Part shown: positions 1 through 64,000 of the stretch, piece after piece | How the letters are laid out: each line of letters begins with the position of its first letter | How positions within the stretch are numbered: position 1 is the first letter of the stretch | From: Methanolobus sediminis | GTDB taxonomy: Archaea > Halobacteriota > Methanosarcinia > Methanosarcinales > Methanosarcinaceae | Direction: 5' to 3' | Length of the DNA stretch: 64,000 nt | NCBI RefSeq assembly: GCF_031312595.1 | Contig: NZ_CP133592.1 | Span: 1,364,001-1,428,000 of the forward strand | Position numbers and translations under genes: made by a program | Notes under the pieces: generated by a model | What the model was told of the DNA's origin: nothing | Database searches by the model: none | Seen by the model: the letters and a program-made list of their open reading frames with translations, nothing else

Positions 1-2
1 TC

Positions 3-227
3 AAAGGTGATATGGATGGAATACAGACTGCTGAGGAGATACGCAAGAAATTTGATATTCCTATCATATTCCTGACAGCATATTCTGATGATAAGGTGCT
101 GGAAAGGGCAAAGAAAACAGAACCATACGGCTATATCGTCAAGCCGTTCAAGGCAAATGATCTGAAAAGCAATATCGAGATAGCCCTTTACAGGTTTGGG
201 ATGGGCCGGAAGGAAAACGTGGAATAG
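3..227 (+). CDS. Response regulator receiver domain, C-terminal part (cut by window edge)
   Basis: This is the C-terminal two thirds of a CheY-like receiver domain, whose beginning lies before the window. The visible part keeps the loop after the phospho-acceptor Asp ([10 protein letters not shown]), the conserved switch Thr at the end of strand 4 (IIFLTAYSD) and the conserved Lys-Pro pair (GYIVKPF). No output domain follows: the protein ends about 15 residues after the last helix, so it is either a single-domain regulator or the terminal receiver of a larger signalling protein. The stop is TAG, with a TAA six codons later. In a pyrrolysine-using organism a small amount of readthrough is possible. 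The partner kinase cannot be seen. Confidence 0.85.
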
Positions 228-239
228 TTTAACTGGAAT

Positions 240-284
240 GACAGCTAAATTACCAATTCAAGAAACGGACGGTAGGTTCTAATG
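240..284 (+). other. Possible 14-codon upstream ORF coupled to the next gene
   Basis: A short ORF (MTAKLPIQETDGRF) ends with TAA that overlaps the ATG of the regulator gene (TAATG). No clear Shine-Dalgarno site precedes it, so it may be chance. If translated, it would couple initiation of the following gene. Confidence 0.2.
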
Positions 285-1067
285 AAAAGTTCCCTTGTCG
301 ATGTTATCCTCAATTCTGAAAAACGCAAGAACGTTCTTTTGCTCCTCATTGAAGGACAGAAGAGCCGTGAGGAGATCAAAACAAGTCTGAATGTGACTTC
401 CACTGCACTTATTCCGCAGATCAAGATACTCAAAGAACACGGGCTTGTTATACAGAACGGAGACTACTATATATTGACAAATATGGGAGAAGTTCTTGTA
501 GAGAACATGCTGCCACTTCTGAATGTTGTAGAGGTCTTTGAGGAAAACAGTGATTACTGGCAGAACCGCAATCTTAACGGAATACCCAAGCCACTGCTGA
601 AGAGATTCGGCGAACTTGGTAACTGCTTAATTATAGAACCTGACCTGAATTACCTGTTCGAATTCCCAAAAGAGTTCACTGAGAACATAGCAAAATCAGA
701 ATATATCATGGCTTTCAATGCCTACTTCCATCCAGAATATCCTGCTATGTACTCTAAACTTGCTGAGAAGGGAATCGATATCTCACTTATTTTCACAGAT
801 TCTGTCTATGAGAGAATGCAACAGGATTTTGCAGAGGAGATATCAAAGTTCAATAGTTTTGAAACCACAGAACTGAGGGTTTCCAACGAAAAGTCCGGAC
901 TTGCAACCTTAGTAAGTACAGACCGTTTCCTGTTCCTTTGTTTCTTCAACGAACAGGGACAATACGACCACACCATACTCATGAGCTTTGACAGCAATGC
1001 ACTTGAGTGGAGTAGGGAACTATTCGATTACTACAAAGATAAGTCAAAAGTAGTTGATAAAAACTGA
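282..1067 (+). CDS. Winged-HTH transcriptional regulator, FilR1/Msr-type
   Basis: A 261-residue protein with an ArsR/MarR-like winged helix in the first 85 residues (EEIKTSLNVTSTALIPQIK is the recognition region, followed by the GLVIQNGDYYILTNMG wing) and a C-terminal domain of about 150 residues typical of the methanogen FilR1/DUF1724 regulators. In Methanosarcina, members of this family (the Msr proteins) control methanol and methylamine methyltransferase genes. Here it lies 0.1 kb from a convergent permease gene and 2.4 kb from the pyl operon, so control of methylamine metabolism is a reasonable inference. The sequence alone does not prove the target. Start: the ATG at 282 overlaps the TAA of a short upstream ORF, and the Shine-Dalgarno signal is weak. 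Confidence 0.8.
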   Translation: MKSSLVDVILNSEKRKNVLLLLIEGQKSREEIKTSLNVTSTALIPQIKILKEHGLVIQNGDYYILTNMGEVLVENMLPLLNVVEVFEENSDYWQNRNLNGIPKPLLKRFGELGNCLIIEPDLNYLFEFPKEFTENIAKSEYIMAFNAYFHPEYPAMYSKLAEKGIDISLIFTDSVYERMQQDFAEEISKFNSFETTELRVSNEKSGLATLVSTDRFLFLCFFNEQGQYDHTILMSFDSNALEWSRELFDYYKDKSKVVDKN

Positions 1068-1104
1068 TTCTATTCTAGAATTCTGTCTTTTGATGACTTA
1101 TAGC

Positions 1105-1160
1105 TGTTTAAAAAAGAAAAAGTGCCTGATAACTGAATATCAGGATTCAGTGTTACTCTT
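1105..1160. terminator. Bidirectional terminator hairpin between convergent genes
   Basis: A 7-bp stem (CCTGATA at 1125-1131 with TATCAGG at 1138-1144) lies between the convergent regulator and permease genes. It is flanked by A-rich sequence on the left, which gives a T-rich tail on the minus strand, and by T-rich sequence on the right. Confidence 0.5.
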
Positions 1161-1167
1161 TTTATTT

Positions 1168-2706
1168 TTAGTCTTCTACAGGAACAGGTTCTGGTTCAAA
1201 TATTCCATGCTCCCTGTGTACTGCACTAACAGCAGGCATTCTGTTCCTTCTCTCACGCTGGGAGTATATCCAGAGTGGGATAAAGAGACAGAGCATGGAG
1301 AATCCTACACCAGTTGTTGCCCATCCAAGTTCAAGACTGTTAAGGTAGATGATACCTATCAGGAAGAATGGTGTGTTCAGTATAGTAGTTGCCAGAGCAA
1401 CACCCTTCCATCCTCTTGGAGCCTTGAAAGGTCTGTCCAGCTTTGAAAGTTCAGGGTCGTTCCTGACCTTTACATAGGTGTAAAGACTGATACCATTGGC
1501 ACAGATGTAACCGATGGCAGAGGCTGCAAGGATAGCTGTTGGCGTTCCAAGAAGAATGAGACACATGTTGAAAGCTGCATCAGCTATCATTGCGTTCATT
1601 GGATGGCCGTGCTTGTTCAACTTACTCAAAAATACTGGCAGGTTGCCTTCAACTGACATTGAATATATGGAACGTGCAGATGAAAGGAAAGCTGTCTGGA
1701 TAATGAGAAGCATTGCACCTATCAGCATTATAATTGAAATGGAAGCACCAATAGGACCAAGTGCCATGTTTGCCAGTGGAAGCATTGGTGAGATAGGTTC
1801 TGCAAGAACCCCGTCAACTCCAAGAGCACCGATTACGGATGTCTGTACGAGTACATAAAGAACAAGGCATATTGCTCCACAAACAAGAAGTGCCTTTGGA
1901 ATATCGGAATTTGGCTTCTTGTATTCAGGGCCATAGATAGCAGCGGTTTCCCATGCAGCAGCACTCCATTCAGCCATTGCAAGAAGTCCGAGAAGGATCA
2001 GGATGTGTTCCCAGTCCCAGCTCCAGTCTGTTGGGAACCATGAACTTGTGATGTTTGACATCTGGAAATCGCCTGTGAAGAATGGTGCAATAGTGATTAC
2101 CAGAAGAGGCACCAGGGAAATAGCAGCTAAGATCATTCCAGCGGCTGCTCCGTTCTTGAGTCCCTTTGAATTAATGATCGCAAGGGTACCGAAAATGAAA
2201 CCTCCTACTACAAGTGCCATAAGTGTTGAGTTTATTCCTGCAATTGCAGGGACCATTCCCTGAAGATAATCTGAGATCAGAATTGCATAGATAGCAAGGA
2301 CAGGACTCCAGCCGAACCAGTAGCTCCAGGCACTGAAACCGCCTATGAACTTACCTAATTTGAACTTTCCTTTGTTGTTCTTGTCCTTATCTGAACCAAA
2401 GACAGTTTGGGTATAACCTGGAAGACCCGAAGCTTTTGGGAAGACAGTTGCAAGTTCTCCGAACGCGAAATTCTGCAAAAATCCAAGAAGAACCGTTGCT
2501 CCCCAGATAACTATTGCAAAAGACCACACGTAACTTGTAAGATATCCGATGGAAGGAAGGATAAGCAAAGGAACACCAAGTGCTATTGCAAGACCCTGTT
2601 TCCAGTCAATTGACCTCTCAAGTTCCTGTGGGTCACATATATTCTTAGCACACTGGGCACCGTGTTCCCAGTCTATTCCCGGGGATGAATCTGTTTTGTT
2701 GCTCAT
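1168..2706 (-). CDS. APC-superfamily permease, probable methylamine permease
   Basis: A 512-residue multi-pass membrane protein of the amino acid/polyamine/organocation type, with about 12 hydrophobic segments and a hydrophilic N-terminus. Methanosarcina genes annotated as methylamine permeases (mtmP, mttP) are of this general class. Divergence from pylS and the amber-containing leader ORF directly upstream support a methylamine substrate, but substrate choice is inference. Start: I choose ATG at 2706 (MSNKTDSS...) rather than the longer ATG at 2742. It overlaps the TGA of the upstream mini-ORF as ATGA, the classic arrangement for translational coupling, and a GGGGTG stretch lies 5 bases before it. 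The stop is TAA. Confidence 0.8.
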   Translation of the reverse strand: MSNKTDSSPGIDWEHGAQCAKNICDPQELERSIDWKQGLAIALGVPLLILPSIGYLTSYVWSFAIVIWGATVLLGFLQNFAFGELATVFPKASGLPGYTQTVFGSDKDKNNKGKFKLGKFIGGFSAWSYWFGWSPVLAIYAILISDYLQGMVPAIAGINSTLMALVVGGFIFGTLAIINSKGLKNGAAAGMILAAISLVPLLVITIAPFFTGDFQMSNITSSWFPTDWSWDWEHILILLGLLAMAEWSAAAWETAAIYGPEYKKPNSDIPKALLVCGAICLVLYVLVQTSVIGALGVDGVLAEPISPMLPLANMALGPIGASISIIMLIGAMLLIIQTAFLSSARSIYSMSVEGNLPVFLSKLNKHGHPMNAMIADAAFNMCLILLGTPTAILAASAIGYICANGISLYTYVKVRNDPELSKLDRPFKAPRGWKGVALATTILNTPFFLIGIIYLNSLELGWATTGVGFSMLCLFIPLWIYSQRERRNRMPAVSAVHREHGIFEPEPVPVED

Positions 2707-2852
2707 GCACACACCCCGGGATACTCCGCACCTGTGTTGCATAAGAAGGGCATACCCATCGGGTTGCCGTTTTCAAACTATATTCCATTTACAAGACAAT
2801 TCTCAAGGACATCATAGTCCATGAATTCCTTCATAGTTGTTTCTTTGCTCAT
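2703..2852 (-). CDS. Amber-containing 49-codon leader ORF, candidate pyrrolysine leader peptide
   Basis: From ATG at 2852 this reads 24 codons (MSKETTMKEFMDYDVLENCL, then VNGI), an in-frame TAG at 2780-2778, then 24 more codons (FENGNPMGMPFLCNTGAEYP, then GVCA) to TGA at 2705-2703. That TGA overlaps the permease ATG. A strong Shine-Dalgarno site (GAGGT) sits 6 to 7 bases before the ATG. The residues round the TAG, VNGI-[UAG]-FENGNPMGMP, resemble the pyrrolysine site of dimethylamine methyltransferase MtbB as I remember it (VDGI-O-VGVGDPLGMP). A stable hairpin follows the TAG. If UAG is read as pyrrolysine, ribosomes reach the permease start; if not, they stop about 70 bases short. It could instead be an mtbB remnant. 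Translation is not proven. Confidence 0.55.
2749..2768 (-). promoter_or_regulatory. Hairpin 9 nt downstream of leader UAG (PYLIS-like position)
   Basis: On the minus strand GGCA-ACCC, loop GAT, GGGT-A-TGCC forms an 8-bp stem with one bulged A. It begins nine bases after the in-frame UAG, roughly where a stem-loop called PYLIS lies after the UAG of mtmB. It may favour UAG readthrough or simply pause ribosomes. Confidence 0.45.
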
Positions 2853-2905
2853 AATTCTACCTCAGAATCTATGATTGTATAATCAATTAGCATTCAATAA
2901 CGCTA

Positions 2906-2915
2906 GATATATAAG
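2906..2915 (-). promoter_or_regulatory. Candidate TATA box for leader ORF and permease
   Basis: The minus-strand sequence CTTATATATC lies about 55 bases upstream of the leader ORF ATG, fitting an archaeal TATA box with a short 5' leader. A second AT-rich candidate (minus strand AAAATATAAG) lies at 2934-2943. Confidence 0.4.
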
Positions 2916-3107
2916 TCGATGTCCAGTACACTACTTATATTTTGCGGATATATGCTTCCTTTCATTAATATTTAAGGATTACGAAAGAATAACTATATAC
3001 TCCTTTCTATAGAAGTAAAATATGATATTGTGTTCTCATCCTCTGTATAGAAAAAGTCTACTGCACATGTTTTTTGACAGTAGCAGCGAAATATTAAACC
3101 GCCTTTG

Positions 3108-3134
3108 TAAGATTACAACGCCGTTGTAATCTTA
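3108..3134. promoter_or_regulatory. Perfect 27-bp palindrome, candidate operator
   Basis: TAAGATTACAACG at 3108-3120 is followed by one central C and its exact reverse complement at 3122-3134. It sits between the divergent promoters of the permease leader and the pyl operon and is not followed by a T-run in the usual terminator form. It most likely binds a dimeric regulator or forms a hairpin in a transcript. The FilR1/Msr-type regulator at 282 is a possible partner by proximity only. Confidence 0.5.
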
Positions 3135-3185
3135 AGTAAGGTTTAGGATAAATAGCCACAAACGATTCTACTTCTTAGTAGTAAT

Positions 3186-3228
3186 GATCAGGTTTTTCCG
3201 TCAATATACGGTAGCAACAGACCTGATC
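3186..3228. other. Two-tier stem-loop in the divergent intergenic region
   Basis: GATCAGGT at 3186-3193 pairs with ACCTGATC at 3221-3228. Inside, CCGT (3198-3201) pairs with ACGG (3208-3211) round a CAATAT loop. It is too short for a tRNA and has no tRNA landmarks. It may be a small RNA or a regulator site, and which strand is transcribed is unclear. Confidence 0.35.
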
Positions 3229-3292
3229 TCAGTCAAATAAAAAACGTAATCAAAAACTATATATACTACAATATTTTTCTGCATTTAGAAAA

Positions 3293-3301
3293 CTTTAAAT
3301 A
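3293..3301 (+). promoter_or_regulatory. Candidate TATA box for the pyl operon
   Basis: CTTTAAATA preceded by GAAAA resembles an archaeal BRE/TATA pair and would give a leader of roughly 185 bases before pylS. A competing candidate, CTATATATA, lies at 3257-3265. Confidence 0.4.
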
Positions 3302-3413
3302 CAGAAGATTATGAGCAATATATATATATGTCGATGACTAAGATTAAAATGTTCCTGTAATCTGACAAGATTCAGGAAATTAACCCGATAACAAAATCAA
3401 CGGAAGCAAAATC

Positions 3414-4870
<1,457 letters not shown>

Positions 4871-4879
4871 GGTGGAACC

Positions 4880-5971
4880 ATGATAAAGGATATTAATTAC
4901 TGGGATCTTGACATTATTGCTGAAAATATAATAAACGGACAGAAGCTCACCGACGACAACCTAAGAGAGCTCCTTTCCCTGACAGAAGAAGAAGACATCG
5001 AAAAGCTGCAATACGTTGCAAGAAAAGTGAAGGAACGCTATTTCGGGAACAGGGTATTCCTCTACAGCTTTGTTTACTTCTCAACCCACTGCAAGAACAA
5101 CTGTGCTTTCTGTTACTACAACAGATGCAACGAAATACAGCGCTATCGCCTTGATCTGGAAGAGATCCGCAGCATAGCAAGAGCCATCAAGAACGAAACC
5201 ATCCACATGGTAGACCTTACCATGGGAGAGGACCCTTATTTCCATAATAATCCTGAAAAGTTCGTTGATGTTGTAAAAGCAGTAAAGGAAGAAACAGGTC
5301 TTCCAATAATGATCTCTCCTGGAGTTATGGATGACAGAACTCTCAGCAGGCTGCATGAAAGCGGTGCTAATTTCCTTGCACTCTATCAGGAAACACATGA
5401 TGAAGAACTCTACCGGAAACTGAGGGTAGGACAATCCTTTGATGAAAGGAACCATGCCAGGGAATTTGCCAGAACCAACGGTTACTGTGTTGAAGACGGA
5501 ATCCTCACAGGTGTTGGAAACGATATCGAATCAACCATAATTTCACTTAGAGGAATGCAAAAGGGAAATCCTGACATGGTTCGTGTCATGACCTTTGTTC
5601 CACAGGAAGGAACACCTCTTGAACTGGTGACACAGCAGTCCAGCCTTGCGGAGCTGAAGATTATCTCAGTCCTGAGACTGATGTTCCCTGACAAACTCAT
5701 ACCTGCATCCCTTGACCTTGAAGGAATCGATGGCATGGTAGACCGCCTGAATGCAGGTGCAAATGTTGTCACATCTATAATATCCGCAGATTCCTCACTT
5801 GAAGGCGTTGTCAACTATGACAGGGAACTTGAGGAAAGGGACAGGGACTCAAAGAGCGTTATCAAGCGCCTGAAAAGCATGGGTATGGAACCTGCAAGCC
5901 AGGCTGAGTTTAACAGGATACTCGAAAAGCAGCATGTAACTCCTGTAAGAATCCCGGTGGCCGCACTATGA
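4880..5971 (+). CDS. pylB: 3-methylornithine synthase (lysine mutase), radical SAM
   Basis: PylB converts L-lysine to (3R)-3-methyl-D-ornithine, the first step of pyrrolysine synthesis. The radical-SAM cluster motif CKNNCAFC has Cys at 71, 75 and 78. The remainder follows the TIM-barrel pattern of the PylB/BioB-like family, with 363 residues being the normal length. A GAGGTGG Shine-Dalgarno lies just before the ATG. The stop overlaps the pylC start (ATGA), so pylB and pylC are probably translationally coupled. Confidence 0.97.
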   Translation: MIKDINYWDLDIIAENIINGQKLTDDNLRELLSLTEEEDIEKLQYVARKVKERYFGNRVFLYSFVYFSTHCKNNCAFCYYNRCNEIQRYRLDLEEIRSIARAIKNETIHMVDLTMGEDPYFHNNPEKFVDVVKAVKEETGLPIMISPGVMDDRTLSRLHESGANFLALYQETHDEELYRKLRVGQSFDERNHAREFARTNGYCVEDGILTGVGNDIESTIISLRGMQKGNPDMVRVMTFVPQEGTPLELVTQQSSLAELKIISVLRLMFPDKLIPASLDLEGIDGMVDRLNAGANVVTSIISADSSLEGVVNYDRELEERDRDSKSVIKRLKSMGMEPASQAEFNRILEKQHVTPVRIPVAAL

Positions 5972-7071
5972 CATCAATATGCATAATAGGTGGCAAGCTC
6001 CAGGGTTTTGAGTTCACTTATCTTGCACACAAGGCAGGTATGAATGTAGTGCTTGTGGACCGCAGGGAAAAGCCTCTCATACGCAAGGTTGTTGACAGTT
6101 TTCAATGCTTTGATGTTGTCAAAGAACCTGAAAAACTGATAGAACTCTCAGAAAATGTGGATGCTATCATCCCTGTGAATGAGAACCTTGAGACAATAGA
6201 GTTCCTCAGGGATATAAAGGACAAGCTTGCATGTCCTGTGCTATTTGATTTTGATGCCTATCATATCAGTATGGACAAGAAGCGATCTAAGGACTATTTT
6301 AAGTCAATCAATATACCAACTCCTGCGGACAAGCCAACAAGCCCGCCATATTTCGTGAAGCCTCCATGTGAGAGCAGCAGCATCGGGACATCTATAATAT
6401 ATGATGACGAGGGTCTGGAAGGACTTGACCCTTCAATGCTCATCGAGGAATATGTTGAGGGTGATGTGATTTCCCTTGAAGTGATTGGTGATGGAACTCA
6501 CTTTTCAGTTGTAAAGGAAACGAAGATCCATATCGATGGCACCTACGACTGCCACATGGTTACTCCTATTGATAATTATCCTGAGTTCAGGAAAATAACC
6601 TATGAGCTCGCAAAGAACCTCAATCTCCGGGGAATAATGGACGTTGAAGCAATAGACAGCTCCAGGGGACTCAAGGTACTGGAAATAGATGCAAGGTTCC
6701 CAAGCCAGACTCCCACAGCTGTTTATCATTCTACCGGGGTCAATCTTGTGGAGATGCTCATGCAGGCATTTCTTGGAGAAGTTCAGGAAACTGACATGGT
6801 TCCTGAAACTAACTATTGCATTTACGAGCACCTTTTACTTGAAAATGGAGAACTGAAACCTGTTGGAGAGCATGTGCTCTCACAGGGAGACGAATATGTG
6901 CAGTTCCATGAATCAGAAGGACTTGAGATATTCGAATCCAAGGGAGAGAACAAGAACAGTGTTTTCACCCTGATAAGCTACGGAACTGACAGGGAAGAGA
7001 CTGAAAAAATAAGACAGAGCGGAATGGAAATGATCATCGGTCATTTCCTGAACAGAGAACAGGAGGAATAA
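5968..7071 (+). CDS. pylC: 3-methylornithine--L-lysine ligase, ATP-grasp
   Basis: PylC joins 3-methyl-D-ornithine to the epsilon-amino group of L-lysine with ATP. The N-terminus has a Rossmann-like preATP-grasp fold (SICIIGGKLQGFE), followed by the ATP-grasp core with a FVKPPCESSSIG nucleotide loop and a metal-binding segment near KVLEIDARFPSQTPT. The length of 367 is typical. It overlaps pylB by 4 bases and ends 2 bases before the ATG of pylD, in one operon. Confidence 0.96.
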   Translation: MTSICIIGGKLQGFEFTYLAHKAGMNVVLVDRREKPLIRKVVDSFQCFDVVKEPEKLIELSENVDAIIPVNENLETIEFLRDIKDKLACPVLFDFDAYHISMDKKRSKDYFKSINIPTPADKPTSPPYFVKPPCESSSIGTSIIYDDEGLEGLDPSMLIEEYVEGDVISLEVIGDGTHFSVVKETKIHIDGTYDCHMVTPIDNYPEFRKITYELAKNLNLRGIMDVEAIDSSRGLKVLEIDARFPSQTPTAVYHSTGVNLVEMLMQAFLGEVQETDMVPETNYCIYEHLLLENGELKPVGEHVLSQGDEYVQFHESEGLEIFESKGENKNSVFTLISYGTDREETEKIRQSGMEMIIGHFLNREQEE

Positions 7072-7073
7072 AA

Positions 7074-7859
7074 ATGGCACTTTTAACACCGGAAGACCTT
7101 GAGAACCTTTCAATGCAACTTGAAGAGAACGATGAGATTGCAAAAAGGGTTACTGGTCTTGATATCAGAGGTATATGCGAAGCATTATACGGTACAGAAC
7201 CCGGTACTGAGAAAGTAGGAATTATTCCAATCACTGCTGGTAATGGTGTCATCAGTAATTTCACATCTTCACTCCTGTTCATAGTCCGGTATTTCGGCTT
7301 TGAAGGTTTCATAACAGAACACCCTGATGTCACAGGCTATTATGAAGCAGTTTCTCAGGGTGCTGATATTATAATGATGGCAGATGACCACATCTTCACC
7401 GCCCACAACCTGAGAAATGAAAAGATAGTTAGCAATCATGTTGCAACTGGTGTGGTATATGCTGATATCGCTTCCAGATACAAGGAAGCCACATCAAAAG
7501 ATATACTTGTAATCGGACTCGGAAGAGTAGGTTATGCAGGTGCCTGCCATCTTGTGAATAAGGGATTCAATGTCTATGCATGCGATCCGAACAAGGAATT
7601 CCTGCAGAAGGCTGTGAATGAACTGGGAATCAATCCCTATTGCAGCGATGACAGGAAGAAGTTTTCAATGGTCTTTGAGGCAACACCAAATGCAAACACC
7701 ATATCCGAAGGTATGATCGAGGAAAGGTGTCTTGTCTCAACCCCTGGAATTCCCTGCGGACTTCCACCTGAAATCGGACAGAAGTATCATGTTGATCTTG
7801 TAATGGAGCCTCTTGTAATTGGAGTGGCTTCAATGCTGTATTCTGTGATCCAGAATTAA
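7074..7859 (+). CDS. pylD: Pyrrolysine synthase (dehydrogenase)
   Basis: PylD oxidises 3-methylornithinyl-lysine so that it cyclises to pyrrolysine. The 261-residue protein has an N-terminal helical half and a C-terminal Rossmann domain with the dinucleotide motif VIGLGRVGYAG at about residues 144-154. AGGAGGAA lies just upstream of the ATG at 7074 and overlaps the pylC stop. A 44-base gap separates it from ramA, with its own weak Shine-Dalgarno (GGAGTGCTGAG). Confidence 0.96.
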   Translation: MALLTPEDLENLSMQLEENDEIAKRVTGLDIRGICEALYGTEPGTEKVGIIPITAGNGVISNFTSSLLFIVRYFGFEGFITEHPDVTGYYEAVSQGADIIMMADDHIFTAHNLRNEKIVSNHVATGVVYADIASRYKEATSKDILVIGLGRVGYAGACHLVNKGFNVYACDPNKEFLQKAVNELGINPYCSDDRKKFSMVFEATPNANTISEGMIEERCLVSTPGIPCGLPPEIGQKYHVDLVMEPLVIGVASMLYSVIQN

Positions 7860-7903
7860 AATTGTAAGTATTAAGTCTAAATTGGAAATGGAGTGCTGAG
7901 AAA

Positions 7904-9526
7904 ATGTATGTGATTTCCCTTGACCTTGGAACAAGTGGTTTCAGGTCACAGCTTATCGATCTTGAGAAACAGGAAACTGTAAAGACTGTGATCACAATGG
8001 GACACCCGCTTCCTGGTGGAAATGTAATGGACCACCTTGATTTCGCTATTGTCACCGGAACGGATGTAGCCCACAGGCTGATGATCGAAACAGTAAAGGA
8101 GATACTGATAAAATTCAATGTCGAGCCTGAGAAGATACAGCGCATAGCGGTCTGCGGTAATCCCATACAACTCTCACTTTTCCAGAACATGGAGATAAGA
8201 GACCTTGCATACGCAGGTGAGAACAAACAGGCATCTCTTGGAGTCAAGGATGTGAAAAGGGATGCGAGGATATTCCCTGCCAACGAGCTCTTCGGGGATA
8301 TCTATCCAATGGATAACTGTGAGATAATAGTCCCACCTGCCATCAAGCATGAGATAGGTGCAGATGCCCTTGCAATGATGCTGGAAACTGATTTTATTCA
8401 CCAGACTGAACCCTGTCTTGTTACTGATTACGGCACCAATGCCGAGATGGCACTCAAAATTGGCGAGAGAATAATAACTGCAAGTGCAGCCGCTGGTCCT
8501 GCAATAGAGGGACAGGGAATTGCATGCGGAATGCTTGCAGGTCCGGGAGCTATCAGTGATGTGAATAGCGAAGGTGACTGGTGGCGGCTCACCATACTGG
8601 ATGATACAATGACTCCCATTAAGGGGCCGCTTGTTGACCCTATTACCGGAGATTGTATCGAAGGGTGTATTGTGAGGCCAAAGGGAATCACAGGCACTGG
8701 TGTTATCTCTACAATAGCACTTGCCCTGAAGGAAGGACTTATAGAAAAACTGCCACATCTTCCCAATGGCAAGCTCATACTGGGAAATAATATCGTTATC
8801 AGTGATAAGGATGTGGAGGAGGTGGGCAAGGCTATCGGAGCTATCAGAGCCGCACACATGACACTTATGGTGGAATCCGGAATGAAATATGAGGACCTGA
8901 GATATTCCTACATGTCCGGAGCAACAGGTACCTATGTGGATGCTGACAAGGCAAGACATATCGGTTCAGTACCCGGTTTCTCAAAAGGTATAGTCCAGTT
9001 CGGTAACACCTCCATAGGCCTTGCAAGGAAGATAGCCATTGACAGATCCAAGCTTGATGAGGTCATAGATATTGCAAAGAAGATACAGGCTGACCATCTG
9101 ATGATGGCCACAAGTGAGACATTCAAGGACATATACGTCTGTGAACTTTCAACATGGCAGCATGGAATGCCTGCCGAGATGTATGCTCAGATGCTGGAAA
9201 TGTATGGTATTCCTGTATTCCCGCAGGACCTGGAAAAAGTGGATATTGAAAAAAGGGTTTCAAGAGATATCGACGATGTGGGCTATCTAGGTCTTGATAT
9301 TGTAAAGGATATCGGAATCACACTTGAAGCTCCCGTAGAAAAATGCATACTCTGTCAGGAGTGTGTGGAAGAATGTCCCGAGGATGCACTGGAAATAATT
9401 GAGGAAAACGGTGCAAGGATCGTCAATATCGATAGTCAGCATTGTCTTGGTACGAGCTGCAGACGTTGTGTAACGATCTGTCCTGAGCAGACAATGAAAC
9501 ATTCATTGTTGAAGATAAAGGAATAG
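7904..9526 (+). CDS. ramA: Methylamine corrinoid protein reductive activase RamA
   Basis: RamA reduces Co(II) corrinoid proteins of the methylamine methyltransferase systems to Co(I) in an ATP-dependent reaction. The N-terminus starts with the actin-like ATPase signature ISLDLGTSGFR, and the C-terminal 70 residues carry two 4Fe-4S motifs (CILCQECVEEC and CLGTSCRRCVTIC). The length of 540 fits the M. barkeri protein. The gene lies immediately after pylD, so the machinery for making pyrrolysine and for activating the Pyl-dependent enzymes may be co-expressed. The stop is TAG, five codons before an in-frame TAA, so readthrough would add only five residues beyond the amber position. An 18-base perfect palindrome follows directly. 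Confidence 0.95.
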   Translation: MYVISLDLGTSGFRSQLIDLEKQETVKTVITMGHPLPGGNVMDHLDFAIVTGTDVAHRLMIETVKEILIKFNVEPEKIQRIAVCGNPIQLSLFQNMEIRDLAYAGENKQASLGVKDVKRDARIFPANELFGDIYPMDNCEIIVPPAIKHEIGADALAMMLETDFIHQTEPCLVTDYGTNAEMALKIGERIITASAAAGPAIEGQGIACGMLAGPGAISDVNSEGDWWRLTILDDTMTPIKGPLVDPITGDCIEGCIVRPKGITGTGVISTIALALKEGLIEKLPHLPNGKLILGNNIVISDKDVEEVGKAIGAIRAAHMTLMVESGMKYEDLRYSYMSGATGTYVDADKARHIGSVPGFSKGIVQFGNTSIGLARKIAIDRSKLDEVIDIAKKIQADHLMMATSETFKDIYVCELSTWQHGMPAEMYAQMLEMYGIPVFPQDLEKVDIEKRVSRDIDDVGYLGLDIVKDIGITLEAPVEKCILCQECVEECPEDALEIIEENGARIVNIDSQHCLGTSCRRCVTICPEQTMKHSLLKIKE

Positions 9527-9544
9527 TTAATGATAAATCATTAA
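9527..9544. terminator. Palindrome immediately after the ramA stop
   Basis: TTAATGAT-AA-ATCATTAA is a perfect inverted repeat adjoining the TAG stop of ramA, at the convergent junction with polB. It lacks a long T-run, so it may be a 3'-end stabilising hairpin rather than a strict terminator. Confidence 0.35.
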
Positions 9545-9568
9545 GTTTCCACTGGAAATTGACGGGTT
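9545..9568 (+). other. ORB-like sequence outside the main origin
   Basis: TTTCCACTGGAAAT followed by four bases and GGGTTA (9546-9569) matches the layout of the origin recognition boxes seen at 13.4-13.9 kb (TTTCCAGTTGAAAT, four bases, GGGTTA). It lies between the ramA and polB 3' ends. Confidence 0.4.
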
Positions 9569-9574
9569 ATCAGA

Positions 9575-11182
9575 TCATTCGTTAAACTTCAAAATTGTTG
9601 TTTTAAGGGTCTCAAGATCCACCACCGGCACCTGTGCAGGTGTCGGGACAACATTTACTCTTTTCTGGAATTCAGTCTGGTCCTGCCAGGTGCCTGAATT
9701 TATCAACAGGACATTCTTGTACCATTCAACTCCCACTGTATGAACGTGACCGCAGTGGAGAATGTCCGGTACATTACTGATAACAAAATAATCCCTTTTT
9801 TCAGGTGCAATAGAAACACGACTTCCATAGATTGGTGACAGGTGCCTGAACTTCATCATTTCCACCATTGCCTTTGTAGGATCGGTGTATGATACACCCG
9901 GAACTGAAGCCACCAGGTCATCGATGGAACGTCCGTGGTAGAGCATCACTTTTACACCATCAAGGTCAACAATGGATGGATTACCTACAAAAGTGACATT
10001 CTCAGGGAAATAATCCCTGATGCATTCGGGCAGTCTTGGCTGCGGTTCAGCCTGACGTACTGCATCATGGTTTCCAGGAGAAATAATGATCTTGATGTGT
10101 TTTGGGATCATATGGAAATATTCACCAGCTTTCTTGTACTGGTCGTAAACATCCATGATCGAAAGTTCCTCTTCCTGGCCGGGATAGATGCCAACGCCGT
10201 CTACAAGGTCTCCTGCAACAAGAAGATAGCGTATTTCTTTTGAAACTGCCAGCAGAGCTTCGTTATCGGTATCGCCGTTTAGAAAATCAATGAACCTGTC
10301 CCAGGGTTCTTCAAGGAAAGTGTTACTTCCTATGTGAATATCTGATGTAAGAATCGCTTTTCCAAAGCTTCCGGTCTTTTTCGGGTTCACTGCAGGAAGG
10401 TCCGGAAGTGTGACTTTCTGAGCTATCATAAGATTGCCGTCATTTGTGAGAGTTCCCGTAAATCCCACAACCTCGTCCAGTACAAAGTGACTGGCCTGCT
10501 CATAAAGTTCCTTGTCAGCCGAGCGTATGAGAACGGAAAATGAACCTGTGGGGTCTTCGACCTCAAGGATCTTATGACCATTGCTGGTGCTTTTCATATC
10601 AGATATCATTCCGATAATGGAAACTTCTCCTGCCTCGCGGCTGCCCCTGAAATTCGTTCCTTTACCTTTTTTCAGGCTCTCAATAGGGCGGGCCGTTATT
10701 CTTCCACGGATTATATCGCTGAGTCTTGTGTACCTGTTCCTGAAGAACTGAACGAATTCCATGTATTCACCGACACATGTTGAATTGTCGCTAATATCAG
10801 AAACTACAGAAAGAGGACTGTCTACATTACAGTAATTACTCTTAAAACCTGAATACATTGAAGTTGACTGGTAAGAAGAATATGAATCATATGTATCATA
10901 CGAATCATCGAATGAACTGTCTGGTTCCGGGGAAAGCTCTTCTGATAGCTTAAAGGTTTCTTCATTTACATGAAGGGAAGAATTGAAACCTTCCAGATCG
11001 ATGTGCTCAACATCAATAACAAGCACTGAAAGATCTATATGCTCAAGTACGTAAGCCACAAGTTCCCCGGGGGAACAATGAGAACATATAAGGTCCACTG
11101 CTTCAGGACTTATCTGATAGCCTTCTTCAATAAAGGCTGTAAGGACATCAATTTCATTCATGGTGATGAGATTCGCATTCAA
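9575..11182 (-). CDS. polB: DNA polymerase D small subunit (DP1)
   Basis: DP1 is the proofreading subunit of the archaeal family D replicative polymerase. The N-terminal 60 residues form a small helical domain. A low-complexity Ser/Tyr/Asp stretch follows (about 85-135), then an OB-fold (about 180-270), then a calcineurin-like phosphoesterase domain carrying DIHIGS, GDLVDG, GNHD and GHVH metal-ligand motifs of the Mn-dependent 3'-5' exonuclease. The 535-residue length is typical. The partner DP2 (polC) is not in this window. The gene lies close to orc1/cdc6 and the origin. The start may be the ATG at 11182 or the internal ATG seven codons later; neither has a clear Shine-Dalgarno. Confidence 0.93.
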   Translation of the reverse strand: MNANLITMNEIDVLTAFIEEGYQISPEAVDLICSHCSPGELVAYVLEHIDLSVLVIDVEHIDLEGFNSSLHVNEETFKLSEELSPEPDSSFDDSYDTYDSYSSYQSTSMYSGFKSNYCNVDSPLSVVSDISDNSTCVGEYMEFVQFFRNRYTRLSDIIRGRITARPIESLKKGKGTNFRGSREAGEVSIIGMISDMKSTSNGHKILEVEDPTGSFSVLIRSADKELYEQASHFVLDEVVGFTGTLTNDGNLMIAQKVTLPDLPAVNPKKTGSFGKAILTSDIHIGSNTFLEEPWDRFIDFLNGDTDNEALLAVSKEIRYLLVAGDLVDGVGIYPGQEEELSIMDVYDQYKKAGEYFHMIPKHIKIIISPGNHDAVRQAEPQPRLPECIRDYFPENVTFVGNPSIVDLDGVKVMLYHGRSIDDLVASVPGVSYTDPTKAMVEMMKFRHLSPIYGSRVSIAPEKRDYFVISNVPDILHCGHVHTVGVEWYKNVLLINSGTWQDQTEFQKRVNVVPTPAQVPVVDLETLKTTILKFNE

Positions 11183-11308
11183 GTATATTTTGTTTTAATA
11201 AAAATATGAGAAATGTTTTATAAGGGGAAACATTTTATTTTTTGCAATTATATTCCATAACTCATTAATAGATTCTTTCATTGATTTGGACGGAAGACAG
11301 GTAAGAAT

Positions 11309-11872
11309 ATGAATTTAAAAGAAACCTACCATGTTTTCAAAGAAAGTGACAATTTCTTTGTTTCGCTTGCCCGGGACATCCTGACTGTTCTGTTAGCTGT
11401 ATTGATATTTGCAACTTTCTCTCAGATCGTTTTCGGTATGTGGACACCTATGGTTGCGGTAGAATCCGGAAGCATGCAACCCCATATGAATATCGGTGAT
11501 ATAATATTCATCCAGAACATCGACAGGACTGAAATAGTTACTTACGAAGAAGGCATGAATAACAACTACACTACCTTCCAAAATTACGGTAATGTAATTC
11601 TTTACAAACCCTACGGACAGGAAGGTGTGACACCAATTATTCACAGGGCTATGTATTATGTTGAAGAAGGAGAGCCTATGTGGGACGGTGGGCCTGCCGC
11701 GCCTTATGCCGGTTATATTACAAAAGGTGACAACCAGGTAACCAATAAATACTATGACCAGCAGGGACAGGTGAGTTACCTGATGCCTGTTAAGGAAGAA
11801 TGGGTAATAGGTATTGCACGCTACAAAGTTCCATATATAGGATATTTGAGACTGCTACTTTCCGGTCTCTAA
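11309..11872 (+). CDS. Archaeal type I signal peptidase (Sec11-like)
   Basis: A 187-residue membrane protease that removes signal peptides at the outer face of the membrane. A transmembrane segment at about 23-45 is followed by the catalytic Ser in VESGSMQP (Ser55) and a box with His (TPIIHRAMYY) as in archaeal/ER Sec11, which use His in place of the bacterial Lys. Box E is GYITKGDNQVTNKYYDQ. The C-terminal residues are hydrophobic (YIGYLRLLLSGL). It stands alone between polB and orc1, divergent from polB. Confidence 0.9.
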   Translation: MNLKETYHVFKESDNFFVSLARDILTVLLAVLIFATFSQIVFGMWTPMVAVESGSMQPHMNIGDIIFIQNIDRTEIVTYEEGMNNNYTTFQNYGNVILYKPYGQEGVTPIIHRAMYYVEEGEPMWDGGPAAPYAGYITKGDNQVTNKYYDQQGQVSYLMPVKEEWVIGIARYKVPYIGYLRLLLSGL

Positions 11873-11972
11873 TAGAAAATCAGGAACTAAACACTAAAAA
11901 GCTGAAAAATAGGAACATCAGATCAAAAAATCAGGAATATAAAAGTTGTGATCTTTAAACTTAGATTTAAGT

Positions 11973-13208
11973 TTAAAGATGCAACTGTGTTGTGAGGACA
12001 GGTTTGAAGAACTCAAGTGGTTTAAGCCTGTAATCCTCAAACAATACTTTTTTAGTACTGTTTATCGGGACACTTAATACAATCTCTTTTGTCCTGCCGT
12101 ATCTTCCTTTGCTTACAACGACAGCATTTACAATACCAAGCATATCAAGCTCGGACATAAGATCTGTTACCCTGCGCTGTGTTAGAATATCCATATCCAC
12201 CTGAAGACATAGCTGTCGATAAACATTGTAGACTTCCCCGGTCGTGACGTTCTTGTAACCGTTGTTCCTCAGAAGCATTACGCTGTAGAGTGCAAGTTTG
12301 GACTGGGTAGGAAGGGTGCGCACAACTTCAATGACACGATCGACTTCAATCTTTTCCTGAGCGCCTTTAACATGCTGTTCCTCGACATGGGATTTATTTT
12401 CCCTTTCCGCAATTTCTCCTGCAACTCTGAGAAGATCAAGAGCGCGTCTTGCATCACCGTGTTCCTGAGCTGCAAAAGCAGCGCAGAGAGGAATGACCAT
12501 TTCATCAAGGGCATCAGGCTTGTAAGCGATCTGAGCTCTTTCATGAAGAATATCGCTAATCTGATCAGCATCATATGGCGGGAAAATTATTTCTTCCTCT
12601 CCAAGGGAACTCTTTACTCTTGGATCGAGGAATTCTGTGAATTTCAGATCGTTGGAAACTCCGATCATACTGACCTTTGCATTTTCAAGATCAGTGTTGA
12701 TCCTTGATAAGTTGTAAAGAACGTCATCGCCTTTTTTGATCAGTTTGTCTATTTCATCCAGAATTATAATGACAACCTGTCTTTCGTTGTCGATTGTTTC
12801 CTTGAATTTAAAAAAAACCTGGTCTGTAGGCCATCCGGTCATTGGAACATCTTCACCGAACTGGCGGGTAAGGTTCGCAAGAAGCCTGTATTGAGTGTCA
12901 ATAACTTCACAGTTAAGATAGACAACTTTACAAGAAAGACCAAGTGATTCTCCTTTTCTTTCAAGTTCAATTCCAACATGTCTTGTTACAGCTGTTTTTC
13001 CTGTGCCGGTCTTTCCATAGATAAGAATATTAGAAGGTGTATCTCCCCTGAGCGCTGAAACAAGAATAGACGCAAGGCTATTGATCTGATCGTCACGGTG
13101 GACAAGCGAATCAGGAGTGTATGAATGTCTTAAAACCTCTTTATTTTTAAAAATAGGTTCATTTTCCAGTAATTCCTGGAACAGGCCATCTAATGATTTA
13201 CTTTGCAT
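11973..13208 (-). CDS. cdc6: Origin recognition/initiator protein Orc1/Cdc6
   Basis: An AAA+ replication initiator that binds origin recognition boxes and loads MCM. Walker A is GKTGTGKTAV (about residues 65-74), Walker B is IIILDEIDKL, and a sensor-like IGVSNDLKF follows. The last 110 residues form the winged-helix DNA-binding domain. The 411-residue length is standard. It is read away from the adjacent AT-rich region with ORB-like boxes, the usual Orc1-oriC arrangement. Confidence 0.95.
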   Translation of the reverse strand: MQSKSLDGLFQELLENEPIFKNKEVLRHSYTPDSLVHRDDQINSLASILVSALRGDTPSNILIYGKTGTGKTAVTRHVGIELERKGESLGLSCKVVYLNCEVIDTQYRLLANLTRQFGEDVPMTGWPTDQVFFKFKETIDNERQVVIIILDEIDKLIKKGDDVLYNLSRINTDLENAKVSMIGVSNDLKFTEFLDPRVKSSLGEEEIIFPPYDADQISDILHERAQIAYKPDALDEMVIPLCAAFAAQEHGDARRALDLLRVAGEIAERENKSHVEEQHVKGAQEKIEVDRVIEVVRTLPTQSKLALYSVMLLRNNGYKNVTTGEVYNVYRQLCLQVDMDILTQRRVTDLMSELDMLGIVNAVVVSKGRYGRTKEIVLSVPINSTKKVLFEDYRLKPLEFFKPVLTTQLHL

Positions 13209-13420
13209 TTACTTATTTCACCCTATCCTTAAACTTACAAACCGAACTCAAACATCCGATTTGTTTTGGATAAGAACCACCAACCAAGACAAATCAAAAC
13301 AACTGAAATCTGATTTGAAAAATATAAATCAAATTGCATGATTGAAATGATTGATTGGATTTACTCTCTCAATTCCAAGTGATACAATGGAAGTGGTGCT
13401 TATTAATGTTTATGGTTTAG

Positions 13421-13443
13421 ACCCCTCCATTTCAACTGGAATG
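13421..13443 (-). repeat. Origin recognition box 1
   Basis: Reverse strand CATTCCAGTTGAAAT followed by GGAGGGGT; one of the left-hand boxes facing Orc1. Confidence 0.75.
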
Positions 13444-13546
13444 TTATATAAAAGTATCATAATGATTTGAAAAAGATATCAGTGGACTTTATTATTGACT
13501 TGTAAAATGACAAGATTATAAAGGAGAGGACTTCATGTGGAAGTAA

Positions 13547-13569
13547 ACCCCTTTATTTCGACTGGAATG
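13547..13569 (-). repeat. Origin recognition box 2
   Basis: Reverse strand CATTCCAGTCGAAAT followed by AAAGGGGT, same orientation as box 1. Confidence 0.75.
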
Positions 13570-13585
13570 TTTATAAAGAACAGAG

Positions 13586-13607
13586 ACCCTATGATTTCGT
13601 ATGGAAG
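13586..13607 (-). repeat. Origin recognition box 3 (diverged)
   Basis: Reverse strand CTTCCATACGAAAT followed by CATAGGGT, a diverged copy in the same orientation as boxes 1 and 2, at the edge of the AT-rich core. Confidence 0.6.
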
Positions 13608-13801
13608 CTGAAAAAAAGATATGACTATCTTTTTTTTAAATTTATAAAAAAAGATGGCAGTGTATGTATCGATATATTACTATATAAGCTTTTCTTTATT
13701 TTAAGTTAATTTTAACAACTAACTTTAAAATAAATTATAGAAAATAAATCAAAAATAGTTGAAGTTAACTGAGTTTTCCAAAATCAGGCTAAATTAGAAA
13801 T

Positions 13802-13823
13802 CTCCAGTTGAAATAATGGGGTA
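13802..13823 (+). repeat. Origin recognition box 4
   Basis: CTCCAGTTGAAAT followed by AATGGGGTA, in the opposite orientation to boxes 1-3, on the far side of the AT-rich core. Confidence 0.75.
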
Positions 13824-13917
13824 GCACATATCCATAAAAATCCATTAGTATTTAGAAAATAAAATTTGATAGTCAGTCCTATTAACAGAAAAATCAAAAA
13901 AATGTTTTGAAATCCGG

Positions 13918-13942
13918 ATTTCCAGTTGAAATCATGGGGTTA
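13918..13942 (+). repeat. Origin recognition box 5
   Basis: TTTCCAGTTGAAAT followed by CATGGGGTTA, same orientation as box 4. Confidence 0.75.
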
Positions 13943-14075
13943 GTCTGATAGAATAAATGATATCATTAAACCAAATCAAAAAGTCAATTAGAAATAACAA
14001 AATCTTTCCAATTCTTTCTTTCAATCCATTTTGTAACACAATTTTTTTAAGCATCTTCTTTTATTCATATAGCAA

Positions 14076-15251
14076 ATGAACGAAACCGGCCTATCTGAAG
14101 AGGAAATACGTAAAATCTTAAACGATTCTAAAGGTAAGGACCTGAAATACGAACGTGTGCTGAGTTCCATGTGCACTTATCCGCACAAAATAGCTATTGA
14201 AGCCCACATGCAGTTCATAGAATCAAATATGGGTGACTTTGGTCTTTTCAGGGGAACGTACAATCTTGAGAAAGAGATCTTGAGTTCAATTGGAGATTTG
14301 CTCCATAAGACCAATGCTGTAGGTTATATGACAACAGGCGGCACCGAGTCAAATATTCAGGCTATTCGTTCAATGAGAAATCTCTTTTTACAGAGTCCAG
14401 AGTATCAGAAATCTGCGAGCAACGGTCAAAAATGCGCAAGACCAAATCTTGTGGTACCAGACTCAGCTCATTTTTCATTTGACAAGGTTTCAGATATTCT
14501 TGATGTAGAACTCAGAAAAGCAAGTCTTGATGATGAGCTAAAGGTTTCAGTTGAATCAGTAAAGTCATTAATTGATGAGAACACCATTGGCCTCGTTGCA
14601 ATTGCAGGTTCAACAGAGTTCGGTCAGGTCGACCCTATAAAAACACTTTCGGATATTGCCCTAGAAAAAAATATTTTCCTTCATGTCGATGCAGCATTTG
14701 GAGGCTTTGTTCTTCCTTTCATGGAGAAAAATTATGAGTTTGACTTTAAATTACCTGGAGTAACATCCATAGCTATTGATCCTCATAAAATGGGTCTTAG
14801 CACAATTCCGGCAGGGGTTCTTCTTTTCCGTGATTCTCATCAGCTTGAAAGTCTTAAAGCTGATACCCCATATCTTACTGTTTCAACACAGTATACATTA
14901 ACCGGAACCAGAAGCGGGGCTGCAGTTGCAGCAACATATGCTGTTATGAACTATCTTGGAAAAGCAGGTTACAGGAAAACAGTTTCCAGATGTATGGAGC
15001 TTACTGATTATCTTCTGGATAAACTTGCAGAGATGGATATTCATCCGCTTATCAAACCAGTTATGAATGTAGTTGCACTGGAAGTTCCAAAATGCGATAT
15101 TGTTAGAAGCAGGCTGGCGAAGGAATTCAACTGGCAGGTCTCCATAACCCAGAATCCACACGGACTTCGTCTTGTTATCATGCCACATGTCAGTTTTGAA
15201 ATGATAGACTCTTTTGTTTCTGATCTGAAAAAAGTCCTTGACACTCTTTGA
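14076..15251 (+). CDS. mfnA: L-tyrosine/L-aspartate decarboxylase MfnA
   Basis: A PLP-dependent group II decarboxylase that makes tyramine for methanofuran (and in some archaea beta-alanine for CoA). The fold-type I pattern is clear: a TTGGTESN substrate/PLP loop, the HVDAAFGG Asp that contacts PLP, and the Schiff-base Lys in [10 protein letters not shown]. The 391-residue length is normal. The Tyr versus Asp specificity cannot be read from the sequence. A T-rich stretch precedes the ATG and no strong Shine-Dalgarno is visible, suggesting a leaderless or near-leaderless message. Confidence 0.92.
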
Positions 15252-15350
15252 AATCCTCTTTGATTTTCTGTTTATGAGTTTCCAGAATGCAAAACACAAA
15301 ACAGAAAAAAAGAGAGGAAATAATGAAAATCAAAACAAAAAATTGAGGGG

Positions 15351-15480
15351 ATGAGGCTTGATGACACCTGGCCTTGAAGCGTGTAAGGCGTGTGTTCATC
15401 TTGCCTGTTCTAAATTCTAGTATGTCTTTGTTACTTATACTCCTGAGCCAAGCGGAGTGAAAGTATTCAGAAGTCCTCAT
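15351..15480. ncRNA. Candidate structured non-coding RNA
   Basis: The 317-base gap after mfnA holds a GC-richer 130-base segment with nested pairing. An outer stem joins ATGAGG-CTT (15351-15359) to AAG-T-CCTCAT (15471-15480). Inside, GATGA-CAC (15360-15367) pairs with GTG-T-TCATC (15392-15400), enclosing GCCTT (15371-15375) with AAGGC (15385-15389). A CTCC/GGAG hairpin lies near 15440-15458. TGATGA and CTGA boxes are present on the plus strand but spacing does not clearly fit a C/D RNA. The strand is uncertain, and a minus-strand ORF crosses it without a Shine-Dalgarno. No RNA family is recognised. Confidence 0.4.
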
Positions 15481-15568
15481 GAACAATTTTCAGGGAAAAT
15501 TTAGAGAAAATAATGATTATTTTCAGAAATAAGTTAAAACTAAATATTAACCCATCTAAAATACTGTC

Positions 15569-16660
15569 ATGAATTCTTCATATAAGATCGGGAGCATAAT
15601 GGGAATACCCATAAAAGTGCACATCACTTTTCTGTTCATTCTTCCTATTTTTGCGCTTGTATTCGCAACAAACCCACAGCCTTACGGTTTTGCGAATATT
15701 GGTTCGACTGCAATGACCTATGGATTGTCGCTTTTAACAACCATACTACTATTTGTTTGCGTACTGCTCCACGAACTTGGTCACTCCTACATTGCTAAAG
15801 GCTACGGTGTTGAGATTAAAGATATAACACTGATGTTATTGGGTGGCGTATCATCTATGGAAGAAATTCCAAGGGAGCCTTCCCAGGAATTCAAGATGGC
15901 ATTTGCAGGACCACTTGTAAGCCTGATAATAGGTTTCGTTCTTCTGGGACTAAACGTAGTTGCTTCTGCTTACGTGCCGTCTTACAGTTCAACCTGGTTG
16001 TCTTTAATGGTAGGCATCCTGGCTTCTATTAATATAATACTGGGAATTTTCAATCTCATTCCTGCTTTTCCTATGGACGGAGGAAGACTTCTGCGTGCCT
16101 TGTTAGCGAAGAGGATGAACTATGTACAGGCAACTCATTTTGCTGCTTCCTTTGGTAAGATGTTCGCTTTCATGATGGCTGTAATTGGATGGTTCTACAA
16201 TCCATGGCTTATATTGATAGCTGTTTTTGTTTTCTTCAGTGCTTCAGAAGAAGACAAGTCGACTACTGTTACAGTCAGTCTTGAGAATTATAAGGTTTCA
16301 GATGTTATGTCTAAAGATGTGATCTCAGTTGAACCGGAGATGACAGTTGAGCAACTCTCGCATTTTATGTTTGAGAACAAACATCTGGGATATCCTGTAA
16401 TAAAGGGCAATTCTTTAAAAGGGATTGTAACCTTTACAGACATACGTAATGTACTGCCACATGAGCGCTATGCGGTTCTTGTATCCGATGTCATGACAAA
16501 GGATGTTGTAACATTGCCATCAAGTGCCAGTGCGGCAGAAGCATTCAAAGTTATGACGATCAATAATATAGGACGGATTCTGGTTATGGATGGCGATAAC
16601 GTTACAGGCATCCTTTCAAGAACCGATCTTATGAAATCTCTGATGTTATTGACCGAATGA
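15569..16660 (+). CDS. Site-2 protease family (M50) metalloprotease with CBS pair
   Basis: An intramembrane zinc protease of 363 residues. The zinc motif HELGH is at residues 68-72, and the second motif is IPAFPMDGGRLLRA. About six transmembrane segments occupy the first 230 residues. Two CBS domains follow (VSDVMSKDVISVEPEM... and VSDVMTKDVVTLPSSA...), which in this family are thought to sense adenine nucleotides. The substrate is unknown. No Shine-Dalgarno of note is seen before the ATG at 15569. Confidence 0.88.
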   Translation: MNSSYKIGSIMGIPIKVHITFLFILPIFALVFATNPQPYGFANIGSTAMTYGLSLLTTILLFVCVLLHELGHSYIAKGYGVEIKDITLMLLGGVSSMEEIPREPSQEFKMAFAGPLVSLIIGFVLLGLNVVASAYVPSYSSTWLSLMVGILASINIILGIFNLIPAFPMDGGRLLRALLAKRMNYVQATHFAASFGKMFAFMMAVIGWFYNPWLILIAVFVFFSASEEDKSTTVTVSLENYKVSDVMSKDVISVEPEMTVEQLSHFMFENKHLGYPVIKGNSLKGIVTFTDIRNVLPHERYAVLVSDVMTKDVVTLPSSASAAEAFKVMTINNIGRILVMDGDNVTGILSRTDLMKSLMLLTE

Positions 16661-16694
16661 CCAGGTAGTTCTACAATCTTAAAGAGGATCTACA

Positions 16695-18113
16695 TTGAAA
16701 CATGATAATTTAAGTGATTCCCAGGAAAGCTCTTCGGATTACAGTTACACATCAACAAACGATGATATGTATTCTGAGGACTATTCTGAGAGTTCATCGT
16801 TTTCCAGTTCAGGGCCTTCTGAGATCCAGATTATAAAAGAGGTTATCAAAGGCGATGTACCTGAAAAACCTGTATCTGAAGGTGAACCTGAAAATACTGA
16901 CAGGCCCAGCGAGATCATTCTTGTGGGAACAGCCCACGTCTCTGAAAAAAGTGTCAGGGAAGTTAATGCTACAATCGAGCGTGAAAAGCCGGACATAGTT
17001 GCAGTTGAACTCTGCCATGCCAGGTATGAAGCTCTCAAAGGTAATGTTCAGAATTCTGACATTCCGGTAAAGGAGCTTCTCAAAGAAGGCAAGGTCTATT
17101 TCTATCTTGTTCATATGCTGCTGGCACATATCCAGAAAAAATTCGCGGATGAGATGGGTGTGCAGCCAGGTGCTGAAATGATCAGTGCCATTGAGGCTGC
17201 TGAAGCCAGTGGCGCACAGGTTCTTCTCATTGACAGGAATGTTCAGGTAACGTTGCAACGTTTCTGGAGCAAGATGGGTTTCATAGAGAAACTGAAGATG
17301 CTCGCCGGACTTATTGCTGCTGTTCTTGGTATTGGTGGCACTCAGGATATCGACATGGAGACAATAACCAATCAGGATATAGTTTCCATGCTTGTGGAAG
17401 AGTTCAGAGATACATCTCCAAATGCTGTCAAGGTTCTTATTGACGAAAGAGACGCATACATGGCCAACAATCTTGTAAAGGCAGCAATGGGCGGCAACAA
17501 GAAGATCGTAGCTGTTATTGGTGCTGGTCACAGGGCAGGTATCCAGCGTTATCTTGAGAACCCGAAGACAATTCCCAGAATTAACTATGGAGTCGAGGCC
17601 CCGAAGAAGAAATTCAGCATCATGAAGCTTTTCGGCGCTTTGGTGGTCGCAATTGCTCTTGGAACATTTGTATTGCTGATTCTTTCCGGAGTTCCACTGG
17701 AAACACTTGCAATTGCATTTGCCTGGTGGTTTATCATAAATGGAGTGCTGAGTGCAGCAGGTACAATTCTGGCCAGAGGTCATCCTTATTCGGTTCTGAC
17801 GGCTTTTTCAGTCGCATGGCTCACGTCCCTTAACCCGATGATGGCAGCAGGATGGTTCGCAGGTCTGACCGAAGCAAAATATCGCCCTCCTACAACCGAT
17901 AATTTCAAGGAGCTTATTGAGATTGAAACAACTGAAGACATGATGAAGAACAATCTCTTCCGTGTTGTCCTTGTGGCAGCCCTTGCCAATCTTGGAAGTA
18001 TGATCGGTACTTTCCTTGGCGTTTATGTAATGCTTCAGATCACAGGAATTGATCCTCAGGAACTTATCCGCAATGGAATAAGTGCCGGATTTGCAGCTCT
18101 TGGACTGGGTTAA
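16695..18113 (+). CDS. TraB/PrgY family membrane protein
   Basis: A 472-residue protein. After an acidic, Ser-rich N-terminal stretch (about 1-70) comes the TraB domain, with the GTAHVS motif followed by REVNATIEREKPDIVAVELC and a later GAGHRAGI motif. The C-terminal 170 residues contain four to five transmembrane segments. The family is related to erythromycin esterase/Tiki-like hydrolases; its archaeal function is not established. Start: TTG at 16695, with GAGG 8 bases upstream (AGAGGATCTACA). Confidence 0.82.
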   Translation: MKHDNLSDSQESSSDYSYTSTNDDMYSEDYSESSSFSSSGPSEIQIIKEVIKGDVPEKPVSEGEPENTDRPSEIILVGTAHVSEKSVREVNATIEREKPDIVAVELCHARYEALKGNVQNSDIPVKELLKEGKVYFYLVHMLLAHIQKKFADEMGVQPGAEMISAIEAAEASGAQVLLIDRNVQVTLQRFWSKMGFIEKLKMLAGLIAAVLGIGGTQDIDMETITNQDIVSMLVEEFRDTSPNAVKVLIDERDAYMANNLVKAAMGGNKKIVAVIGAGHRAGIQRYLENPKTIPRINYGVEAPKKKFSIMKLFGALVVAIALGTFVLLILSGVPLETLAIAFAWWFIINGVLSAAGTILARGHPYSVLTAFSVAWLTSLNPMMAAGWFAGLTEAKYRPPTTDNFKELIEIETTEDMMKNNLFRVVLVAALANLGSMIGTFLGVYVMLQITGIDPQELIRNGISAGFAALGLG

Positions 18114-18189
18114 ATCAAAAAGGTGATAAATCTCTGTTGCTGTTGGAATCCAGACCTTAGGAAAAACAGCATTCATCAGAGATTTTCAG

Positions 18190-18813
18190 TTATTCCATAC
18201 TGAAATTTTTTATCTTGACAAACCACTGGTTTATTGCCTCCCAGTCGACTATGTTCCAGAAGGCATCTATGAATTCATTCCTTGCATTTTTGTAGTCAAG
18301 ATAGTAAGCGTGTTCCCACACGTCTATATCCATAATGATTGGGAAATCCGGTATCAGATTTGTATTGTGTTTCTCTATTTGCATGATACCTAATCTCTTA
18401 GTATCGTTACAGAAAGTCAGTGCAGCCCAGCCAGAGCCCTCTACACTTGAGGCTACCTTTGTAAATTCACTCTTGAACCTTTCAAAGCTTCCAAAACTCT
18501 CCTTTATCGCGTCATATAATTCACCTACAGGTTCTTCACTTGCTTTTTCTGCAGGGGTCATCTCCCACCAGAAATAACTATGGAGCACATGTCCTCCCAG
18601 ATTGAACGATAAAGACCTTGCAGCGGTCTTGGAGTCGAATTCTGTTCCGTCTTCTACAGCCTTATCCATCATTTGCAATAATGAGTTAACGTTATTGACA
18701 TAGGACTGATGGTGCTTTTCATAATGTATACGGAGTTGTTCTTCTGAAATATATGGTTCAAGGTCTGCATAACCATATTTCAGTTCAGGTAACTTATACA
18801 ATTCTTTAGTCAT
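18190..18813 (-). CDS. Iron/manganese superoxide dismutase
   Basis: A 207-residue Fe/Mn-SOD that converts superoxide to peroxide and oxygen. The four metal ligands are visible: His30 (LRIHYEKHH), a His in the GHVLHSYFWW segment, and Asp and His in DIDVWEHAYYLDY. The metal cannot be decided from sequence with confidence. GGGAGGAAAT just upstream of the ATG is a strong Shine-Dalgarno. It indicates oxygen-stress protection in an anaerobe and stands apart from other stress genes here. Confidence 0.93.
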   Translation of the reverse strand: MTKELYKLPELKYGYADLEPYISEEQLRIHYEKHHQSYVNNVNSLLQMMDKAVEDGTEFDSKTAARSLSFNLGGHVLHSYFWWEMTPAEKASEEPVGELYDAIKESFGSFERFKSEFTKVASSVEGSGWAALTFCNDTKRLGIMQIEKHNTNLIPDFPIIMDIDVWEHAYYLDYKNARNEFIDAFWNIVDWEAINQWFVKIKNFSME

Positions 18814-19049
18814 ATTTCCTCCCGGTTTGCAAACTATTGATAGCCAAAGCTCATATCAAAGTCTGCCAACTACTCCCCCTGTATTATTTACAGAGAATCT
18901 ATATCTTAGACAAATCTGCATGGTATCTCCCCTGATACGCATCTCTGAGCATATTTTAGATTAAATATTATCAGGAATGCAGAATAAAGTCCCTAAAAAT
19001 AGTATCATGCAGGAACGATATAAACCTATGGCTCTGGAACGCTGATGTT

Positions 19050-20357
19050 TTATCTGGCATTCTTCTTATCTGCCAGCTCCTCAAACTTATCTGCAAGCCT
19101 GTAGGATATATTTGAAAGATAAGCAGTTCCCCAGGTTGCTGCAAGTATCGCTCCTAAAAGATCGAACACAAGGTCCAGCATAGTATCACCAATTCCATGC
19201 TGGGCAAGTATGGCATTGTAACCAAGTGTCGATGTGAGTTCGTCACTAAGGAACTCGATAATTTCCCATATTACTCCCATTGCAAGTACGAATATGAGAA
19301 TAAAAATAAAAAGCACTCTTGGAGGTATGTAGATTTCATCAACGTAGATGTCAATGGCTCTTATCAGGGTATATCCGGCAGCAGCAACCACACTGGCTGA
19401 AAGTGCATGGGTTACGTGGTCCCAGTTGTCGATGTAGTTGTAGAATTCAAAAGTTCCGATAGTATGCAGGAAGATAGCCAATGTGAGCCATAGTACCAGT
19501 CCTGTGTCCTGCTTGATATGATATTTGCGTGTGATCATATGAGGTACAAAAGTGAGGATAAGTCCGGTTGTTGCATTTATTGTGGTGGACAGGTCCTTTC
19601 TGAGAATTCCAAACAGCAGTAGCAGTATTAATCCACCTTGCAGCATTCTGACTGCTAATACTTGTGTTTTGTCAGAAATGCCAAGAAGTCTTCGTATGGG
19701 AGCTGGTGGCCTGTGTGTGATATAATCATCAGTTTCTACTGAAATGTGAGTTGGCACGTCAACAAGATATGAATTTCCGGCTGACATGAAATACCACCCG
19801 AACAAAACTCCTGCAGCAACTCCGGCTATTGTGGCATAGATGAACTGTTGCATAACGGCATCGTTGATCGCATCAGGTGAAAGACCGCTAAGTAGATAGC
19901 TGGTCCCAAGATAGATGTCCAGCAGCCATTCAATAAGATGCCACAGTCCTGATATTGCAAGTGTGGTGACGATAACAAGCAGTATTGCAAACTTGTAGGT
20001 CATCTTAACCGAGGTGAACCAGTTGATCTCAGCCGCCAGAAGCAGTGCAATGGTTGCAACTGAAACGTAAAACGGTATACTGGTGGAAAAGAAGTACCAT
20101 GCAGTTGAACTTCCAACTATTGGCAGGATGACCAGGAAAATAAAATACCATGACGGCATAACTGAGAGTTTACGCATCCTGATGGCAGGTGTTATTATTA
20201 TACTTATGACAAAAGCGATCAGTATGGTCCACATGAACCTGCCGTAGATGAAGTTACCTATTCCAAGCAGTGCAAGAAGCAGGATCATTGTCCAGCCGAC
20301 AAATGCATTAAGAGAAGTATTTTTCAGGATTTTGCGGAGTTTGTCTATCTGGACCAT
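19050..20357 (-). CDS. Multi-pass membrane protein of unknown function (DUF2238-like)
   Basis: A 435-residue integral membrane protein with about eleven hydrophobic segments. The C-terminal third (MGVIWEIIEFLSDEL, then a Gly/Asp-containing GIGDTMLDLVFDLLGAIL segment) resembles the pattern of DUF2238/VanZ-like membrane proteins. No catalytic function is known to me. It lies 37 bases upstream of, and divergent from nothing, sharing its strand with the small NTF2-like gene at 20395, so the two may be co-transcribed. Confidence 0.6.
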   Translation of the reverse strand: MVQIDKLRKILKNTSLNAFVGWTMILLLALLGIGNFIYGRFMWTILIAFVISIIITPAIRMRKLSVMPSWYFIFLVILPIVGSSTAWYFFSTSIPFYVSVATIALLLAAEINWFTSVKMTYKFAILLVIVTTLAISGLWHLIEWLLDIYLGTSYLLSGLSPDAINDAVMQQFIYATIAGVAAGVLFGWYFMSAGNSYLVDVPTHISVETDDYITHRPPAPIRRLLGISDKTQVLAVRMLQGGLILLLLFGILRKDLSTTINATTGLILTFVPHMITRKYHIKQDTGLVLWLTLAIFLHTIGTFEFYNYIDNWDHVTHALSASVVAAAGYTLIRAIDIYVDEIYIPPRVLFIFILIFVLAMGVIWEIIEFLSDELTSTLGYNAILAQHGIGDTMLDLVFDLLGAILAATWGTAYLSNISYRLADKFEELADKKNAR

Positions 20358-20394
20358 AATTGTTTCTTATGATATGTATGAGAATTAGTGGTAT

Positions 20395-20754
20395 TTATTC
20401 CTCGGGTATCGGAAGCCCATGCTGTCTCAAAAATGATAGCTTATCCCAGTATCCTCTCTGAAAAACTATCTTATCATTTACGACATGGAAAAATCCACAT
20501 CCACTAAGTCCAAGAGGATCTTTCCACTCCAGAATTGCCCATTCACCATCCTGAAAAATATTCTCAACTATGCAGACCATTTCAGCTCTTGCAAACTCTT
20601 CCTTGAACATCTTTTTGATAGCTTCTTTACCTTCCACCGGTTCTTCTGGTATCTGGTAATTCACGGCTGTCTCGCTGTACATCTCAGCAAGCACGCCTGA
20701 ATCTGCATTGTTAAAGGCTTCAACCCATTTTTCTATAAGTTCTCTTGAACGCAT
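20395..20754 (-). CDS. SnoaL-like/NTF2-fold protein
   Basis: A 119-residue protein with the cone-like NTF2 pattern: an N-terminal helix (RELIEKWVEAFNNADSGVLA), the YSETAVNYQIPEEPVEGKEA segment, and mixed beta-strands ending in GYWDKLSFLRQHGLPIPEE. Families of this type include isomerases and ligand-binding proteins, and no specific reaction can be assigned. Same strand as the membrane protein downstream and the transglutaminase-like gene upstream, with gaps of about 30-40 bases, suggesting an operon of three. Confidence 0.75.
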   Translation of the reverse strand: MRSRELIEKWVEAFNNADSGVLAEMYSETAVNYQIPEEPVEGKEAIKKMFKEEFARAEMVCIVENIFQDGEWAILEWKDPLGLSGCGFFHVVNDKIVFQRGYWDKLSFLRQHGLPIPEE

Positions 20755-20783
20755 GTATTCAAATCCTTAACTCTCTGTTCCTC

Positions 20784-21383
20784 TCATTTTTTGCTGATCA
20801 ACGGAACATCTGGCAGGTTTTCGTAAACTTCATCATAGTTCTTGTATTTACTAAGAACTTCAATTACAGGTGGTATCGGGTCAGCCCATATTTCAGGTAG
20901 GTCAGCTTCACCTTCAATTCTGATTTCATATGCAAGTTGTTCATAGGGTGGGTTGAACTGGGCATTCACTCCTTCCTTATTTCCTCTCGCATCCATACGA
21001 TACCAACCAAACTCTTCCAGATAAACAGAATTCAAGGCGTGCAGACAAAATGGTTCACCTTCTGCATTGTCATCCCTGCTCAAACGCTGGTAGCATATTC
21101 CCGCTGGAATTGAGTTTGCTCTGAGAAGTGCTGCAAGCAGATGGCTTTTAGCATAGCAGTAACCGGTTTCATGTTCAAGGACTTCGGATGCTTTTAGGGT
21201 GACAGGATTCATACGGTAGTCATGGCTGTGTTTAATCTCATCCCTGACGAACTCGAAACAGATTCTGGATATTTCTATTGGGTTCTGACTGTTGTCTGCG
21301 AGTTCCTTTGCTTTTTTCATGACGGCTAGGTGGTTAAAGTCGATGATTGGTGTTGGTCTTAAGTAATCCTGCATTGCTGTCAT
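20784..21383 (-). CDS. Transglutaminase-like cysteine protease-fold protein
   Basis: A 199-residue transglutaminase-like domain protein. The catalytic triad is visible: Cys in ETGYCYAKSHLLAALLR, His in FCLHALNSVYL and Asp in GWYRMDARGN. The family hydrolyses peptide bonds or cross-links proteins; the archaeal role is unknown. There is no signal peptide, so it is probably cytoplasmic. It is the first gene of the likely three-gene operon with 20395 and 19050. Confidence 0.82.
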   Translation of the reverse strand: MTAMQDYLRPTPIIDFNHLAVMKKAKELADNSQNPIEISRICFEFVRDEIKHSHDYRMNPVTLKASEVLEHETGYCYAKSHLLAALLRANSIPAGICYQRLSRDDNAEGEPFCLHALNSVYLEEFGWYRMDARGNKEGVNAQFNPPYEQLAYEIRIEGEADLPEIWADPIPPVIEVLSKYKNYDEVYENLPDVPLISKK

Positions 21384-21603
21384 AGTTTCAACTATTGTAG
21401 AGATTTCTGTTATTTGAGAAAAAATGCACGGATGAATAGGAATCTGGAGAACAGTTGAACAATATGGCCATAAAGAATAAATAATATATTTGGATAAGAA
21501 ATTTTCTTAGCAAGCTATTCAAAAAGGTTCTAACAACATTTGATGAGATTAGTTGATCGTCACTATATGCTAAGCTGTGACATTTGGACAAACTTAGAGA
21601 ATT

Positions 21604-22413
21604 ATGAGAATTGGTTCATTGATTAGAGCAGGATTAATCCTGATTATTATTTTTGGAACGATATTGACAGTCTGCACTTTAAATGGTGATGATGGCTACC
21701 GTGTTAAAAAAAGTCCATTTTTCTATCTATACCATCCTTCTGCATTGTTGCATCCATTTGGCGGTGGTGATGAGCACGAGTATATTGTCACTCCGGGGCA
21801 TTTGCCCCTTGAAGAAGGTGATGTAGTTGATGACAGCGGTGCAGACAAGCAAATCACTTTCTGGGAATTACCTTTGTGGATACAACTATCTGTCATAAGC
21901 GGAGCTGTATTTTCCACGGTAACACTACTAAAATGTCTTCCACTTCTTCTCGGAAAAATACTAGCAAGAGGTACCAATCCAAAAATGCAGGAAATTGCCT
22001 CTTACATAGCTGAGAATCCTGGTTGTATGGAATCTGAGATTGCTCATGATCTTGACCTAAAGAGAGGTACTCTAAGGTACCATCTTTCAAGACTGTCCTC
22101 TGATAATAGAATACAGAAATTTAAAAAAGGCAAGCTAAAAAGACTTTTTCATATCACTTATTCTAAAACAGAAGAGCAAAAAGTGCTTCATCTTCATAAG
22201 AAGAACGAGAATCGTAAAAGGATAATCGAGATCATAACTGAAAGACCGGGTATTACAGGAAAGGAGCTTGCGAACTTACTCAAGATTGATAAAAGCACGG
22301 TTCATTGGCACATCAAAGAACTTCACAAGGATGATTTGATTGATTTCAAAAAGAATGGCCGTTATAAAATGTACTATCCACATGTTTCGATTTTATCTGA
22401 TGATGTTGATTGA
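21604..22413 (+). CDS. Membrane-anchored regulator with two winged-HTH domains
   Basis: A 269-residue protein with an N-terminal transmembrane helix (about 7-27), an outside loop of about 60 residues, and a second helix (about 93-115). Two winged-HTH domains follow. The first (about 127-175) has CMESEIAHDLDLKRGTLRYH; the second (about 205-260) has ITGKELANLLKIDKSTVHWH. Both look like ArsR/MarR-type readers. The layout of membrane anchor and tandem wHTH is common in Methanosarcinales and suggests sensing of an external or membrane signal. The target is unknown. It starts the plus-strand side of a group of small exported proteins. Confidence 0.8.
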   Translation: MRIGSLIRAGLILIIIFGTILTVCTLNGDDGYRVKKSPFFYLYHPSALLHPFGGGDEHEYIVTPGHLPLEEGDVVDDSGADKQITFWELPLWIQLSVISGAVFSTVTLLKCLPLLLGKILARGTNPKMQEIASYIAENPGCMESEIAHDLDLKRGTLRYHLSRLSSDNRIQKFKKGKLKRLFHITYSKTEEQKVLHLHKKNENRKRIIEIITERPGITGKELANLLKIDKSTVHWHIKELHKDDLIDFKKNGRYKMYYPHVSILSDDVD

Positions 22414-22433
22414 AATGAGTTTTTCATAAAAAA

Positions 22434-22462
22434 GAGATTCCATCCAAAAAGGATGGAGTTTC
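22434..22462. terminator. Bidirectional terminator between convergent genes
   Basis: CCATCC (22440-22445), loop AAAAA, GGATGG (22451-22456) lies between the regulator end and the convergent gene, with A/T-rich flanks on both sides. Confidence 0.45.
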
Positions 22463-22468
22463 TTCAAA

Positions 22469-23376
22469 TCAAGCTATTGCCATTCCAAAGCTTATGTATG
22501 CTCCTCCGTTAGCTGAGTCGTTATCGATGTATATATCAGCTGCAGAATAGTCATAGGTATCAGGTATAAAACTGTACGTACCAGTGATGTTATTATCAAG
22601 GGTTACTTTGAATATGTAACTTTCATCAGTGTTTTTCATCTCTGGAGGGTGTACATATTCATGAGGATCCAATGCATATATATTCGTGTATAGTAGTGTT
22701 CCTGTTGAATCAAATAATTCAACTGAGATTATATGTGGATATTCGTCACCATTAAAGACTATAAATTCCAGAGGTAACTCTTTTCCAGAAGGATATGAAC
22801 TGTTTGTTGTATATTCAATGTCTGATTCTTTATAGGCCACATACACTGTTCTTTTAGTATTGTTGTCCATTACCCATCCTACTTGCTCAATCACGTATGT
22901 TTCAGTGTTTGAATAAACGGTTCCCAGAACAGTTTGATTGTCCATAGTAAAAAGGACGTTACTTGTTTCTTGTTGGTCCCTGACTATTCCATTGTACTGG
23001 TAGATAGGTTCCATTTCTCTTTCAACATCGATTCCGTCTTCATTTTGGAATGATTCATTCATTCCTTCGTTAACCCAGATACCAGGATCCATTTCTAAAA
23101 CGAAACCTGTTCCTGCAAGATTGAGTTCCATTGTTCCTGTGTCTGCGGTTTGTTTAAATTCTGCAGGATCTATTGTGATTAGTTCATATTTTGTTATTGT
23201 TGATGGAATTTCAATGCTGCTTTCTTCATATGATGCAGGGTCAATGTTTTGAATATATCCTTCAGGATGCTCATACTTAGTGTTTCCAGAGTACGAAGTC
23301 ACTGTGAGTATAAGGCTATGCATGCAATAACTAATATTGCGAGCAATATCAACAATCTGTTTTTACTGATTTTCAT
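22469..23376 (-). pseudogene. Exported protein of unknown function with an apparent frameshift
   Basis: The ATG at 23376 opens a typical signal peptide or anchor (MKISKNRLLILLAILVIACI, then ALYSQ) that ends at TGA. The mature part continues in another frame as a 284-codon ORF whose only early starts, such as ATG at 23323, lack both signal peptide and Shine-Dalgarno. The shift lies near 23300-23325. The mature part has repeated beta-rich segments with no recognised domain. It may be a recent null allele, a sequencing error or, less likely, programmed frameshifting. Neighbours are similar small anchored proteins. Confidence 0.6.
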
Positions 23377-23418
23377 GTTCACTATAAAAACCCCTCAACT
23401 TCATTATTTCAGTCTCCT

Positions 23419-23790
23419 TTATGCAGTCATAAACCCAATTTCATAATATTCATCCTCGAATTTGACTACATAAGACCCCTTTTCGTCAAGAAAATCTATT
23501 GTTTTGCTCCATTCATGAGGATTTGCTTTTACATAACTCTGAGTATCTATCGCTTCTTTGAGTGCTGGATATTTATTTAGTTCTTCTTCCGTAACTATGA
23601 CGAACTCGTCGGGAACAGTATCCAGCAGTCTGGCATCTATCGCTTTTGAATACATGTGGTTGTAAGCACCCAATGTAAAGAAGGCTGCAAAGAGCAGGAA
23701 AGATACGACAATCAACAATCCAAGTGCTTTTGCTATCGAAACATATGGATTATTCTTATTTTCATCGAGTTTTTTTTTCTCAATTGGCAT
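23419..23790 (-). CDS. Small membrane-anchored protein of unknown function
   Basis: A protein of 123 residues with a charged N-terminus, one transmembrane helix (about 20-45, LGLLIVVSFLLFAAFFTLGA) and an outside acidic domain. Start: I choose ATG at 23790 over the GTG three codons earlier, since GAAGTGG precedes it. I recognise no family. It lies with other single-span proteins at 22.4-25.5 kb. Confidence 0.6.
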   Translation of the reverse strand: MPIEKKKLDENKNNPYVSIAKALGLLIVVSFLLFAAFFTLGAYNHMYSKAIDARLLDTVPDEFVIVTEEELNKYPALKEAIDTQSYVKANPHEWSKTIDFLDEKGSYVVKFEDEYYEIGFMTA

Positions 23791-23834
23791 TAGTACCACT
23801 TCTTTTTCTCAAGCAGTTCTCAATTTGTATAATT

Positions 23835-24218
23835 CTAGGCTGGGGTACCAATCTTCCTATCTCTCATTAATAGTATCCCGCCAAGTACAAGCAAAAATCC
23901 TGCTGGAAACCATAAATAACTCATGAATAGAAATCCAGCCAAACCCGATGCAATTATAATTAATGCAGAATTACGTACATTTTTCGATAATCTGTAAGCT
24001 GCTATGATTCCAATAACTGCAAGTGCTGTTGATGAAAATGTATAGATTGCCAGCACTGTGTCTGGGTCAGATATTCCCAGTACTGGTGTCACACCATAAA
24101 TAAAGCCTATACCATTGGTAGGTATTATTCCTTTAATTATGCTAAATAGTCCTAAACTTACACAGATACCTAAAATTCCACCAATTATTGCCAGGTATCT
24201 CCCTCGGTTTTCGGTCAT
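23835..24218 (-). CDS. Four-helix membrane protein (DUF4064-like)
   Basis: A 127-residue protein with four hydrophobic helices (about 9-30, 45-70, 78-97, 98-120), Gly-rich and resembling DUF4064-type small membrane proteins. The end, MRDRKIGTPA, stops at TAG; an in-frame TGA follows four codons later. Function unknown. A potential operon partner is the gene at 23419, 45 bases downstream. Confidence 0.6.
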   Translation of the reverse strand: MTENRGRYLAIIGGILGICVSLGLFSIIKGIIPTNGIGFIYGVTPVLGISDPDTVLAIYTFSSTALAVIGIIAAYRLSKNVRNSALIIIASGLAGFLFMSYLWFPAGFLLVLGGILLMRDRKIGTPA

Positions 24219-24491
24219 TTAATTACTCCATATTTTTTACTAAAATTACTATATTCTAAAATTAGTTCATAAATTAATTAAAAATTATATGTAATTTATT
24301 TATTGATTGTGGTCATACAATCCAACTAATATTTTCAACAGGGTAAAGTCAGGACCGGCAAACAGATTGGTTGGATGCATTGGCCATAAGAAATATATAG
24401 TTTACTAAAAAATTAATGCAAAGTTAAACCAATTTTCTGATAATATCGATTTGCGATAACAGGTGAAAGTCACTGAAACAGAGGAAAGGAA

Positions 24492-24908
24492 ATGGAGAAA
24501 AGATACGTTGCAGCATTTACAATTACTTTTATATTATTGACAATTGGTTTTTTGACATATCTGATCCTGCTAAATATACTAAATACAGATGATAGCGAAA
24601 ACGGCACAGCAGCTTTTCGAATCAAAAACAATGACAACGTAATCCATACAATAACAGTGAAACTACTCGATAGTGCAAATGTCTCTAAATTCAATCAGAA
24701 ATATGATCTCGCTCCGGGTGAAAATATCTGGCCAACCCCGGTTGAACTTAAAAAAGCTACATACACATATGAAGTCACTCTGGATGGTAATATAACAAAG
24801 AGACAGATTACAGGAGAATACCCTGAAGATCTCAGCTTAGAGTTTCTGTTCATTGATATTAATGGATATCCGGAAGAAGCATTGGAACTCTCTATGACCA
24901 TCGCATAG
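24492..24908 (+). CDS. Membrane-anchored small protein, beta-rich exported domain
   Basis: A 138-residue protein with an N-terminal transmembrane anchor (about 5-28) and an outside domain of about 100 residues rich in beta-strand pattern (AFRIKNNDNVIHTITVKLLD). This resembles the mature part of the frameshifted protein at 22469, which has a similar statement of termini ending MTIA or MAIA. GAGGAAAGG lies upstream of the ATG. The stop is TAG. Function unknown, perhaps a surface protein family. Confidence 0.65.
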   Translation: MEKRYVAAFTITFILLTIGFLTYLILLNILNTDDSENGTAAFRIKNNDNVIHTITVKLLDSANVSKFNQKYDLAPGENIWPTPVELKKATYTYEVTLDGNITKRQITGEYPEDLSLEFLFIDINGYPEEALELSMTIA

Positions 24909-24936
24909 TATCTATCTAAGGATAGAGGTCTCCATC

Positions 24937-25467
24937 ATGACAAACAAACCCAATGTTCTTTTAGTCTTCTTAATCGTTGCAGCACTTCTAGGAGCTTTTG
25001 CCTATTTCATCCAAGTTTACTATTTCGACACCCAACATGGAATGGCTCAGATAGATTATGCAATCAATGTTTCTGATGACAGAGAACTGGTTGGCTTTTC
25101 CAGCGATGTATTCATTGGTAAAGTAATCGAACAGACTGGCTCGTCAAACGAACCAAATCTTCAAACGCATTTCAGTGTAGAAATCATAGAATCGATAAAA
25201 GGAAATTCTACCGGAAATGTCACTGTAAAGCAGTTCGGTGGCTATGAACATGTGTTCATCTGGAGGTCTCTTACTCTTGCGGATGGAGATGAATTACTCC
25301 GACCGGGGGAAATCTATCTTTTTGTCACTAAAGGAGATGATGAAAGAGGCTACACTTTTGCTCCTACATATGGTAACCTTTTGATTGAAGATCAGGAAGA
25401 CTATGAGCAAAAGAAATTGAGATTCCAGAAAGCATATGCAGAAGAGATTCCTTTTGAGTTTCCATAA
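24937..25467 (+). CDS. Membrane-anchored protein of unknown function
   Basis: A 176-residue protein with a transmembrane helix at about 8-29 and an outside domain of about 145 residues. The segment SSDVFIGKVIEQTGSS and later strands resemble a small beta-barrel of a type seen in many exported archaeal and Gram-positive proteins. GATAGAGG lies upstream of the ATG at 24937. It follows 24492 by 28 bases, so the two are probably one operon. Function unknown. Confidence 0.65.
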   Translation: MTNKPNVLLVFLIVAALLGAFAYFIQVYYFDTQHGMAQIDYAINVSDDRELVGFSSDVFIGKVIEQTGSSNEPNLQTHFSVEIIESIKGNSTGNVTVKQFGGYEHVFIWRSLTLADGDELLRPGEIYLFVTKGDDERGYTFAPTYGNLLIEDQEDYEQKKLRFQKAYAEEIPFEFP

Positions 25468-25549
25468 TTTCGGCTCGTAGAAATCCTGCTAATTGCAACT
25501 TTAACATAGCAATTTTAAACAACTGCATTGTTTCAAAAGTCATCAAGAT

Positions 25550-25588
25550 GGCAGCACAGGAACGTGCCGCCTGCAGCGGGTGGTTGCC
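25550..25588. ncRNA. GC-rich structured island, candidate small RNA
   Basis: In the convergent gap before ftr, GGCA (25550-25553) pairs with TGCC (25585-25588) and encloses a GCAC/GTGC hairpin (25554-25567) and a CCGC/GCGG hairpin (to 25579). The island is much richer in G and C than its surroundings. Strand and family are unknown. Confidence 0.3.
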
Positions 25589-25713
25589 TTGTTCTTTGTT
25601 TGCCAATAATTTCTGCAGTTTAACAAAAAATGCACAGCTAAAAGCAAGTGAAAAAAACTCAGAAATCACAATATGACTAAAAAACAAAAAATATGAAAAA
25701 TGAAAGAGCCTTT

Positions 25714-26607
25714 TTAGCAAAGGTCTTTCAGGTGGAACTGGTACTTACCGAGTTTGCCGCCGTAGTTTCCTGCGGTGATCTTTGATACACCAGGAACTGC
25801 GATAGCTGCTTCGATACCTGCCTTCATTGCCTTCTGGATAGCATCCTCGTCGACACCGTTGATGACAAGCTCGTAAACTGCCTTTACACCTTCTGGGATC
25901 TCGGTACCTTCGACTTTGTCCCTGATGGATGGGCAGAACTTCTCGTTTGCAGTTGCCTTCATGAACTTGTAGTTGTTAAAACCAGCCTTGGAACCACTTG
26001 CAACAATTCCGCCTGGGAATGGAGTGATTGTACCCTCAAGGTCCTTGATAGCGTCTACTGCCACTTCTGCTGCTGTAAGTGCTGTCATCTGGCTGTCACC
26101 GAAGATAAAGAAGTTACCGCCTGCAATACCTGCTACAGCGCCGATGTTCTCTTCTACGAGGAAGTCACCCTCCATGATAGGGATGCTGTACATCTTGCGG
26201 CCTGCTACCTCAGTTTCGGATTCCATACCATCACCGAAGAATTTGAGTTTGAAACCTACGTTGAACTGCTTCTCAGCTTCTGGCATACCGTTGAAAACAG
26301 CTGTTGTTGGTGCTGTAAGCACACACTGGCCAAGGCGCTCAAGTAACTGGTGTTCAAGTGATTCGTATCCGAAGGTGCAGATCTGGATGTATACACCAGG
26401 TCTTCCGTCAGGAGTCTCATCAGGACCAACGAACTTTTCAATACCTGCTTCTGCAGGGCACATAATAACAGAGGTACCGAATCCTGTTGCTTCAAGTGCA
26501 GCTATCTCTGCCCAGCGTTTTGTTGCTGCGGTGATAAGTACTCTTGAGATCTTGATCGGGAACGCTTCTGCAAAAGTATCTTCGATTTCTACTCCATTGA
26601 TTTCCAT
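25714..26607 (-). CDS. ftr: Formylmethanofuran--tetrahydromethanopterin formyltransferase
   Basis: Ftr moves the formyl group from formylmethanofuran to tetrahydro(sarcino)methanopterin, or the reverse during methyl-group oxidation in methylotrophs. The 297-residue sequence follows the family throughout, from [19 protein letters not shown] to the C-terminal [11 protein letters not shown]. It is cytoplasmic, with no cofactor. The gene is alone, with codon choice looking strongly biased as expected for a highly expressed gene, and has an independent promoter region upstream. Confidence 0.96.
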
Positions 26608-26714
26608 AATAATCCCTTGTTTTAAGTTAAAATTAAGTAGCCAACATCAAATGTTGCACTAACTATAGCAGTAATACAAGACAATTACAATACATATACT
26701 CTTCGAAAAGAAGA

Positions 26715-28391
26715 CTATCTTCCGCCTGACTTGCGGTATGTCTTATCAAAAAGGGCAAACATTTCCCTGTCAATTTCTTGATACTTGCCGATCTCAAAAA
26801 TAGCTTCACTGACAACAACTGAAATAGATTCGATGTTCGAAAGGTTTGCAAGGCTCTTTGATGAACTGGCTGTAGATTCAACCATCTGTTCCTTTATTGA
26901 GATCTCACATACCTCGACAATGGCATTGACAGCAAGTGAAACGTTGTCTGCCTGATTATCTGATGCCGCAACAGTACAGAAATGTTCCATCACAGGAATT
27001 ATCCTTGAGACCTTTTCATCTGAATGCTTTCTTGCGGCAACAACTCCTATGTCTTTCAATGCAGCTGTAACATCAGCAAGGGATTCCTCTCCGAATATCT
27101 GCCCGACCTCTTCAAGTGCTTCTATCACTTTATCGAGGCAGTCATGTCTTTCTCTTCCAGGAGATTCCTGCACAGTTTTAATTCCGATGTCTCTCAGTGA
27201 ATAGATAATGAGTTTCTTCAGATGTTTCTGGTCTTTATTATCAACTGTCCTTGCAAGTTCAAGCAGGACTTCCCGGATGTTGCTCAGGGTTGCAGTATCC
27301 CTGTTAACTGCTGCATCAAGTGCTATCTTCTTAAGCAGGACAACTGACTTTTCAGTACTTTCGAGCATGTCTTTCTTAGCAGCTGCGACTCCGATATCAC
27401 CGGTAGCAATTGCAAGTTTGTGAAGAGGACTTGAGACTCTCCTGTTCCTGAAAATATCAACTATATCCGTAATATCCTTTGAGTGTTTGATGAGTGCAAG
27501 TTTGTCTACCGGAGGGAAGTATTCTATTTCCCTGTGCAGTTCGAAGAAACCAGTCATATTATCAAGGGTTTGCAGACTAAAGCTTTCCATACCGGCTTGT
27601 GAACATTCTTTTCCAATGGAACCGAAAGCATCGATAACTTCCATCAATACGAACCTGTTCTTTTCTTCCCTTGCAAGGATGGCAAGCTGGTACAGATGTA
27701 TGTTGATATACTTTATAATGAGGTTCTTTTTTCCACCGGAACTGAGAACTTTTAAGCACACATATGGGATTGTCCTTACTCCCACGATTGCAGTGAAATC
27801 ATCATTATTCCTCACAGCTCCCCGTATTCTATCGATCACAGGCTGGAGCGGATCGATATTTTCTTTCCCTGCTTCCAGTTTTCTGTAACTTTCATTCATA
27901 TCATATATCTGCAGGTCTTTGGTCAGTTCCTCAAAGGTCTTTTTCACAGCTTCAGTTCTGAGGTAATCAGCCAGCAGAAAAGCTAATACAGAGAGAATGA
28001 GTGAATATACAAACAGTATTATCATTCCCATGGGTTTGAATGTTCCCAGAAAATGCATGATGGATGCCGCAAGGGCGAATGTGCCGATCGTGTAGGAGAA
28101 CATGTCGGTGAGTGCGTCCCTCTTACCGGCAAGCCAGAGGCTGGCTGCCCAGAAAATCCCAAAAAAGATAGCAAGAAGAACATTAATTCCAAAAATATCC
28201 ATCTGCTGACTTACAAGTATAATGGAAATATATCCAAACTGGATGACCACTGAACCGATAGCAAGATCAGCTCCAACATCCCTGAGATTGATTTTCAGGT
28301 AATTTTTGATCAGGATGTCTGCAATAAGGAAGAGTGATATTACTCCACTTATAAGAGCTGTATCAACAATATCAGGTATGAGGATCTCCAT
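26715..28391 (-). CDS. Large membrane protein with helical repeat C-terminus, unknown function
   Basis: A 558-residue protein. The first about 165 residues hold five to six transmembrane helices (DTALISGVISLFLIADILI and following). The remainder is helical and soluble, with repeated short helices that contain an AxKDIGV or GDIGVAAAKK motif, suggesting HEAT-like repeats (for example AIATGDIGVAAAKKDMLEST, ALKDIGVVAARK). I recognise no family with known role. The stop is TAG, with TAA nine codons on. Confidence 0.6.
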   Translation of the reverse strand: MEILIPDIVDTALISGVISLFLIADILIKNYLKINLRDVGADLAIGSVVIQFGYISIILVSQQMDIFGINVLLAIFFGIFWAASLWLAGKRDALTDMFSYTIGTFALAASIMHFLGTFKPMGMIILFVYSLILSVLAFLLADYLRTEAVKKTFEELTKDLQIYDMNESYRKLEAGKENIDPLQPVIDRIRGAVRNNDDFTAIVGVRTIPYVCLKVLSSGGKKNLIIKYINIHLYQLAILAREEKNRFVLMEVIDAFGSIGKECSQAGMESFSLQTLDNMTGFFELHREIEYFPPVDKLALIKHSKDITDIVDIFRNRRVSSPLHKLAIATGDIGVAAAKKDMLESTEKSVVLLKKIALDAAVNRDTATLSNIREVLLELARTVDNKDQKHLKKLIIYSLRDIGIKTVQESPGRERHDCLDKVIEALEEVGQIFGEESLADVTAALKDIGVVAARKHSDEKVSRIIPVMEHFCTVAASDNQADNVSLAVNAIVEVCEISIKEQMVESTASSSKSLANLSNIESISVVVSEAIFEIGKYQEIDREMFALFDKTYRKSGGR

Positions 28392-28604
28392 AGCTTTTAT
28401 ATTGTTGATTTGTATTTATATATATATTTATTGAAATAAACGGTCTGAGATTCATTCCAGATTATTTTATTATCTCTAACATTAAAAAAAGCAGGTTTTA
28501 GCATAATTTCTTTATATTTAATCTTAATTTATTAGTTATATTAGGAAGAAGCATGGTCAAATTCGATGATTAGATCGTATTTCTTCCGTCCGGGGAACAA
28601 ATAA

Positions 28605-28799
28605 ATGAGATTACAAACATGGAAAACAATTGCTATTTTTTTGCTTGCAATTCAGCTTTTTATATCTTTGCAACTCAGTGAATGGGAAATACATGCCAAA
28701 TCAGGATTCGGTGAACTTACATTTCATATTGGATTATTTATGGGTCTTTTACTTGGTGTGTCGGTTACAAAAATAGCTGATAAATATACAAAAAGTTAA
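28605..28799 (+). CDS. Small two-helix membrane protein
   Basis: A 64-residue protein with two hydrophobic helices (about 8-24 and 38-54) separated by a short polar loop with EWEIHAKSGFGE. GGGGAAC lies 8 bases upstream of the ATG. No family is recognised. It stands alone between the divergent genes at 26715 and 28861. Confidence 0.5.
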   Translation: MRLQTWKTIAIFLLAIQLFISLQLSEWEIHAKSGFGELTFHIGLFMGLLLGVSVTKIADKYTKS

Positions 28800-28860
28800 A
28801 CTAACAATGCAGAAAAAGATTTTCTCTGCATAGAAAAATAAGTAAATCGGAATATTGAAA

Positions 28861-31077
28861 TTAATCAGACTTGTCATCTTTGCCAATGGATAGCATCCTG
28901 GCATTTATGGCAACTATGATCGTACTCATTGACATAAGCACTGCTCCTGCTGCCGGTGAAAGCAATATTCCCTGCTGGTACAGCACTCCTGCAGCGAGCG
29001 GTATTGCCAGTGCATTGTAACCCGTTGCCCAGAAGAGGTTCTGCACCATTTTACTGTACGTTGCCTTTGAAAGTTCCATGATCGCCAGCACATCAAGCGG
29101 ATTACTTTTTACAAGTACTATGTCCGCTGTTTCCACTGCAACATCAGTTCCTGCTCCAATGGCTATACCCACATCAGCCTGTGCAAGGGCAGGTGCATCA
29201 TTGATTCCATCTCCCACCATCGCAACGATGAGTCCCCTTTCCTGAACCTCCTTTATTCTGGAAGCCTTCTCATCTGGCAGGACACCTGCAAAGTACTCAT
29301 CAAGGCCGATCTGGTCTGCAACTCTTTCAGCCACCTGCTTCTGGTCACCTGTAAGCATAAAACATTTGATGCTCATTTCTTTCAGCTTGCTCACAGCTTC
29401 TTTTGATTCAGGCCTGACCACGTCTTCAAGTGCAATAGCTCCCACTGCCTTCTCATCGATAAGAACAAAAACCGTGGTCATCCCCTGACTGCTTATTTCC
29501 TTCAGTTTCTTTTCAGGATAACCAATTCCTTCTACTTCCAGATATGCGGGACTTACGACCTTCACATCTTTTCCATTAACAGTTCCCTGTGCACCTTTTC
29601 CTGAAATGGCACTGAAATTCTCAACCTTATATTCAGGTTCAGCAGAATTCAGTATCCCCTTTGCTATCGGATGCTCGGAATCAGATTCAATGGATGCTGC
29701 ATAACTGAGTATTTCTTCTTCCTGCATGTTCTCATCAAAGACAACAACGTCACTGACTCCGAATTCTCCCTTTGTGAGAGTTCCTGTCTTGTCAAAAACA
29801 ATTGCATCAATATTCCTTGCTCTCTCAAATGGTCCCCTGTTCCTGATAAGCAGTCCGTTACGTGCACCTATGGCAGAGGAGACGGCAACCACGAGTGGGA
29901 TTGCAAGTCCCAGAGCATGGGGGCAGGTGATAACCATAACAGTCACCGCTCTCTCAATTGAGAAAGCCAGATCGGTATCTGCCAGCCAGAACCATGCAAA
30001 AAAAGTGAGTGTACCTGCTGTTAGAGCGATTATTGTGAGCCACAATGCTGCTCTGTCAGCAAGATTCTGGGTTTTTGATTTGCTTTGCTGTGCCTGTGAG
30101 ACCAGGTCAAGCATTTGTGACAGGAAAGAATCCTTTCCTGTTTTACGAACCTCAACTGTAAGAGAACCTTCACCGTTGATAGCACCGGCAATAACTTCGT
30201 TCCCTTTTTCCTTTGGAACCGGATTTGATTCGCCTGTAAGCATTGCCTCATTTACAGAACTCTGTCCGTCAACCACAATACCATCAACAGGAATCTTCTC
30301 TCCGGGTTTGACAAGGACTTTATCTTCAATTTTAAGTTCGTCAATCGGGAAGTCATCTGTTTTTCCATCAGGTTTCAGGAGATGAGCATCCGATGGCAGG
30401 AGTTTGACCAGTTCCTGCAAGGCCATTGATGCTCCCATCACAGATTTCATTTCCATCCAGTGCCCGAGGAGCATGATGTCTATCAGGGTTGCGAGTTCCC
30501 AGAAAAAGAGCTTACCTTCAAGCCCGAATACAACAAGACTGCTGTATCCGTAGGCAACGGTGATGGCAACCGCGATAAGTGTCATCATGCCGGGATTTTT
30601 TGCTGAGAGTTCGTCTTTTATTCCTTTGAGGAAAGGCCAGCCACCATAGAAGAAAACTGTAGTTGAGAACACAAACAGCAGGTATGTGTCACCGGAAAAA
30701 GATGGAATGGTAATTCCAAGACCTGAGTTAAGGAAAATCTGAATAATCGGAGACAGGAGAAGTATTGGTATCGTCAGGAGAATTGATATCCAGAACCTTT
30801 TCCTGAAATCCTGAACCATCATTGCATGGTGGTTTGAATGGTCTCCATGACTCTGGTGACCTTCATGTACCTGATGGGATTCGTGTTTTCCATGTCCTGA
30901 ATGTCCATCATGTTCACTATGAGAAGTATGACTTTCATGCTCACCATCAGCTTTCTCTGTCATTTCATGATGCATACCATGATTCATTTTATGATGTTCT
31001 GCATGACCACCCTCATTCTCAGTTTCATGTTCATGCATTCCATTTTCCATTTTCATGGCAGAATCATCATGGTCCAT
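28861..31077 (-). CDS. copB: Copper-translocating P1B-type ATPase, CopB-like
   Basis: A 738-residue heavy-metal P-type ATPase. The first about 95 residues are a His/Met-rich metal-binding tail. The membrane metal site is CPH (VITCPHALGLAIP), the P1B-3 (CopB) signature, as opposed to CPC in CopA. The phosphorylation motif is DKTGTLT, and the hinge GDGINDAP and TGES motifs are present. It probably exports copper ions; family members differ on Cu+ versus Cu2+. It lies 24 bases downstream of cooS, in the same direction, so they may be co-transcribed. Confidence 0.93.
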   Translation of the reverse strand: MDHDDSAMKMENGMHEHETENEGGHAEHHKMNHGMHHEMTEKADGEHESHTSHSEHDGHSGHGKHESHQVHEGHQSHGDHSNHHAMMVQDFRKRFWISILLTIPILLLSPIIQIFLNSGLGITIPSFSGDTYLLFVFSTTVFFYGGWPFLKGIKDELSAKNPGMMTLIAVAITVAYGYSSLVVFGLEGKLFFWELATLIDIMLLGHWMEMKSVMGASMALQELVKLLPSDAHLLKPDGKTDDFPIDELKIEDKVLVKPGEKIPVDGIVVDGQSSVNEAMLTGESNPVPKEKGNEVIAGAINGEGSLTVEVRKTGKDSFLSQMLDLVSQAQQSKSKTQNLADRAALWLTIIALTAGTLTFFAWFWLADTDLAFSIERAVTVMVITCPHALGLAIPLVVAVSSAIGARNGLLIRNRGPFERARNIDAIVFDKTGTLTKGEFGVSDVVVFDENMQEEEILSYAASIESDSEHPIAKGILNSAEPEYKVENFSAISGKGAQGTVNGKDVKVVSPAYLEVEGIGYPEKKLKEISSQGMTTVFVLIDEKAVGAIALEDVVRPESKEAVSKLKEMSIKCFMLTGDQKQVAERVADQIGLDEYFAGVLPDEKASRIKEVQERGLIVAMVGDGINDAPALAQADVGIAIGAGTDVAVETADIVLVKSNPLDVLAIMELSKATYSKMVQNLFWATGYNALAIPLAAGVLYQQGILLSPAAGAVLMSMSTIIVAINARMLSIGKDDKSD

Positions 31078-31101
31078 TTTCTTTCACCGGTAAATCCTTT
31101 T

Positions 31102-33042
31102 TTAGATTCCGAGCTTCTTACGGTTGTTCTCAATATGTTCAAGCATGAGCTCAACTGCTTTTACGGCATCAGTTTCCACATTCATTACTCCGCCTGTAAC
31201 GTCTTTACAGTCCTCGGTGAGGAGTTTCACAAGATTTGGTGCTCCTGTAACGGTTGGAACAGGATTTACATGTGTATAAAGTCCGAATGCCAGTGCAAAT
31301 ATAGCGTCTATCGTTGCTTTCTGCTCCATATACTCAGGTGCAGTGGCAACAACTGGCAGATCAGGCACAGGCACATCGCCAAGAGCTGCAGATACAGCAG
31401 CTATCAGGTCAGCAATTCTGCCAGTATCGGTACAGGTTCCGTAACTGAGCACCGGAGGAATTCCCAGTGCTTCACAGATAGCTTTTAGTCCCGGTCCTGC
31501 AAGTTCTTTTGCTTCGGGACTGCAGAGTCCTCCAACCTGCATGGCTGCATTGCCACATCCCATGGAAAGCACCAGTACATCCCTTTTGATCAATTCCTTT
31601 GCAACGGCAATACTGTGACTGTCCTGACCTGTGTCTCTTAAGGTTGTACAGGAAACAAGTCCTGCTACACCACGCAGAGTACCGTCTTTGATGGCATCCA
31701 GAAGCGGGTCAAGTTTTCCTCCAAGAGCATCCAGTATGCTTTCTGTGGAAAAGCCCACCACAGCTTCACTCATCGGCAGATCTGTAACAGGCTTAACACT
31801 GGCCTTCCGTTCCTTGAAATTATCAATTCCCATCTGAAGCAGTTTTGCTGCCTGCTCACTGGCTTTTTCAGGAATGTAGTCCAAACGGTCACTGACTCCT
31901 TCAAATGAAACAAGGTCGCTTACGGGGATAAGTTTGAATTTGTATTTTTCAGCATATATCGGGTCTATTGGCATGGAGCAGTTCATATCTGCAACAAAGA
32001 TGTCCACACAACCGCTTGCAAGCACAGCTTCCTGCATGATCCAGTTTCCTGTAAATCCGTAGAAAGCATCATCCATTTCCCATCGCTGGATCATTTCCTG
32101 TCCCGTTTCAATGTTGGCGATCACCCTGAGACCTTTTGCTCCAACCTGCTTGGCTTTATCCTGCCACTCAGGTGTTCTTGCAAGCTGCACCATGGCAAAT
32201 CCCAGGAATGGCTCGTGACCGTTAGGAAGGATATTTACATAATCAGGATCAAGCACTCCGAGATCTACTCTCATGTTGTGAGGTTTGGGCAATCCGAATA
32301 TGATGTCTTGGCAGTATTCATTGACTATCTGGCTCTGGTATGCCATTGCCACACCAAGTTTCATGGCCTTCAGTGCAAGACTGACGTAATTTCCATCTAC
32401 ATTGGTCAGGGATGAGCTTGTTGATCTCAGGATCTCTGTCTGGATTCCTCCGGGGAAGATACCGATCTTCTTCCATAAATCCTGCCTCTCCTTTGGAGCA
32501 AGCAATTCTACGATTTTGCTTGGCTGTCCGTATTCCCTTGTAAAATCTTCTTCTACAAAGTCACAGAGTTTCAGGGCAACATCGCCTATATTTCCACTGA
32601 GATCTATTCCAAGTCTTCCGGCGAAGTTTCTCAGTTTTTCCTCTTCGGTGATCTTAAAAGGAGTTTCACCCTTTGCGGTGGCTCGAAGTGTCTTGATTGT
32701 CTGATTGGTATGATATTGATAGGTCGAGGCACCCATGACGTTACGTAAAAGCATCATGCGCATGGCCATTCCATCGGCAGTTATTCCACAAACTCCCCTT
32801 TTGTCCTTCAGTGCATCGCCGCGGCAAGGTCCATTGGAACAAAGGTCACAACGCATACCTCCCTGGCAGAAATTACATCTTCTGTCCGGACTGCTACCCA
32901 TACCCTGGGCTTCATAGCGGTCCCAGATATTGGTTATACCGTCTTCTTTTATCCTTTTATACACTGTACGCACTGACTCATGATACGATATTCTGTCATC
33001 TTCCACATTAATTCCCCATATGTGTTCGGATTTTGCATCCAT
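31102..33042 (-). CDS. cooS: Ni-carbon monoxide dehydrogenase catalytic subunit, with altered C-cluster ligand
   Basis: A 646-residue monofunctional CODH. The D/B-cluster cysteines are at 56, 59, 65, 68, 73 and 85. C-cluster ligands present are His276 (NGHEPFL), Cys355, Cys465 (VSCTTLR), Cys496 (MGCGNAA) and Cys537 (GTCTDTG), as is the Lys near 575. At the usual ICCTGNE site the sequence is NIETGQE, so the Fe-ligand Cys (Cys295 in Carboxydothermus CODH-II) is replaced by Glu312. Activity toward CO may therefore be changed or lost. It is divergent from a membrane polyferredoxin gene at 33151 and upstream of copB. Confidence 0.9.
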   Translation of the reverse strand: MDAKSEHIWGINVEDDRISYHESVRTVYKRIKEDGITNIWDRYEAQGMGSSPDRRCNFCQGGMRCDLCSNGPCRGDALKDKRGVCGITADGMAMRMMLLRNVMGASTYQYHTNQTIKTLRATAKGETPFKITEEEKLRNFAGRLGIDLSGNIGDVALKLCDFVEEDFTREYGQPSKIVELLAPKERQDLWKKIGIFPGGIQTEILRSTSSSLTNVDGNYVSLALKAMKLGVAMAYQSQIVNEYCQDIIFGLPKPHNMRVDLGVLDPDYVNILPNGHEPFLGFAMVQLARTPEWQDKAKQVGAKGLRVIANIETGQEMIQRWEMDDAFYGFTGNWIMQEAVLASGCVDIFVADMNCSMPIDPIYAEKYKFKLIPVSDLVSFEGVSDRLDYIPEKASEQAAKLLQMGIDNFKERKASVKPVTDLPMSEAVVGFSTESILDALGGKLDPLLDAIKDGTLRGVAGLVSCTTLRDTGQDSHSIAVAKELIKRDVLVLSMGCGNAAMQVGGLCSPEAKELAGPGLKAICEALGIPPVLSYGTCTDTGRIADLIAAVSAALGDVPVPDLPVVATAPEYMEQKATIDAIFALAFGLYTHVNPVPTVTGAPNLVKLLTEDCKDVTGGVMNVETDAVKAVELMLEHIENNRKKLGI

Positions 33043-33150
33043 ATGTATTTGGTACGGCAGACTTTAAAACTCTTTGGAAATTATAAAATTGAAAAGAATA
33101 GCCAAAAGTTAATATCTATAAAAGTGTAAAAATAATACCCTGGTGAAATT

Positions 33151-33780
33151 ATGTTAAAGATAACTCCCTATATGGGACCGCTTGTTATCATCGTTTCAAT
33201 AGCAGGGCTATGGTTCCCGCTGCTTGGTTATTTTATGTTGCTGGTATTTGGCGCTATTTTCCTGATAGCGCCATTCCGAGGCCGCTGGTTCTGTGGAAAC
33301 CTTTGCCCAAGGGGTAGCTTCATGGATTTCTGGGTGGGTAAAGTCTCTGAAAAAAGAAAGATACCTAAGTTTCTCAAAAGCTACTGGATAAGAGTTCCTC
33401 TTTTCATGCTGATGATTGTCTTTATGGGTTACAGGCTCATGAATACTCATGGACTCATCAACCAGATTGGAATGGTGCTTGTGATAATGTGTCTGGTAAC
33501 GTCTTCCATTGCAGTTGTATTGGGAGTTACAATAGCTCCCAGGACATGGTGTACTTTCTGTCCAATGGGAACACTCCAGAGCATAGTGGGTGTGAATAAG
33601 TATCCGCTGCAAATGGACATAGAAAAATGTATCAAATGCCACAAATGTGAAAAGATATGTCCTATGCACCTGAATATTGTGGAAATGACACATAATCCTG
33701 ATTGTATCAAATGCGGAAGATGCATTGATATTTGTCCAAAGGATGCACTTAGTTTCAAAAAATCAGTGAAAAGCGCGTGA
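33151..33780 (+). CDS. NapH/NosR-like membrane 4Fe-4S protein
   Basis: A 209-residue protein with about four transmembrane helices and three types of Cys motif. Two are membrane-proximal CxxxCP motifs (WFCGNLCPRG and WCTFCPMG), as in NapH/NosR/CcoG. The others are a pair of ferredoxin-like 4Fe-4S motifs at the end (CIKCHKCEKICP, CIKCGRCIDICP). It probably passes electrons between soluble ferredoxin and the membrane. Divergent from cooS with a 108-base gap, so an electron link to CooS is plausible but is inference. Confidence 0.85.
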   Translation: MLKITPYMGPLVIIVSIAGLWFPLLGYFMLLVFGAIFLIAPFRGRWFCGNLCPRGSFMDFWVGKVSEKRKIPKFLKSYWIRVPLFMLMIVFMGYRLMNTHGLINQIGMVLVIMCLVTSSIAVVLGVTIAPRTWCTFCPMGTLQSIVGVNKYPLQMDIEKCIKCHKCEKICPMHLNIVEMTHNPDCIKCGRCIDICPKDALSFKKSVKSA

Positions 33781-33866
33781 TTTTTCCTCTCTACCTTTTC
33801 TTTTTTATCTTTTAATTCTATTCTTCCAGCAGATACAAAAGCAATGACTAACTTTTTAAAGTAAAT

Positions 33867-34664
33867 ATGGACACACTGAATTTTGACGGCTCATGCGACC
33901 CGAATCCCGGAGGAATAATGGGATTCGGATGGATAATCAACTGGAGTAGCGGCAAAAAAGCAACTGAAGGTAGTAAGGAAAAGAAACCTTCAAAATCCAA
34001 TACCAATAACGTTGCCGAGTACACAGCCCTGAAAGAAGGTATTTCCAATTACCTGGAACTCGGAGGAAAGGGTCCTCTCCACGTTCGTGGTGACAGTAAA
34101 CTTGTAATAAGCCAGATGTCAGGGAAATGGAAAGTCAATAACGAAAATCTTGCAAAGATCAAAGAGGAAACTGATTCCATAATCAAAAAACATAACCTGA
34201 AGGTTAAATTCACATGGGTTCCCAGGGAACAGAACACCATTGCTGACAGGCTTGCACTTCCTAAATCCAGAAGAAACAAAATTTCGAAAACAGAATCAAA
34301 TACGGATTCAAATACAGGTTCTGTAAAACCTGAGAACAGGAAGTTCGTTGCAGATGTGAATTCATCTTCGGTTTCTTCAAAACTAAGACTTCAGATCAAT
34401 GAACTTAACACCTCTCCCTCTCCAGGTTTCAAATCCTTTGCACAGCTTAAGGTTGGTGGATTCGACTCATTTTCAAGGAAGAAACTTGAGACCTTGCAGA
34501 AGGAAGCAGGTTCCAAAGCTTCAGCCATTGCTGAAAAGGAGTTTTCAAACAATCCAACTCAACAGGCTTCAGCACTCAGGTGGATGCTTCGGGGACTTTC
34601 CACTGACCTTGCAGTAAAAAAGGTCAAAGTAGATATTGAACTCAGTAAAAAGAGAAAAAAGTAA
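33867..34664 (+). CDS. rnhA: RNase HI-like protein with C-terminal extension
   Basis: A 265-residue protein. The N-terminal 135 residues are an RNase HI domain with the four acidic residues visible: Asp in NFDGSCDPNPGG, Glu in NVAEYTALKEG, Asp in VRGDSKLV and Asp in NTIADRLA. This type removes RNA from RNA:DNA hybrids. The C-terminal 110 residues are polar, with Ser/Asn/Lys, and end in a helical region with no recognised domain. Its role may be to bind nucleic acid or a partner. Confidence 0.85.
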   Translation: MDTLNFDGSCDPNPGGIMGFGWIINWSSGKKATEGSKEKKPSKSNTNNVAEYTALKEGISNYLELGGKGPLHVRGDSKLVISQMSGKWKVNNENLAKIKEETDSIIKKHNLKVKFTWVPREQNTIADRLALPKSRRNKISKTESNTDSNTGSVKPENRKFVADVNSSSVSSKLRLQINELNTSPSPGFKSFAQLKVGGFDSFSRKKLETLQKEAGSKASAIAEKEFSNNPTQQASALRWMLRGLSTDLAVKKVKVDIELSKKRKK

Positions 34665-34711
34665 TAGAAACATCAATTTATTGGGGTTACAGATTATCCA
34701 AAGTTCTATAT

Positions 34712-36265
34712 TTAGAATGGGGCTTTTCTGATGGTAAACCAGAAAACACTTCCACGGCCAATCGGATTATTTTCAACTCCAATCTCTCCACCGTGAAGTT
34801 CCACTATCCTTTTTGCAATGGCAAGACCAAGGCCGCTTCCCTTTATGCTACCTTTGTCTGCACGTCTGAAACGCTCGAATATCATTTCCCTGTCACTGTT
34901 GTTGATTCCTGAGCCGGTATCAGTGACCTGTATTTTCCATTTGTCCATTGCATCTGAAATGGATATTGATATTCTTCCATTTTGAGGAGTGAATTTTATA
35001 GCATTAGAGAGAAGGTTGAGGAACACCTCTTCCAGTATTGGATTGATAAAAGAGGAATATGGTCCTACTGCTTTGATATCGAAATGAATCCCATTTTTAC
35101 TCATTTCAGAACTAAGATTCCTGATAACTTTTTCAAGAACAGGCAAAAAGTCCTGCTCTTCAAATTTGATATCATCGATAGATTCCAGTTTAATGAACTT
35201 TGAAGCAGATTCTATCATGTAGATCATTCTTTCATTGTTCTTGTGAATCTTATCCAGCAGGTTCTGTTTGCTATCCTCATCTTCGACAATTATCAGTTCT
35301 TCAGTAAAGCCGCGTATTATATTTGCAGGATTGAGAAGGTCGTGTGTCAGTATGTCTGTGAAAAGCACTTTCAGGTGGTTTGCATCCTCTAGACGCTTTG
35401 CATATCGTTTGAGATTCTCTTCAGCTTCTTTCCTGCTTAGAGCTTCTGCAAGCACATTGGCCACAGATTGCATAAAGTGCATATCGTCTTTAGAGAACAT
35501 CCTTCTCTGCGTTGTATGTACGTTCATTACACCGTAAGGGTCTTCCCTGCTTCCGATGGTAACATCCATTCCACTGACGATACCATTTTCTCTTAGTAAA
35601 GATAATCCGCTGAATTTATCCTGCGAATTGTTTTCCTGAATAATTGTGTCTTTTTCGCAGTCAGAGTACAAAGTGTAGCAGACAATGTCATTCTTGCTGT
35701 CTTCACCTTCATTTTTGCTATTGTTTTCCTCTTCCCAGCCAACGCCTGCAACCATGACAGCATCATTGCCTTCTTTTTTCATGATTCGGCAATATTCGAC
35801 ATTAAGAGTGTCTGTCACAAGTCTGACCGACTCCTGCATGAGCTCATCAAGATCTGCTCCTGCAAGTCCTTCCTGTCCAAGCTTTGCAACGGCAGCCTGT
35901 TGTTTTTCTCTCATTTTCAGGGTATTTTCAATGGATTTGCATTCACTGATGTCCTTTGCGTGTCTCACTACCATTGAGACACTGCCGTTATCATCAAAAA
36001 GAGGTGAAAGCTCGATGAGTTTTGTTTTATTGTCAAGAGGATCTTCCATCTCGAATTTACAGCATTTTCCTGTTGCAAAAACCTCTAGCAAACGGCATGA
36101 TTCGCAGGGTTTGGTCTGCTTCATGAGGCAACTGTAACACAATGGATTACCCATTTTTTCATTTGCAGCTATAGAATCACAATTCTTCCAGTTGCTTGTT
36201 ACAATTCGCATATCCCGGTCTATTACAACTATGAGATCCTGTACTGATGACAGGGTTTTTTTCAA
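34712..36265 (-). CDS. Sensor histidine kinase (PAS, GAF, HisKA, HATPase), 5' end uncertain
   Basis: A 517-residue kinase. A PAS domain (about 1-115) contains several Cys (CYSCLMKQTKPCESC), which may bind a metal or cluster. A GAF domain follows (about 130-270). The dimerisation/phosphorylation helix has HDLLNPANIIRGF, and the ATPase part has N (LSNAIKF), G1 (DTGSGI) and G2 (GSGLGLAI) boxes. The only start is TTG at 36265 without a Shine-Dalgarno. The frame is open for another 69 bases upstream and encodes a helical linker (NDELNNSQLNLLKK), suggesting a 5'-truncated larger kinase. No response regulator is adjacent. Confidence 0.8.
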   Translation of the reverse strand: MKKTLSSVQDLIVVIDRDMRIVTSNWKNCDSIAANEKMGNPLCYSCLMKQTKPCESCRLLEVFATGKCCKFEMEDPLDNKTKLIELSPLFDDNGSVSMVVRHAKDISECKSIENTLKMREKQQAAVAKLGQEGLAGADLDELMQESVRLVTDTLNVEYCRIMKKEGNDAVMVAGVGWEEENNSKNEGEDSKNDIVCYTLYSDCEKDTIIQENNSQDKFSGLSLLRENGIVSGMDVTIGSREDPYGVMNVHTTQRRMFSKDDMHFMQSVANVLAEALSRKEAEENLKRYAKRLEDANHLKVLFTDILTHDLLNPANIIRGFTEELIIVEDEDSKQNLLDKIHKNNERMIYMIESASKFIKLESIDDIKFEEQDFLPVLEKVIRNLSSEMSKNGIHFDIKAVGPYSSFINPILEEVFLNLLSNAIKFTPQNGRISISISDAMDKWKIQVTDTGSGINNSDREMIFERFRRADKGSIKGSGLGLAIAKRIVELHGGEIGVENNPIGRGSVFWFTIRKAPF

Positions 36266-36624
36266 GAGATTGAGCTGACTATTATTCAGCTCATCGTTTT
36301 TTGTGTCACAGATTGAAATGTGAATCCCCCGGATAACTTTCAGTTATTATGATTCGGGAACGGATAGCTTATTACCAAAACATTATACTAGTAGTATAAT
36401 ATTATAAGACCGAATCAAGATGAAAACTCTCTAGAATTCTGCTATTTATATGTATCCGGGTTTTTCACATATGATGATGAGAATGAGCATGATATATTGT
36501 ATCATTATTTGTATACTTCTCAAAAAATAGGAATGGAATCTATATGAGGCGAATCAATAATATTATAAAGTCATAATATATCCAATCTCATATATTTACT
36601 ACAAATCAATATCTGATATTTATC
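36266..36624. other. AT-rich intergenic region, no gene seen
   Basis: This 359-base stretch between the histidine kinase and the K+ channel is AT-rich, with short runs such as GTAGTATAATATTATAA near 36392. The part next to the kinase (to about 36334) may code for the lost N-terminus of that gene. No RNA gene or clear terminator was found. Confidence 0.5.
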
Positions 36625-37479
36625 TTATAATTTTGTTCCGCAATGCTTACAAAAACGGGCATCGCTATCGTTTTTGTCATTTCCGCAATTATTGCAGATA
36701 TTCTCAGATCTTTTCTTTTCTCTTTCTTCAATGGAAGCAAAACTAATTTCCGCTGTTACAATACCTGTAGGAACGGCAATTATACTGTAACCAATTATCA
36801 TAATAACCGAAGAAAGTGCAATTCCAAGCGGAGTTTTCGGCACAACATCACCATATCCGACAGTTGTCAGGGTCACGATAGCCCAGTATATACTGAATGG
36901 TATACTTGTAAATCCGTTCGTTTCTCCCTCTATAAGATACATGAGTGAACCCAGGATAACTACAAGAGTTAGCACCGTGAAAAGAAAAACAGTAATCTTT
37001 CTTCGGCTGGCTTTCATAGCGGTTACCAATAGTTCAGCCTCATTGAGGAATTTGACAAGTTTGAGGATACGGAATATTCTCAGCACCCTGAGTATCCTGA
37101 TCACAAGCAGGAACTGGCTTCCCGGCAAAATGAGACTCAAGTATGTAGGCATGATGGCCAGCAAGTCTATTATTCCTAAAAGGCTGGTTGCATATCTGGT
37201 CTTGCTTTTAACACAAAGCATTCGAAGAGCATATTCAATTGTAAAAAGTATAGTGAAAAACCACTCTATATTAAAGAGTATGTCACCATGTGCAAGCCGG
37301 AATGATTTCACACTGTCCAGCATGACAGCCAGCACACTCAAGAGGATGCTTACTATCAGGATTATATCGAAATTTTTCCCGGCCGGAGTGTCTGCCTCAA
37401 AGATTATTTCGTAAAGATGGCTTCTCCAGTTATTCCCATCCGGTTTGTTATCTGAATACTTATCCTCGTTTGCAGCCAT
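36625..37479 (-). CDS. Voltage-gated-type potassium channel with zinc-ribbon tail
   Basis: A 284-residue six-helix ion channel. The segment corresponding to the voltage-sensor helix S4 has repeated Arg (VIRILRVLRIFRILKLVKF). The selectivity filter is TTVGYGD. At the C-terminus CNNCGNDKNDSDARFCKHCG forms a zinc ribbon, which is not usual for bacterial Kv channels. Start: ATG at 37479, with GAGG 8 bases upstream, rather than TTG at 37491. The gene is co-directional with and directly downstream of dinB (its TTG would overlap the dinB stop). Confidence 0.88.
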   Translation of the reverse strand: MAANEDKYSDNKPDGNNWRSHLYEIIFEADTPAGKNFDIILIVSILLSVLAVMLDSVKSFRLAHGDILFNIEWFFTILFTIEYALRMLCVKSKTRYATSLLGIIDLLAIMPTYLSLILPGSQFLLVIRILRVLRIFRILKLVKFLNEAELLVTAMKASRRKITVFLFTVLTLVVILGSLMYLIEGETNGFTSIPFSIYWAIVTLTTVGYGDVVPKTPLGIALSSVIMIIGYSIIAVPTGIVTAEISFASIEEREKKRSENICNNCGNDKNDSDARFCKHCGTKL

Positions 37480-37487
37480 TACTATCC

Positions 37488-38576
37488 TCAAAAATCAAAA
37501 AGGCTCTTTTGTCCTGTACTTTCCTGCAGGTTGCCAACTCTTACTCCAATACGCCTGAAGTTAATAGTGCTTTCTTCAAGGAACTGTTTCATCAGTTCCA
37601 CAGCATTCTCGGTAAGGATCTCCCTGTCACTTACAGCATGGTTGAAGGTCTTGCTTTTTGTTGAAGTTTTGAAATTTGAGAATATAACGGTTACTGTTAC
37701 AGAACGAAATGAAACTTTCCTTTTTTTGACCTTGCCGATAACATCATCCATAAGCTCATCCAGCAAAGAGAATATCATATTCTCATTCCTGCTGTCATTT
37801 TTAAGTGAAGCCATCCTGCCTATCTGGTCACTTGCAGTTCTTTCTTTCACAGGACTATCATCCTGACCCGATGCAGCCCCTTTCAACCACATGCCTTTGT
37901 TCTTTCCAAAAACGGAAATGAGTTCCATAACATCAAAAGCAGCCAGTTCTTCAACAGTTGTGATTCCCATTTCGGCCAGCTTATCCTCAGTTACCTTGCC
38001 AATTCCCCATAATTTCTTCACCGGCATCGGTTTAAGAAAATCTTCAGTTTCTTCTGGTCTTATTACAGTTATTCCATCAGGTTTGCGAAAAGATGATGCC
38101 ATCTTGGCAATGAGTTTGTTGGGGCCGATGCCAACCGAGCAGGTAATTCTTTCCTGTGATTTCACTTCTTCTTTGATCCTGAGACCGATTTCCTTTGCAA
38201 GATCATAATCACAATTGCAGGATTCGGTTATCTCCAGAAAAGCCTCATCAATACTGATCTTTTCAAAGGCTTCCTCACTGTCTGCATTGGACCTGAGGAT
38301 TTCCATTACACTTGCTGAAACCTCTTCATAGAACGCTTTGCGTACCGGCAGAAAAACAGCATCAGGCTTTTTGGATTTTGCAAGCTTGCATGGCATTGCA
38401 GAGCGTATTCCGGCATCCCTTGCAATATAATTAGAAGTACTGACAGCTCCGCCTGATTCACCACGGTTGGAATACATGCAGACAACAACAGCTTTTCCTT
38501 TAAGTGTCGGGTCTTCCCTCTCTTCAATTGCAGCATAGAAATAGTCCATATCCACATGAATTATCACACGTTCCAT
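37488..38576 (-). CDS. dinB: DNA polymerase IV (Y family)
   Basis: A 362-residue translesion polymerase. The catalytic motifs are HVDMDYFYAAIEER at the N-terminus and SIDEAFLEI (positions about 104-112). The helix-hairpin-helix of the thumb region is at about 175-215 (LWGIGKVTEDKLAEMGI). A C-terminal motif (STGQKSLFDF) matches the PCNA-binding PIP box (QKSLFDF). It lies upstream of the K+ channel gene with no gap. Confidence 0.93.
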   Translation of the reverse strand: MERVIIHVDMDYFYAAIEEREDPTLKGKAVVVCMYSNRGESGGAVSTSNYIARDAGIRSAMPCKLAKSKKPDAVFLPVRKAFYEEVSASVMEILRSNADSEEAFEKISIDEAFLEITESCNCDYDLAKEIGLRIKEEVKSQERITCSVGIGPNKLIAKMASSFRKPDGITVIRPEETEDFLKPMPVKKLWGIGKVTEDKLAEMGITTVEELAAFDVMELISVFGKNKGMWLKGAASGQDDSPVKERTASDQIGRMASLKNDSRNENMIFSLLDELMDDVIGKVKKRKVSFRSVTVTVIFSNFKTSTKSKTFNHAVSDREILTENAVELMKQFLEESTINFRRIGVRVGNLQESTGQKSLFDF

Positions 38577-38664
38577 CAGTTAGTAAGTATGCTCAGGAGC
38601 TTTTTATGGTTAACTGACACGGCAGAAATCAAATATAGAAGTATAAAAAGCTGTTTTTGTCTGA

Positions 38665-38690
38665 GAAAAAAAGATTAAGCCACTTAATCT
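38665..38690 (-). terminator. Intrinsic-type terminator overlapping the molbindin stop
   Basis: AGATTAAG (38672-38679) and CTTAATCT (38683-38690) form an 8-bp hairpin on the minus strand that includes the stop codon of the preceding gene. It is followed on that strand by a run of T. Confidence 0.5.
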
Positions 38691-38893
38691 GTGGCTACGA
38701 TGACATTTGATGCTTTTACGATTGCGTATACTTCCTTTCCGACTTCAATACCCAGTCTGTCTGCTGAACTCTTTGTGATAATGGATGTTATCTCTGAGCC
38801 ACCTGGAAGTTCAATTACTATTTCTGCATTAACCGCACCCAGAACGATTTCTTTTACCTTTCCTTTAAGATTATTTCTTGCACTAATTTCCAT
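38684..38893 (-). CDS. Molbindin-like Mop/TOBE domain protein
   Basis: A 69-residue single Mop domain (SARNNLKGKVKEIVLGAVNA, then VEIELPGG-like strands and ...VGKEVYAIVKASNVIVAT). The family binds molybdate or tungstate as an oligomer. Methanogens need these for formylmethanofuran dehydrogenase. GGAGG-type Shine-Dalgarno (AAAGGAGG) lies 9 bases upstream. No ABC transporter for molybdate is in the window, so storage or sensing is possible. Confidence 0.85.
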   Translation of the reverse strand: MEISARNNLKGKVKEIVLGAVNAEIVIELPGGSEITSIITKSSADRLGIEVGKEVYAIVKASNVIVATD

Positions 38894-38989
38894 CCATGAA
38901 ACCTCCTTTAGATTTCAGGATGAAATTATTTTGAAGATGTATATACTTTGCGATATTTTTTGAAATATTCGTCTGGTGATAACGGTGTA

Positions 38990-40048
38990 TCAGAGTATCG
39001 TATCCCTGCAATCTACGTGCATACGGTTGAAATCAGGCACTTTTCCTGAGATTGGTTTTGCGTAGAGATAGAGTTTCTCGTACATTGGCTTGAACTTCTT
39101 CATTATTCCAATGATCGGATCATCAGGGTCGGTATAGGCTCCGAAGAACTCACAATTTGTATCATACATGAGATTGTTGCAATACTTCAGTATATCTTCC
39201 ATTGCATGACTGTGTTCCTGCTCAAACGCATGGTCAACAATGGAATGTAGCTTGCAGACTTCACCTTCACCTGGTATTCTTGGCATGCTGACAAAGTGTC
39301 TTAGTATTCCATAAGTATTTGTCATGAACTTCCACATCATTGGTTCCTTTGTGTAGGTAACTTCCATAAGAACAGATGTGTCCCAGAGGCCTGCGCATGC
39401 AACTATATGTCCTTTCCATTTTGCCACAATGAAATTCTCAAGTCCGTATCCAAGTATTTTCTCAGCGTAGTCCCTGAAACTCTCTGTTGAGAATGGTGTA
39501 AAATGAGTATTTCCATGATAATAATCATTGAGGAGTTTAACAGCTTCATGAATATCTTCTGGGTTGATTCTCTCAAGCTCATATCCGGCTTTAACATCTT
39601 CCTTTTTATAAGCCGACATCGAAATGACCTGTATGTTCTTCTCCCTCATGTACCCCATCTTATCAAAAAGGTTCATGAATGCTTCATTTGGTTCATAAAC
39701 ATAAGAATAGATGTGAGAAGCCTTTACTTCTGCTGCAGCTCTTTCTGCTTCCCTGACAAGCTCAACTGCAATCCCCTGTCTTCTATGGTCAGGATGAACC
39801 ATAACTTCTGCAATGTAAAGGTATGGTTCATCCGTTCCCTGTTTAATTGTCCACCCTATCCATCCCACAGCGGTGGCATCTTTTTCTGCGACACGGATCT
39901 CCCAGTTGTCATAAAGCTCATATCTTGCCGTTATATCCGGTCCTTTGTCAATGACCATTGCATATTCTTCATTTCCCTGAGGGCACAACTTTTCAATATT
40001 CAACAGAGCATCGTTGTCCTCTTCCCTAAAAGGTCTTATATTGATCAT
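38990..40048 (-). CDS. GNAT N-acetyltransferase, two-domain
   Basis: A 352-residue protein with an N-terminal GNAT domain (about 1-150). It has the acetyl-CoA motif HPDHRRQGIAVELV (about residues 88-101). The C-terminal 200 residues resemble a second, weaker acetyltransferase-like domain. A paralogue of the same length and layout lies at 58141, showing gene duplication. Substrate unknown. No operon partner is seen. Confidence 0.82.
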   Translation of the reverse strand: MINIRPFREEDNDALLNIEKLCPQGNEEYAMVIDKGPDITARYELYDNWEIRVAEKDATAVGWIGWTIKQGTDEPYLYIAEVMVHPDHRRQGIAVELVREAERAAAEVKASHIYSYVYEPNEAFMNLFDKMGYMREKNIQVISMSAYKKEDVKAGYELERINPEDIHEAVKLLNDYYHGNTHFTPFSTESFRDYAEKILGYGLENFIVAKWKGHIVACAGLWDTSVLMEVTYTKEPMMWKFMTNTYGILRHFVSMPRIPGEGEVCKLHSIVDHAFEQEHSHAMEDILKYCNNLMYDTNCEFFGAYTDPDDPIIGIMKKFKPMYEKLYLYAKPISGKVPDFNRMHVDCRDTIL

Positions 40049-40281
40049 GCAATCACTCCGGTATCATTTATTTACGATTCCGGTAACAAGGAAACACCGG
40101 AAAAAACAGAGCCATAACTCCGCATCACAGGTTTTTAAATTATACGACTCCCAAATAAAAATTGAATTCGATGTGATATATAGGTTTTGGATTTAAATTA
40201 AAGCTAATTAATAAAATATTCAAGAGCAGCTATCAAATTGATAAGTGAAAAGCTGCTCCTATTTATCCTCCTGATCAATCT

Positions 40282-41211
40282 TCATTCCTCATATTCAGCA
40301 AGTGCTGTGCTGAGATATCTTTCCCCTGTATCCGGTAATATCACAACTATCATTTTTCCTGCATTCTCCTCTCGCCTGGCAACCTGTAATGCTGCATGAA
40401 GAGCTGCACCACATGAGATTCCGACAAGTATTCCCTCTTTTTTTGCTATCTGTCTTGCAGTTTCAAAAGCATCCTCATTGCTGACTTTGATGATTTCATC
40501 GATGATTTCCGTATTCAGCACATCAGGAATGAAACCGGCACCAATCCCCTGTATCTTGTGAGGTCCGGGATTCCCTCCGGAAAGTACAGGCGAATCCTCC
40601 GGTTCAACGGCTATTGCCTTGAAAGAAGGCTTCCGGGCTTTAATAACTTCAGAGATTCCGGTAATAGTTCCTCCTGTACCGACACCTGCCACAAGATAAT
40701 CTATTTTACCGTCTGTGTCCTTCCATATTTCTTCGGCTGTTGTACGGCGGTGTATCTCAGGATTTGCAGGGTTCATGAACTGCTGCGGAATAAAAGAGTT
40801 CTCAGTTTTCTTTGCCAGCTCCTCAGCTTCACTGATGGCTCCGTTCATGCCTTTACTTCCCGGTGTGAGAACTATTTCAGCGCCAAGCATACTGAGTATC
40901 TTCCTTCTTTCAATGCTCATGGTTTCAGGCATCGTGAGGATGAGACGATACCCCTTTGCTGCACAAACAAAAGCAAGTCCTATTCCTGTGTTGCCTGATG
41001 TTGGTTCTATCACGATTGAATCTTTATTGAGAAGCCCCTCTTTTTCAGCCGTTTCTATCATATTCAGAGCAATACGATCCTTAACTGAGCTTAATGGATT
41101 AAAGGATTCAACCTTACCGATCACAGTTGCATGACATCCTTCAGTGATCCTGTTCAGGCGAACAAGAGGTGTATTTCCAACTGTCTTTGTTATGTCTTCA
41201 TAAATTCTGAT
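40282..41211 (-). CDS. cysK: Cysteine synthase (O-acetylserine sulfhydrylase), apparent AUC start
   Basis: CysK makes L-cysteine from O-acetylserine and sulfide with PLP. The PLP-Lys is in [11 protein letters not shown], the phosphate-binding loop is TSGNTGIG, and the [10 protein letters not shown] loop follows. Similarity to CysK extends upstream to [18 protein letters not shown], but in that frame there is no ATG, GTG or TTG back to a stop at 41244. ATC at 41211 lies 8 bases after GGGAG and is exactly where family members start (MRIYED...). I infer an AUC start, giving 309 residues. Otherwise translation would begin at GTG 41124, losing 29 residues. It is downstream of cysE. Confidence 0.85.
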
Positions 41212-41272
41212 TTTACCAGCTCCCTTTAAAATTAATTTGTTTCTTAAGATTCAAAGCAGATGACAGATACTC

Positions 41273-42235
41273 TCATTTTTTTTCCTTGAAAATGAGTCTC
41301 GGTTCTTCGATAATCACCTTTGTATCAGGTGGAACTGACTTTGTGATCCAGACATTACCGCCTATAACTGACCGTGTGCCAATCACGGTATCTCCACCGA
41401 GAATAGTTGCATTGGAATAGATGATAACATCATTTTCAATGGTAGGATGCCTTTTTTTATCTCGTACAAGTTTTCCGGATTCATCTTTTGGAAAGCTCAG
41501 GGAACCCAGGGTAACTCCCTGATAGATACGGACATTGTCCCCAATCTCACAGGTTTCACCAATAACCACACCCGTACCGTGGTCGATAACGAATCCTTTA
41601 CCGATCTTAGCACCGGGGTGGATATCGATTCCTGCAACACTATGCGCATACTCTGTCATGATACGGGGAATAATTGATATTCCTTGTTTGTGCAGTTCAT
41701 GTGCTGAGCGGTACACGGTCATTGCAAATATCCCAGGATAGCTGAAGATGATCTCGTCGTGGCTCTTGGCTGCCGGATCACCCTCATATGTGGCAATGAT
41801 ATCCGAAGCCAGCATGGATCTTATTTCAGGTATCTTTCTCAGGAAACGTATGGTTTCCTCATGTCCACGGTCAATGCATTCGGTGCATTCCTCGTCACGG
41901 CGGTTGCATTCATGGATAATGCTGTTGGTTATCTGTTCTGATAGTTTGCCAAACAATTCGGTTATCTCATTTCCCAGATGATACGGCAAGGTATTCCTGT
42001 CGACTGTCTGGTCTCCAAAGTAACCCGGGAAGAGAATATCCTTTATCAGGTCGATGATTTCGATCAGTGCTTCTTTGGACGGGATAACAGCAGCTTCAAG
42101 GTGGTCAAAACAGCCTCTCTCAGAACAACTATTGACGACAAGGTCTATGATTTCCGGAATTTCCGGGCGATATGTATTGTCGACCATGGAATTCAGTATC
42201 GTGCATCTTTTTTGTCCTGATAATTTTTTGGTCAT
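41273..42235 (-). CDS. cysE: Serine O-acetyltransferase
   Basis: A 320-residue enzyme that makes O-acetylserine for CysK. The C-terminal left-handed beta-helix shows hexapeptide repeats (IDIHPGAKIGKGFVIDHGTG, then VVIGETCEIGDNVRIYQGVT) with the catalytic His. The N-terminal half is helical with several Cys. It precedes cysK in the same direction with a short gap, so the two form a cysteine biosynthesis operon. Confidence 0.93.
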   Translation of the reverse strand: MTKKLSGQKRCTILNSMVDNTYRPEIPEIIDLVVNSCSERGCFDHLEAAVIPSKEALIEIIDLIKDILFPGYFGDQTVDRNTLPYHLGNEITELFGKLSEQITNSIIHECNRRDEECTECIDRGHEETIRFLRKIPEIRSMLASDIIATYEGDPAAKSHDEIIFSYPGIFAMTVYRSAHELHKQGISIIPRIMTEYAHSVAGIDIHPGAKIGKGFVIDHGTGVVIGETCEIGDNVRIYQGVTLGSLSFPKDESGKLVRDKKRHPTIENDVIIYSNATILGGDTVIGTRSVIGGNVWITKSVPPDTKVIIEEPRLIFKEKK

Positions 42236-42352
42236 ATTTATCCCGTCTTTAATATTCTATTTCTTCATGATGTTAACGCTGTTAACAATACTTGCATTTA
42301 CAAACTCTCTTTTTTTTTGCGTAATTTCCATTCCAAAAGGCACAGCTATAAT

Positions 42353-42796
42353 TCAGCACTGCCCACTTTCAGTAAACCTATAATATGATTGAAGATAATC
42401 CCATTTAAAATCTTTGAAGCTACTAATGAAACATTGTTTCTGTTTTGTGAATAAGGTTTTCAGCCGCCTTTTTTCCTTCGGGAGCGAATGAATTTGTATA
42501 TACGGGTTCCACCCAGGTGAATAAGGAAATATTATTTCCAGAGGCTTTTTTTCAGAATCTGGATGATTTAAGACCTCTTTATTTCCAGTAGAGAGATCCA
42601 ACCAGGGTATTTTCCATGTAATGTCATATTTCGCATTATTCTGGGATGAAAACTTTATTATAATAAGTTCCACACCCTCTCTTCTCTCTCCAGATATCTG
42701 CAATTGAATCAAATTCAGACTGAAAAGCAGATACTCGTTTCTTTCCACTGGAATCTCTGTCCTGAGGAACGATACCTGAATCGGAGCTGCTGGCAT
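42353..42796 (-). CDS. Hypothetical protein (uncertain)
   Basis: An ORF of 147 codons from ATG at 42796 (MPAAPIQVSFLRTEIPVERN) contains strand-like segments (EYLLFSLNLIQLQISGERRE, GVELIIIKFSSQNNAKY). It has the look of a real protein, but with no Shine-Dalgarno and a compositionally odd C-terminus. I recognise no family. A longer frame starts at TTG 42844. It could be a decayed gene. Confidence 0.35.
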   Translation of the reverse strand: MPAAPIQVSFLRTEIPVERNEYLLFSLNLIQLQISGERREGVELIIIKFSSQNNAKYDITWKIPWLDLSTGNKEVLNHPDSEKKPLEIIFPYSPGWNPYIQIHSLPKEKRRLKTLFTKQKQCFISSFKDFKWDYLQSYYRFTESGQC

Positions 42797-42924
42797 AGAT
42801 AAAAATCTGTCATGACAATTATTTACTCTTTTTGATAGCTGCAATTATTTCCTGAAACCTACCTTTTGCAGAGTTTTTTTTCTTAAGCACACATCTTTAA
42901 ATAGTACACACTATTAGATATTTT

Positions 42925-44079
42925 ATGCAATCCGAAGGTCAAAAAGAGATAATTAGCGAGGAACTGCTTCCAGTCACGGATATTGATATCAGGGCACTGG
43001 CTGAGGTATATGATGAAAAACCTGTTTACCTTTCTGTTTACCTGCCGGTATCCAGAAGGGAAAATGAGCATTTGAACCGTATTTTTGTGGACTCAAGAGT
43101 GAGTGCTATCAAAAAAGCTTTGAACCCTGAACTTCGCTCTGAGTTTGAAAAGACCTTTGAGCTGGCAGGATCCTCAGTTTTTGAGGAGCCAATTTCAGGT
43201 GAAAAAGGAAGAATCATTTTTGCAAACTCAAAGGAATCCTTCCTTCATGTTTACAGGCTTGCAGTGGAACCGGAGCAGTCATTTGTTCTTGATACCTCAC
43301 CTTATATGCTTCCGCTTGCAAGACTGAGAGCAGATTATGAGGATTATGGTGTGCTTCTGGTTGATTCACAGGAAGCTAAGTTCACATGCATACGTTCCGA
43401 TATCGCAGAAGAAAAGAAACACCTTTCAACTGACCTTATGAACAAACACAAAAAAGGAGGCTGGAGCCAGATGCGTTTCAACCACCTGAGAAAAGGAGCC
43501 ATCAAATCCTTCCTGTCAGAAGTTGCTGAAAATGTCCAGGGAACATGTAACCAGTTAGAGACAAGAGGTTTTGTTCTTGCAGGACCAGGGGAAGCAAAGC
43601 AGCAGCTTATGGAAATGCTGCCATATGAAGTCCAGCAGAAGGTTCTGGGCGTGATTGATGTTCCCATTGCTATTCCAAGAGATGAACTGGTGGAAGCCGG
43701 AGATGCTGTACTTCAGGAAAGTGAACATTCTGAGGCCAGACATGCTGCTGAAGAACTCAAGACAGCTCTGTTAAAAGGTGGTCTTGCAGCACATGGGATT
43801 GATGATGTAAAGGATGCTCTGGAACAGGCAAGGGTGAACATCCTGCTGATCCTGAAGGATTCATCGGTTCCAGGCTGGATCTGTGAGAGATGCCAGAACC
43901 TGCAGGCAAGTGCCAATGCTCCAAAGGAGTGTGACAGGTGTGGAGGACCAACATCTTCTGTGAATGTTATTGAGGAACTCTATGAACTTGCCCAGCGCAC
44001 AGATGCGAAGGTCGTCTTCGTGGAAAAAGAGGATTTTCTGGATTCTGATGATGTTGTGGGTGCGCTTCTAAGATACTAA
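42925..44079 (+). CDS. eRF1/Vms1-like release-factor family protein
   Basis: A 384-residue protein related to archaeo-eukaryotic peptide chain release factor 1 (baeRF/VLRF1-type). An N-terminal alpha/beta domain (about 1-125) is followed by an RNase H-like middle domain (about 140-290), which contains KKGGWSQMRF at residues 176-185, the place of the GGQ-type loop (GGxSQxRF in Vms1-like proteins). A zinc ribbon (CERCQNLQASANAPKECDRC) and an RF1-like domain 3 follow. Such proteins cleave peptidyl-tRNA on stalled ribosomes; here the Gln of GGQ is replaced by Trp but Gln follows as SQ. Function on UAG is a speculation worth testing. Confidence 0.82.
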   Translation: MQSEGQKEIISEELLPVTDIDIRALAEVYDEKPVYLSVYLPVSRRENEHLNRIFVDSRVSAIKKALNPELRSEFEKTFELAGSSVFEEPISGEKGRIIFANSKESFLHVYRLAVEPEQSFVLDTSPYMLPLARLRADYEDYGVLLVDSQEAKFTCIRSDIAEEKKHLSTDLMNKHKKGGWSQMRFNHLRKGAIKSFLSEVAENVQGTCNQLETRGFVLAGPGEAKQQLMEMLPYEVQQKVLGVIDVPIAIPRDELVEAGDAVLQESEHSEARHAAEELKTALLKGGLAAHGIDDVKDALEQARVNILLILKDSSVPGWICERCQNLQASANAPKECDRCGGPTSSVNVIEELYELAQRTDAKVVFVEKEDFLDSDDVVGALLRY

Positions 44080-44152
44080 TATATACAAAATTGAAAACAG
44101 GTTTTCCTGAATCGATTATCAGGAAAACCATTGAATTCTCAATACTATATCA

Positions 44153-45445
44153 TCATTCGTCCGGATGCCATTTCTTCATATGCTCTGCATGTGTTTTCAA
44201 GTAAGCTCCTTTCCCATAGAACCTGTCATAGAAATCAAGGTCCAGATGATGAGCCTGCAGGTATGGCAGTACAAACATGCTGGGTACGGTTCCGGGGAAC
44301 TTCCCGAATGTATCATAGATATACTGAGCCTGGAGCGCGGCACATTCTTTGAAATGCTCATCAGGGACCTGCGCACTGCTGCGTACTCCTGCCGTATCCT
44401 TGTAGTATCCGGGTGTTTCAGGGTTATATGGTCCTCCCGGGCCGAATTTCCTTTCCATTAGTGCGTCCACAGCATGTCGCATATTACGATAGTGAGGTGG
44501 TGTGAATCCCTCAAAGACACCTTCAAGTCCTGTAGGATTTGGAAGGGACCAGCGTTCATCGGTGTCATACCTGAATCCAAGTCCGGGAACTTCCGGGTCA
44601 CCACTTGCACCAAGAACTGAGAACGGGTCCATACCATTGAACAACCATCCACCCAGACCCATGGCCTGCAGCATGAGCATACCTGCATAGCATGAGATAC
44701 CAAGTTCTGTTGTCAGTTCTGAGAGGGACCACATTTCCAGAAAAGTGAGAGGATAGGGTTCTTTCACATCCACGATATCCGAGAACTGTTCTATTCCATC
44801 CATCTGTTTCCCGTTCACATCGTCATAGAAGCAGATACCGTTCTGAACGAAATAACATATACCTGCAAGAATGTGCTGAGCAAGATCTCCAACTGGAATC
44901 ACCATTGTAGTGCCCGGATGGTTGACCACCCATGTATTATGTGCCTCTATATGTGGTGTCTCAGGTGGTATCTTCAGACGACCGTCATATATTTTGTGTA
45001 CACAGCTCCGGTGTGCTTCCAGAAGCTCATCCACATTGAACATCCCGTCCTCGTCCCTTTCAGCCATTGCCGGTGCATCTCTGGTTTTGAATATGTACAC
45101 TCCCTCGTCGTCAGTAAAGAACAGTTCACTTGTGTGGAAACCGGCGGCTGAAGGGAATGTTCTTCCACCGGCACTGCCTGCATAGTTCGACAGATACGGT
45201 GCATAGCGTTCTCCTCGCATGATAAGGTTGTGCCAGCCTGTGTTTCCACCCATAGACGTCAGTAATGTCATTTGCTCAAGCTCTGAAAGTGGTTTTGGCT
45301 TATACTTTGATGTGTACTTGAAGTAACCATCAGGTATAGATGCCCCCATGAAGAACCTGCGTGCTCTTCTTCCGAAAATTGCGTCTGAAAGTCTGAAGTT
45401 CAATACATCTTCGAATCCCGGTGGTAATTTTCCTGTTTCTCCCAC
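44153..45445 (-). CDS. Nitroreductase-fold protein of unknown function
   Basis: A 430-residue protein. It has the nitroreductase FMN-binding pattern in the first half (FGRRARRFF, then KPLSELEQMTLLTSMGGNTG, then a PSAAGFHTSELFF segment) and AGMLMLQAMGLGGWLFNG later. About 120 residues at the C-terminus are specific to this group. It probably binds FMN; substrate unknown. Start: GTG at 45445 with GGAGG 7 bases upstream is better than ATG at 45472. Confidence 0.65.
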   Translation of the reverse strand: MGETGKLPPGFEDVLNFRLSDAIFGRRARRFFMGASIPDGYFKYTSKYKPKPLSELEQMTLLTSMGGNTGWHNLIMRGERYAPYLSNYAGSAGGRTFPSAAGFHTSELFFTDDEGVYIFKTRDAPAMAERDEDGMFNVDELLEAHRSCVHKIYDGRLKIPPETPHIEAHNTWVVNHPGTTMVIPVGDLAQHILAGICYFVQNGICFYDDVNGKQMDGIEQFSDIVDVKEPYPLTFLEMWSLSELTTELGISCYAGMLMLQAMGLGGWLFNGMDPFSVLGASGDPEVPGLGFRYDTDERWSLPNPTGLEGVFEGFTPPHYRNMRHAVDALMERKFGPGGPYNPETPGYYKDTAGVRSSAQVPDEHFKECAALQAQYIYDTFGKFPGTVPSMFVLPYLQAHHLDLDFYDRFYGKGAYLKTHAEHMKKWHPDE

Positions 45446-45647
45446 ATTATTTCCTCCTCTATAGACCCACATTTCATATACAGAAGGTTTTCTTCATGGA
45501 AATACCGTTATAACAGATCCATGTATAAGGAAAAAAGCATATTCCCTCATTGTGATTCTCTGCAGGGATTATGTATGATATTTTTTCCTGCTCCCCATTA
45601 AAAGTTGACTTACATTTGATTTAAGATTTCTGCAAAACAAAACTTAA

Positions 45648-46349
45648 TCATTTAATGCAGTAAAACCCTGCCTGCATGTAAGAGTACCAGAACAGTTCCA
45701 CGGTCCTGAATCCTGTTTCCCTCAGCAGTTTGAGATGTTCCTCAACTGTGATGGGGAAATATTCTGTTCCAAAACGCTTGAGATGTGCTTCAACCTCTTC
45801 CTCCGTTCTACCATGTCTGGACTGGAAATCTCCCCAGTAACTTTTTCCAATGGAAATACCCTCTTCTGTAAGCGGACTGATATTCTCAAAGGTGATGAAA
45901 ATACCTCCTTCTTTCAGCAGTTCATAACATTTTAGAACTGCTTTTTTCCTGTTTTCCAGGTCAAGATAGTGGTGGCACTGGATCGCAGTGATGATATCCG
46001 GCTGTTCGCTGAGTTCCTGGGTGAAATCCTGGGTTGCAGAAGCTTCAAGGATTTTAATTTTATTACAGTTATATGATGAGAGTTTTTCCTTTGCCTGCGT
46101 GAGCATTCCTTCTGACGGATCAAGCATGAGGAATTTTGTATCAGGAAAATGTTCTATGGCCTTTGCGATGAATGTCCCTGTCCCGCATCCTGTATCCATC
46201 CATACTTTTGGTGGTTCCGGGAGTGATTCGACAAGATTTATGGTCTCTTCGTGAAATGATCTGTAGTAAGGGAGAACTGTAGATATCTTGGAATCATAAT
46301 CCTCGGGAAGATGAGGAGTTTTGTTCTCATGAGTTTGGTCAGAAGGCAT
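45648..46349 (-). CDS. SAM-dependent methyltransferase, class I
   Basis: A 233-residue protein with a Rossmann methyltransferase core: motif I is MDTGCGTGTFIAKA, followed by the acidic loop LMLDPSEGML and motif IV-like ITAIQCHHYLDL. Substrate unknown. It is a single gene, divergent from the aldo/keto reductase pair. Confidence 0.8.
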   Translation of the reverse strand: MPSDQTHENKTPHLPEDYDSKISTVLPYYRSFHEETINLVESLPEPPKVWMDTGCGTGTFIAKAIEHFPDTKFLMLDPSEGMLTQAKEKLSSYNCNKIKILEASATQDFTQELSEQPDIITAIQCHHYLDLENRKKAVLKCYELLKEGGIFITFENISPLTEEGISIGKSYWGDFQSRHGRTEEEVEAHLKRFGTEYFPITVEEHLKLLRETGFRTVELFWYSYMQAGFYCIK

Positions 46350-46454
46350 ATAGCAAAATGGACTTTTTTATTATTTATATTTCCTTTGCAGAGCCTTTAA
46401 GTAATCCGACTGCCAAATGACTGATTAGTCACTTAAAGATAAGGAGCTAAGAGG

Positions 46455-47654
46455 ATGTTATACAGGAAAATGCCAAAGAACGGGGACGAGCTCTCAATAC
46501 TGGGTTTCGGTGCCATGCGCCTGCCTTTGAAAGAAGATATGACAATAGATGAACCAAGAGCCATGAAGCAGGTGCGCTGTGCCATCGACAATGGTGTGAA
46601 TTATGTGGATACCGCCTGGCCATATCACATGGGAAAAAGTGAGCCTTTCCTTGGTCGTGCACTTGCAGATGGATACAGGGAAAAAGTAAAACTCGCAACC
46701 AAGCTCCCTATATGGATAGTTAAAAGCAGGGAGGATATGGATAAGTTCCTCAACGCGCAGCTTGAGAGACTTAATACGGATCATATCGATTACTATCTTA
46801 TACACGGTCTGAACGGGAAAAGCTGGATCCAGATGAAAGAGCTTGGTGTAACTGAGTTCCTTGATACTGCAAAAGCAGATGGTCGTATCATCAATGCAGG
46901 TTTTTCTTTCCATGGCAACGGTAAGGATTTTGCACCGATAGTTGATGGTTATGACTGGGATTTCTGTCAGATCCAGTACAACTACATGGATGAACGGAAC
47001 CAGGCAGGAACCGAGGGACTGGAATATGCAGCTTCAAAAGGATTGGGAATCATAATTATGGAACCGCTTCGTGGTGGAAATCTCACAAACCCCGTGCCAC
47101 CTGAAATTGAAGAGATATGGAATACGGCAAAGATAAAGCGCAGTCCTGCGGAGTGGGCTCTGTGCTGGATATGGAATCATCCGGAAGTCACAGTTGTGCT
47201 TTCCGGCATGAATGAGGAATCACATATTGAAGAGAACCTCAGGATTGCAGATGAGGGCAAGCCGAATACTCTTACGGAAAGTGAACTGCAGCTTGTGGGA
47301 AAAGCGGAGCGGAAATACCGTGAAATAATGAAAGCAGGCTGTACAGGATGCAGGTATTGCATGCCATGTCCGGCAGCGGTTGATATTCCAACTTGTCTGG
47401 AGGTCTACAACAACCTGCATATGTTCAAAAAAGAAATGGAATCAAAGATGATGTATACCATGAGACTTGCAGGTATAGTAAGTGCTGATGAAGCACACTT
47501 CGCTTCCCAGTGCGTAAAATGTGGTGAATGTCTTGACAGGTGTCCGCAGCATCTGCCTATACCTGATCTTCTGGAAGAAGTGGTTAAAGACCTTGAAGGA
47601 GATGACCTGGGGTTAAGGGTCGAGATGGTAAAGGAAATGTTTTTTAGGACTTGA
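46455..47654 (+). CDS. Aldo/keto reductase with C-terminal ferredoxin domain, copy 1
   Basis: A 399-residue protein. Residues 1-290 form an AKR barrel with the catalytic tetrad (Asp in YVDTAWPYH, Tyr in WPYHMG, Lys in LATKLP and His in YYLIHGL). Residues about 300-370 carry two 4Fe-4S motifs (CTGCRYCMPCP and CVKCGECLDRCP). Proteins of this type probably use ferredoxin as well as or instead of NADPH. GGAG lies 8 bases upstream of ATG 46455. A close paralogue follows, in tandem. Confidence 0.9.
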   Translation: MLYRKMPKNGDELSILGFGAMRLPLKEDMTIDEPRAMKQVRCAIDNGVNYVDTAWPYHMGKSEPFLGRALADGYREKVKLATKLPIWIVKSREDMDKFLNAQLERLNTDHIDYYLIHGLNGKSWIQMKELGVTEFLDTAKADGRIINAGFSFHGNGKDFAPIVDGYDWDFCQIQYNYMDERNQAGTEGLEYAASKGLGIIIMEPLRGGNLTNPVPPEIEEIWNTAKIKRSPAEWALCWIWNHPEVTVVLSGMNEESHIEENLRIADEGKPNTLTESELQLVGKAERKYREIMKAGCTGCRYCMPCPAAVDIPTCLEVYNNLHMFKKEMESKMMYTMRLAGIVSADEAHFASQCVKCGECLDRCPQHLPIPDLLEEVVKDLEGDDLGLRVEMVKEMFFRT

Positions 47655-47687
47655 TATTCATTTGTTTTCAGAAAAAGGAGAAATTTG

Positions 47688-48893
47688 ATGTTATACAGAA
47701 AAATGCCAAAAAACGGTGATGAGCTTTCAATACTGGGTTTTGGCGCCATGCGTCTGCCAGTAAATGAAGATGGAAGTATAGATGAAAAAACAGCAACTGA
47801 CATGGTTCGAACTTCCATAGACAATGGAGTGAACTATGTTGACACCGCATGGCCTTATCATATGGGAGAAAGTGAGACTTTCCTTGGCCGTGCACTTGCA
47901 GACGGATACAGGGAAAAGGTAAAGCTTGCCACAAAATTACCTCAGTGGATGGTTAAAAAGCCAGAGGATATGGATAAGTTCCTCAATGCACAGCTTGAGA
48001 AACTCAACACCGACCACATTGATTACTATCTTGTACACAGTCTTGTGGGCAGTAGCTGGAAAACGATCAATGAACTTGGCATAAGAGAGTTCCTTGACAA
48101 AGCAAAGGCTGATGGTCGCATAATCAATGCAGGTTTTTCATATCATGGTGCACCAGAGGATCTTGCACCGATAGTTGACGCTTATGACTGGGATTTCTGC
48201 CAGATTCAGTACAATTTCCTGGATACCAATGTTCAGGCAGGGACAGCAGGTCTGGAATATGCTGCATCCAAAGGTCTTGGTGTTGTTATTATGGAACCTC
48301 TGCGTGGCGGGAATCTTGCAGACCCGGTTCCACAGGAAATCCTGAATATCTGGAACGAGGCTGATATCAAACGCAGTCCGGTTGAATGGGCTCTGCGGTG
48401 GGTATGGAACCATCCGGAAGTTACTGTTGTGCTTTCAGGTATGAGTGCACCGGAACATGTTGAAGAGAACCTGAGGATTGCAGAGGATGGTCTTGCAAAG
48501 TCATTGACCGAAAAAGAGCTTCAGCTCGTGGAAAGAGCCGCAGAGAAGTACGGTGAGCTCATGAAGATCAACTGTACGGCATGCAGATATTGTATGCCAT
48601 GTCCTGAAGGAGTCGATATTCCTGCATGTTTTGACGTCTACAACAACCTGTACATGTTCGGTGGTGAAGACCGACTTAAGATGATGTATGCTGCGAAGAT
48701 GGGTGGAATTCTCAGAGGTGCCGAGACAAACTTTGCCTCACAGTGTGTGCAATGTGGTCAGTGTCTGGATGGATGTCCTCAGCAGATTCCAATACCTGAT
48801 ATGCTTGAGAATGTTGCAGAAGAATTTGAAGGTCCGGGTCTTGGAGAAAGGATTGCTTTTGCAAAGCAGTTATTTGCTGATGATAGTTGCTGA
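47688..48893 (+). CDS. Aldo/keto reductase with C-terminal ferredoxin domain, copy 2
   Basis: A 401-residue paralogue of the preceding gene, nearly identical in layout. It has the same tetrad (YVDTAWPYH, LATKLP, YYLVHSL) and 4Fe-4S motifs (CTACRYCMPCP, CVQCGQCLDGCP). Start: ATG at 47688, with AAGGAG 7 bases before it. It lies 33 bases after copy 1, a tandem duplication, likely one transcript ending at the terminator hairpin at 48893. Confidence 0.9.
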   Translation: MLYRKMPKNGDELSILGFGAMRLPVNEDGSIDEKTATDMVRTSIDNGVNYVDTAWPYHMGESETFLGRALADGYREKVKLATKLPQWMVKKPEDMDKFLNAQLEKLNTDHIDYYLVHSLVGSSWKTINELGIREFLDKAKADGRIINAGFSYHGAPEDLAPIVDAYDWDFCQIQYNFLDTNVQAGTAGLEYAASKGLGVVIMEPLRGGNLADPVPQEILNIWNEADIKRSPVEWALRWVWNHPEVTVVLSGMSAPEHVEENLRIAEDGLAKSLTEKELQLVERAAEKYGELMKINCTACRYCMPCPEGVDIPACFDVYNNLYMFGGEDRLKMMYAAKMGGILRGAETNFASQCVQCGQCLDGCPQQIPIPDMLENVAEEFEGPGLGERIAFAKQLFADDSC

Positions 48894-48921
48894 AGTTCTC
48901 TTTCGGGAACTTTTTCTTTTC
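48893..48921 (+). terminator. Intrinsic-type terminator after the AKR pair
   Basis: AAGTTC (48893-48898) pairs with GAACTT (48907-48912), followed by a run of T. It directly follows the stop of the second reductase. Confidence 0.6.
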
Positions 48922-48995
48922 TCTAGTTATTTATACTTTTTAAAACTATAATTATAAGATACAGAGAAACGACCCAATATTTGCAGGTAGATACC

Positions 48996-49697
48996 TTGAT
49001 AAAAGTAAAGAATCTCTCAAAGAATTTCAGTGACCTAAAGTCTGTGGATGCCTTTGACCTTGAAGTCAAAAAAGGTGAATTGTTCGGCCTTCTGGGGCCA
49101 AACGGCTCCGGCAAAACAACAATGATCAAGATGCTCACCGGTCAGATAAAGCCCAGTGGAGGAGAGGTTTCAGTTCATGGGATCGATGTTCTTGCTAATC
49201 CTTTGAGAGTAAAGGAGCTGACAGGTATCATTCCTGAGCAGGAAACACCGCCAAGTTTCCTTACCGCTGAAGAATACCTGCATTTTGTTGCTAAAATCAG
49301 GAAGCTTGAAGGTTTTGAAGATAAGTGTGAGTGGTGGTTCTCATATCTTGATTTTGCAGGCCAGAAGGATGTATTATGCAAAGACCTTTCCCGTGGAACA
49401 AGACAAAAACTGATGCTGGCACAGGCGTTTTTGCATGAGCCTGAACTTGTGATCATCGATGAGCCTCTCATTAATCTTGATCCTCTGATGCAGCGTAAGG
49501 TCAAGGATTATCTCAGGGATTATGTAAGTAAGGGAGGCACTGTTTTCATATCTACCCACATTCTGGAAATTGCCAGGGAAATATGCAGCAGCATGGGAAT
49601 AATCTACAGGGGAAAGCTGGTCTTTTCAGGAAATATGGACGACCCTGCAATTGGTGACAGACCGCTTGAAGATTTCTTCCTTGAACTTGTGAACTGA
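48996..49697 (+). CDS. ABC transporter ATP-binding protein
   Basis: A 233-residue ABC ATPase. Walker A is GPNGSGKTTMIKM, the signature is DLSRGTRQKLMLAQAF and Walker B is LVIIDEPLINLDP. The family resembles exporters of the CcmA/DrrA type. Start: TTG at 48996 with AGGT about 8 bases upstream; an alternative TTG lies at 48981. It overlaps in function with the membrane gene that follows after 10 bases. Confidence 0.9.
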   Translation: MIKVKNLSKNFSDLKSVDAFDLEVKKGELFGLLGPNGSGKTTMIKMLTGQIKPSGGEVSVHGIDVLANPLRVKELTGIIPEQETPPSFLTAEEYLHFVAKIRKLEGFEDKCEWWFSYLDFAGQKDVLCKDLSRGTRQKLMLAQAFLHEPELVIIDEPLINLDPLMQRKVKDYLRDYVSKGGTVFISTHILEIAREICSSMGIIYRGKLVFSGNMDDPAIGDRPLEDFFLELVN

Positions 49698-49707
49698 GGT
49701 GCCGGTA

Positions 49708-51102
49708 ATGTTCGAGCTGTTCAGGAGCATGATGAAGGAAGAATGGAGGATGCATTCCGCATTCTTCGGAGACAGGGGATTTGCTCTCTTTCCGGTTGTA
49801 ATTGCGGCAGTTTCCATGTTACTCTCACTTTCCATGATAATATTCTGGAGAATTATCAGCCAGACCGATGTGCTGCTGGGAATCCATTACCTGTTGCTTT
49901 TCATGGGTTCAATGGTTGGAGGTTTTGGATTGCTTGGCAGGGAGGTTATGAACAGGAGATTCGGACAGGCAAGTCTGCTGGCTTATTCTTCAAGGACACT
50001 TCCGATATCTGAGATAACCATTTTTGCTAATTTCATTGTCAAGGATGTAATCTATTATTTCTTCCTGTATGTGCTGCCGTTCACCGTGGGATTTGTGGCA
50101 GGAGCAATCATAATTGATATGCATTATTCGTTCTTCCTGTTGCTGATAACACTGTTCCTTTCATTCTGTATCGGCCTGTCGCTTGTATTCTTACTATCAA
50201 CTATCTATGCTAATCTTGGCAAGAAGGCTCTTTTCCTGCTACTATTGATTCCGATATTGTTCCTGATTTTCTTCCAGGGAATCGGAATTGATGTTTTCTA
50301 CGGGCTTCAGTCATTTGTTCTATATACTGAGCCTTCCCTGAATGTTCTAATAACCTGCCTTTTTCTCGTTCTAGTGCCATCGATAATATCCCTGATATTC
50401 CTGAAAGTGGATTATCCGCAATCCCAGAAACATTACAAAAACCAATTCAGTGAAATTTCTGCCAGACTGAATTTCTATGCTTACTCTCACTTTATGACAA
50501 AGGATTATCTGGATTTCAGCCGCAGCGAGGGTGGAGTCGGGAAAATAGTTTTCTCATTCCTTGTTCCTGTCATTCTTGTATGGCTTTTCCTTCCGCAGTT
50601 ATTGAAGGCAGTTCCCGGACTTGATATTCTCGTGGTATTTGCAGTGGTTGTAGGCATGATGGCTTCTTCGATGTATAACTGGCTGGTTGAGTTTGACATG
50701 TTCAGCTCATATTCTTTCCTTCCGCTAACGGTTGCTGATGTTCTGAGAAGTAAGCTCAACAGCTACTCACTGCTCAATGTTGTTCCTTTTCTGGTGGTTG
50801 TGGCAGCTACAATATATGCAGGAAGGTTGTTTGATATTGTTCACATGGTAATTCTGTTTGTTGCAATTTCCATGTATGTTGTTTCGGTGACTGTTTACCT
50901 AACAGGTCTCAACACTACATTTTCACTATACAGCGCCGGCACGTTTGCAAGTTATGTGCTGGCTATTGGTCCTGTGGTTCTGGGGATGATCTTGCTTGCA
51001 CAGCTTAACTTCAATCTGGTGCTTGTATCTGTGTTGCTGATTCCTGTGTCTTTGTTTGTGTTGAAAAAGAGCTTTGTTAAATGGGATAAATTGGAAGTTT
51101 GA
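49708..51102 (+). CDS. ABC transporter permease subunit
   Basis: A 464-residue integral membrane protein with about twelve hydrophobic helices and no ATPase. It follows the ABC ATPase gene by 10 bases, so the two make a full exporter. Start: ATG at 49708, with GAGGTG 6 bases upstream. Substrate unknown. Confidence 0.85.
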   Translation: MFELFRSMMKEEWRMHSAFFGDRGFALFPVVIAAVSMLLSLSMIIFWRIISQTDVLLGIHYLLLFMGSMVGGFGLLGREVMNRRFGQASLLAYSSRTLPISEITIFANFIVKDVIYYFFLYVLPFTVGFVAGAIIIDMHYSFFLLLITLFLSFCIGLSLVFLLSTIYANLGKKALFLLLLIPILFLIFFQGIGIDVFYGLQSFVLYTEPSLNVLITCLFLVLVPSIISLIFLKVDYPQSQKHYKNQFSEISARLNFYAYSHFMTKDYLDFSRSEGGVGKIVFSFLVPVILVWLFLPQLLKAVPGLDILVVFAVVVGMMASSMYNWLVEFDMFSSYSFLPLTVADVLRSKLNSYSLLNVVPFLVVVAATIYAGRLFDIVHMVILFVAISMYVVSVTVYLTGLNTTFSLYSAGTFASYVLAIGPVVLGMILLAQLNFNLVLVSVLLIPVSLFVLKKSFVKWDKLEV

Positions 51103-51226
51103 GTGTCTATCATCTATCTGGTTTTAACATTCATCTAACCTTTAGTATCTAATTAAAAATCTAGGATATTAAAAATTAACAAGGGAAAACGCTTTAATCT
51201 CTTTAATCAAAAACTAACATGTAACT

Positions 51227-51345
51227 ACTCGCCTCTGTAGAAATTCTGATGAGATCAATATCGGCGAGTTAAGCAAGTATCTGTTCGTACACCAATATAG
51301 ATAATTGTAGTTCCGTGAATATGAATTTCAAAGATTTCTACAGAG
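51227..51345. other. Inverted repeats in the intergenic region
   Basis: In the 330-base gap, ACTCGCC (51227-51233) pairs with GGCGAGT (51263-51269), and CTCTGTAGAAAT (51233-51244) is repeated in reverse complement at 51334-51345. The pairing could form alternative folds. No RNA family is recognised and the gap shows no coding frame. Confidence 0.3.
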
Positions 51346-51432
51346 ACAATTTTTATTTCTCTTTGCGTACGGCTGAGTGTGTATTTTCATAAAGCCATCT
51401 GGAGATTATGGGTATGGGATGGCAGTTGAGCT

Positions 51433-52143
51433 TTAATTCTTCTTTCTTCCATGAGGACACACATAAACACACAATCCACACACTGCCAGCTGTTCATTGT
51501 TCTCCATTTCCTTGAAATAATTCTCACATTTCCTGGCATTATATCTCATTTCCCGGCTCTCGCCTTCAACAAAATTCCTTCCGGTAAAAGCCTGGACAGG
51601 ACATATCTTCACACATTCGCTGCAGCTTCCACATCTGCTTTCCATACTGCTTCCGGTAGGTTGGAGAGGTGCATCTGTTAGGATTGTTGCCCATCTTACT
51701 CTTGGTCCATTGTCAGGAGTTATCAGGAGGCAGCTTTTTCCTATCCAGCCAAATCCTGACAGGTGAGCCGCCAGTTTGTGGGAGAACTGGGCGCATATTC
51801 GTTCGTCATCAATCCTTTTTGATGAAGGAAGAGGAAGTGCTGCATATCCATTATCCTGAATGTGGCTGCTCAGGATCGAAGTTACCATGTCAAGTCTTGA
51901 ATTGATAACATCGTATGCATGGTGTTTGTAATTTAATAATGCAGACCTCTCATTTCTGTGAGAGAGTTTGTCAACGATAGGGTCCATCAGTCTTATTCCA
52001 ATTGAGATGGCATAAGGATATTCAGACAGGTCACCGCCACCCTGATCAACAATGAAATCAGTGGCTTCTGAGAGATTTGCGACGCCAAAATACTGGACAC
52101 CGTTTTCAAGTGCAATTCTGTTCAATTCATCCTGAAGACTCAT
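51433..52143 (-). CDS. QueG-like 4Fe-4S protein
   Basis: A 236-residue protein similar to epoxyqueuosine reductase-type proteins. After an N-terminal domain (about 1-160) comes a pair of Fe-S motifs (CGSCSECVKICP and CGLCVYVCP). In QueG homologues a cobalamin cofactor is used; this protein is shorter than QueG and the real substrate is unknown. It sits between the ABC transporter and the SulP genes. Confidence 0.75.
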   Translation of the reverse strand: MSLQDELNRIALENGVQYFGVANLSEATDFIVDQGGGDLSEYPYAISIGIRLMDPIVDKLSHRNERSALLNYKHHAYDVINSRLDMVTSILSSHIQDNGYAALPLPSSKRIDDERICAQFSHKLAAHLSGFGWIGKSCLLITPDNGPRVRWATILTDAPLQPTGSSMESRCGSCSECVKICPVQAFTGRNFVEGESREMRYNARKCENYFKEMENNEQLAVCGLCVYVCPHGRKKN

Positions 52144-52167
52144 AATGTTACCTCTACTCAGATTATG

Positions 52168-53844
52168 TTACTCTATCTGGTTTTTGTTTTTCTTATTTTC
52201 ATTTTCTTCTTTCACAAACTCCAGAGCTTCCTGCGTACTATCAAACACATGCACATGCTGCTTTTTCATAAGCTCAGTGAGTTCCCAATCATTTTCCATA
52301 ATTCTCATGACCTCAGGCTGGATAGATGTAAGATATACTTTCTGACGCTGTTTTTTGCTTGAGCGGATGAAACTTTTCAAACGCTCCATACCTGTTGCAT
52401 CAATGAAAGGAACATAACGCATACGAAGGATAATATGAGGTTTGCTGATGTTCATGTGTTCGTTGATCTTGCTTTCAAAAACGTTCATGGCTCCGAAAAA
52501 GAAAGGTCCGTTTATGGTGTAGACCAGAACGTTATTTTTAAGATAAGGGTCAGCGAAGATGGTTGCGTTTATTCCACTTGTTTTGTCGTAATTCTCCATA
52601 GTCTGAATGTCGATCACATTTGTGAGTCTTACAAAGAGCAGCACGATGGAGAGGAACATTCCGATCTGGGCAGCAAATACAAGGTTTGTGAGTACTGTCA
52701 GCACAAAAGTAACAAGGAGGACAGTGCTGTCCATCTTACTTATGTTCATAGTGGTTTTGAACTCATCTACATTTATCATTCTCATGGAGACTACGATCAG
52801 GACACCTGCAAGGTATGCTTTTGGAATGAAAGCTGCAATGGGTCCGAGGTAAAGCAGGATTATGAGAAGGATCAGGGACTGGAAGATACCTGCCATCTGG
52901 GTTTTTGCACCTTCACGTATGTTGATGGCAGTTCTTGCAATTGCTCCGGTTCCGGCTATTCCTGAGAAAAAGGGCAGTGTCATATTTGCGATTCCCTGAC
53001 CCACCAGTTCCCTGTTACTGTCATGCTTGCTGTTTGTCATTCCGTCACAGACCACTGCACAGAGCAGGGACTGGATGGTTCCAAGCAGTGCTATTGTGAA
53101 AGCTGCTGGCAGGACATCAATGAGAAGTTCCAGATCGAAATTCAGCATCTGGATCTGTGGAAGTCCTGAAGGTATGTTACCTACTAGCGGTATATCGGTA
53201 TTCAGTCGGAAAACGACAAGGGTTGAAAGTACCAGCGCGATAATGGATGGTGGCAGGCTTCTGATAATCCTGATCTTTGAAACAAGTACGGGGAAGTATA
53301 GAAGAAGCAGGACTGTGCCGATGCAGATTACTGTTGCTGTTCTGCTTATGTTATTTATGTTAGATATAACGGCATAGATCGTTTCCCATGCCTGTTCCTT
53401 TGATTCAATGACAAGTCCGAAGGCATTGGGTATCTGTCCGATGAGCAGCATTGCACCGATACCGCTTGTAAATCCTGAGATCACGGGCAGGGGGATGTAC
53501 TTGACGAATTTTCCAAGTTTCAGAAGTCCGAAAGATACCTGAAATACACCAGCAACGAATCCTGCAAGGAGGATTCCTTCAAGCCCGAAACTATGGAGTG
53601 TAGAGAGTGTAATGACCGTCATTGCACTACTTGGGCCGCTTATGGAGTATTTTGAGCCACCCGTTGCTGATACAAGCATACCTGCAATGATGGCTGTGTA
53701 TAAACCCATCTGGGGTTCTACGCCTGAAGCAATGGCAAAAGCAATGGCCAGCGGCAAGCCCACAATTGCTGTGATTGCTCCGGCCCTAAGATCATTTGCG
53801 AGTGAATTTTTGAAGTATTCTGAGACTTTGTTTTGAATTTCCAT
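52168..53844 (-). CDS. SulP-family anion transporter, copy 1
   Basis: A 558-residue SLC26/SulP transporter. Membrane segments in the first 420 residues carry the conserved SGPSSAMTV region and a phosphopantetheine-like SISGP motif. A STAS domain follows (about 440-545). Likely substrates are sulfate, bicarbonate or other anions; it cannot be decided from sequence. A close paralogue (copy 2) lies just upstream in the same direction. Confidence 0.88.
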   Translation of the reverse strand: MEIQNKVSEYFKNSLANDLRAGAITAIVGLPLAIAFAIASGVEPQMGLYTAIIAGMLVSATGGSKYSISGPSSAMTVITLSTLHSFGLEGILLAGFVAGVFQVSFGLLKLGKFVKYIPLPVISGFTSGIGAMLLIGQIPNAFGLVIESKEQAWETIYAVISNINNISRTATVICIGTVLLLLYFPVLVSKIRIIRSLPPSIIALVLSTLVVFRLNTDIPLVGNIPSGLPQIQMLNFDLELLIDVLPAAFTIALLGTIQSLLCAVVCDGMTNSKHDSNRELVGQGIANMTLPFFSGIAGTGAIARTAINIREGAKTQMAGIFQSLILLIILLYLGPIAAFIPKAYLAGVLIVVSMRMINVDEFKTTMNISKMDSTVLLVTFVLTVLTNLVFAAQIGMFLSIVLLFVRLTNVIDIQTMENYDKTSGINATIFADPYLKNNVLVYTINGPFFFGAMNVFESKINEHMNISKPHIILRMRYVPFIDATGMERLKSFIRSSKKQRQKVYLTSIQPEVMRIMENDWELTELMKKQHVHVFDSTQEALEFVKEENENKKNKNQIE

Positions 53845-53924
53845 GTGAAAGCCATCTGATCTGGATCAGAGGTTCTTACTGGGAATAAAAGTAAGTTATC
53901 ACATATATAACTCAACACCAGAAT

Positions 53925-55586
53925 TTAAATCTCATTTTTTCCGTATTTGTTTTTCAAAAAGGTCAGAGCATCCTGACTGCTGTCACAAATATGTACGTGC
54001 TGCTTTTCCATGAGTTCTGTCAGTTCCAGGTCGCTTTCCATCCTCTTCATGACCTCAGGCTGTACTGAAGTGAGATATACCCTCTGGTGCTGTTTCCTGC
54101 TTGCCTTGATAAAGCTCTTGAGGCGCTCGATTCCAGTTGTATCGATGAACGGGACATAGCGCATACGCAGGATTATGTGGGGCTTGCTGATAGTCATATG
54201 CTCGTTGATCTTGCTCTCGAACACGTTCATGGCTCCGAAGAAGAATGGGCCGTTTATGGTGTAGACCGAGACGTTCTTCTCAAGATAAGGGTCGGCAAAG
54301 ATGGTGGCATTGATGCCTTTTGTCCTGTCGTAGCTCTCCATACTCTGGATGTCGATGACGTTTGTAAGTCTAATGAAGAGCAGTATTATGGACAGGAACA
54401 TACCCATCTGGACAGCAAATACGAGGTCTGTGAGTACGGTGAGCAGGAAAGTTACAAGCAGGACGGCCGTGTCCATCTTGCTAATGTTCATGGTGGTCTT
54501 GAACTCGGTTACGTTGATCATTCTCAGGGAAACCAGAATTAGCACACCTGCAAGGTATGCCTTTGGGATGAAAGCAGCAACAGGACCAAGGAAAACTAGT
54601 ATCATTAGTAGTATCAGGGCGTGGATTATTCCTGACATCTGGGTCTTTGCGCCTTCCCTGATGTTGACTGCACTTCTTGCAATGGCAGCTGTACATGGTA
54701 TTCCTGAGAAGAAAGGCAGCGCCATGTTTGCGATTCCCTGACCTACGAGTTCTTTGTTGCTGTCATGCTTACTGTTGGTCATACCGTCACAGACCACTGC
54801 ACAGAGCAGGGCTTCGATGGAACCGAGAAGTGCTATGGTGAGAGCTGCTGGCAGGACCTTCATGAGCAGTTCAAAATTGAAGTTGATCATCTGGATCTGT
54901 GGAAGGCCAGCAGGGATGCTGCCTACGAGTGGTATGTTTATTTTGAAGTAGAATACCATGAGAACTGAGAAAATGAGTGCGATAATTGAAGGTGGGAGGC
55001 TGTTGATGTATTTTATTCTGGCCATGAGTCCCGGCAGGAATAAGAGAAGCAGAATAGTGGCGAAACAGATTGTTATTGCTGTTGTGCTGATGAGATTTGC
55101 ACTGGAGATTATGGCGTATAGTGTATCCCATACGTGTTCTTTTGAAGGTATGACAAGTCCAAGTGCGTTAGGTATCTGGCCTATGAGAATGATTGCACCG
55201 ATACCGCTCGTGAATCCTGATATGACGGGTAGAGGGATGTATTTGACAACTTTGCCAAGTTTCAGGACTCCGAACAGTATCTGAAACGCACCGGCGAGGA
55301 AACCTGCAAGGAGCAGTCCTTCAAGCTCGAAGCTGTGCAGTGTTGAAAGTATGATTACGGTCATCGCTCCGGTTGGTCCGGAAATGGAATACCGTGAGCC
55401 TCCGGTTGATGCTACCAGCATACCTGCGATGACAGCCGTGTATAACCCCATCTGGGGCTCTACACCTGAAGCAATAGCAAAAGCAATAGCAAGTGGCAAT
55501 GCCACAACAGCCGTGATAAATCCGGCCTTTAAATCACTCGTAAACGATTCTTTAAGATAATTTGAGACTCTGTTTTGAATATCCAT
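53925..55586 (-). CDS. SulP-family anion transporter, copy 2
   Basis: A 553-residue paralogue of the neighbour at 52168 with the same layout (transmembrane part, then a C-terminal STAS domain). The two N-termini are almost identical (MDIQNRVSNYLKESF versus MEIQNKVSEYFKNSL). They are 80 bases apart, from a tandem duplication. They may differ in substrate affinity or expression. Confidence 0.88.
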   Translation of the reverse strand: MDIQNRVSNYLKESFTSDLKAGFITAVVALPLAIAFAIASGVEPQMGLYTAVIAGMLVASTGGSRYSISGPTGAMTVIILSTLHSFELEGLLLAGFLAGAFQILFGVLKLGKVVKYIPLPVISGFTSGIGAIILIGQIPNALGLVIPSKEHVWDTLYAIISSANLISTTAITICFATILLLLFLPGLMARIKYINSLPPSIIALIFSVLMVFYFKINIPLVGSIPAGLPQIQMINFNFELLMKVLPAALTIALLGSIEALLCAVVCDGMTNSKHDSNKELVGQGIANMALPFFSGIPCTAAIARSAVNIREGAKTQMSGIIHALILLMILVFLGPVAAFIPKAYLAGVLILVSLRMINVTEFKTTMNISKMDTAVLLVTFLLTVLTDLVFAVQMGMFLSIILLFIRLTNVIDIQSMESYDRTKGINATIFADPYLEKNVSVYTINGPFFFGAMNVFESKINEHMTISKPHIILRMRYVPFIDTTGIERLKSFIKASRKQHQRVYLTSVQPEVMKRMESDLELTELMEKQHVHICDSSQDALTFLKNKYGKNEI

Positions 55587-55887
55587 TTGAAAGCCAGCTG
55601 ACTCGCGTCAAAAATGTTTTGATGCTGGCTTAAAGTGTTATTAAATATATAAAACCGATTGATAATGAAAATAAGTTACAAATGTTATTGGAATTTATGA
55701 GTAATTATCTTTTCTATATTTTTTAAATCTGCAAAAGATTGGAATCAACTGAAAGAAATCAAATTCAGATACTTATGCATAACCTTAACAGGTATGTCAA
55801 GGTTATACTTATTGTCAAAATGAGGAATTCTACAAAGCCATATTTTTAAGTCTTCCTGTTTTATTTCTTTCTTTTTGAGGAGAATAA
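55587..55887. other. Intergenic region, no gene seen
   Basis: This 301-base AT-rich stretch between the minus-strand SulP gene and a small plus-strand gene carries the promoters for both. No RNA gene or repeat was found. Confidence 0.5.
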
Positions 55888-56109
55888 TTGGAATATATCA
55901 GTATTTCAACTTTCCATTATATAGTCCAACGTCACACGTTTGATGTGATGAATATGTACGATTGGCAAGAGTGGGCTCAAATATTGATTCCCAAAACCAC
56001 GAAGGAAGAGAAAGGGAAGTATGAATCTACATTGCCTGAGATATTGCAGTTAGTAATGCAGAGTGAGAAGGTAAGAGAGATATTGGCAGTTGTTCAGAAA
56101 GAAGTATAA
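55888..56109 (+). CDS. Small hypothetical protein
   Basis: A 73-residue protein with TTG start at 55888. A strong GAGGAG Shine-Dalgarno lies 6 to 7 bases upstream (TTTTTGAGGAGAATAA), which supports real translation. The protein is polar and probably helical at the C-terminus (ILQLVMQSEKVREILAVVQK). No domain or family is recognised. Confidence 0.6.
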   Translation: MEYISISTFHYIVQRHTFDVMNMYDWQEWAQILIPKTTKEEKGKYESTLPEILQLVMQSEKVREILAVVQKEV

Positions 56110-56257
56110 TTGCTACCAGTTGCTAATTTAACTTAAATGCATGTTTATTCTGATAGGAAAGTTGAAACAATGAGAGATAAAACAAAGCTATTTATGCAGG
56201 CAAATCGAAATATTATATAAGCATACTGTGACGAGTGTGTTTGTGTGGGGTACGAGA

Positions 56258-56704
56258 ATGAAACAAAATATAGTAATTTTTATAGGCGTAGCCTTGATGT
56301 TTCTGATAATGTCTTCGGGAATTGTTGCTGCCAATGGTGAAATAATAAATAATCCACCGGTAGCAGATGCCAATGGACCGTATGAAGGTTGCGTAGGTTC
56401 AGCCATAACACTTGATGCTTCGGGTTCCTATGATCCAGATGGTGATGCCATTGTTGGTTGGCATTGGGATATAGATGGTGATGGACAATACGATGATGCT
56501 TCAGGGGAGACTGTTATGTGGACATGGGGTAGTGCCGGTACTTATGTAGTTGAAGTTAAAGTTTCCGATGCTTTTGGAAACGCTGATTTTGCTTCTGCCT
56601 ATGTAACAATCAATGACTGTGGAATCCCTGAATTCCCAACAATTGCTCTCCCAGTAGTTGCAGTTCTTGGACTTGCATTCATAATGCAGCGTAGGAAGAA
56701 TTAA
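56258..56704 (+). CDS. PKD-domain surface protein with PEF-CTERM sorting signal
   Basis: A 148-residue exported protein. The signal peptide (MKQNIVIFIGVALMFLIMSS) is followed by a single PKD domain (PVADANGPYEGCVGSAITLD, ending near VTINDCG), and the PEF-CTERM tail (IPEFPTIALPVVAVLGLAFI, then MQRRKN), the target of an archaeosortase. Start: ATG at 56258; earlier GTG codons are unlikely. Probably an S-layer or adhesion protein. A terminator hairpin follows. Confidence 0.85.
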   Translation: MKQNIVIFIGVALMFLIMSSGIVAANGEIINNPPVADANGPYEGCVGSAITLDASGSYDPDGDAIVGWHWDIDGDGQYDDASGETVMWTWGSAGTYVVEVKVSDAFGNADFASAYVTINDCGIPEFPTIALPVVAVLGLAFIMQRRKN

Positions 56705-56706
56705 TT

Positions 56707-56737
56707 GAAGAGTGATATTCCATTACTCTTCTTTTTT
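56707..56737 (+). terminator. Intrinsic-type terminator
   Basis: GAAGAGT (56707-56713) pairs with ACTCTTC (56725-56731), followed by six T residues, directly after the PEF-CTERM gene. Confidence 0.75.
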
Positions 56738-57004
56738 ATAATACATAGAGTCACATTTTGCGTGGTAAAAAGATGAACACCGGTAAAGTAAACCGGTATT
56801 CGTGGGGGGTTTGGGTGGTACGTTTTGTTTGAAAAAACAATATGATGGTTACACATATGCACCAATGATATATAATATATTCATAACAAATTATTAAATA
56901 ATATATATTATATGTTCAGGGGGGAATGAATAATTTTTGCGGGATATAAAAAAGGTAGTTGACACAGTGTTTAAGCATGTTGTGATTTTAATTTTGTCTT
57001 TTAG

Positions 57005-57406
57005 AAGCCATTCTTTTCCACAGGTATAAAGATACATGGTATATCTTCGATCAGTGACATAGAAATTGATTTATACTTCACCCAATTCAACAATACTTGC
57101 CCTAGGAACCACGAAGAACTTTTTACAAGGATCCGAGAACTCAACTTCCATCCAGAGATATGTATATCTTGGGAAGAAGGTCCGTATGAACTAATGTATG
57201 ATGAAGCAGCGGGTATGTTGACCGATAATGAATTAGAAGTTGTGACTGTGGACTCTCTAATTGCAGATGACAAAAGAAGCTTTAACTTTTCTATTCTATC
57301 AATAGTAAGTATTAACAATAGGTTTAAAAACTTCTTAAAATATGAACTATTCAACACGTTCTATCAATCAAAATTATCTCCCAATCCTACCAATAAAATC
57401 CTATGA
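57005..57406 (+). pseudogene. Open frame without start, possible gene remnant
   Basis: A frame of 133 sense codons (KPFFSTGIKIHGISSISDIE and onward) opens after TAG at 57002 and runs to TGA at 57404, with good protein character (FTRIRELNFHPEICISWEEG; ADDKRSFNFSILSIVSINNR). The first ATG is only at 57194, which would leave 71 residues, and there is no Shine-Dalgarno. Upstream of the TAG the frame is open only 9 codons, so a pyrrolysine reading has little support. It is probably a 5'-truncated gene. I do not recognise a family. Its end overlaps the AlkD start. Confidence 0.35.
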
Positions 57407-58110
57407 ACCCAATAATCTCCCAACTCCGAGCCGAGCTTAAGCAAAACTCTGACGAAGAAGCCAGAGAAAGCTCAAACCGCTTCTTCAAAGAACCAATAAA
57501 ATGCTATGGTATGAAAACTCCGGTTGCCAGAAAAATAGCAAAAGACTATTACAAGCAAGTATCCGGCAAAAGCAAGCAGGAGATATTTTCACTATGTGAA
57601 GAACTCCTCAGTTCTGATTACATGGAGGAAGCGTTCATTGCATTTGAATGGTCGTACAACCTGAGAAAACAGTATGAACCTGAGGATTTTATTATATTTG
57701 AGAGATGGGTTGGGGATTATGTCAACAACTGGGCAAAATGTGATACTCTCTGCAATCACACCGTAGGTACATTCATCGACATGTATCCTCAGTTTATTGA
57801 TTCACTCAAAAAGTGGACGGCTTCTGAGAATCGCTGGTACAGGCGTGCTGCTGCTGTAACACTTGTTTTAGCGGCTCGCAGGGGAGAGTTTCTGGATGAT
57901 ATTTTTGAGATTGCTGATATGCTGCTGATAGATGAAGATGATCTGGTTCAGAAAGGCTATGGCTGGATGCTCAAGGAAGCGAGCAAGCAGCATCAACAGG
58001 AAGTATTTGACTACGTGGTGGCGAACAGGAAAGTCATGCCAAGGACAGCACTCAGGTATGCTATTGAGAAAATGCCGAAGGAATTGAGAGCTAAGGCGAT
58101 GGAAAAATAA
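57403..58110 (+). CDS. DNA alkylation repair protein, AlkD-like
   Basis: A 235-residue HEAT-repeat protein of the AlkD family, DNA glycosylases that remove bulky alkyl bases. The family pattern is seen in YGMKTPVARKIAKDYYK, in NNWAKCDTLCNHTVG with the conserved Trp-Cys-Asp region, and in NRWYRRAAAVTLV. The ATG at 57403 overlaps the stop of the preceding frame (ATGA). No other repair gene is adjacent, but endonuclease III lies 2.7 kb away. Confidence 0.88.
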   Translation: MNPIISQLRAELKQNSDEEARESSNRFFKEPIKCYGMKTPVARKIAKDYYKQVSGKSKQEIFSLCEELLSSDYMEEAFIAFEWSYNLRKQYEPEDFIIFERWVGDYVNNWAKCDTLCNHTVGTFIDMYPQFIDSLKKWTASENRWYRRAAAVTLVLAARRGEFLDDIFEIADMLLIDEDDLVQKGYGWMLKEASKQHQQEVFDYVVANRKVMPRTALRYAIEKMPKELRAKAMEK

Positions 58111-58140
58111 AAATCGTTTTTCCTCATTTCTCACTTCTTC

Positions 58141-59202
58141 TTACATGATACCATCGCGTATATCGATGTACAATTGTTCGATGTTGACAGCTTTACCATC
58201 TAATGACTTAGCAAGTACGTTCCAGTGCTCGACATCAGGTTTCAGCTCTTTCAATATTGGAACTATAGGTTCGTGTGGTGACAGAAGTGTTGTAATATAG
58301 TATCTGTTTGCTTCAAGCACTAAATTATTCAGATATCTTACAAGGTTAAGCATTGCATTCTCACTATCTGGGGCGAATGCGTAATCTGTCAGGTAATATA
58401 TATCAAAAAGCTCATTTTCTCCAGGTATTTTTGGCATGCTGGTAAAATGATCAATAAAATTAAGCACTCTTCTGAACATTCTCATGGAAGTCGGTTCTCT
58501 GGCATAGTATATTTTAGCCATTCCTGCAAGATCCCATAATCCAGCACATGCAACAATCCTGTCATCTGACAAAGCCACCCAGAGATTTTCCATACCATAA
58601 TGGGGTATGTTTTCCAAGTGAGCTTTAAAACTCTCTGCAGTAAACGGTACAAAATGAGCCCTGCCTGAATTGTAACTGTTAATTAGGTTGACAATATCCG
58701 AGATCTCATTTTCCATGGCAGTCCTTATTTCAAATTCAGGAGCAATCTGTGCTTTTTTATAGACAGGCAGTGCCTGCATTTGCATCTCTCCAACATTTTG
58801 ATACCCGTTCTTTGCACACATAGCATTTGAAGCATCATTCGCATCCAAAACATAGCAATATACATAAGAAGCCATGTTTTCTTTGAGATCACTCTCAGAT
58901 TTCCTCATAAGTTCGGTAGCAATCCCTTTCCTCTGAAAATCAGGATGGACTATTACTTCTGCAAGATAACCATATTTTTTCCCGGCCTGATCTTCTTTCA
59001 GTGTCCAACCAGTCCAGCCCGCAACCTGTCCTGTTTCTTCAGCCACAAATACTTTCCAGTTGTCGTACAATTTGTATCTTGCTACGGCATTTGGACTCTT
59101 ATCCATGGCCTCAGCTATCGTGTCATTGCCTTGTGGACACAACTTCTCAATTTCCAGTAAAGTAGCATTGTCTTCCTCTGCAAAAGGTCTCAACAGAACC
59201 AT
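58141..59202 (-). CDS. GNAT N-acetyltransferase, two-domain, paralogue of 38990
   Basis: A 353-residue protein matching the layout of the protein at 38990, with LRPFAEEDNATLLEIEKLCP at the N-terminus and the acetyl-CoA loop HPDFQRKGIATELM. Substrate unknown. The same pair of paralogues in one window indicates duplication and divergence. Confidence 0.82.
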   Translation of the reverse strand: MVLLRPFAEEDNATLLEIEKLCPQGNDTIAEAMDKSPNAVARYKLYDNWKVFVAEETGQVAGWTGWTLKEDQAGKKYGYLAEVIVHPDFQRKGIATELMRKSESDLKENMASYVYCYVLDANDASNAMCAKNGYQNVGEMQMQALPVYKKAQIAPEFEIRTAMENEISDIVNLINSYNSGRAHFVPFTAESFKAHLENIPHYGMENLWVALSDDRIVACAGLWDLAGMAKIYYAREPTSMRMFRRVLNFIDHFTSMPKIPGENELFDIYYLTDYAFAPDSENAMLNLVRYLNNLVLEANRYYITTLLSPHEPIVPILKELKPDVEHWNVLAKSLDGKAVNIEQLYIDIRDGIM

Positions 59203-59280
59203 AAGTGTCCCCCCCTTAAAGCCATAATTACTATCAAGTACTGCCTCTGATGTTAATCTTCTAATTCAGTGAAAGGCACC

Positions 59281-59315
59281 AAAAATCAAAAAGGGTCCTG
59301 ACGGGGATGTCAGGA
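59281..59315 (-). terminator. Intrinsic-type terminator for DUF3303 gene
   Basis: On the minus strand, TCCTGAC (59315-59309) and GTCAGGA (59302-59296) pair round a six-base loop and are followed by a T-run (59292-59281), 20 bases after the stop of the gene at 59335. Confidence 0.7.
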
Positions 59316-59334
59316 TATCCTTTCTCCTAACCGA

Positions 59335-59619
59335 TCAAGCCTTTGCCATTTCAGCTTCCATCTTTTCGCCGATCTCAATAGCTTTCTCTGGAGTCATTAT
59401 AGGAATGGTCTCCAGTTTTGAGATACCTTTCCATGGGAATACAGCCCTCGCATATGCTTCCTCATTATCGAGTTCGTAAACGATGAAAATCCTGCACGAT
59501 GATAAGTCAAGCCATTCTGATATTACATTGTAGCCTTTTGGGTATTCCCATGTCATATATCGTTTGTTTATTTCTTCATCGTCTTTTGGTTCCCATGTCA
59601 TTATGTCCATGAATAACAT
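59335..59619 (-). CDS. DUF3303 family protein
   Basis: A 94-residue protein of the DUF3303 type, with MLFMDIMTWEPKDDEEINK near the start, SSCRIFIVYELDNEEAYAR in the middle and a C-terminal helix (PEKAIEIGEKMEAEMAK). The ferredoxin-like fold of this family (dimeric alpha/beta) suggests a stress or small-molecule-binding role, but no function is established. Start: ATG at 59619 with AAGGAG 8 bases upstream, rather than GTG at 59628. Confidence 0.78.
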   Translation of the reverse strand: MLFMDIMTWEPKDDEEINKRYMTWEYPKGYNVISEWLDLSSCRIFIVYELDNEEAYARAVFPWKGISKLETIPIMTPEKAIEIGEKMEAEMAKA

Positions 59620-59628
59620 TTTCCACAC

Positions 59629-60007
59629 TCCTTCCCATTATCCAGGATATTTCCTGACAATATATTATATGTGTCGAAAATATTTACCTGCTATCATGAA
59701 AATCTTACTTAATATATTATCTCAATGATACTATAATTGATGTATTATAGCGCATCCTCATTTATCTGATAATTTCATTTGAGACTTTGAACAACTAACA
59801 TTTTATCCCGTTACATCATAATAAAATAGATTAAACATCGTAATCATTAAATCCAGCTAAGTAATTTTTATTTATGGGGTATTTTTTTGGTACATTGGTC
59901 TGCTGGGTAGGCCAGATGATCAGGGAGTAGATGAAATAACAGTAGCTTTCGGTCTTTGCCTTTATTCCCACTATTAAGTACATTTAAGTTTAGGAGATGG
60001 GGAGGAA
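59629..60007. other. Intergenic region, no gene seen
   Basis: This 379-base AT-rich region lies between divergent genes. A short hydrophobic ORF near 59874 without a Shine-Dalgarno (ATG, 18 codons, TAG) is most likely chance. The Shine-Dalgarno of the flavoprotein gene (GGAGATGGGGAGG) lies at its end. Confidence 0.5.
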
Positions 60008-60730
60008 ATGAAAGTTTTAGCAATAAATTCAAGTCCCAGAATGGAAAACGGCAATACTGCCATGATACTGGATCCATTCCTTAAGGGTATGGAAGAAGCA
60101 GGAGCAGATGTGGACCTTTTCTATACATCAAAACTCGATATCAAACCCTGTACAGGGGAATTCAACTGCTGGTACAAGACACCAGGAGAGTGTTATCAGG
60201 ATGATGACATGAAATTACTCTATCCAAAGATAGATGAAGCAGATGTGTTTGTTTTTGCTTCCCCTCTATATGTGGATGGTGTCAATGGTCCCATGAAAAA
60301 TCTGATTGACAGGATGCTTCCAAGAATTGAACCTTTTATTGAACTGCGTGATGGCCGCTCCCGTCATCCGGTACGTGGTGTTGCCAGGGAACGTAAGATG
60401 GTTCTGGTTTCCAATTGTGGTTTCTGGGAGAAGGAGAACTTCGATCCACTGATCGTTCACATGAAGGCATTTTGCGAGAACGCATCATTTGAATATGCAG
60501 GAGCTCTCCTGCGTCCTCATGGTATGGCAATGCCAGAAATGATTAAGATGGGTATGCCACTCGATGATATATTTGAGGCAGCAAAGGATGCTGGCCGTCA
60601 GCTCATAAACGAAGGTAGGATATCACAGGAGAAACTTGATATTGTTGGTCGTGAACTTCTACCGCAGGATATGTATTTGCAAAGTGCCAACGAGGCTACC
60701 AGCCAGATTCTGGAAGCATTGGAAAACTAA
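60008..60730 (+). CDS. NADPH-dependent FMN reductase-like flavoprotein
   Basis: A 240-residue flavodoxin-fold protein. The FMN-phosphate loop is INSSPRMENGNTA, and the FMN ring region is FASPLYVDGVNGPMKNLIDR. There are Cys residues in KPCTGEFNCWYKTPGEC, resembling but not matching the Cys motif of the iron-sulfur flavoprotein Isf. It probably binds FMN and shuttles electrons. GGGGAGG lies just upstream of ATG 60008. Confidence 0.82.
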   Translation: MKVLAINSSPRMENGNTAMILDPFLKGMEEAGADVDLFYTSKLDIKPCTGEFNCWYKTPGECYQDDDMKLLYPKIDEADVFVFASPLYVDGVNGPMKNLIDRMLPRIEPFIELRDGRSRHPVRGVARERKMVLVSNCGFWEKENFDPLIVHMKAFCENASFEYAGALLRPHGMAMPEMIKMGMPLDDIFEAAKDAGRQLINEGRISQEKLDIVGRELLPQDMYLQSANEATSQILEALEN

Positions 60731-60783
60731 GATTACAGTTCTCTTTTCAGCATCATTTGTGATGCTAAAAGCTTTCTTTTTAG

Positions 60784-61437
60784 CTATACTTCACTTGAAG
60801 GGCACAACTCACTCACAACACATTCCCCGCACTTCGGTCTTCTTGCGATACACACATTCCGGCCATGAAGGATCAATGTCATGGAAAGATTCTCAAGGTC
60901 TTTCTTCTCAGCGAGGGTCATGAGGTCTACCTCTATCTTTTTCGGGTCGTTGTTCTTAGTAAATCCAAGTTTCTGTGAAAGCCGTGTCACATGTGTATCC
61001 ACAGCAATGCCCTCAATTATATCATATCCTCTGGCAAGGACAATGTTAGCGGTTTTCCTGCCGACACCGGGAAGTTTCAGAAGGTCTTCCATGTTATCAG
61101 GAACTCTGCCGCCAAATTCTGTAAGGATAAGCTGTGCACTTCCGATTATATGCTTTGCTTTCTGGTGGTAGAATCCTGTGGTGTAGATGTCTTTTCCAAG
61201 CTCTGTGAGGTCAGCGTTGGCAAAATCTTCCACGCTTTGATACTTTTTGAATAAAACCTGTGTGACCTTGTTCACCTGCTTGTCAGTGCACTGGGCTGAG
61301 AGAATAGTTGCAACCAGCAGTTCCAGAGGATTATTGAAATGAAGCATGGGTTCTGCATTTGGGTATTCACCTTGCAGAAGTTTGTAAATCTGGTCGAAAT
61401 TATCTCGATTGTCCGGCACAGGGGATTGCATGGTCAT
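60784..61437 (-). CDS. nth: Endonuclease III (Nth), DNA glycosylase/AP lyase
   Basis: A 217-residue base-excision repair enzyme. The helix-hairpin-helix LLKLPGVGRKTANIV contains the Lys nucleophile. The catalytic Asp is in IAVDTHVTRLS. The 4Fe-4S motif is CIARRPKCGECVVSELC (C-x6-C-x2-C-x5-C). The stop is TAG; an in-frame TAA follows 15 codons later, so a C-terminal tail with pyrrolysine would be possible but unlikely. Confidence 0.93.
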   Translation of the reverse strand: MTMQSPVPDNRDNFDQIYKLLQGEYPNAEPMLHFNNPLELLVATILSAQCTDKQVNKVTQVLFKKYQSVEDFANADLTELGKDIYTTGFYHQKAKHIIGSAQLILTEFGGRVPDNMEDLLKLPGVGRKTANIVLARGYDIIEGIAVDTHVTRLSQKLGFTKNNDPKKIEVDLMTLAEKKDLENLSMTLILHGRNVCIARRPKCGECVVSELCPSSEV

Positions 61438-61689
61438 GGGGATGAATTATGGTATGATGCTTTTTAGCTTTATTGAGAACCCCAGTGTTTCCACTAGAAC
61501 TAAAAATAATAACGGAAACAATATTTTCTCACGAATAAAAATCTCTTCAATATTGCTATAATACAATTCAATGAAATAAACACCCTTCATGACATATCTG
61601 AATCAGGCATGGTGGGGACTCACAGAAAGTGAGTATTGTGATATAAGGATTACGAATGAAAAAAGAGAAAATAAAGAAGAGATACGGGT

Positions 61690-62565
61690 TTAGAGCCCGT
61701 AAACTTCAATGTTCTTGTCAGCGATAGCCTGGATCTTTGCGATCTCTTCAGCTCCACCTTCCATCTTGAAGAGGTGGCTGAAACGACGCTGCATCTTGAG
61801 GTAGTCCTCAACAGGCTTGATGTTCTTGCCGAGCTTCCTGACCTTTGTGACCTCGCCATCCTCCATTTCATAGAGTGGCCAGAGACCGGTCTGGACAGCC
61901 ATCTTTGCAACTTCTACTGTCTTTGAGGTATCGAATCCCCATCCTGTTGTACATGGAGCATGTGCATGGATGTAGGTAGGCCCCTCGATCTCAGTAGCTG
62001 TTGCGACCTTCTTGATCATGTCCTTTGGGAAACCGATTGAAGTTGTTGCAACGTATGGTGCACCGTGTGCAGCCATGATTGCTGGCATGTTCTTCTTTGG
62101 TCTGTTGTTTCCGAATGAAACTTTTCCTGCAGGACTTGTTGTGGTTGAAGCATTGTATGGTGTTGCACCACTTCTCTGCACACCGGTGTTCATGTAAGCT
62201 TCGTTGTCGATACAGACGTAAGTGAGGTCATGTCCTCTCTCAAAGGCTCCTGAAATGGAACGCATACCGATATCCAGTGTTGCACCGTCTCCACCCATAA
62301 CAAGGACCTTGGTCTTCTCCTTCTTGCCGAGTGCCTTTAGGGCAGCCTCAACACCTGAACCTACTGCAGCTGCATTCTCGAAAAGTGAGTGTACCCATGG
62401 TACCTCCCATGCAGTTTCAGGGAACGGGGTGGTCATAACTTCAAGACATCCGGTTGGGTTGATGACTATACAGTCCTCTCCGGCGCCCATAAGTGCGAAC
62501 TTTGCAGCCATTGCGTCACAGCAACCTGCACATCCTCTGTGTCCCGGGGCTAACAATGATTTCAT
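61690..62565 (-). CDS. porB: Pyruvate:ferredoxin oxidoreductase beta subunit
   Basis: A 291-residue TPP-binding subunit that joins with PorA, PorD and PorG to interconvert pyruvate and acetyl-CoA with ferredoxin. The TPP/Mg motif is [10 protein letters not shown] with a later NEAYMNTG. Cys residues near the N-terminus (GHRGCAGCC) fit the additional 4Fe-4S cluster. Its ATG overlaps the stop of porA (ATGA). Confidence 0.94.
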
Positions 62566-63776
62566 AGTAGTTCCTCCTTCACATCGGTAAACTGGCTCTC
62601 GATCTTGATACCTGTCTTCATGACCTCTGTGGCCTCATCGATTATCTTCTCGATTGTGTCGACCTTGATGTCACGTCCACCATGACCGATCATGTATCCT
62701 ACAACAGGTATTCTGACGTCTGTGTTGTAGAGTGAGGACTTTGTTTCGGTGAAGAGTGCACCTTCGTTAAGTCCGAGTGAAATGTTCTTGTCAAGTACGA
62801 CAACAACCTTTGCATCCTTGACAGCATTCTTGATAGCTTCAACAGGGAATGGCCTGAATGACCTGACCTTGAGAACACCGACCTTTACATTCCTGTCCCT
62901 GAGTTTATCAATGACGTCCTTAATGGTTCCGACAATGGATCCCATTGCCATGATGATGATATCTGCATCGTCTGTTCGATACTCGTCAATAAGTCCTCCG
63001 TAGTATCTTCCGTATACGTCGTAGAATTCATTTGCTACATCCTCTATTTTCTTAAGGGCCTTCTGCATTGCCTGCTCCTGCAGGTACCTGAACTCTGTGT
63101 AGTAGTTAGGGTCTGCAAATGCTCCGAAACTTACCGGGTTCTTTGGATCAAGAACATGATCCGGTTCATAGGTAGGCAGGAATTCATCTGTAAGGTCCTG
63201 TTCAAGAAGTACAACAGGTTCGTAAACGTGTGAAAGGATAAAACCGTCCATACAGGTCATTGATGGCAGAAGTATATCCTTGTCCTCAGATATCTTGTAT
63301 GCCTGTGCGGTCATATCTGAGATTTCCTGTGTGTTCTCTGCATAGAGCTGTATCCATCCTGTGTCTCTCTGGGAGATCGCATCCTGATGGTCATTCCATA
63401 TGCTGATAGGTGCACTGACAGCCCTGTTTGCTATTGTCATCATTACAGGCAGTCTCATACCAGCTACGTTGAAGAGTACCTCGTGCATGAGTTCAAGACC
63501 CTGTGATGTTGTTGCAGAGTAGCATCTTGCTCCGGCGGCTGAAGAACCTACAAGTGCTGAGAGTGCTGAGAACTCAGATTCCACATTGATGTATTCACAG
63601 TTTGGTATCTCACCGTCTGCCATGAATTGTGAGAGGTCCTCGACAATATGGGTCTGTGGTGTAATTGGATATGCTGAAATAACGTTTGGTCTGCAGACCT
63701 TTACTGCATGTGCAACAGCATATGATCCTTCGACAACGACCATCTTGCTCTTATCAAGTTTATTCTCTGGTGCCAT
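62562..63776 (-). CDS. porA: Pyruvate:ferredoxin oxidoreductase alpha subunit
   Basis: A 404-residue subunit of the four-subunit PFOR. It contains the TPP-dependent pyrimidine-binding domain ([20 protein letters not shown]) and a transketolase C-terminal-like domain ([20 protein letters not shown]). It is directly downstream of porD with no gap and is translationally coupled to porB (ATGA overlap). Confidence 0.94.
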
Positions 63777-64000
63777 TTACTTCTCCTCCAGAACCATTGT
63801 GATTGCGTCTTTTGGACACTCGTTTGCACAGATTCCGCAACCCTTGCAGAATTCATAGTCAAACTCAAAGAATCCGTCATCTCTTGGGTTTATTGAACTG
63901 TCAGGGCAAAGAAGCTCACATAATTTGCATTTAATGCATTTGTCGTAATCATAAACCGGCTTGAAAGTTCTCCATCCACCAGTCTTGTTTACTCTGGTTG
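63777..64000 (-). CDS. porD: Pyruvate:ferredoxin oxidoreductase delta subunit (cut by window edge)
   Basis: The visible 73 residues, ending at TAA (63777), make a 2x[4Fe-4S] ferredoxin subunit: CIKCKLCELLCPD and CKGCGICANECPK. Upstream, TGGWRTFKPVYDYDKC is typical of PorD. The 5' end is beyond the window, and by family order porG (gamma) should lie there. Confidence 0.93.
   Translation of the reverse strand, partial: TRVNKTGGWRTFKPVYDYDKCIKCKLCELLCPDSSINPRDDGFFEFDYEFCKGCGICANECPKDAITMVLEEK

Follow-up and report, generated by a model that had tools for sequence, protein, structure and literature searches.

A UAG-containing leader ORF reduced from an mtbC-mtbB operon ahead of a Methanolobus amine permease gene, a candidate pyrrolysine-dependent coupling leader

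The leader, the permease, and their genomic neighborhood

Why does a short open reading frame (ORF) with an in-frame UAG lie directly ahead of an amine permease gene in Methanolobus sediminis? The window, that is, the whole stretch of 64,000 nucleotides analyzed here, encodes on its minus strand an APC-type amine permease of 512 aa (1168..2706; Pfam AA_permease_2, 1.5e-45), which matches the NCBIfam TMAO permease model at 6.5e-69, below that model's cut-off, and whose orthologues adjoin mtbB in relatives. The ORF ahead of it (2703..2852, same strand) has 49 codons; read from 2852 to 2703, it consists of ATG (2852-2850) and 23 codons, TAG, 24 codons, and TGA (2705-2703), and its translation with TAG as O is MSKETTMKEFMDYDVLENCLVNGI-O-FENGNPMGMPFLCNTGAEYPGVCA. 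The TAG (codon 25, 2778..2780) is predicted to encode pyrrolysine and is invariant within the invariant block GGAATATAG in seven species. Upstream, on the same strand, are a GAGGT Shine-Dalgarno sequence (2859..2863), whose AGGT stands at equal distance in all seven leaders and which aligns with the GGAGGT of mtbC, and a TATA-like box, TTATATAT (2908..2915), matching the consensus at 7 of 8 positions at -63; such boxes lie at about -50 in most relatives and are weak in genome G001. A hairpin, GGCAACCCGAUGGGUAUGCC (2749..2768, minus strand), starts 9 nt after the UAG, and the leader TGA overlaps the permease ATG (2706-2704) as ATGA. All of these elements (the 49-codon ORF, GAGGT, TAG at codon 25, TGA/ATG overlap, and hairpin) had been named in an earlier sequence-only reading and were found again, on the minus strand, which that reading had left unsaid.

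The permease has its own Shine-Dalgarno-like sequence, GGGGTG (2712..2717, minus strand), inside the leader, and its GGTG is conserved in 7/7 species. A permease start further upstream, at 2742 (MQHRCGVSRGVCMSNK...), was rejected because in relatives the frame is closed across this extension; open permease frames of 514-515 aa occur in G001, G006, and G024. The ATGA overlap follows in part from the fact that the permease begins with Met-Ser.

The divergent neighbors are pylS, pylB, pylC, and pylD (3509..7859, plus strand); PylS, PylB, and PylD are NCBIfam equivalogs above cut-off, and pylC was assigned by position and length. Additionally, ramA lies on this divergent side, and mtbA, mtmB, and mtmC are located upstream of the window. 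ARAGORN identified no tRNA within the window; pylT was found at G000:C1:1356610-1356681, 7.4 kb left of window position 1 and ~11 kb from pylS, past mtmC-mtmB-mtbA, and in Methanosarcina it adjoins pylS. Inverted repeats are present between pylS and the permease gene at 3110-3140 and 3455-3480 (GATTACAACGCCGTTGTAATC and ATTCCTAGGATTTTAGGAAT). The first recurs upstream of mtbC in M. profundi and may be an operator common to pylS and the permease unit.

Orthologous permeases (identity ~88% or higher) were found in ten Methanolobus genomes, and seven of these carry the leader: the window genome, G001, G006, G019, G022 (M. vulcani B1d), G024, and G025 (M. vulcani PL 12/M). The seven leaders are alike in having 49 codons, an ATG preceded by AGGT, TAG at codon 25, a TGA overlapping the permease ATG, and the same distance from the UAG to that ATG; G024 also has an open, longer alternative that begins with GTG. 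When 112 genomes of the family were scanned with a spacing-bound pattern, which misses leaders of differing spacing or motif, only these seven were retrieved (0/105 others), and reversed controls gave nothing. The three permease carriers without the leader are G016 (M. profundi), which has a full mtbC-mtbB directly ahead of the permease gene, and G004 and G014, which have neither leader nor mtbC-mtbB there.

Origin from a reduced mtbC-mtbB operon

At its pyrrolysine site, the MtbB of Methanolobus reads VDGI-O-VGVGDPMGMPISH; the context given in the sequence-only reading proved correct when checked against MtbB from the same genus. The 20 residues around each TAG were scored (BLOSUM62, ungapped) against this active-site context. 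The leader in the window scored +37, and 1000 further TAG contexts from the two window strands gave a mean of -26.3 (SD 9.0) and a maximum of +5, indicating that the resemblance to MtbB is not due to chance. All seven leaders match the MtbB context V-x-GI-O-x-G-x-G-x-P-x-GMP, with scores of 37-60 against the null maximum of 5.

The Rfam family PYLIS_2 (RF02509), the mtbB pyrrolysine insertion sequence, matches window positions 2780-2703 with 22.5 bits (E 0.0095 for the stretch). No leader reaches the curated gathering threshold of 36 bits (22.5 bits for the window leader and 21.7-27 for those of four relatives), and these sub-threshold matches begin exactly at the UAG in five of the seven leaders; the full mtbB of M. 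profundi scores 108 bits. The first PYLIS_2 stem-loop follows shortly after the UAG in all seven leaders, and the second stem has been lost. The leader hairpin is the apical part of PYLIS_2 stem I and forms an 8-bp stem with one bulge; it pairs in 7/7 leaders, in a register that differs between the two leader groups. The mtbB hairpin itself (GGCGACCCnnUGGGUAUGCC, 9 nt after the UAG) has -10.7 kcal/mol in Methanolobus and some Methanosarcinaceae and is weaker, -4 to -8 kcal/mol, in others. A search of the leader against Pfam returned no domain match at E 10, and with this result and its 49 codons the leader was ruled out as a full-length MtbB, a TIM-barrel enzyme of ~467 aa. On these comparisons, the leader is a descendant of both MtbB and PYLIS_2 and an above-threshold member of neither.

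The gene order in M. profundi is pylS, mtbC-mtbB-permease, and an HTH (FilR1-type) regulator. The window, G001, and G024 have leader-permease in place of mtbC-mtbB-permease, between pylS and the regulator. G025 likewise retains pylS beside leader-permease, and in G006, G019, and G022 the leader-permease unit is followed by a second mtbC-mtbB-permease operon. The leader occupies the same syntenic place, ahead of the same permease, as the enzyme genes in mtbC-mtbB-permease operons of Methanosarcinaceae such as M. profundi.

Comparison of the leader regions with the M. profundi locus by blastn yielded three colinear matches, whose offsets do not differ between the two leader groups. Codons 1-14 (2811..2852, minus strand) match the mtbC start in three species, those of the MSKETT type (E 2e-5 to 5e-4), this match being undetectable in the other four; ungapped, it covers 35-36 of 53 positions, compared with a shuffle maximum of 29-34. 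Codons about 15-37 (2742..2810, minus strand) match the MtbB pyrrolysine site in 7/7 species (E 1e-9 to 5e-5), so that the UAG site, ~17-23 codons around it, and the first hairpin derive from mtbB. The 3' end of the leader (2703..2722, minus strand) corresponds to the mtbB/permease intergenic junction, a colinear match of the relatives to M. profundi found in 7/7 and, in several, covering just the portion at the permease start.

Because of the synteny, the colinear matches, and the PYLIS_2 match from the UAG, the leader can be regarded as a fused mtbC-mtbB remnant. At the sequence level, it is shown to join in one frame the start of mtbC to the MtbB UAG site and hairpin and, beyond these, to the mtbB/permease junction, nearly all else of mtbC and mtbB having been deleted. 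The sequence-only reading had offered an mtbB remnant as an alternative; it was right as to origin, which is here made more exact as mtbC plus mtbB, fused in frame, at the operon position of M. profundi. Unlike mtbB, the leader has 49 rather than ~467 codons, no enzyme domain, and a start taken from mtbC. Unlike the mtbC-mtbB-permease operons, its locus has no enzyme genes and its ATGA overlap is new, mtbB in M. profundi ending ~28 nt ahead of a TTG start of the permease.

The leader ATG sits where mtbC has ATT behind GGAGGT. In four Methanolobus species, this ATT follows the mtbC GGAGGT by 6 nt (ISKEEMFKEL...; L128, M. profundi, at ~8950 on the reverse strand, and L122, L125, and L126), and the nearest downstream ATG lies ~18 nt past the Shine-Dalgarno sequence; AUU is possibly the start codon of mtbC. 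As a separate observation, the mtbB UAG motif appears doubled in L027 (G013:C149) at 796 and 988, 192 nt apart across a run of N, which is likely an assembly artefact.

That both leader groups share the same deletion offsets speaks for a single origin of the leader. The permease tree did not resolve whether the carriers form a single clade (AU p = 0.139), and one species marker is mildly against it (p = 0.034); given that neither test supports a single clade, the leader may have been lost in some species or passed between them.

Constraint on the leader and competing explanations

What is kept in the leader bears on whether the remnant has acquired a role. Permease fourfold sites in the seven species served as the neutral yardstick (tree length 1.17, 42.5% invariant). 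No indel separates any of the 21 leader pairs, whereas the 150 nt ahead of the leader show 3.3 per pair, and none of the seven leaders has gained a stop, a stop-free state expected in 1.5% (before the UAG) and 6.6% (after the UAG) of column shuffles. The codon-substitution score of the leader exceeds that of column shuffles (p = 0.004). Within the leader, codons 23-35, comprising the UAG and hairpin core, have 29 of 39 sites invariant (P = 5.5e-5 against fourfold sites), and codons 2-22 (29/63) and 36-43 (6/24) look neutral; the three nucleotides of the UAG would be kept by chance alone in ~8% of cases under neutrality (0.425 cubed). The dN/dS of the leader is 0.2-0.7 within groups and 0.4-0.95 between them. 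After the UAG the coding signal is weak (codon score p = 0.04-0.08), codons 36-49 giving none by this score across the seven leaders, and translation past the UAG is only suggested. Third positions of the core are conserved as well (9/13), so that RNA and peptide constraint are inseparable there, and since the hairpin comes from mtbB, its presence does not require selection for a new role. The frame and the UAG-hairpin unit thus appear to be kept and the peptide largely not, a pattern that fits a role for translation of the leader better than it fits a functional peptide or a remnant without function. The sequence-only reading had proposed that pyrrolysine supply gates permease translation, an idea to be abandoned if relatives had not conserved the frame or had not conserved the UAG; UAG, frame, hairpin, and ATGA overlap are kept in seven species, the idea survived, and such a gate is plausible in view of the constraint pattern.

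The explanation we favor, with a rough probability of 0.45, is that the leader is an exapted pyrrolysine-dependent translational-coupling leader. As in regulatory leader ORFs or uORFs, its position, frame, and control codon are conserved in seven species, and given UAG read-through, the ATGA found in 7/7 would place terminating ribosomes on the permease start, as in translational coupling. Counting against it are the permease's own Shine-Dalgarno sequence, the leaderless orthologues in G004 and G014, and the lack of a conserved fold that would hide the start. The weak coding signal after the UAG, the partly incidental ATGA overlap, the inherited hairpin, the ~8% chance of keeping the UAG under neutrality, and carriers for which neither tree test gave a single clade also speak against it.

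The strongest competitor, although itself unlikely, is that the leader is a neutral or slowly decaying remnant, a chance leftover of the mtbC-mtbB deletion, with the permease using its own Shine-Dalgarno sequence and with loss already complete in G004 and G014. The demonstrated remnant origin, a substitution rate over most of the leader equal to that at permease fourfold sites, the between-group dN/dS values, and the presence of that Shine-Dalgarno sequence are all as expected from such decay. Yet seven species have remained free of indels and stops next to a 150-nt segment with several indels per pair, the UAG-hairpin core is conserved far above neutral, and ATG, Shine-Dalgarno sequence, and length are identical across two divergent leader groups, none of which decay would predict.

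Constitutive coupling, in which the leader would be a ribosome loading site with its UAG always read efficiently and no regulation by pyrrolysine, has a rather small chance of being correct. It accounts for the holding of frame and start/stop spacing while the peptide drifts, and it is in line with the UAG read-through of up to 97% reported for Pyl methyltransferases (PMC8211752). However, of the nine codons one base away from TAG, eight are sense codons and would serve coupling better, and the TAG is nevertheless invariant in 7/7.

Improbable, in turn, is a functional pyrrolysine micropeptide that would act by mimicry of the MtbB active site, for example as an amine sensor or a permease partner. 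The motif GIO...G.PMG.P is retained, and Lys3, Glu9, Asp12, Val15, Cys19, and Thr40 are invariant outside it; but residues outside the motif mostly vary freely, the Pfam search found no relative, substrate binding by an active-site strand that lacks the TIM barrel is unlikely, and the conserved third positions of the core point to RNA as much as to peptide. The poorest candidate is a block kept at the DNA or RNA level with the UAG incidental, GGAATATAG being the permease TATA box or the hairpin a protein site: AATATA resembles a TATA element and the hairpin falls within the top 4-9% of synonymous choices for stability, but most species have a better TATA-like element upstream of the leader, the same sequence arose as coding in mtbB, and maintenance of the reading frame would be left unexplained.

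A possible pyrrolysine-responsive control of permease synthesis

Under the favored coupling leader, an operon wreck would have become a UAG-gated leader and permease synthesis would depend on decoding of UAG as pyrrolysine, making it a natural pyrrolysine-responsive switch; we advance this tentatively, and every step beyond frame conservation is inferred. Ribosomes would load at the leader start, and at the UAG, Pyl-tRNA(Pyl) would compete with release factor, the hairpin 9 nt downstream sitting at the mRNA entry and aiding UAG reading. Read-through would carry ribosomes to the UGA, and they would then start on the permease AUG that it overlaps. When pyrrolysine is short, termination would occur at the UAG, ~75 nt upstream of the permease start, and permease output would drop to the level that its own Shine-Dalgarno sequence supports. 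Methylamine uptake would thus be tuned to the capacity for making Pyl-containing methyltransferases, a tuning that the ancestral operon may have given automatically.

The presence of a permease Shine-Dalgarno sequence and the lack of a conserved hiding fold make such tuning likelier than on/off control. A fold sequestering that Shine-Dalgarno sequence can be drawn in the window sequence and is absent in relatives, and was rejected as a conserved element. Similarly, no conserved mutually exclusive structures or hidden start, as transcription attenuation would involve, were found among the leaders.

The proposed competition at the UAG is real in the sense that UAG is still a stop in ~12% of ORFs: TAG ends 17 of the 145 ORFs counted here, and a genome-wide 'Pyl code' that would make any UAG trivial was rejected on the same count. 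As cited in PMC8211752, Acetohalobium reads UAG as Pyl only while growing on trimethylamine. Replacement of the mtmB PYLIS led to less full-length and more amber-truncated product (PMC2933860). The UAG motif with its hairpin (mtbB, PYLIS_2), substrate-dependent UAG decoding, and the effect of PYLIS on read-through and termination are therefore already known. As for the leader itself, the sequence-only reading had believed it undescribed, and a full-text literature search, with subscription literature mostly outside its scope, found no published pyrrolysine-codon leader ORF.

In ribosome-dependent leader peptides and uORFs such as trp-type attenuators and macrolide leaders, a regulated gene is likewise preceded by a short ORF whose decoding-sensitive codon has a fixed place. 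Unlike these, the control codon here is UAG/pyrrolysine, there are no conserved alternative hairpins or hidden start, and the effect is proposed to act through coupling. In E. coli selAB, a SECIS-like RNA ahead of the genes binds SelB, so that a gene is regulated by the machinery that decodes a recoded stop, as is proposed for the leader; that element, however, is untranslated, whereas the leader is an ORF holding the recoded codon itself.

To our knowledge, pyrrolysine is known almost solely as a catalytic residue in methylamine methyltransferases. The leader locus shows cleanly how an enzyme operon can be cut down to its control elements, and its 150-nt element makes the split of UAG between stop and pyrrolysine testable. 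If the favored explanation is true, a UAG mini-ORF that yields no enzyme and delivers ribosomes to the permease start would be a natural pyrrolysine sensor, and pyrrolysine would be a regulatory signal in these archaea, beyond its role as a catalytic residue.

What the first reader, a model, noticed from the sequence alone, without database searches (positions are those of the whole stretch)
42925..44079. eRF1-like protein in an organism with recoded UAG
Known: Vms1/VLRF1-type and baeRF proteins act on stalled ribosomes or peptidyl-tRNA. Here the loop reads KKGGWSQMRF, not GGQ. In an organism that reads UAG as Pyl, a second release-like factor could serve ribosome rescue or affect UAG competition. 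This is speculation from family and context.
Basis: inference. Interest (0 to 1): 0.5.

Follow-up and report, generated by a model that had tools for sequence, protein, structure and literature searches.

The report
Archaeal Balon-like ribosome hibernation factor candidate
A methanogen gene that looks like a translation release factor lacks the parts that read stop codons and most resembles Balon, a bacterial protein that parks idle ribosomes, but unlike the Balons compared here it keeps an intact loop for the ribosome's catalytic centre, so whether it only blocks that centre or also cuts the growing chain is an open, testable question.

Summary
The ORF is real (384 aa, + strand, loop KHKKGGWSQMRF), in a Methanolobus-like genome with PylS and a separate canonical aRF1. 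It does not look like a UAG factor: the stop-codon motifs NIKS and YxCxxxF are missing in 60 of 60 aligned relatives (present in 18 and 19 of 19 aRF1s), and in 237 genomes of the class the gene does not track PylS (24 both, 33 gene only, 78 PylS only; Fisher p = 1.0). Its predicted structure fits bacterial Balon best (Msmeg1130 Z 29.6, 3.0 A over 366 residues; best eRF1/aRF1 Z about 20, 8.6-10 A). A tree groups it with two bacterial sequences (Msmeg1130 and a relative) against aRF1, archaeal VLRF1 and Pelota (99/95). A 2026 paper already lists 'potential Balon' in Methanosarcinia, so the kind is known. Added here: the archaeal branch keeps an invariant GGxSQ loop (x = W, M, C; once Q), the motif published for VLRF1 factors, and mostly an intact zinc ribbon; both bacterial sequences lack these. 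Best reading: a codon-blind A-site occupant that silences ribosomes without releasing the peptide. Main rival: a catalytic peptidyl-tRNA-cleaving rescue factor. Neither is shown experimentally.

The parts
42925..44079 (+). Balon-like aeRF1-superfamily gene, 384 aa, whole ORF with stop TAA
   Evidence: family alignment
42896..42903 (+). TTTAAATA, candidate archaeal TATA box starting 29 nt before the ATG; the spacing suggests a leaderless mRNA (inference)
   Evidence: sequence; TTTAAATA or TTTATATA at this place in 8 of 9 aligned upstream regions (L038 deviates)
42925..43299 (+). N-terminal domain (residues 1-125), decoding-domain fold without NIKS and YxCxxxF
   Evidence: models; Msmeg1130 Z 10.7, aRF1 3vmf/3agk Z 9.7/9.6; motifs
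43300..43710 (+). middle domain (residues 126-262, boundaries approximate), Pfam baeRF_family10 / eRF1_2
   Evidence: lowest mean dN/dS of the three domains, 0.07
43444..43470 (+). loop residues 174-182 KHKKGGWSQ: GGxSQ motif; the canonical catalytic Gln position is Trp180
   Evidence: G178, G179, S181, Q182 in 59 of 59 distinct relatives; position 180 W 32, M 21, C 5, Q 1
43711..44076 (+). C-terminal pelota-type domain (residues 263-384, boundaries approximate)
   Evidence: model; eRF1_3 matched but under cut-off in this protein (23.6 bits, cut-off 25.8), over cut-off in three relatives scanned
43882..43941 (+). zinc-ribbon cysteines C320, C323, C336, C339 in the C-terminal domain
   Evidence: C320, C336, C339 in 59 of 59, C323 in 56 of 59; CxxC...CxxC pattern in 56 of 59; absent in both bacterial sequences

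Best explanation
It is an archaeal member of the Balon side of the aeRF1 superfamily: a three-domain, tRNA-shaped protein that most likely binds the ribosomal A site whatever codon is there, places its middle-domain loop at the peptidyl-transferase centre, and keeps ribosomes silent without releasing the peptide. Shown here by computation: architecture (predicted), relatedness, loss of stop-codon motifs, replacement of the GGQ glutamine, purifying selection, no link to pyrrolysine. Inferred from bacterial Balon: A-site binding, inhibition of translation, use in starvation or stress. I suppose that the residue at position 180 (Trp, Met or Cys) takes the place of the catalytic glutamine, much as bacterial Msmeg1130 appears to have A-G-Q there, the sequence of a known release-dead eRF1 mutant.
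For: Fold: the top six rows of the structural comparison are Balon chains; Msmeg1130 Z 29.6, rmsd 3.0 over 366 residues; best eRF1/aRF1 rows Z 20.0-20.4, rmsd 8.6-10.0. Sequence: the family profile aligns to Msmeg1130 from position 23 to the end and to Rv2629 from 37, but to nearly all full-length aRF1/eRF1 only from about 124 on (3agk from 70). Pfam baeRF_family10 is the best hit of the query (1.5e-20) and of Msmeg1130 residues 11-375 (4.9e-36). Tree of 91 rows: archaeal family plus two bacterial sequences on one side of a branch, 99/95, against aRF1, VLRF1 and Pelota (again with 57 rows). A five-residue segment at the YxCxxxF site is missing in 60 of 60 relatives and 2 of 2 bacterial sequences, present in 19 of 19 aRF1 and 6 of 6 VLRF1-like rows (also missing in the 4 Pelota rows, whose N-terminal domain is unrelated). 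dN/dS 0.08-0.13, middle domain 0.07. The genome already holds aRF1, Pelota and a VLRF1-like protein. Msmeg1130 reads A-G-Q at aligned positions 178-180 (the alignment is weak there); eRF1(AGQ) binds but cannot release (PMC7356799, passages). PMC13324472 reached 'potential Balon' for archaeal homologues independently (passages).
Against: The loop is not variable, as Burroughs and Aravind describe for inactive baeRF families: in the alignment its length is fixed and G, G, S, Q are invariant, a pattern they link to active proteins. No neighbour ties it to stress or HPF/RaiA: in 18 neighbourhoods compared, shared neighbours occur within Methanolobus types or within Methanothrix types, not across (with one DinB-type cluster also in L053), and no HPF/RaiA domain (PF02482) was found in the genome. 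NCBIfam's three Balon equivalog models score far under cut-off (94, 47, 45 bits against 320, 330, 480), and the aRF1 model scores higher than any of them (129 bits, also under its cut-off 234.7). Foldseek's E-value ranks aRF1 4af1 first. In VIA-align, Rv2629 Balon (Z 20.9) is tied with eRF1 (Z 20.4). The N-terminal domain alone hardly separates Balon from aRF1 (Z 10.7 against 9.7). Only two bacterial sequences, both on long branches, anchor the tree; one of them (Nonomuraea) is known only as a tblastn relative of Msmeg1130. The archaeal family as one clade has support 63/45 only. The zinc ribbon is aRF1-like. No expression or ribosome-binding data.
Confidence: 0.6

Rival explanations
1. Catalytic rescue factor: the invariant Gln182 of GGxSQ is the active residue, as proposed for VLRF1 proteins, and the protein cleaves peptidyl-tRNA (hydrolysis, or removal of the CCA end as described for Vms1/ANKZF1) on stalled or idle ribosomes without reading a codon.
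For: GGxSQ in 59 of 59 distinct relatives and in 6 of 6 archaeal VLRF1-like rows, whereas Gln at this position occurs in 5 of 19 aRF1s. Pfam acVLRF1 is over cut-off (45.6 bits against 27.1), though the canonical aRF1 also passes it (35.5 bits). PMC6514570 states that aVLRF-1 and acVLRF-1 carry GGxSQ and that baeRF family 10 could be active (passages). Vms1/ANKZF1 is described as cutting the CCA tail (PMC12868832, passages).
Against: One clade with VLRF1 is disfavoured (AU p 0.0215). The genome has a VLRF1-like protein and Pelota already. The residue at the canonical GGQ glutamine position is Trp, Met or Cys in 58 of 59. Five aRF1s of the sample have GGQSQ, so Gln182 can be inherited without a catalytic role.
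Confidence: 0.2
2. Other non-catalytic A-site role, for example ribosome splitting or recycling, as Pelota does with ABCE1 (ABCE1 from recall).
For: Same three-domain shape; Dom34/Pelota is described as catalytically inactive yet acting in rescue (PMC6514570, passages).
Against: The N-terminal domain has the aRF1/Balon decoding-domain fold, and the four Pelota rows form a separate clade. Pelota itself is present in the genome.
Confidence: 0.1
3. Second release factor that competes at, or helps with, UAG codons in a pyrrolysine-using cell.
For: The genome has PylS and the protein is release-factor-like. A review says that Methanosarcina barkeri has two release factors, only one of which appears active in termination (PMC2943090, passage), so spare release factors occur in such archaea.
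Against: NIKS and YxCxxxF absent. No association with PylS in 237 genomes, odds ratio 0.95, p = 1.0. 15 of 21 tested carriers have no PylS over cut-off. In two genomes of a related genus the extra copies carry GGQ (L119, L121) and fall in the aRF1 clade: a different lineage.
Confidence: 0.04
4. Degenerate aRF1 duplicate on the way to loss.
For: Lost motifs relative to aRF1; patchy presence: 20 of 27 genomes of the genus, 57 of 237 of the class.
Against: Strong purifying selection, invariant loop residues across the rows from both samples, tree position outside aRF1, matches in 52 of 243 genomes of another phylum, mostly near full length (counted from the printed list).
Confidence: 0.02

Closest known systems
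Balon, the bacterial ribosome hibernation factor (Msmeg1130, Rv2629, P. urativorans Balon)
   Same: Three-domain fold (Z 29.6 to Msmeg1130), Pfam baeRF_family10, no NIKS, no YxCxxxF, same missing segment, same side of the tree.
   Different: Loop GG[W/M/C]SQ of fixed length (the two bacterial sequences read AGQMR and RGIHP at these columns). Zinc ribbon with four Cys where Balon is described with a beta-hairpin insertion. Archaeal ribosomes have no bL27 for Balon's 'bL27 trap' (PMC10901736, passages).
'Potential Balon' of Archaea (PMC13324472, Nat Commun 2026)
   Same: Same taxa (Methanosarcinia, Thermoplasmatota) and same criteria (no NIKS, no GGQ, distinct lineage); this gene very probably belongs to that set (inference, its sequence list was not seen).
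   Different: A term search of its main text gave 0 hits for 'GGW' and 'zinc ribbon' and one for 'GGQ'. Supplements not read.
VLRF1 families, including archaeal aVLRF1 and Vms1/ANKZF1
   Same: GGxSQ loop motif.
   Different: aVLRF1 has an N-terminal coiled coil and no C-terminal pelota domain (PMC6514570, one section read); here the C-terminal domain is present. One clade with VLRF1 is disfavoured (p 0.0215).
aRF1, the canonical archaeal release factor
   Same: Middle and C-terminal domains, zinc ribbon, 30% identity over residues 121-371 to the genome's own aRF1.
   Different: NIKS, YxCxxxF and the GGQ glutamine are missing.

Membership tests
Balon (bacterial hibernation factor) | three-domain aeRF1-type fold closest to Balon | tested here: met
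   VIA Z 29.6, rmsd 3.0 over 366 residues to Msmeg1130; best non-Balon rows Z 20.4 or less with rmsd 8.6 or more. Foldseek's E-value puts aRF1 first
Balon (bacterial hibernation factor) | NIKS absent | tested here: met
   the string occurs in 1 of 59 distinct rows (L022) and there near the N-terminus, not at the site
Balon (bacterial hibernation factor) | GGQ absent from the middle-domain loop | tested here: met
   58 of 59 distinct rows; L150 has GGQ there
Balon (bacterial hibernation factor) | groups with bacterial Balon in a tree | tested here: met
   99/95 against 29 other rows, but with only two long bacterial rows
Balon (bacterial hibernation factor) | Pfam baeRF_family10, as in Msmeg1130 | tested here: met
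   74.4 bits, cut-off 27.1; Msmeg1130 124.6 bits. The canonical aRF1 also passes (43.4 bits), so this alone does not discriminate
Balon (bacterial hibernation factor) | NCBIfam equivalog cut-off of one of the three Balon models | tested here: not met
   94.3, 46.9 and 45.4 bits against 320, 330 and 480; not an equivalog of any of the three bacterial types
Balon (bacterial hibernation factor) | beta-hairpin insertion, not a zinc ribbon, in the C-terminal domain | tested here: not met
   four-Cys zinc-ribbon pattern in 56 of 59 rows, this protein included
Balon (bacterial hibernation factor) | HP motif at the decoding centre, lasso loop, bL27 trap | not testable with these tools
   the passages read do not give their residues; no ribosome complex could be modelled
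Balon (bacterial hibernation factor) | binds the ribosomal A site and inhibits translation | not testable with these tools
   needs an experiment
VLRF1 | GGxSQ loop | tested here: met
   59 of 59 distinct rows, and 6 of 6 archaeal VLRF1-like rows
VLRF1 | groups with VLRF1 | tested here: not met
   AU p 0.0215 against one clade with VLRF1
VLRF1 | archaeal VLRF1 architecture (N-terminal coiled coil, no pelota domain) | tested here: not met
   the model has a C-terminal domain and no long N-terminal extension; the C-terminal domain of relatives passes eRF1_3
aRF1 | NIKS and YxCxxxF | tested here: not met
   YxCxxxF in 0 of 60 rows against 19 of 19 aRF1; NIKS at the site in 0 against 18 of 19 aRF1
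aRF1 | GGQ | tested here: not met
   Trp180 in this protein
aRF1 | NCBIfam TIGR03676 cut-off | tested here: not met
   129.4 bits, cut-off 234.7

The most novel reading that the evidence does not exclude
The archaeal proteins that the literature counts as 'potential Balon' are not loop-dead: they are three-domain, codon-blind A-site factors with a working VLRF1-type GGxSQ loop that cleave peptidyl-tRNA on idle or stalled ribosomes, and the bacterial hibernation factor Balon arose from such a catalytic archaeal ancestor by losing the loop and the zinc ribbon.
Probability: 0.18. Interest if true: 0.72.

Novelty: new variant of a known kind. Interest (0 to 1): 0.42.

Why it matters
Two published criteria give opposite predictions for the same proteins: 'no GGQ, hence potential Balon' (PMC13324472) and 'conserved glutamine with fixed loop length, hence possibly catalytic' (PMC6514570). 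One in vitro release assay with W180Q and Q182A variants would decide. If the protein only blocks, archaea share an A-site hibernation mechanism with bacteria despite lacking bL27. If it cuts, a new rescue activity exists and Balon may have a catalytic ancestor. It also removes a tempting but unsupported link to pyrrolysine decoding.

Tried and rejected
Pyrrolysine link: rejected by co-occurrence. Caveats: the 57 carriers were picked by me from the match list by score and span (carriers 153 bits or more, aRF1 150 or less; fragments counted; G089 added from fragments seen). That list is cut, so 57 is a lower bound. The genomes are related, so Fisher's p is descriptive. For one search I gave 21 of the 29 loci; the 8 left out are 7 Methanolobus or Methanosarcinaceae and one unnamed archaeon, so 15 of 21 is not a rate. 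Many of these are MAGs, where absence of PylS can be incompleteness. In the sample of 243 genomes (phylum of the genome of L047, titled Thermoplasmatota) I count 52 genomes with a match of 190 bits or more in the printed list, among them five partial matches and three with a stop inside. PylS was not tested there.

Bacterial homologues: tblastn of the query and of the Msmeg1130 N-terminal piece in plasmids found nothing; the longer Msmeg1130 query found one record, Nonomuraea, 30% over 41% of the query. Its full ORF was not scanned against Pfam. So the tree has only two bacterial rows.

Gene neighbourhood: syntenic among Methanolobus types, not shared with Methanothrix types; no stress or hibernation operon recognised. 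Most neighbours outside the window were not annotated. The ORF before the gene in L044, L046 and L059 looks like NAD synthetase (by recall from its sequence) and was not pursued.

N-terminal domain alone: profile search gave Balon at E 1.1 beside a chance-level Alba hit and no aRF1; the fold gave Balon Z 10.7 against aRF1 9.7. Too close to decide by itself.

Literature: Methanolobus with 'release factor' gave 5 papers, 3 listed, none about this gene by title and abstract start (listing only). PMC12605026 (M. acetivorans ribosome): 0 hits for Balon, aRF1 or 'release factor'. Searches behind statements on what is in print.

Rows left out: A1 used 35 rows chosen by hand from the loci then held; partial copies (L027, L029, L030, L057, L058, L060) and near-duplicates were left out. 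The tree used 60 archaeal rows chosen by hand from those held; among others L111, L113 (a stop inside), L114, L118, L142 and L144 were left out. The AU tests used 26 of the 60. In the dN/dS run one of 11 pairs (L037) was saturated and gave no ratio. In a note I named the locus at G000:C1:653210 Pelota; that was wrong: it is the VLRF1-like protein, and Pelota is at G000:C1:864544.

Full report
What is there. Window 42925-44079 (+) is an open frame of 384 codons, ATG to TAA. The window lies in a 2.80-Mb genome, 99.97% complete; among named records the closest copies of this protein are in Methanolobus vulcani strains, 89-91% identity, so I call the organism Methanolobus-like. It has PylS over the family cut-off, in an ORF at 3509-4870 followed by ORFs that I read as pylB, pylC and pylD (pylBCD named by eye). 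A canonical aRF1 with NIKS and GGQ is encoded elsewhere. Pelota (353 bits) and a VLRF1-like coiled-coil protein with loop GGFSQ are also present. The gene has a candidate TATA box starting 29 nt before the ATG, recognisable in 8 of 9 aligned upstream regions. It stands alone: both adjacent ORFs run on the other strand, and its neighbours are shared among Methanolobus types but not with Methanothrix types.

Family. Pfam gives four models over cut-off: baeRF_family10 (1.5e-20), eRF1_2 (1.4e-17), acVLRF1 (9.9e-12) and baeRF_family2 (2.6e-08). NCBIfam gives aRF1 (129 bits) and the Balon models Rv2629 (94 bits, residues 34-384), AOC03_06830 (47) and MSMEG_1130 (45), all under their cut-offs. 34 aligned relatives share 34-91% identity with the query. 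Msmeg1130, a bacterial Balon with a ribosome-bound structure, is itself baeRF_family10 (4.9e-36); so, more weakly, is the canonical aRF1 of this genome (5.3e-11).

Not a stop-codon factor. In an alignment with 19 aRF1s, YxCxxxF is in 19 of 19 aRF1s and in 0 of 60 relatives of this protein. A five-residue segment at that place is missing in these 60 and in both bacterial sequences, present in the aRF1 and VLRF1-like rows, and also missing in the four Pelota rows, whose N-terminal domain is unrelated. The NIKS string is in 18 of 19 aRF1s and, outside the site, in one relative (L022). GGQ strings in L005 and L055 lie outside the loop. Presence does not follow pyrrolysine: of 237 genomes of the class, 24 have gene and PylS, 33 the gene only, 78 PylS only, 102 neither (odds ratio 0.95, p = 1.0). 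Of 21 carriers tested through named loci (of 29 available), 15 lack PylS over cut-off; by title these are Methanothrix and its relatives, unclassified Methanosarcinales and one Thermoplasmatota MAG. By group code, 18 of 50 genomes of family f7 carry the gene and none has PylS, while genus g7 has 0 of 30 carriers and 26 of 30 with PylS.

Closest to Balon. AlphaFold2 with the 35-row alignment gave mean pLDDT 86 and pTM 0.66; the loop is, after the N-terminus, the weakest part (residues 171-180 mean 55), so its shape is not predicted. VIA-align puts six Balon chains first: Msmeg1130 Z 29.6 and 29.4 (rmsd 3.0 over 366 residues), P. urativorans Balon Z 22.2-22.8, Rv2629 Z 20.9. The best eRF1/aRF1 rows have Z 20.0-20.4 and rmsd 8.6-10.0, so Rv2629 and eRF1 are tied by Z. 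Foldseek's E-value has aRF1 4af1 first (8.0e-24) and Msmeg1130 second (3.7e-22), with query TM-scores of 0.51 and 0.80. The family profile reaches Msmeg1130 from position 23 to the end (E 6e-19), nearly all full-length aRF1/eRF1 only from about 124, though with better E-values there (4af1 6.1e-34). The N-terminal domain alone is nearly tied (Z 10.7 against 9.7). A 91-row tree places the archaeal family and two bacterial sequences on one side of a branch with support 99/95 against aRF1, VLRF1 and Pelota; a 57-row tree repeats it, and one clade with VLRF1 is rejected at p 0.0215. Whether the bacterial sequences branch inside or beside the archaeal family is not resolved (63/45).

What differs from bacterial Balon. 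Among 59 distinct relatives, H175, G178, G179, S181, Q182 and R184 are invariant; position 180, the catalytic glutamine of GGQ, is Trp in 32, Met in 21, Cys in 5 and Gln in 1. That is the GGxSQ motif which Burroughs and Aravind give for aVLRF-1 and acVLRF-1 (PMC6514570, passages and one section); six archaeal VLRF1-like sequences have GG[W/F]SQ here. The two bacterial sequences read AGQMR and RGIHP at these columns, in a weakly aligned stretch. The zinc-ribbon cysteines C320, C336 and C339 are in 59 of 59 and C323 in 56 of 59, as in aRF1; the bacterial sequences have none. PMC6514570 suggests that the two-strand insert of bacterial baeRF proteins is a degenerate zinc ribbon, so the archaeal form looks ancestral; that is inference.

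Mechanism. Best supported: a codon-blind A-site occupant of the Balon type. The release-dead eRF1(AGQ) mutant still binds (PMC7356799, passages), and Msmeg1130 appears to have that triplet at the aligned site; the archaeal proteins would have reached a similar state by replacing the glutamine. Purifying selection (dN/dS 0.08-0.13; middle domain 0.07) says that the domain is in use. Against this, the loop is more constrained than a passive plug seems to need, and by the criterion of PMC6514570 (conserved glutamine, fixed length) it could be catalytic. I put about 0.6 on the blocking reading, 0.2 on catalysis by Gln182, 0.1 on another non-catalytic role such as splitting, and little on UAG competition or decay.

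Known or new. PMC13324472 (Nat Commun, April 2026; passages only) reports 'potential Balon' in 30% of Methanosarcinia and in several Thermoplasmatota lineages, lacking NIKS and GGQ. My counts are of the same order: at least 57 of 237 in the class and 52 of 243 in a Thermoplasmatota sample (counted from the printed list). So the gene very probably belongs to a group already in print as candidates. The GGxSQ loop and the zinc ribbon are not in the main text of that paper as far as a term search shows; its supplements were not read. I therefore call it a new variant of a known kind, of moderate interest.

Limits. I found no experiment on the archaeal proteins in the searches listed. Only two bacterial sequences could be brought in, one of them an unverified relative. 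The carrier counts are by hand from cut lists. Balon's decoding-centre and bL27 contacts could not be tested.

Noticed in passing
window 44153-45472 (-): 439-aa ORF just downstream of the gene with no Pfam match at E 0.01 or NCBIfam match at E 0.001; among 18 compared neighbourhoods a relative was seen only in L038.
   Followed up: partly
   Followed up: partly
L119, L121 (genomes G036, G058): Two genomes of a related genus (4.2 and 3.7 Mb) have a second aRF1-clade copy with GGQ; L121 is the one aRF1 row without the NIKS string. Possibly the kind of spare release factor described for Methanosarcina barkeri.
   Followed up: partly
L150 (genome G434): The only relative with a glutamine at the canonical site (loop GGQSQ) while NIKS and YxCxxxF are absent; a reversion or an ancestral state.
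   Followed up: no
L035, L036, L038, L040: In several Methanolobus-type relatives the gene itself ends in TAG; two of these genomes (L036, L038) have PylS over cut-off.
   Followed up: no
window 46455-47654 and 47685-48893 (+): Two tandem aldo/keto reductase-like ORFs that cluster together by blastp; Pfam, run on the first only, gives Aldo_ket_red plus a 4Fe-4S domain.
   Followed up: no
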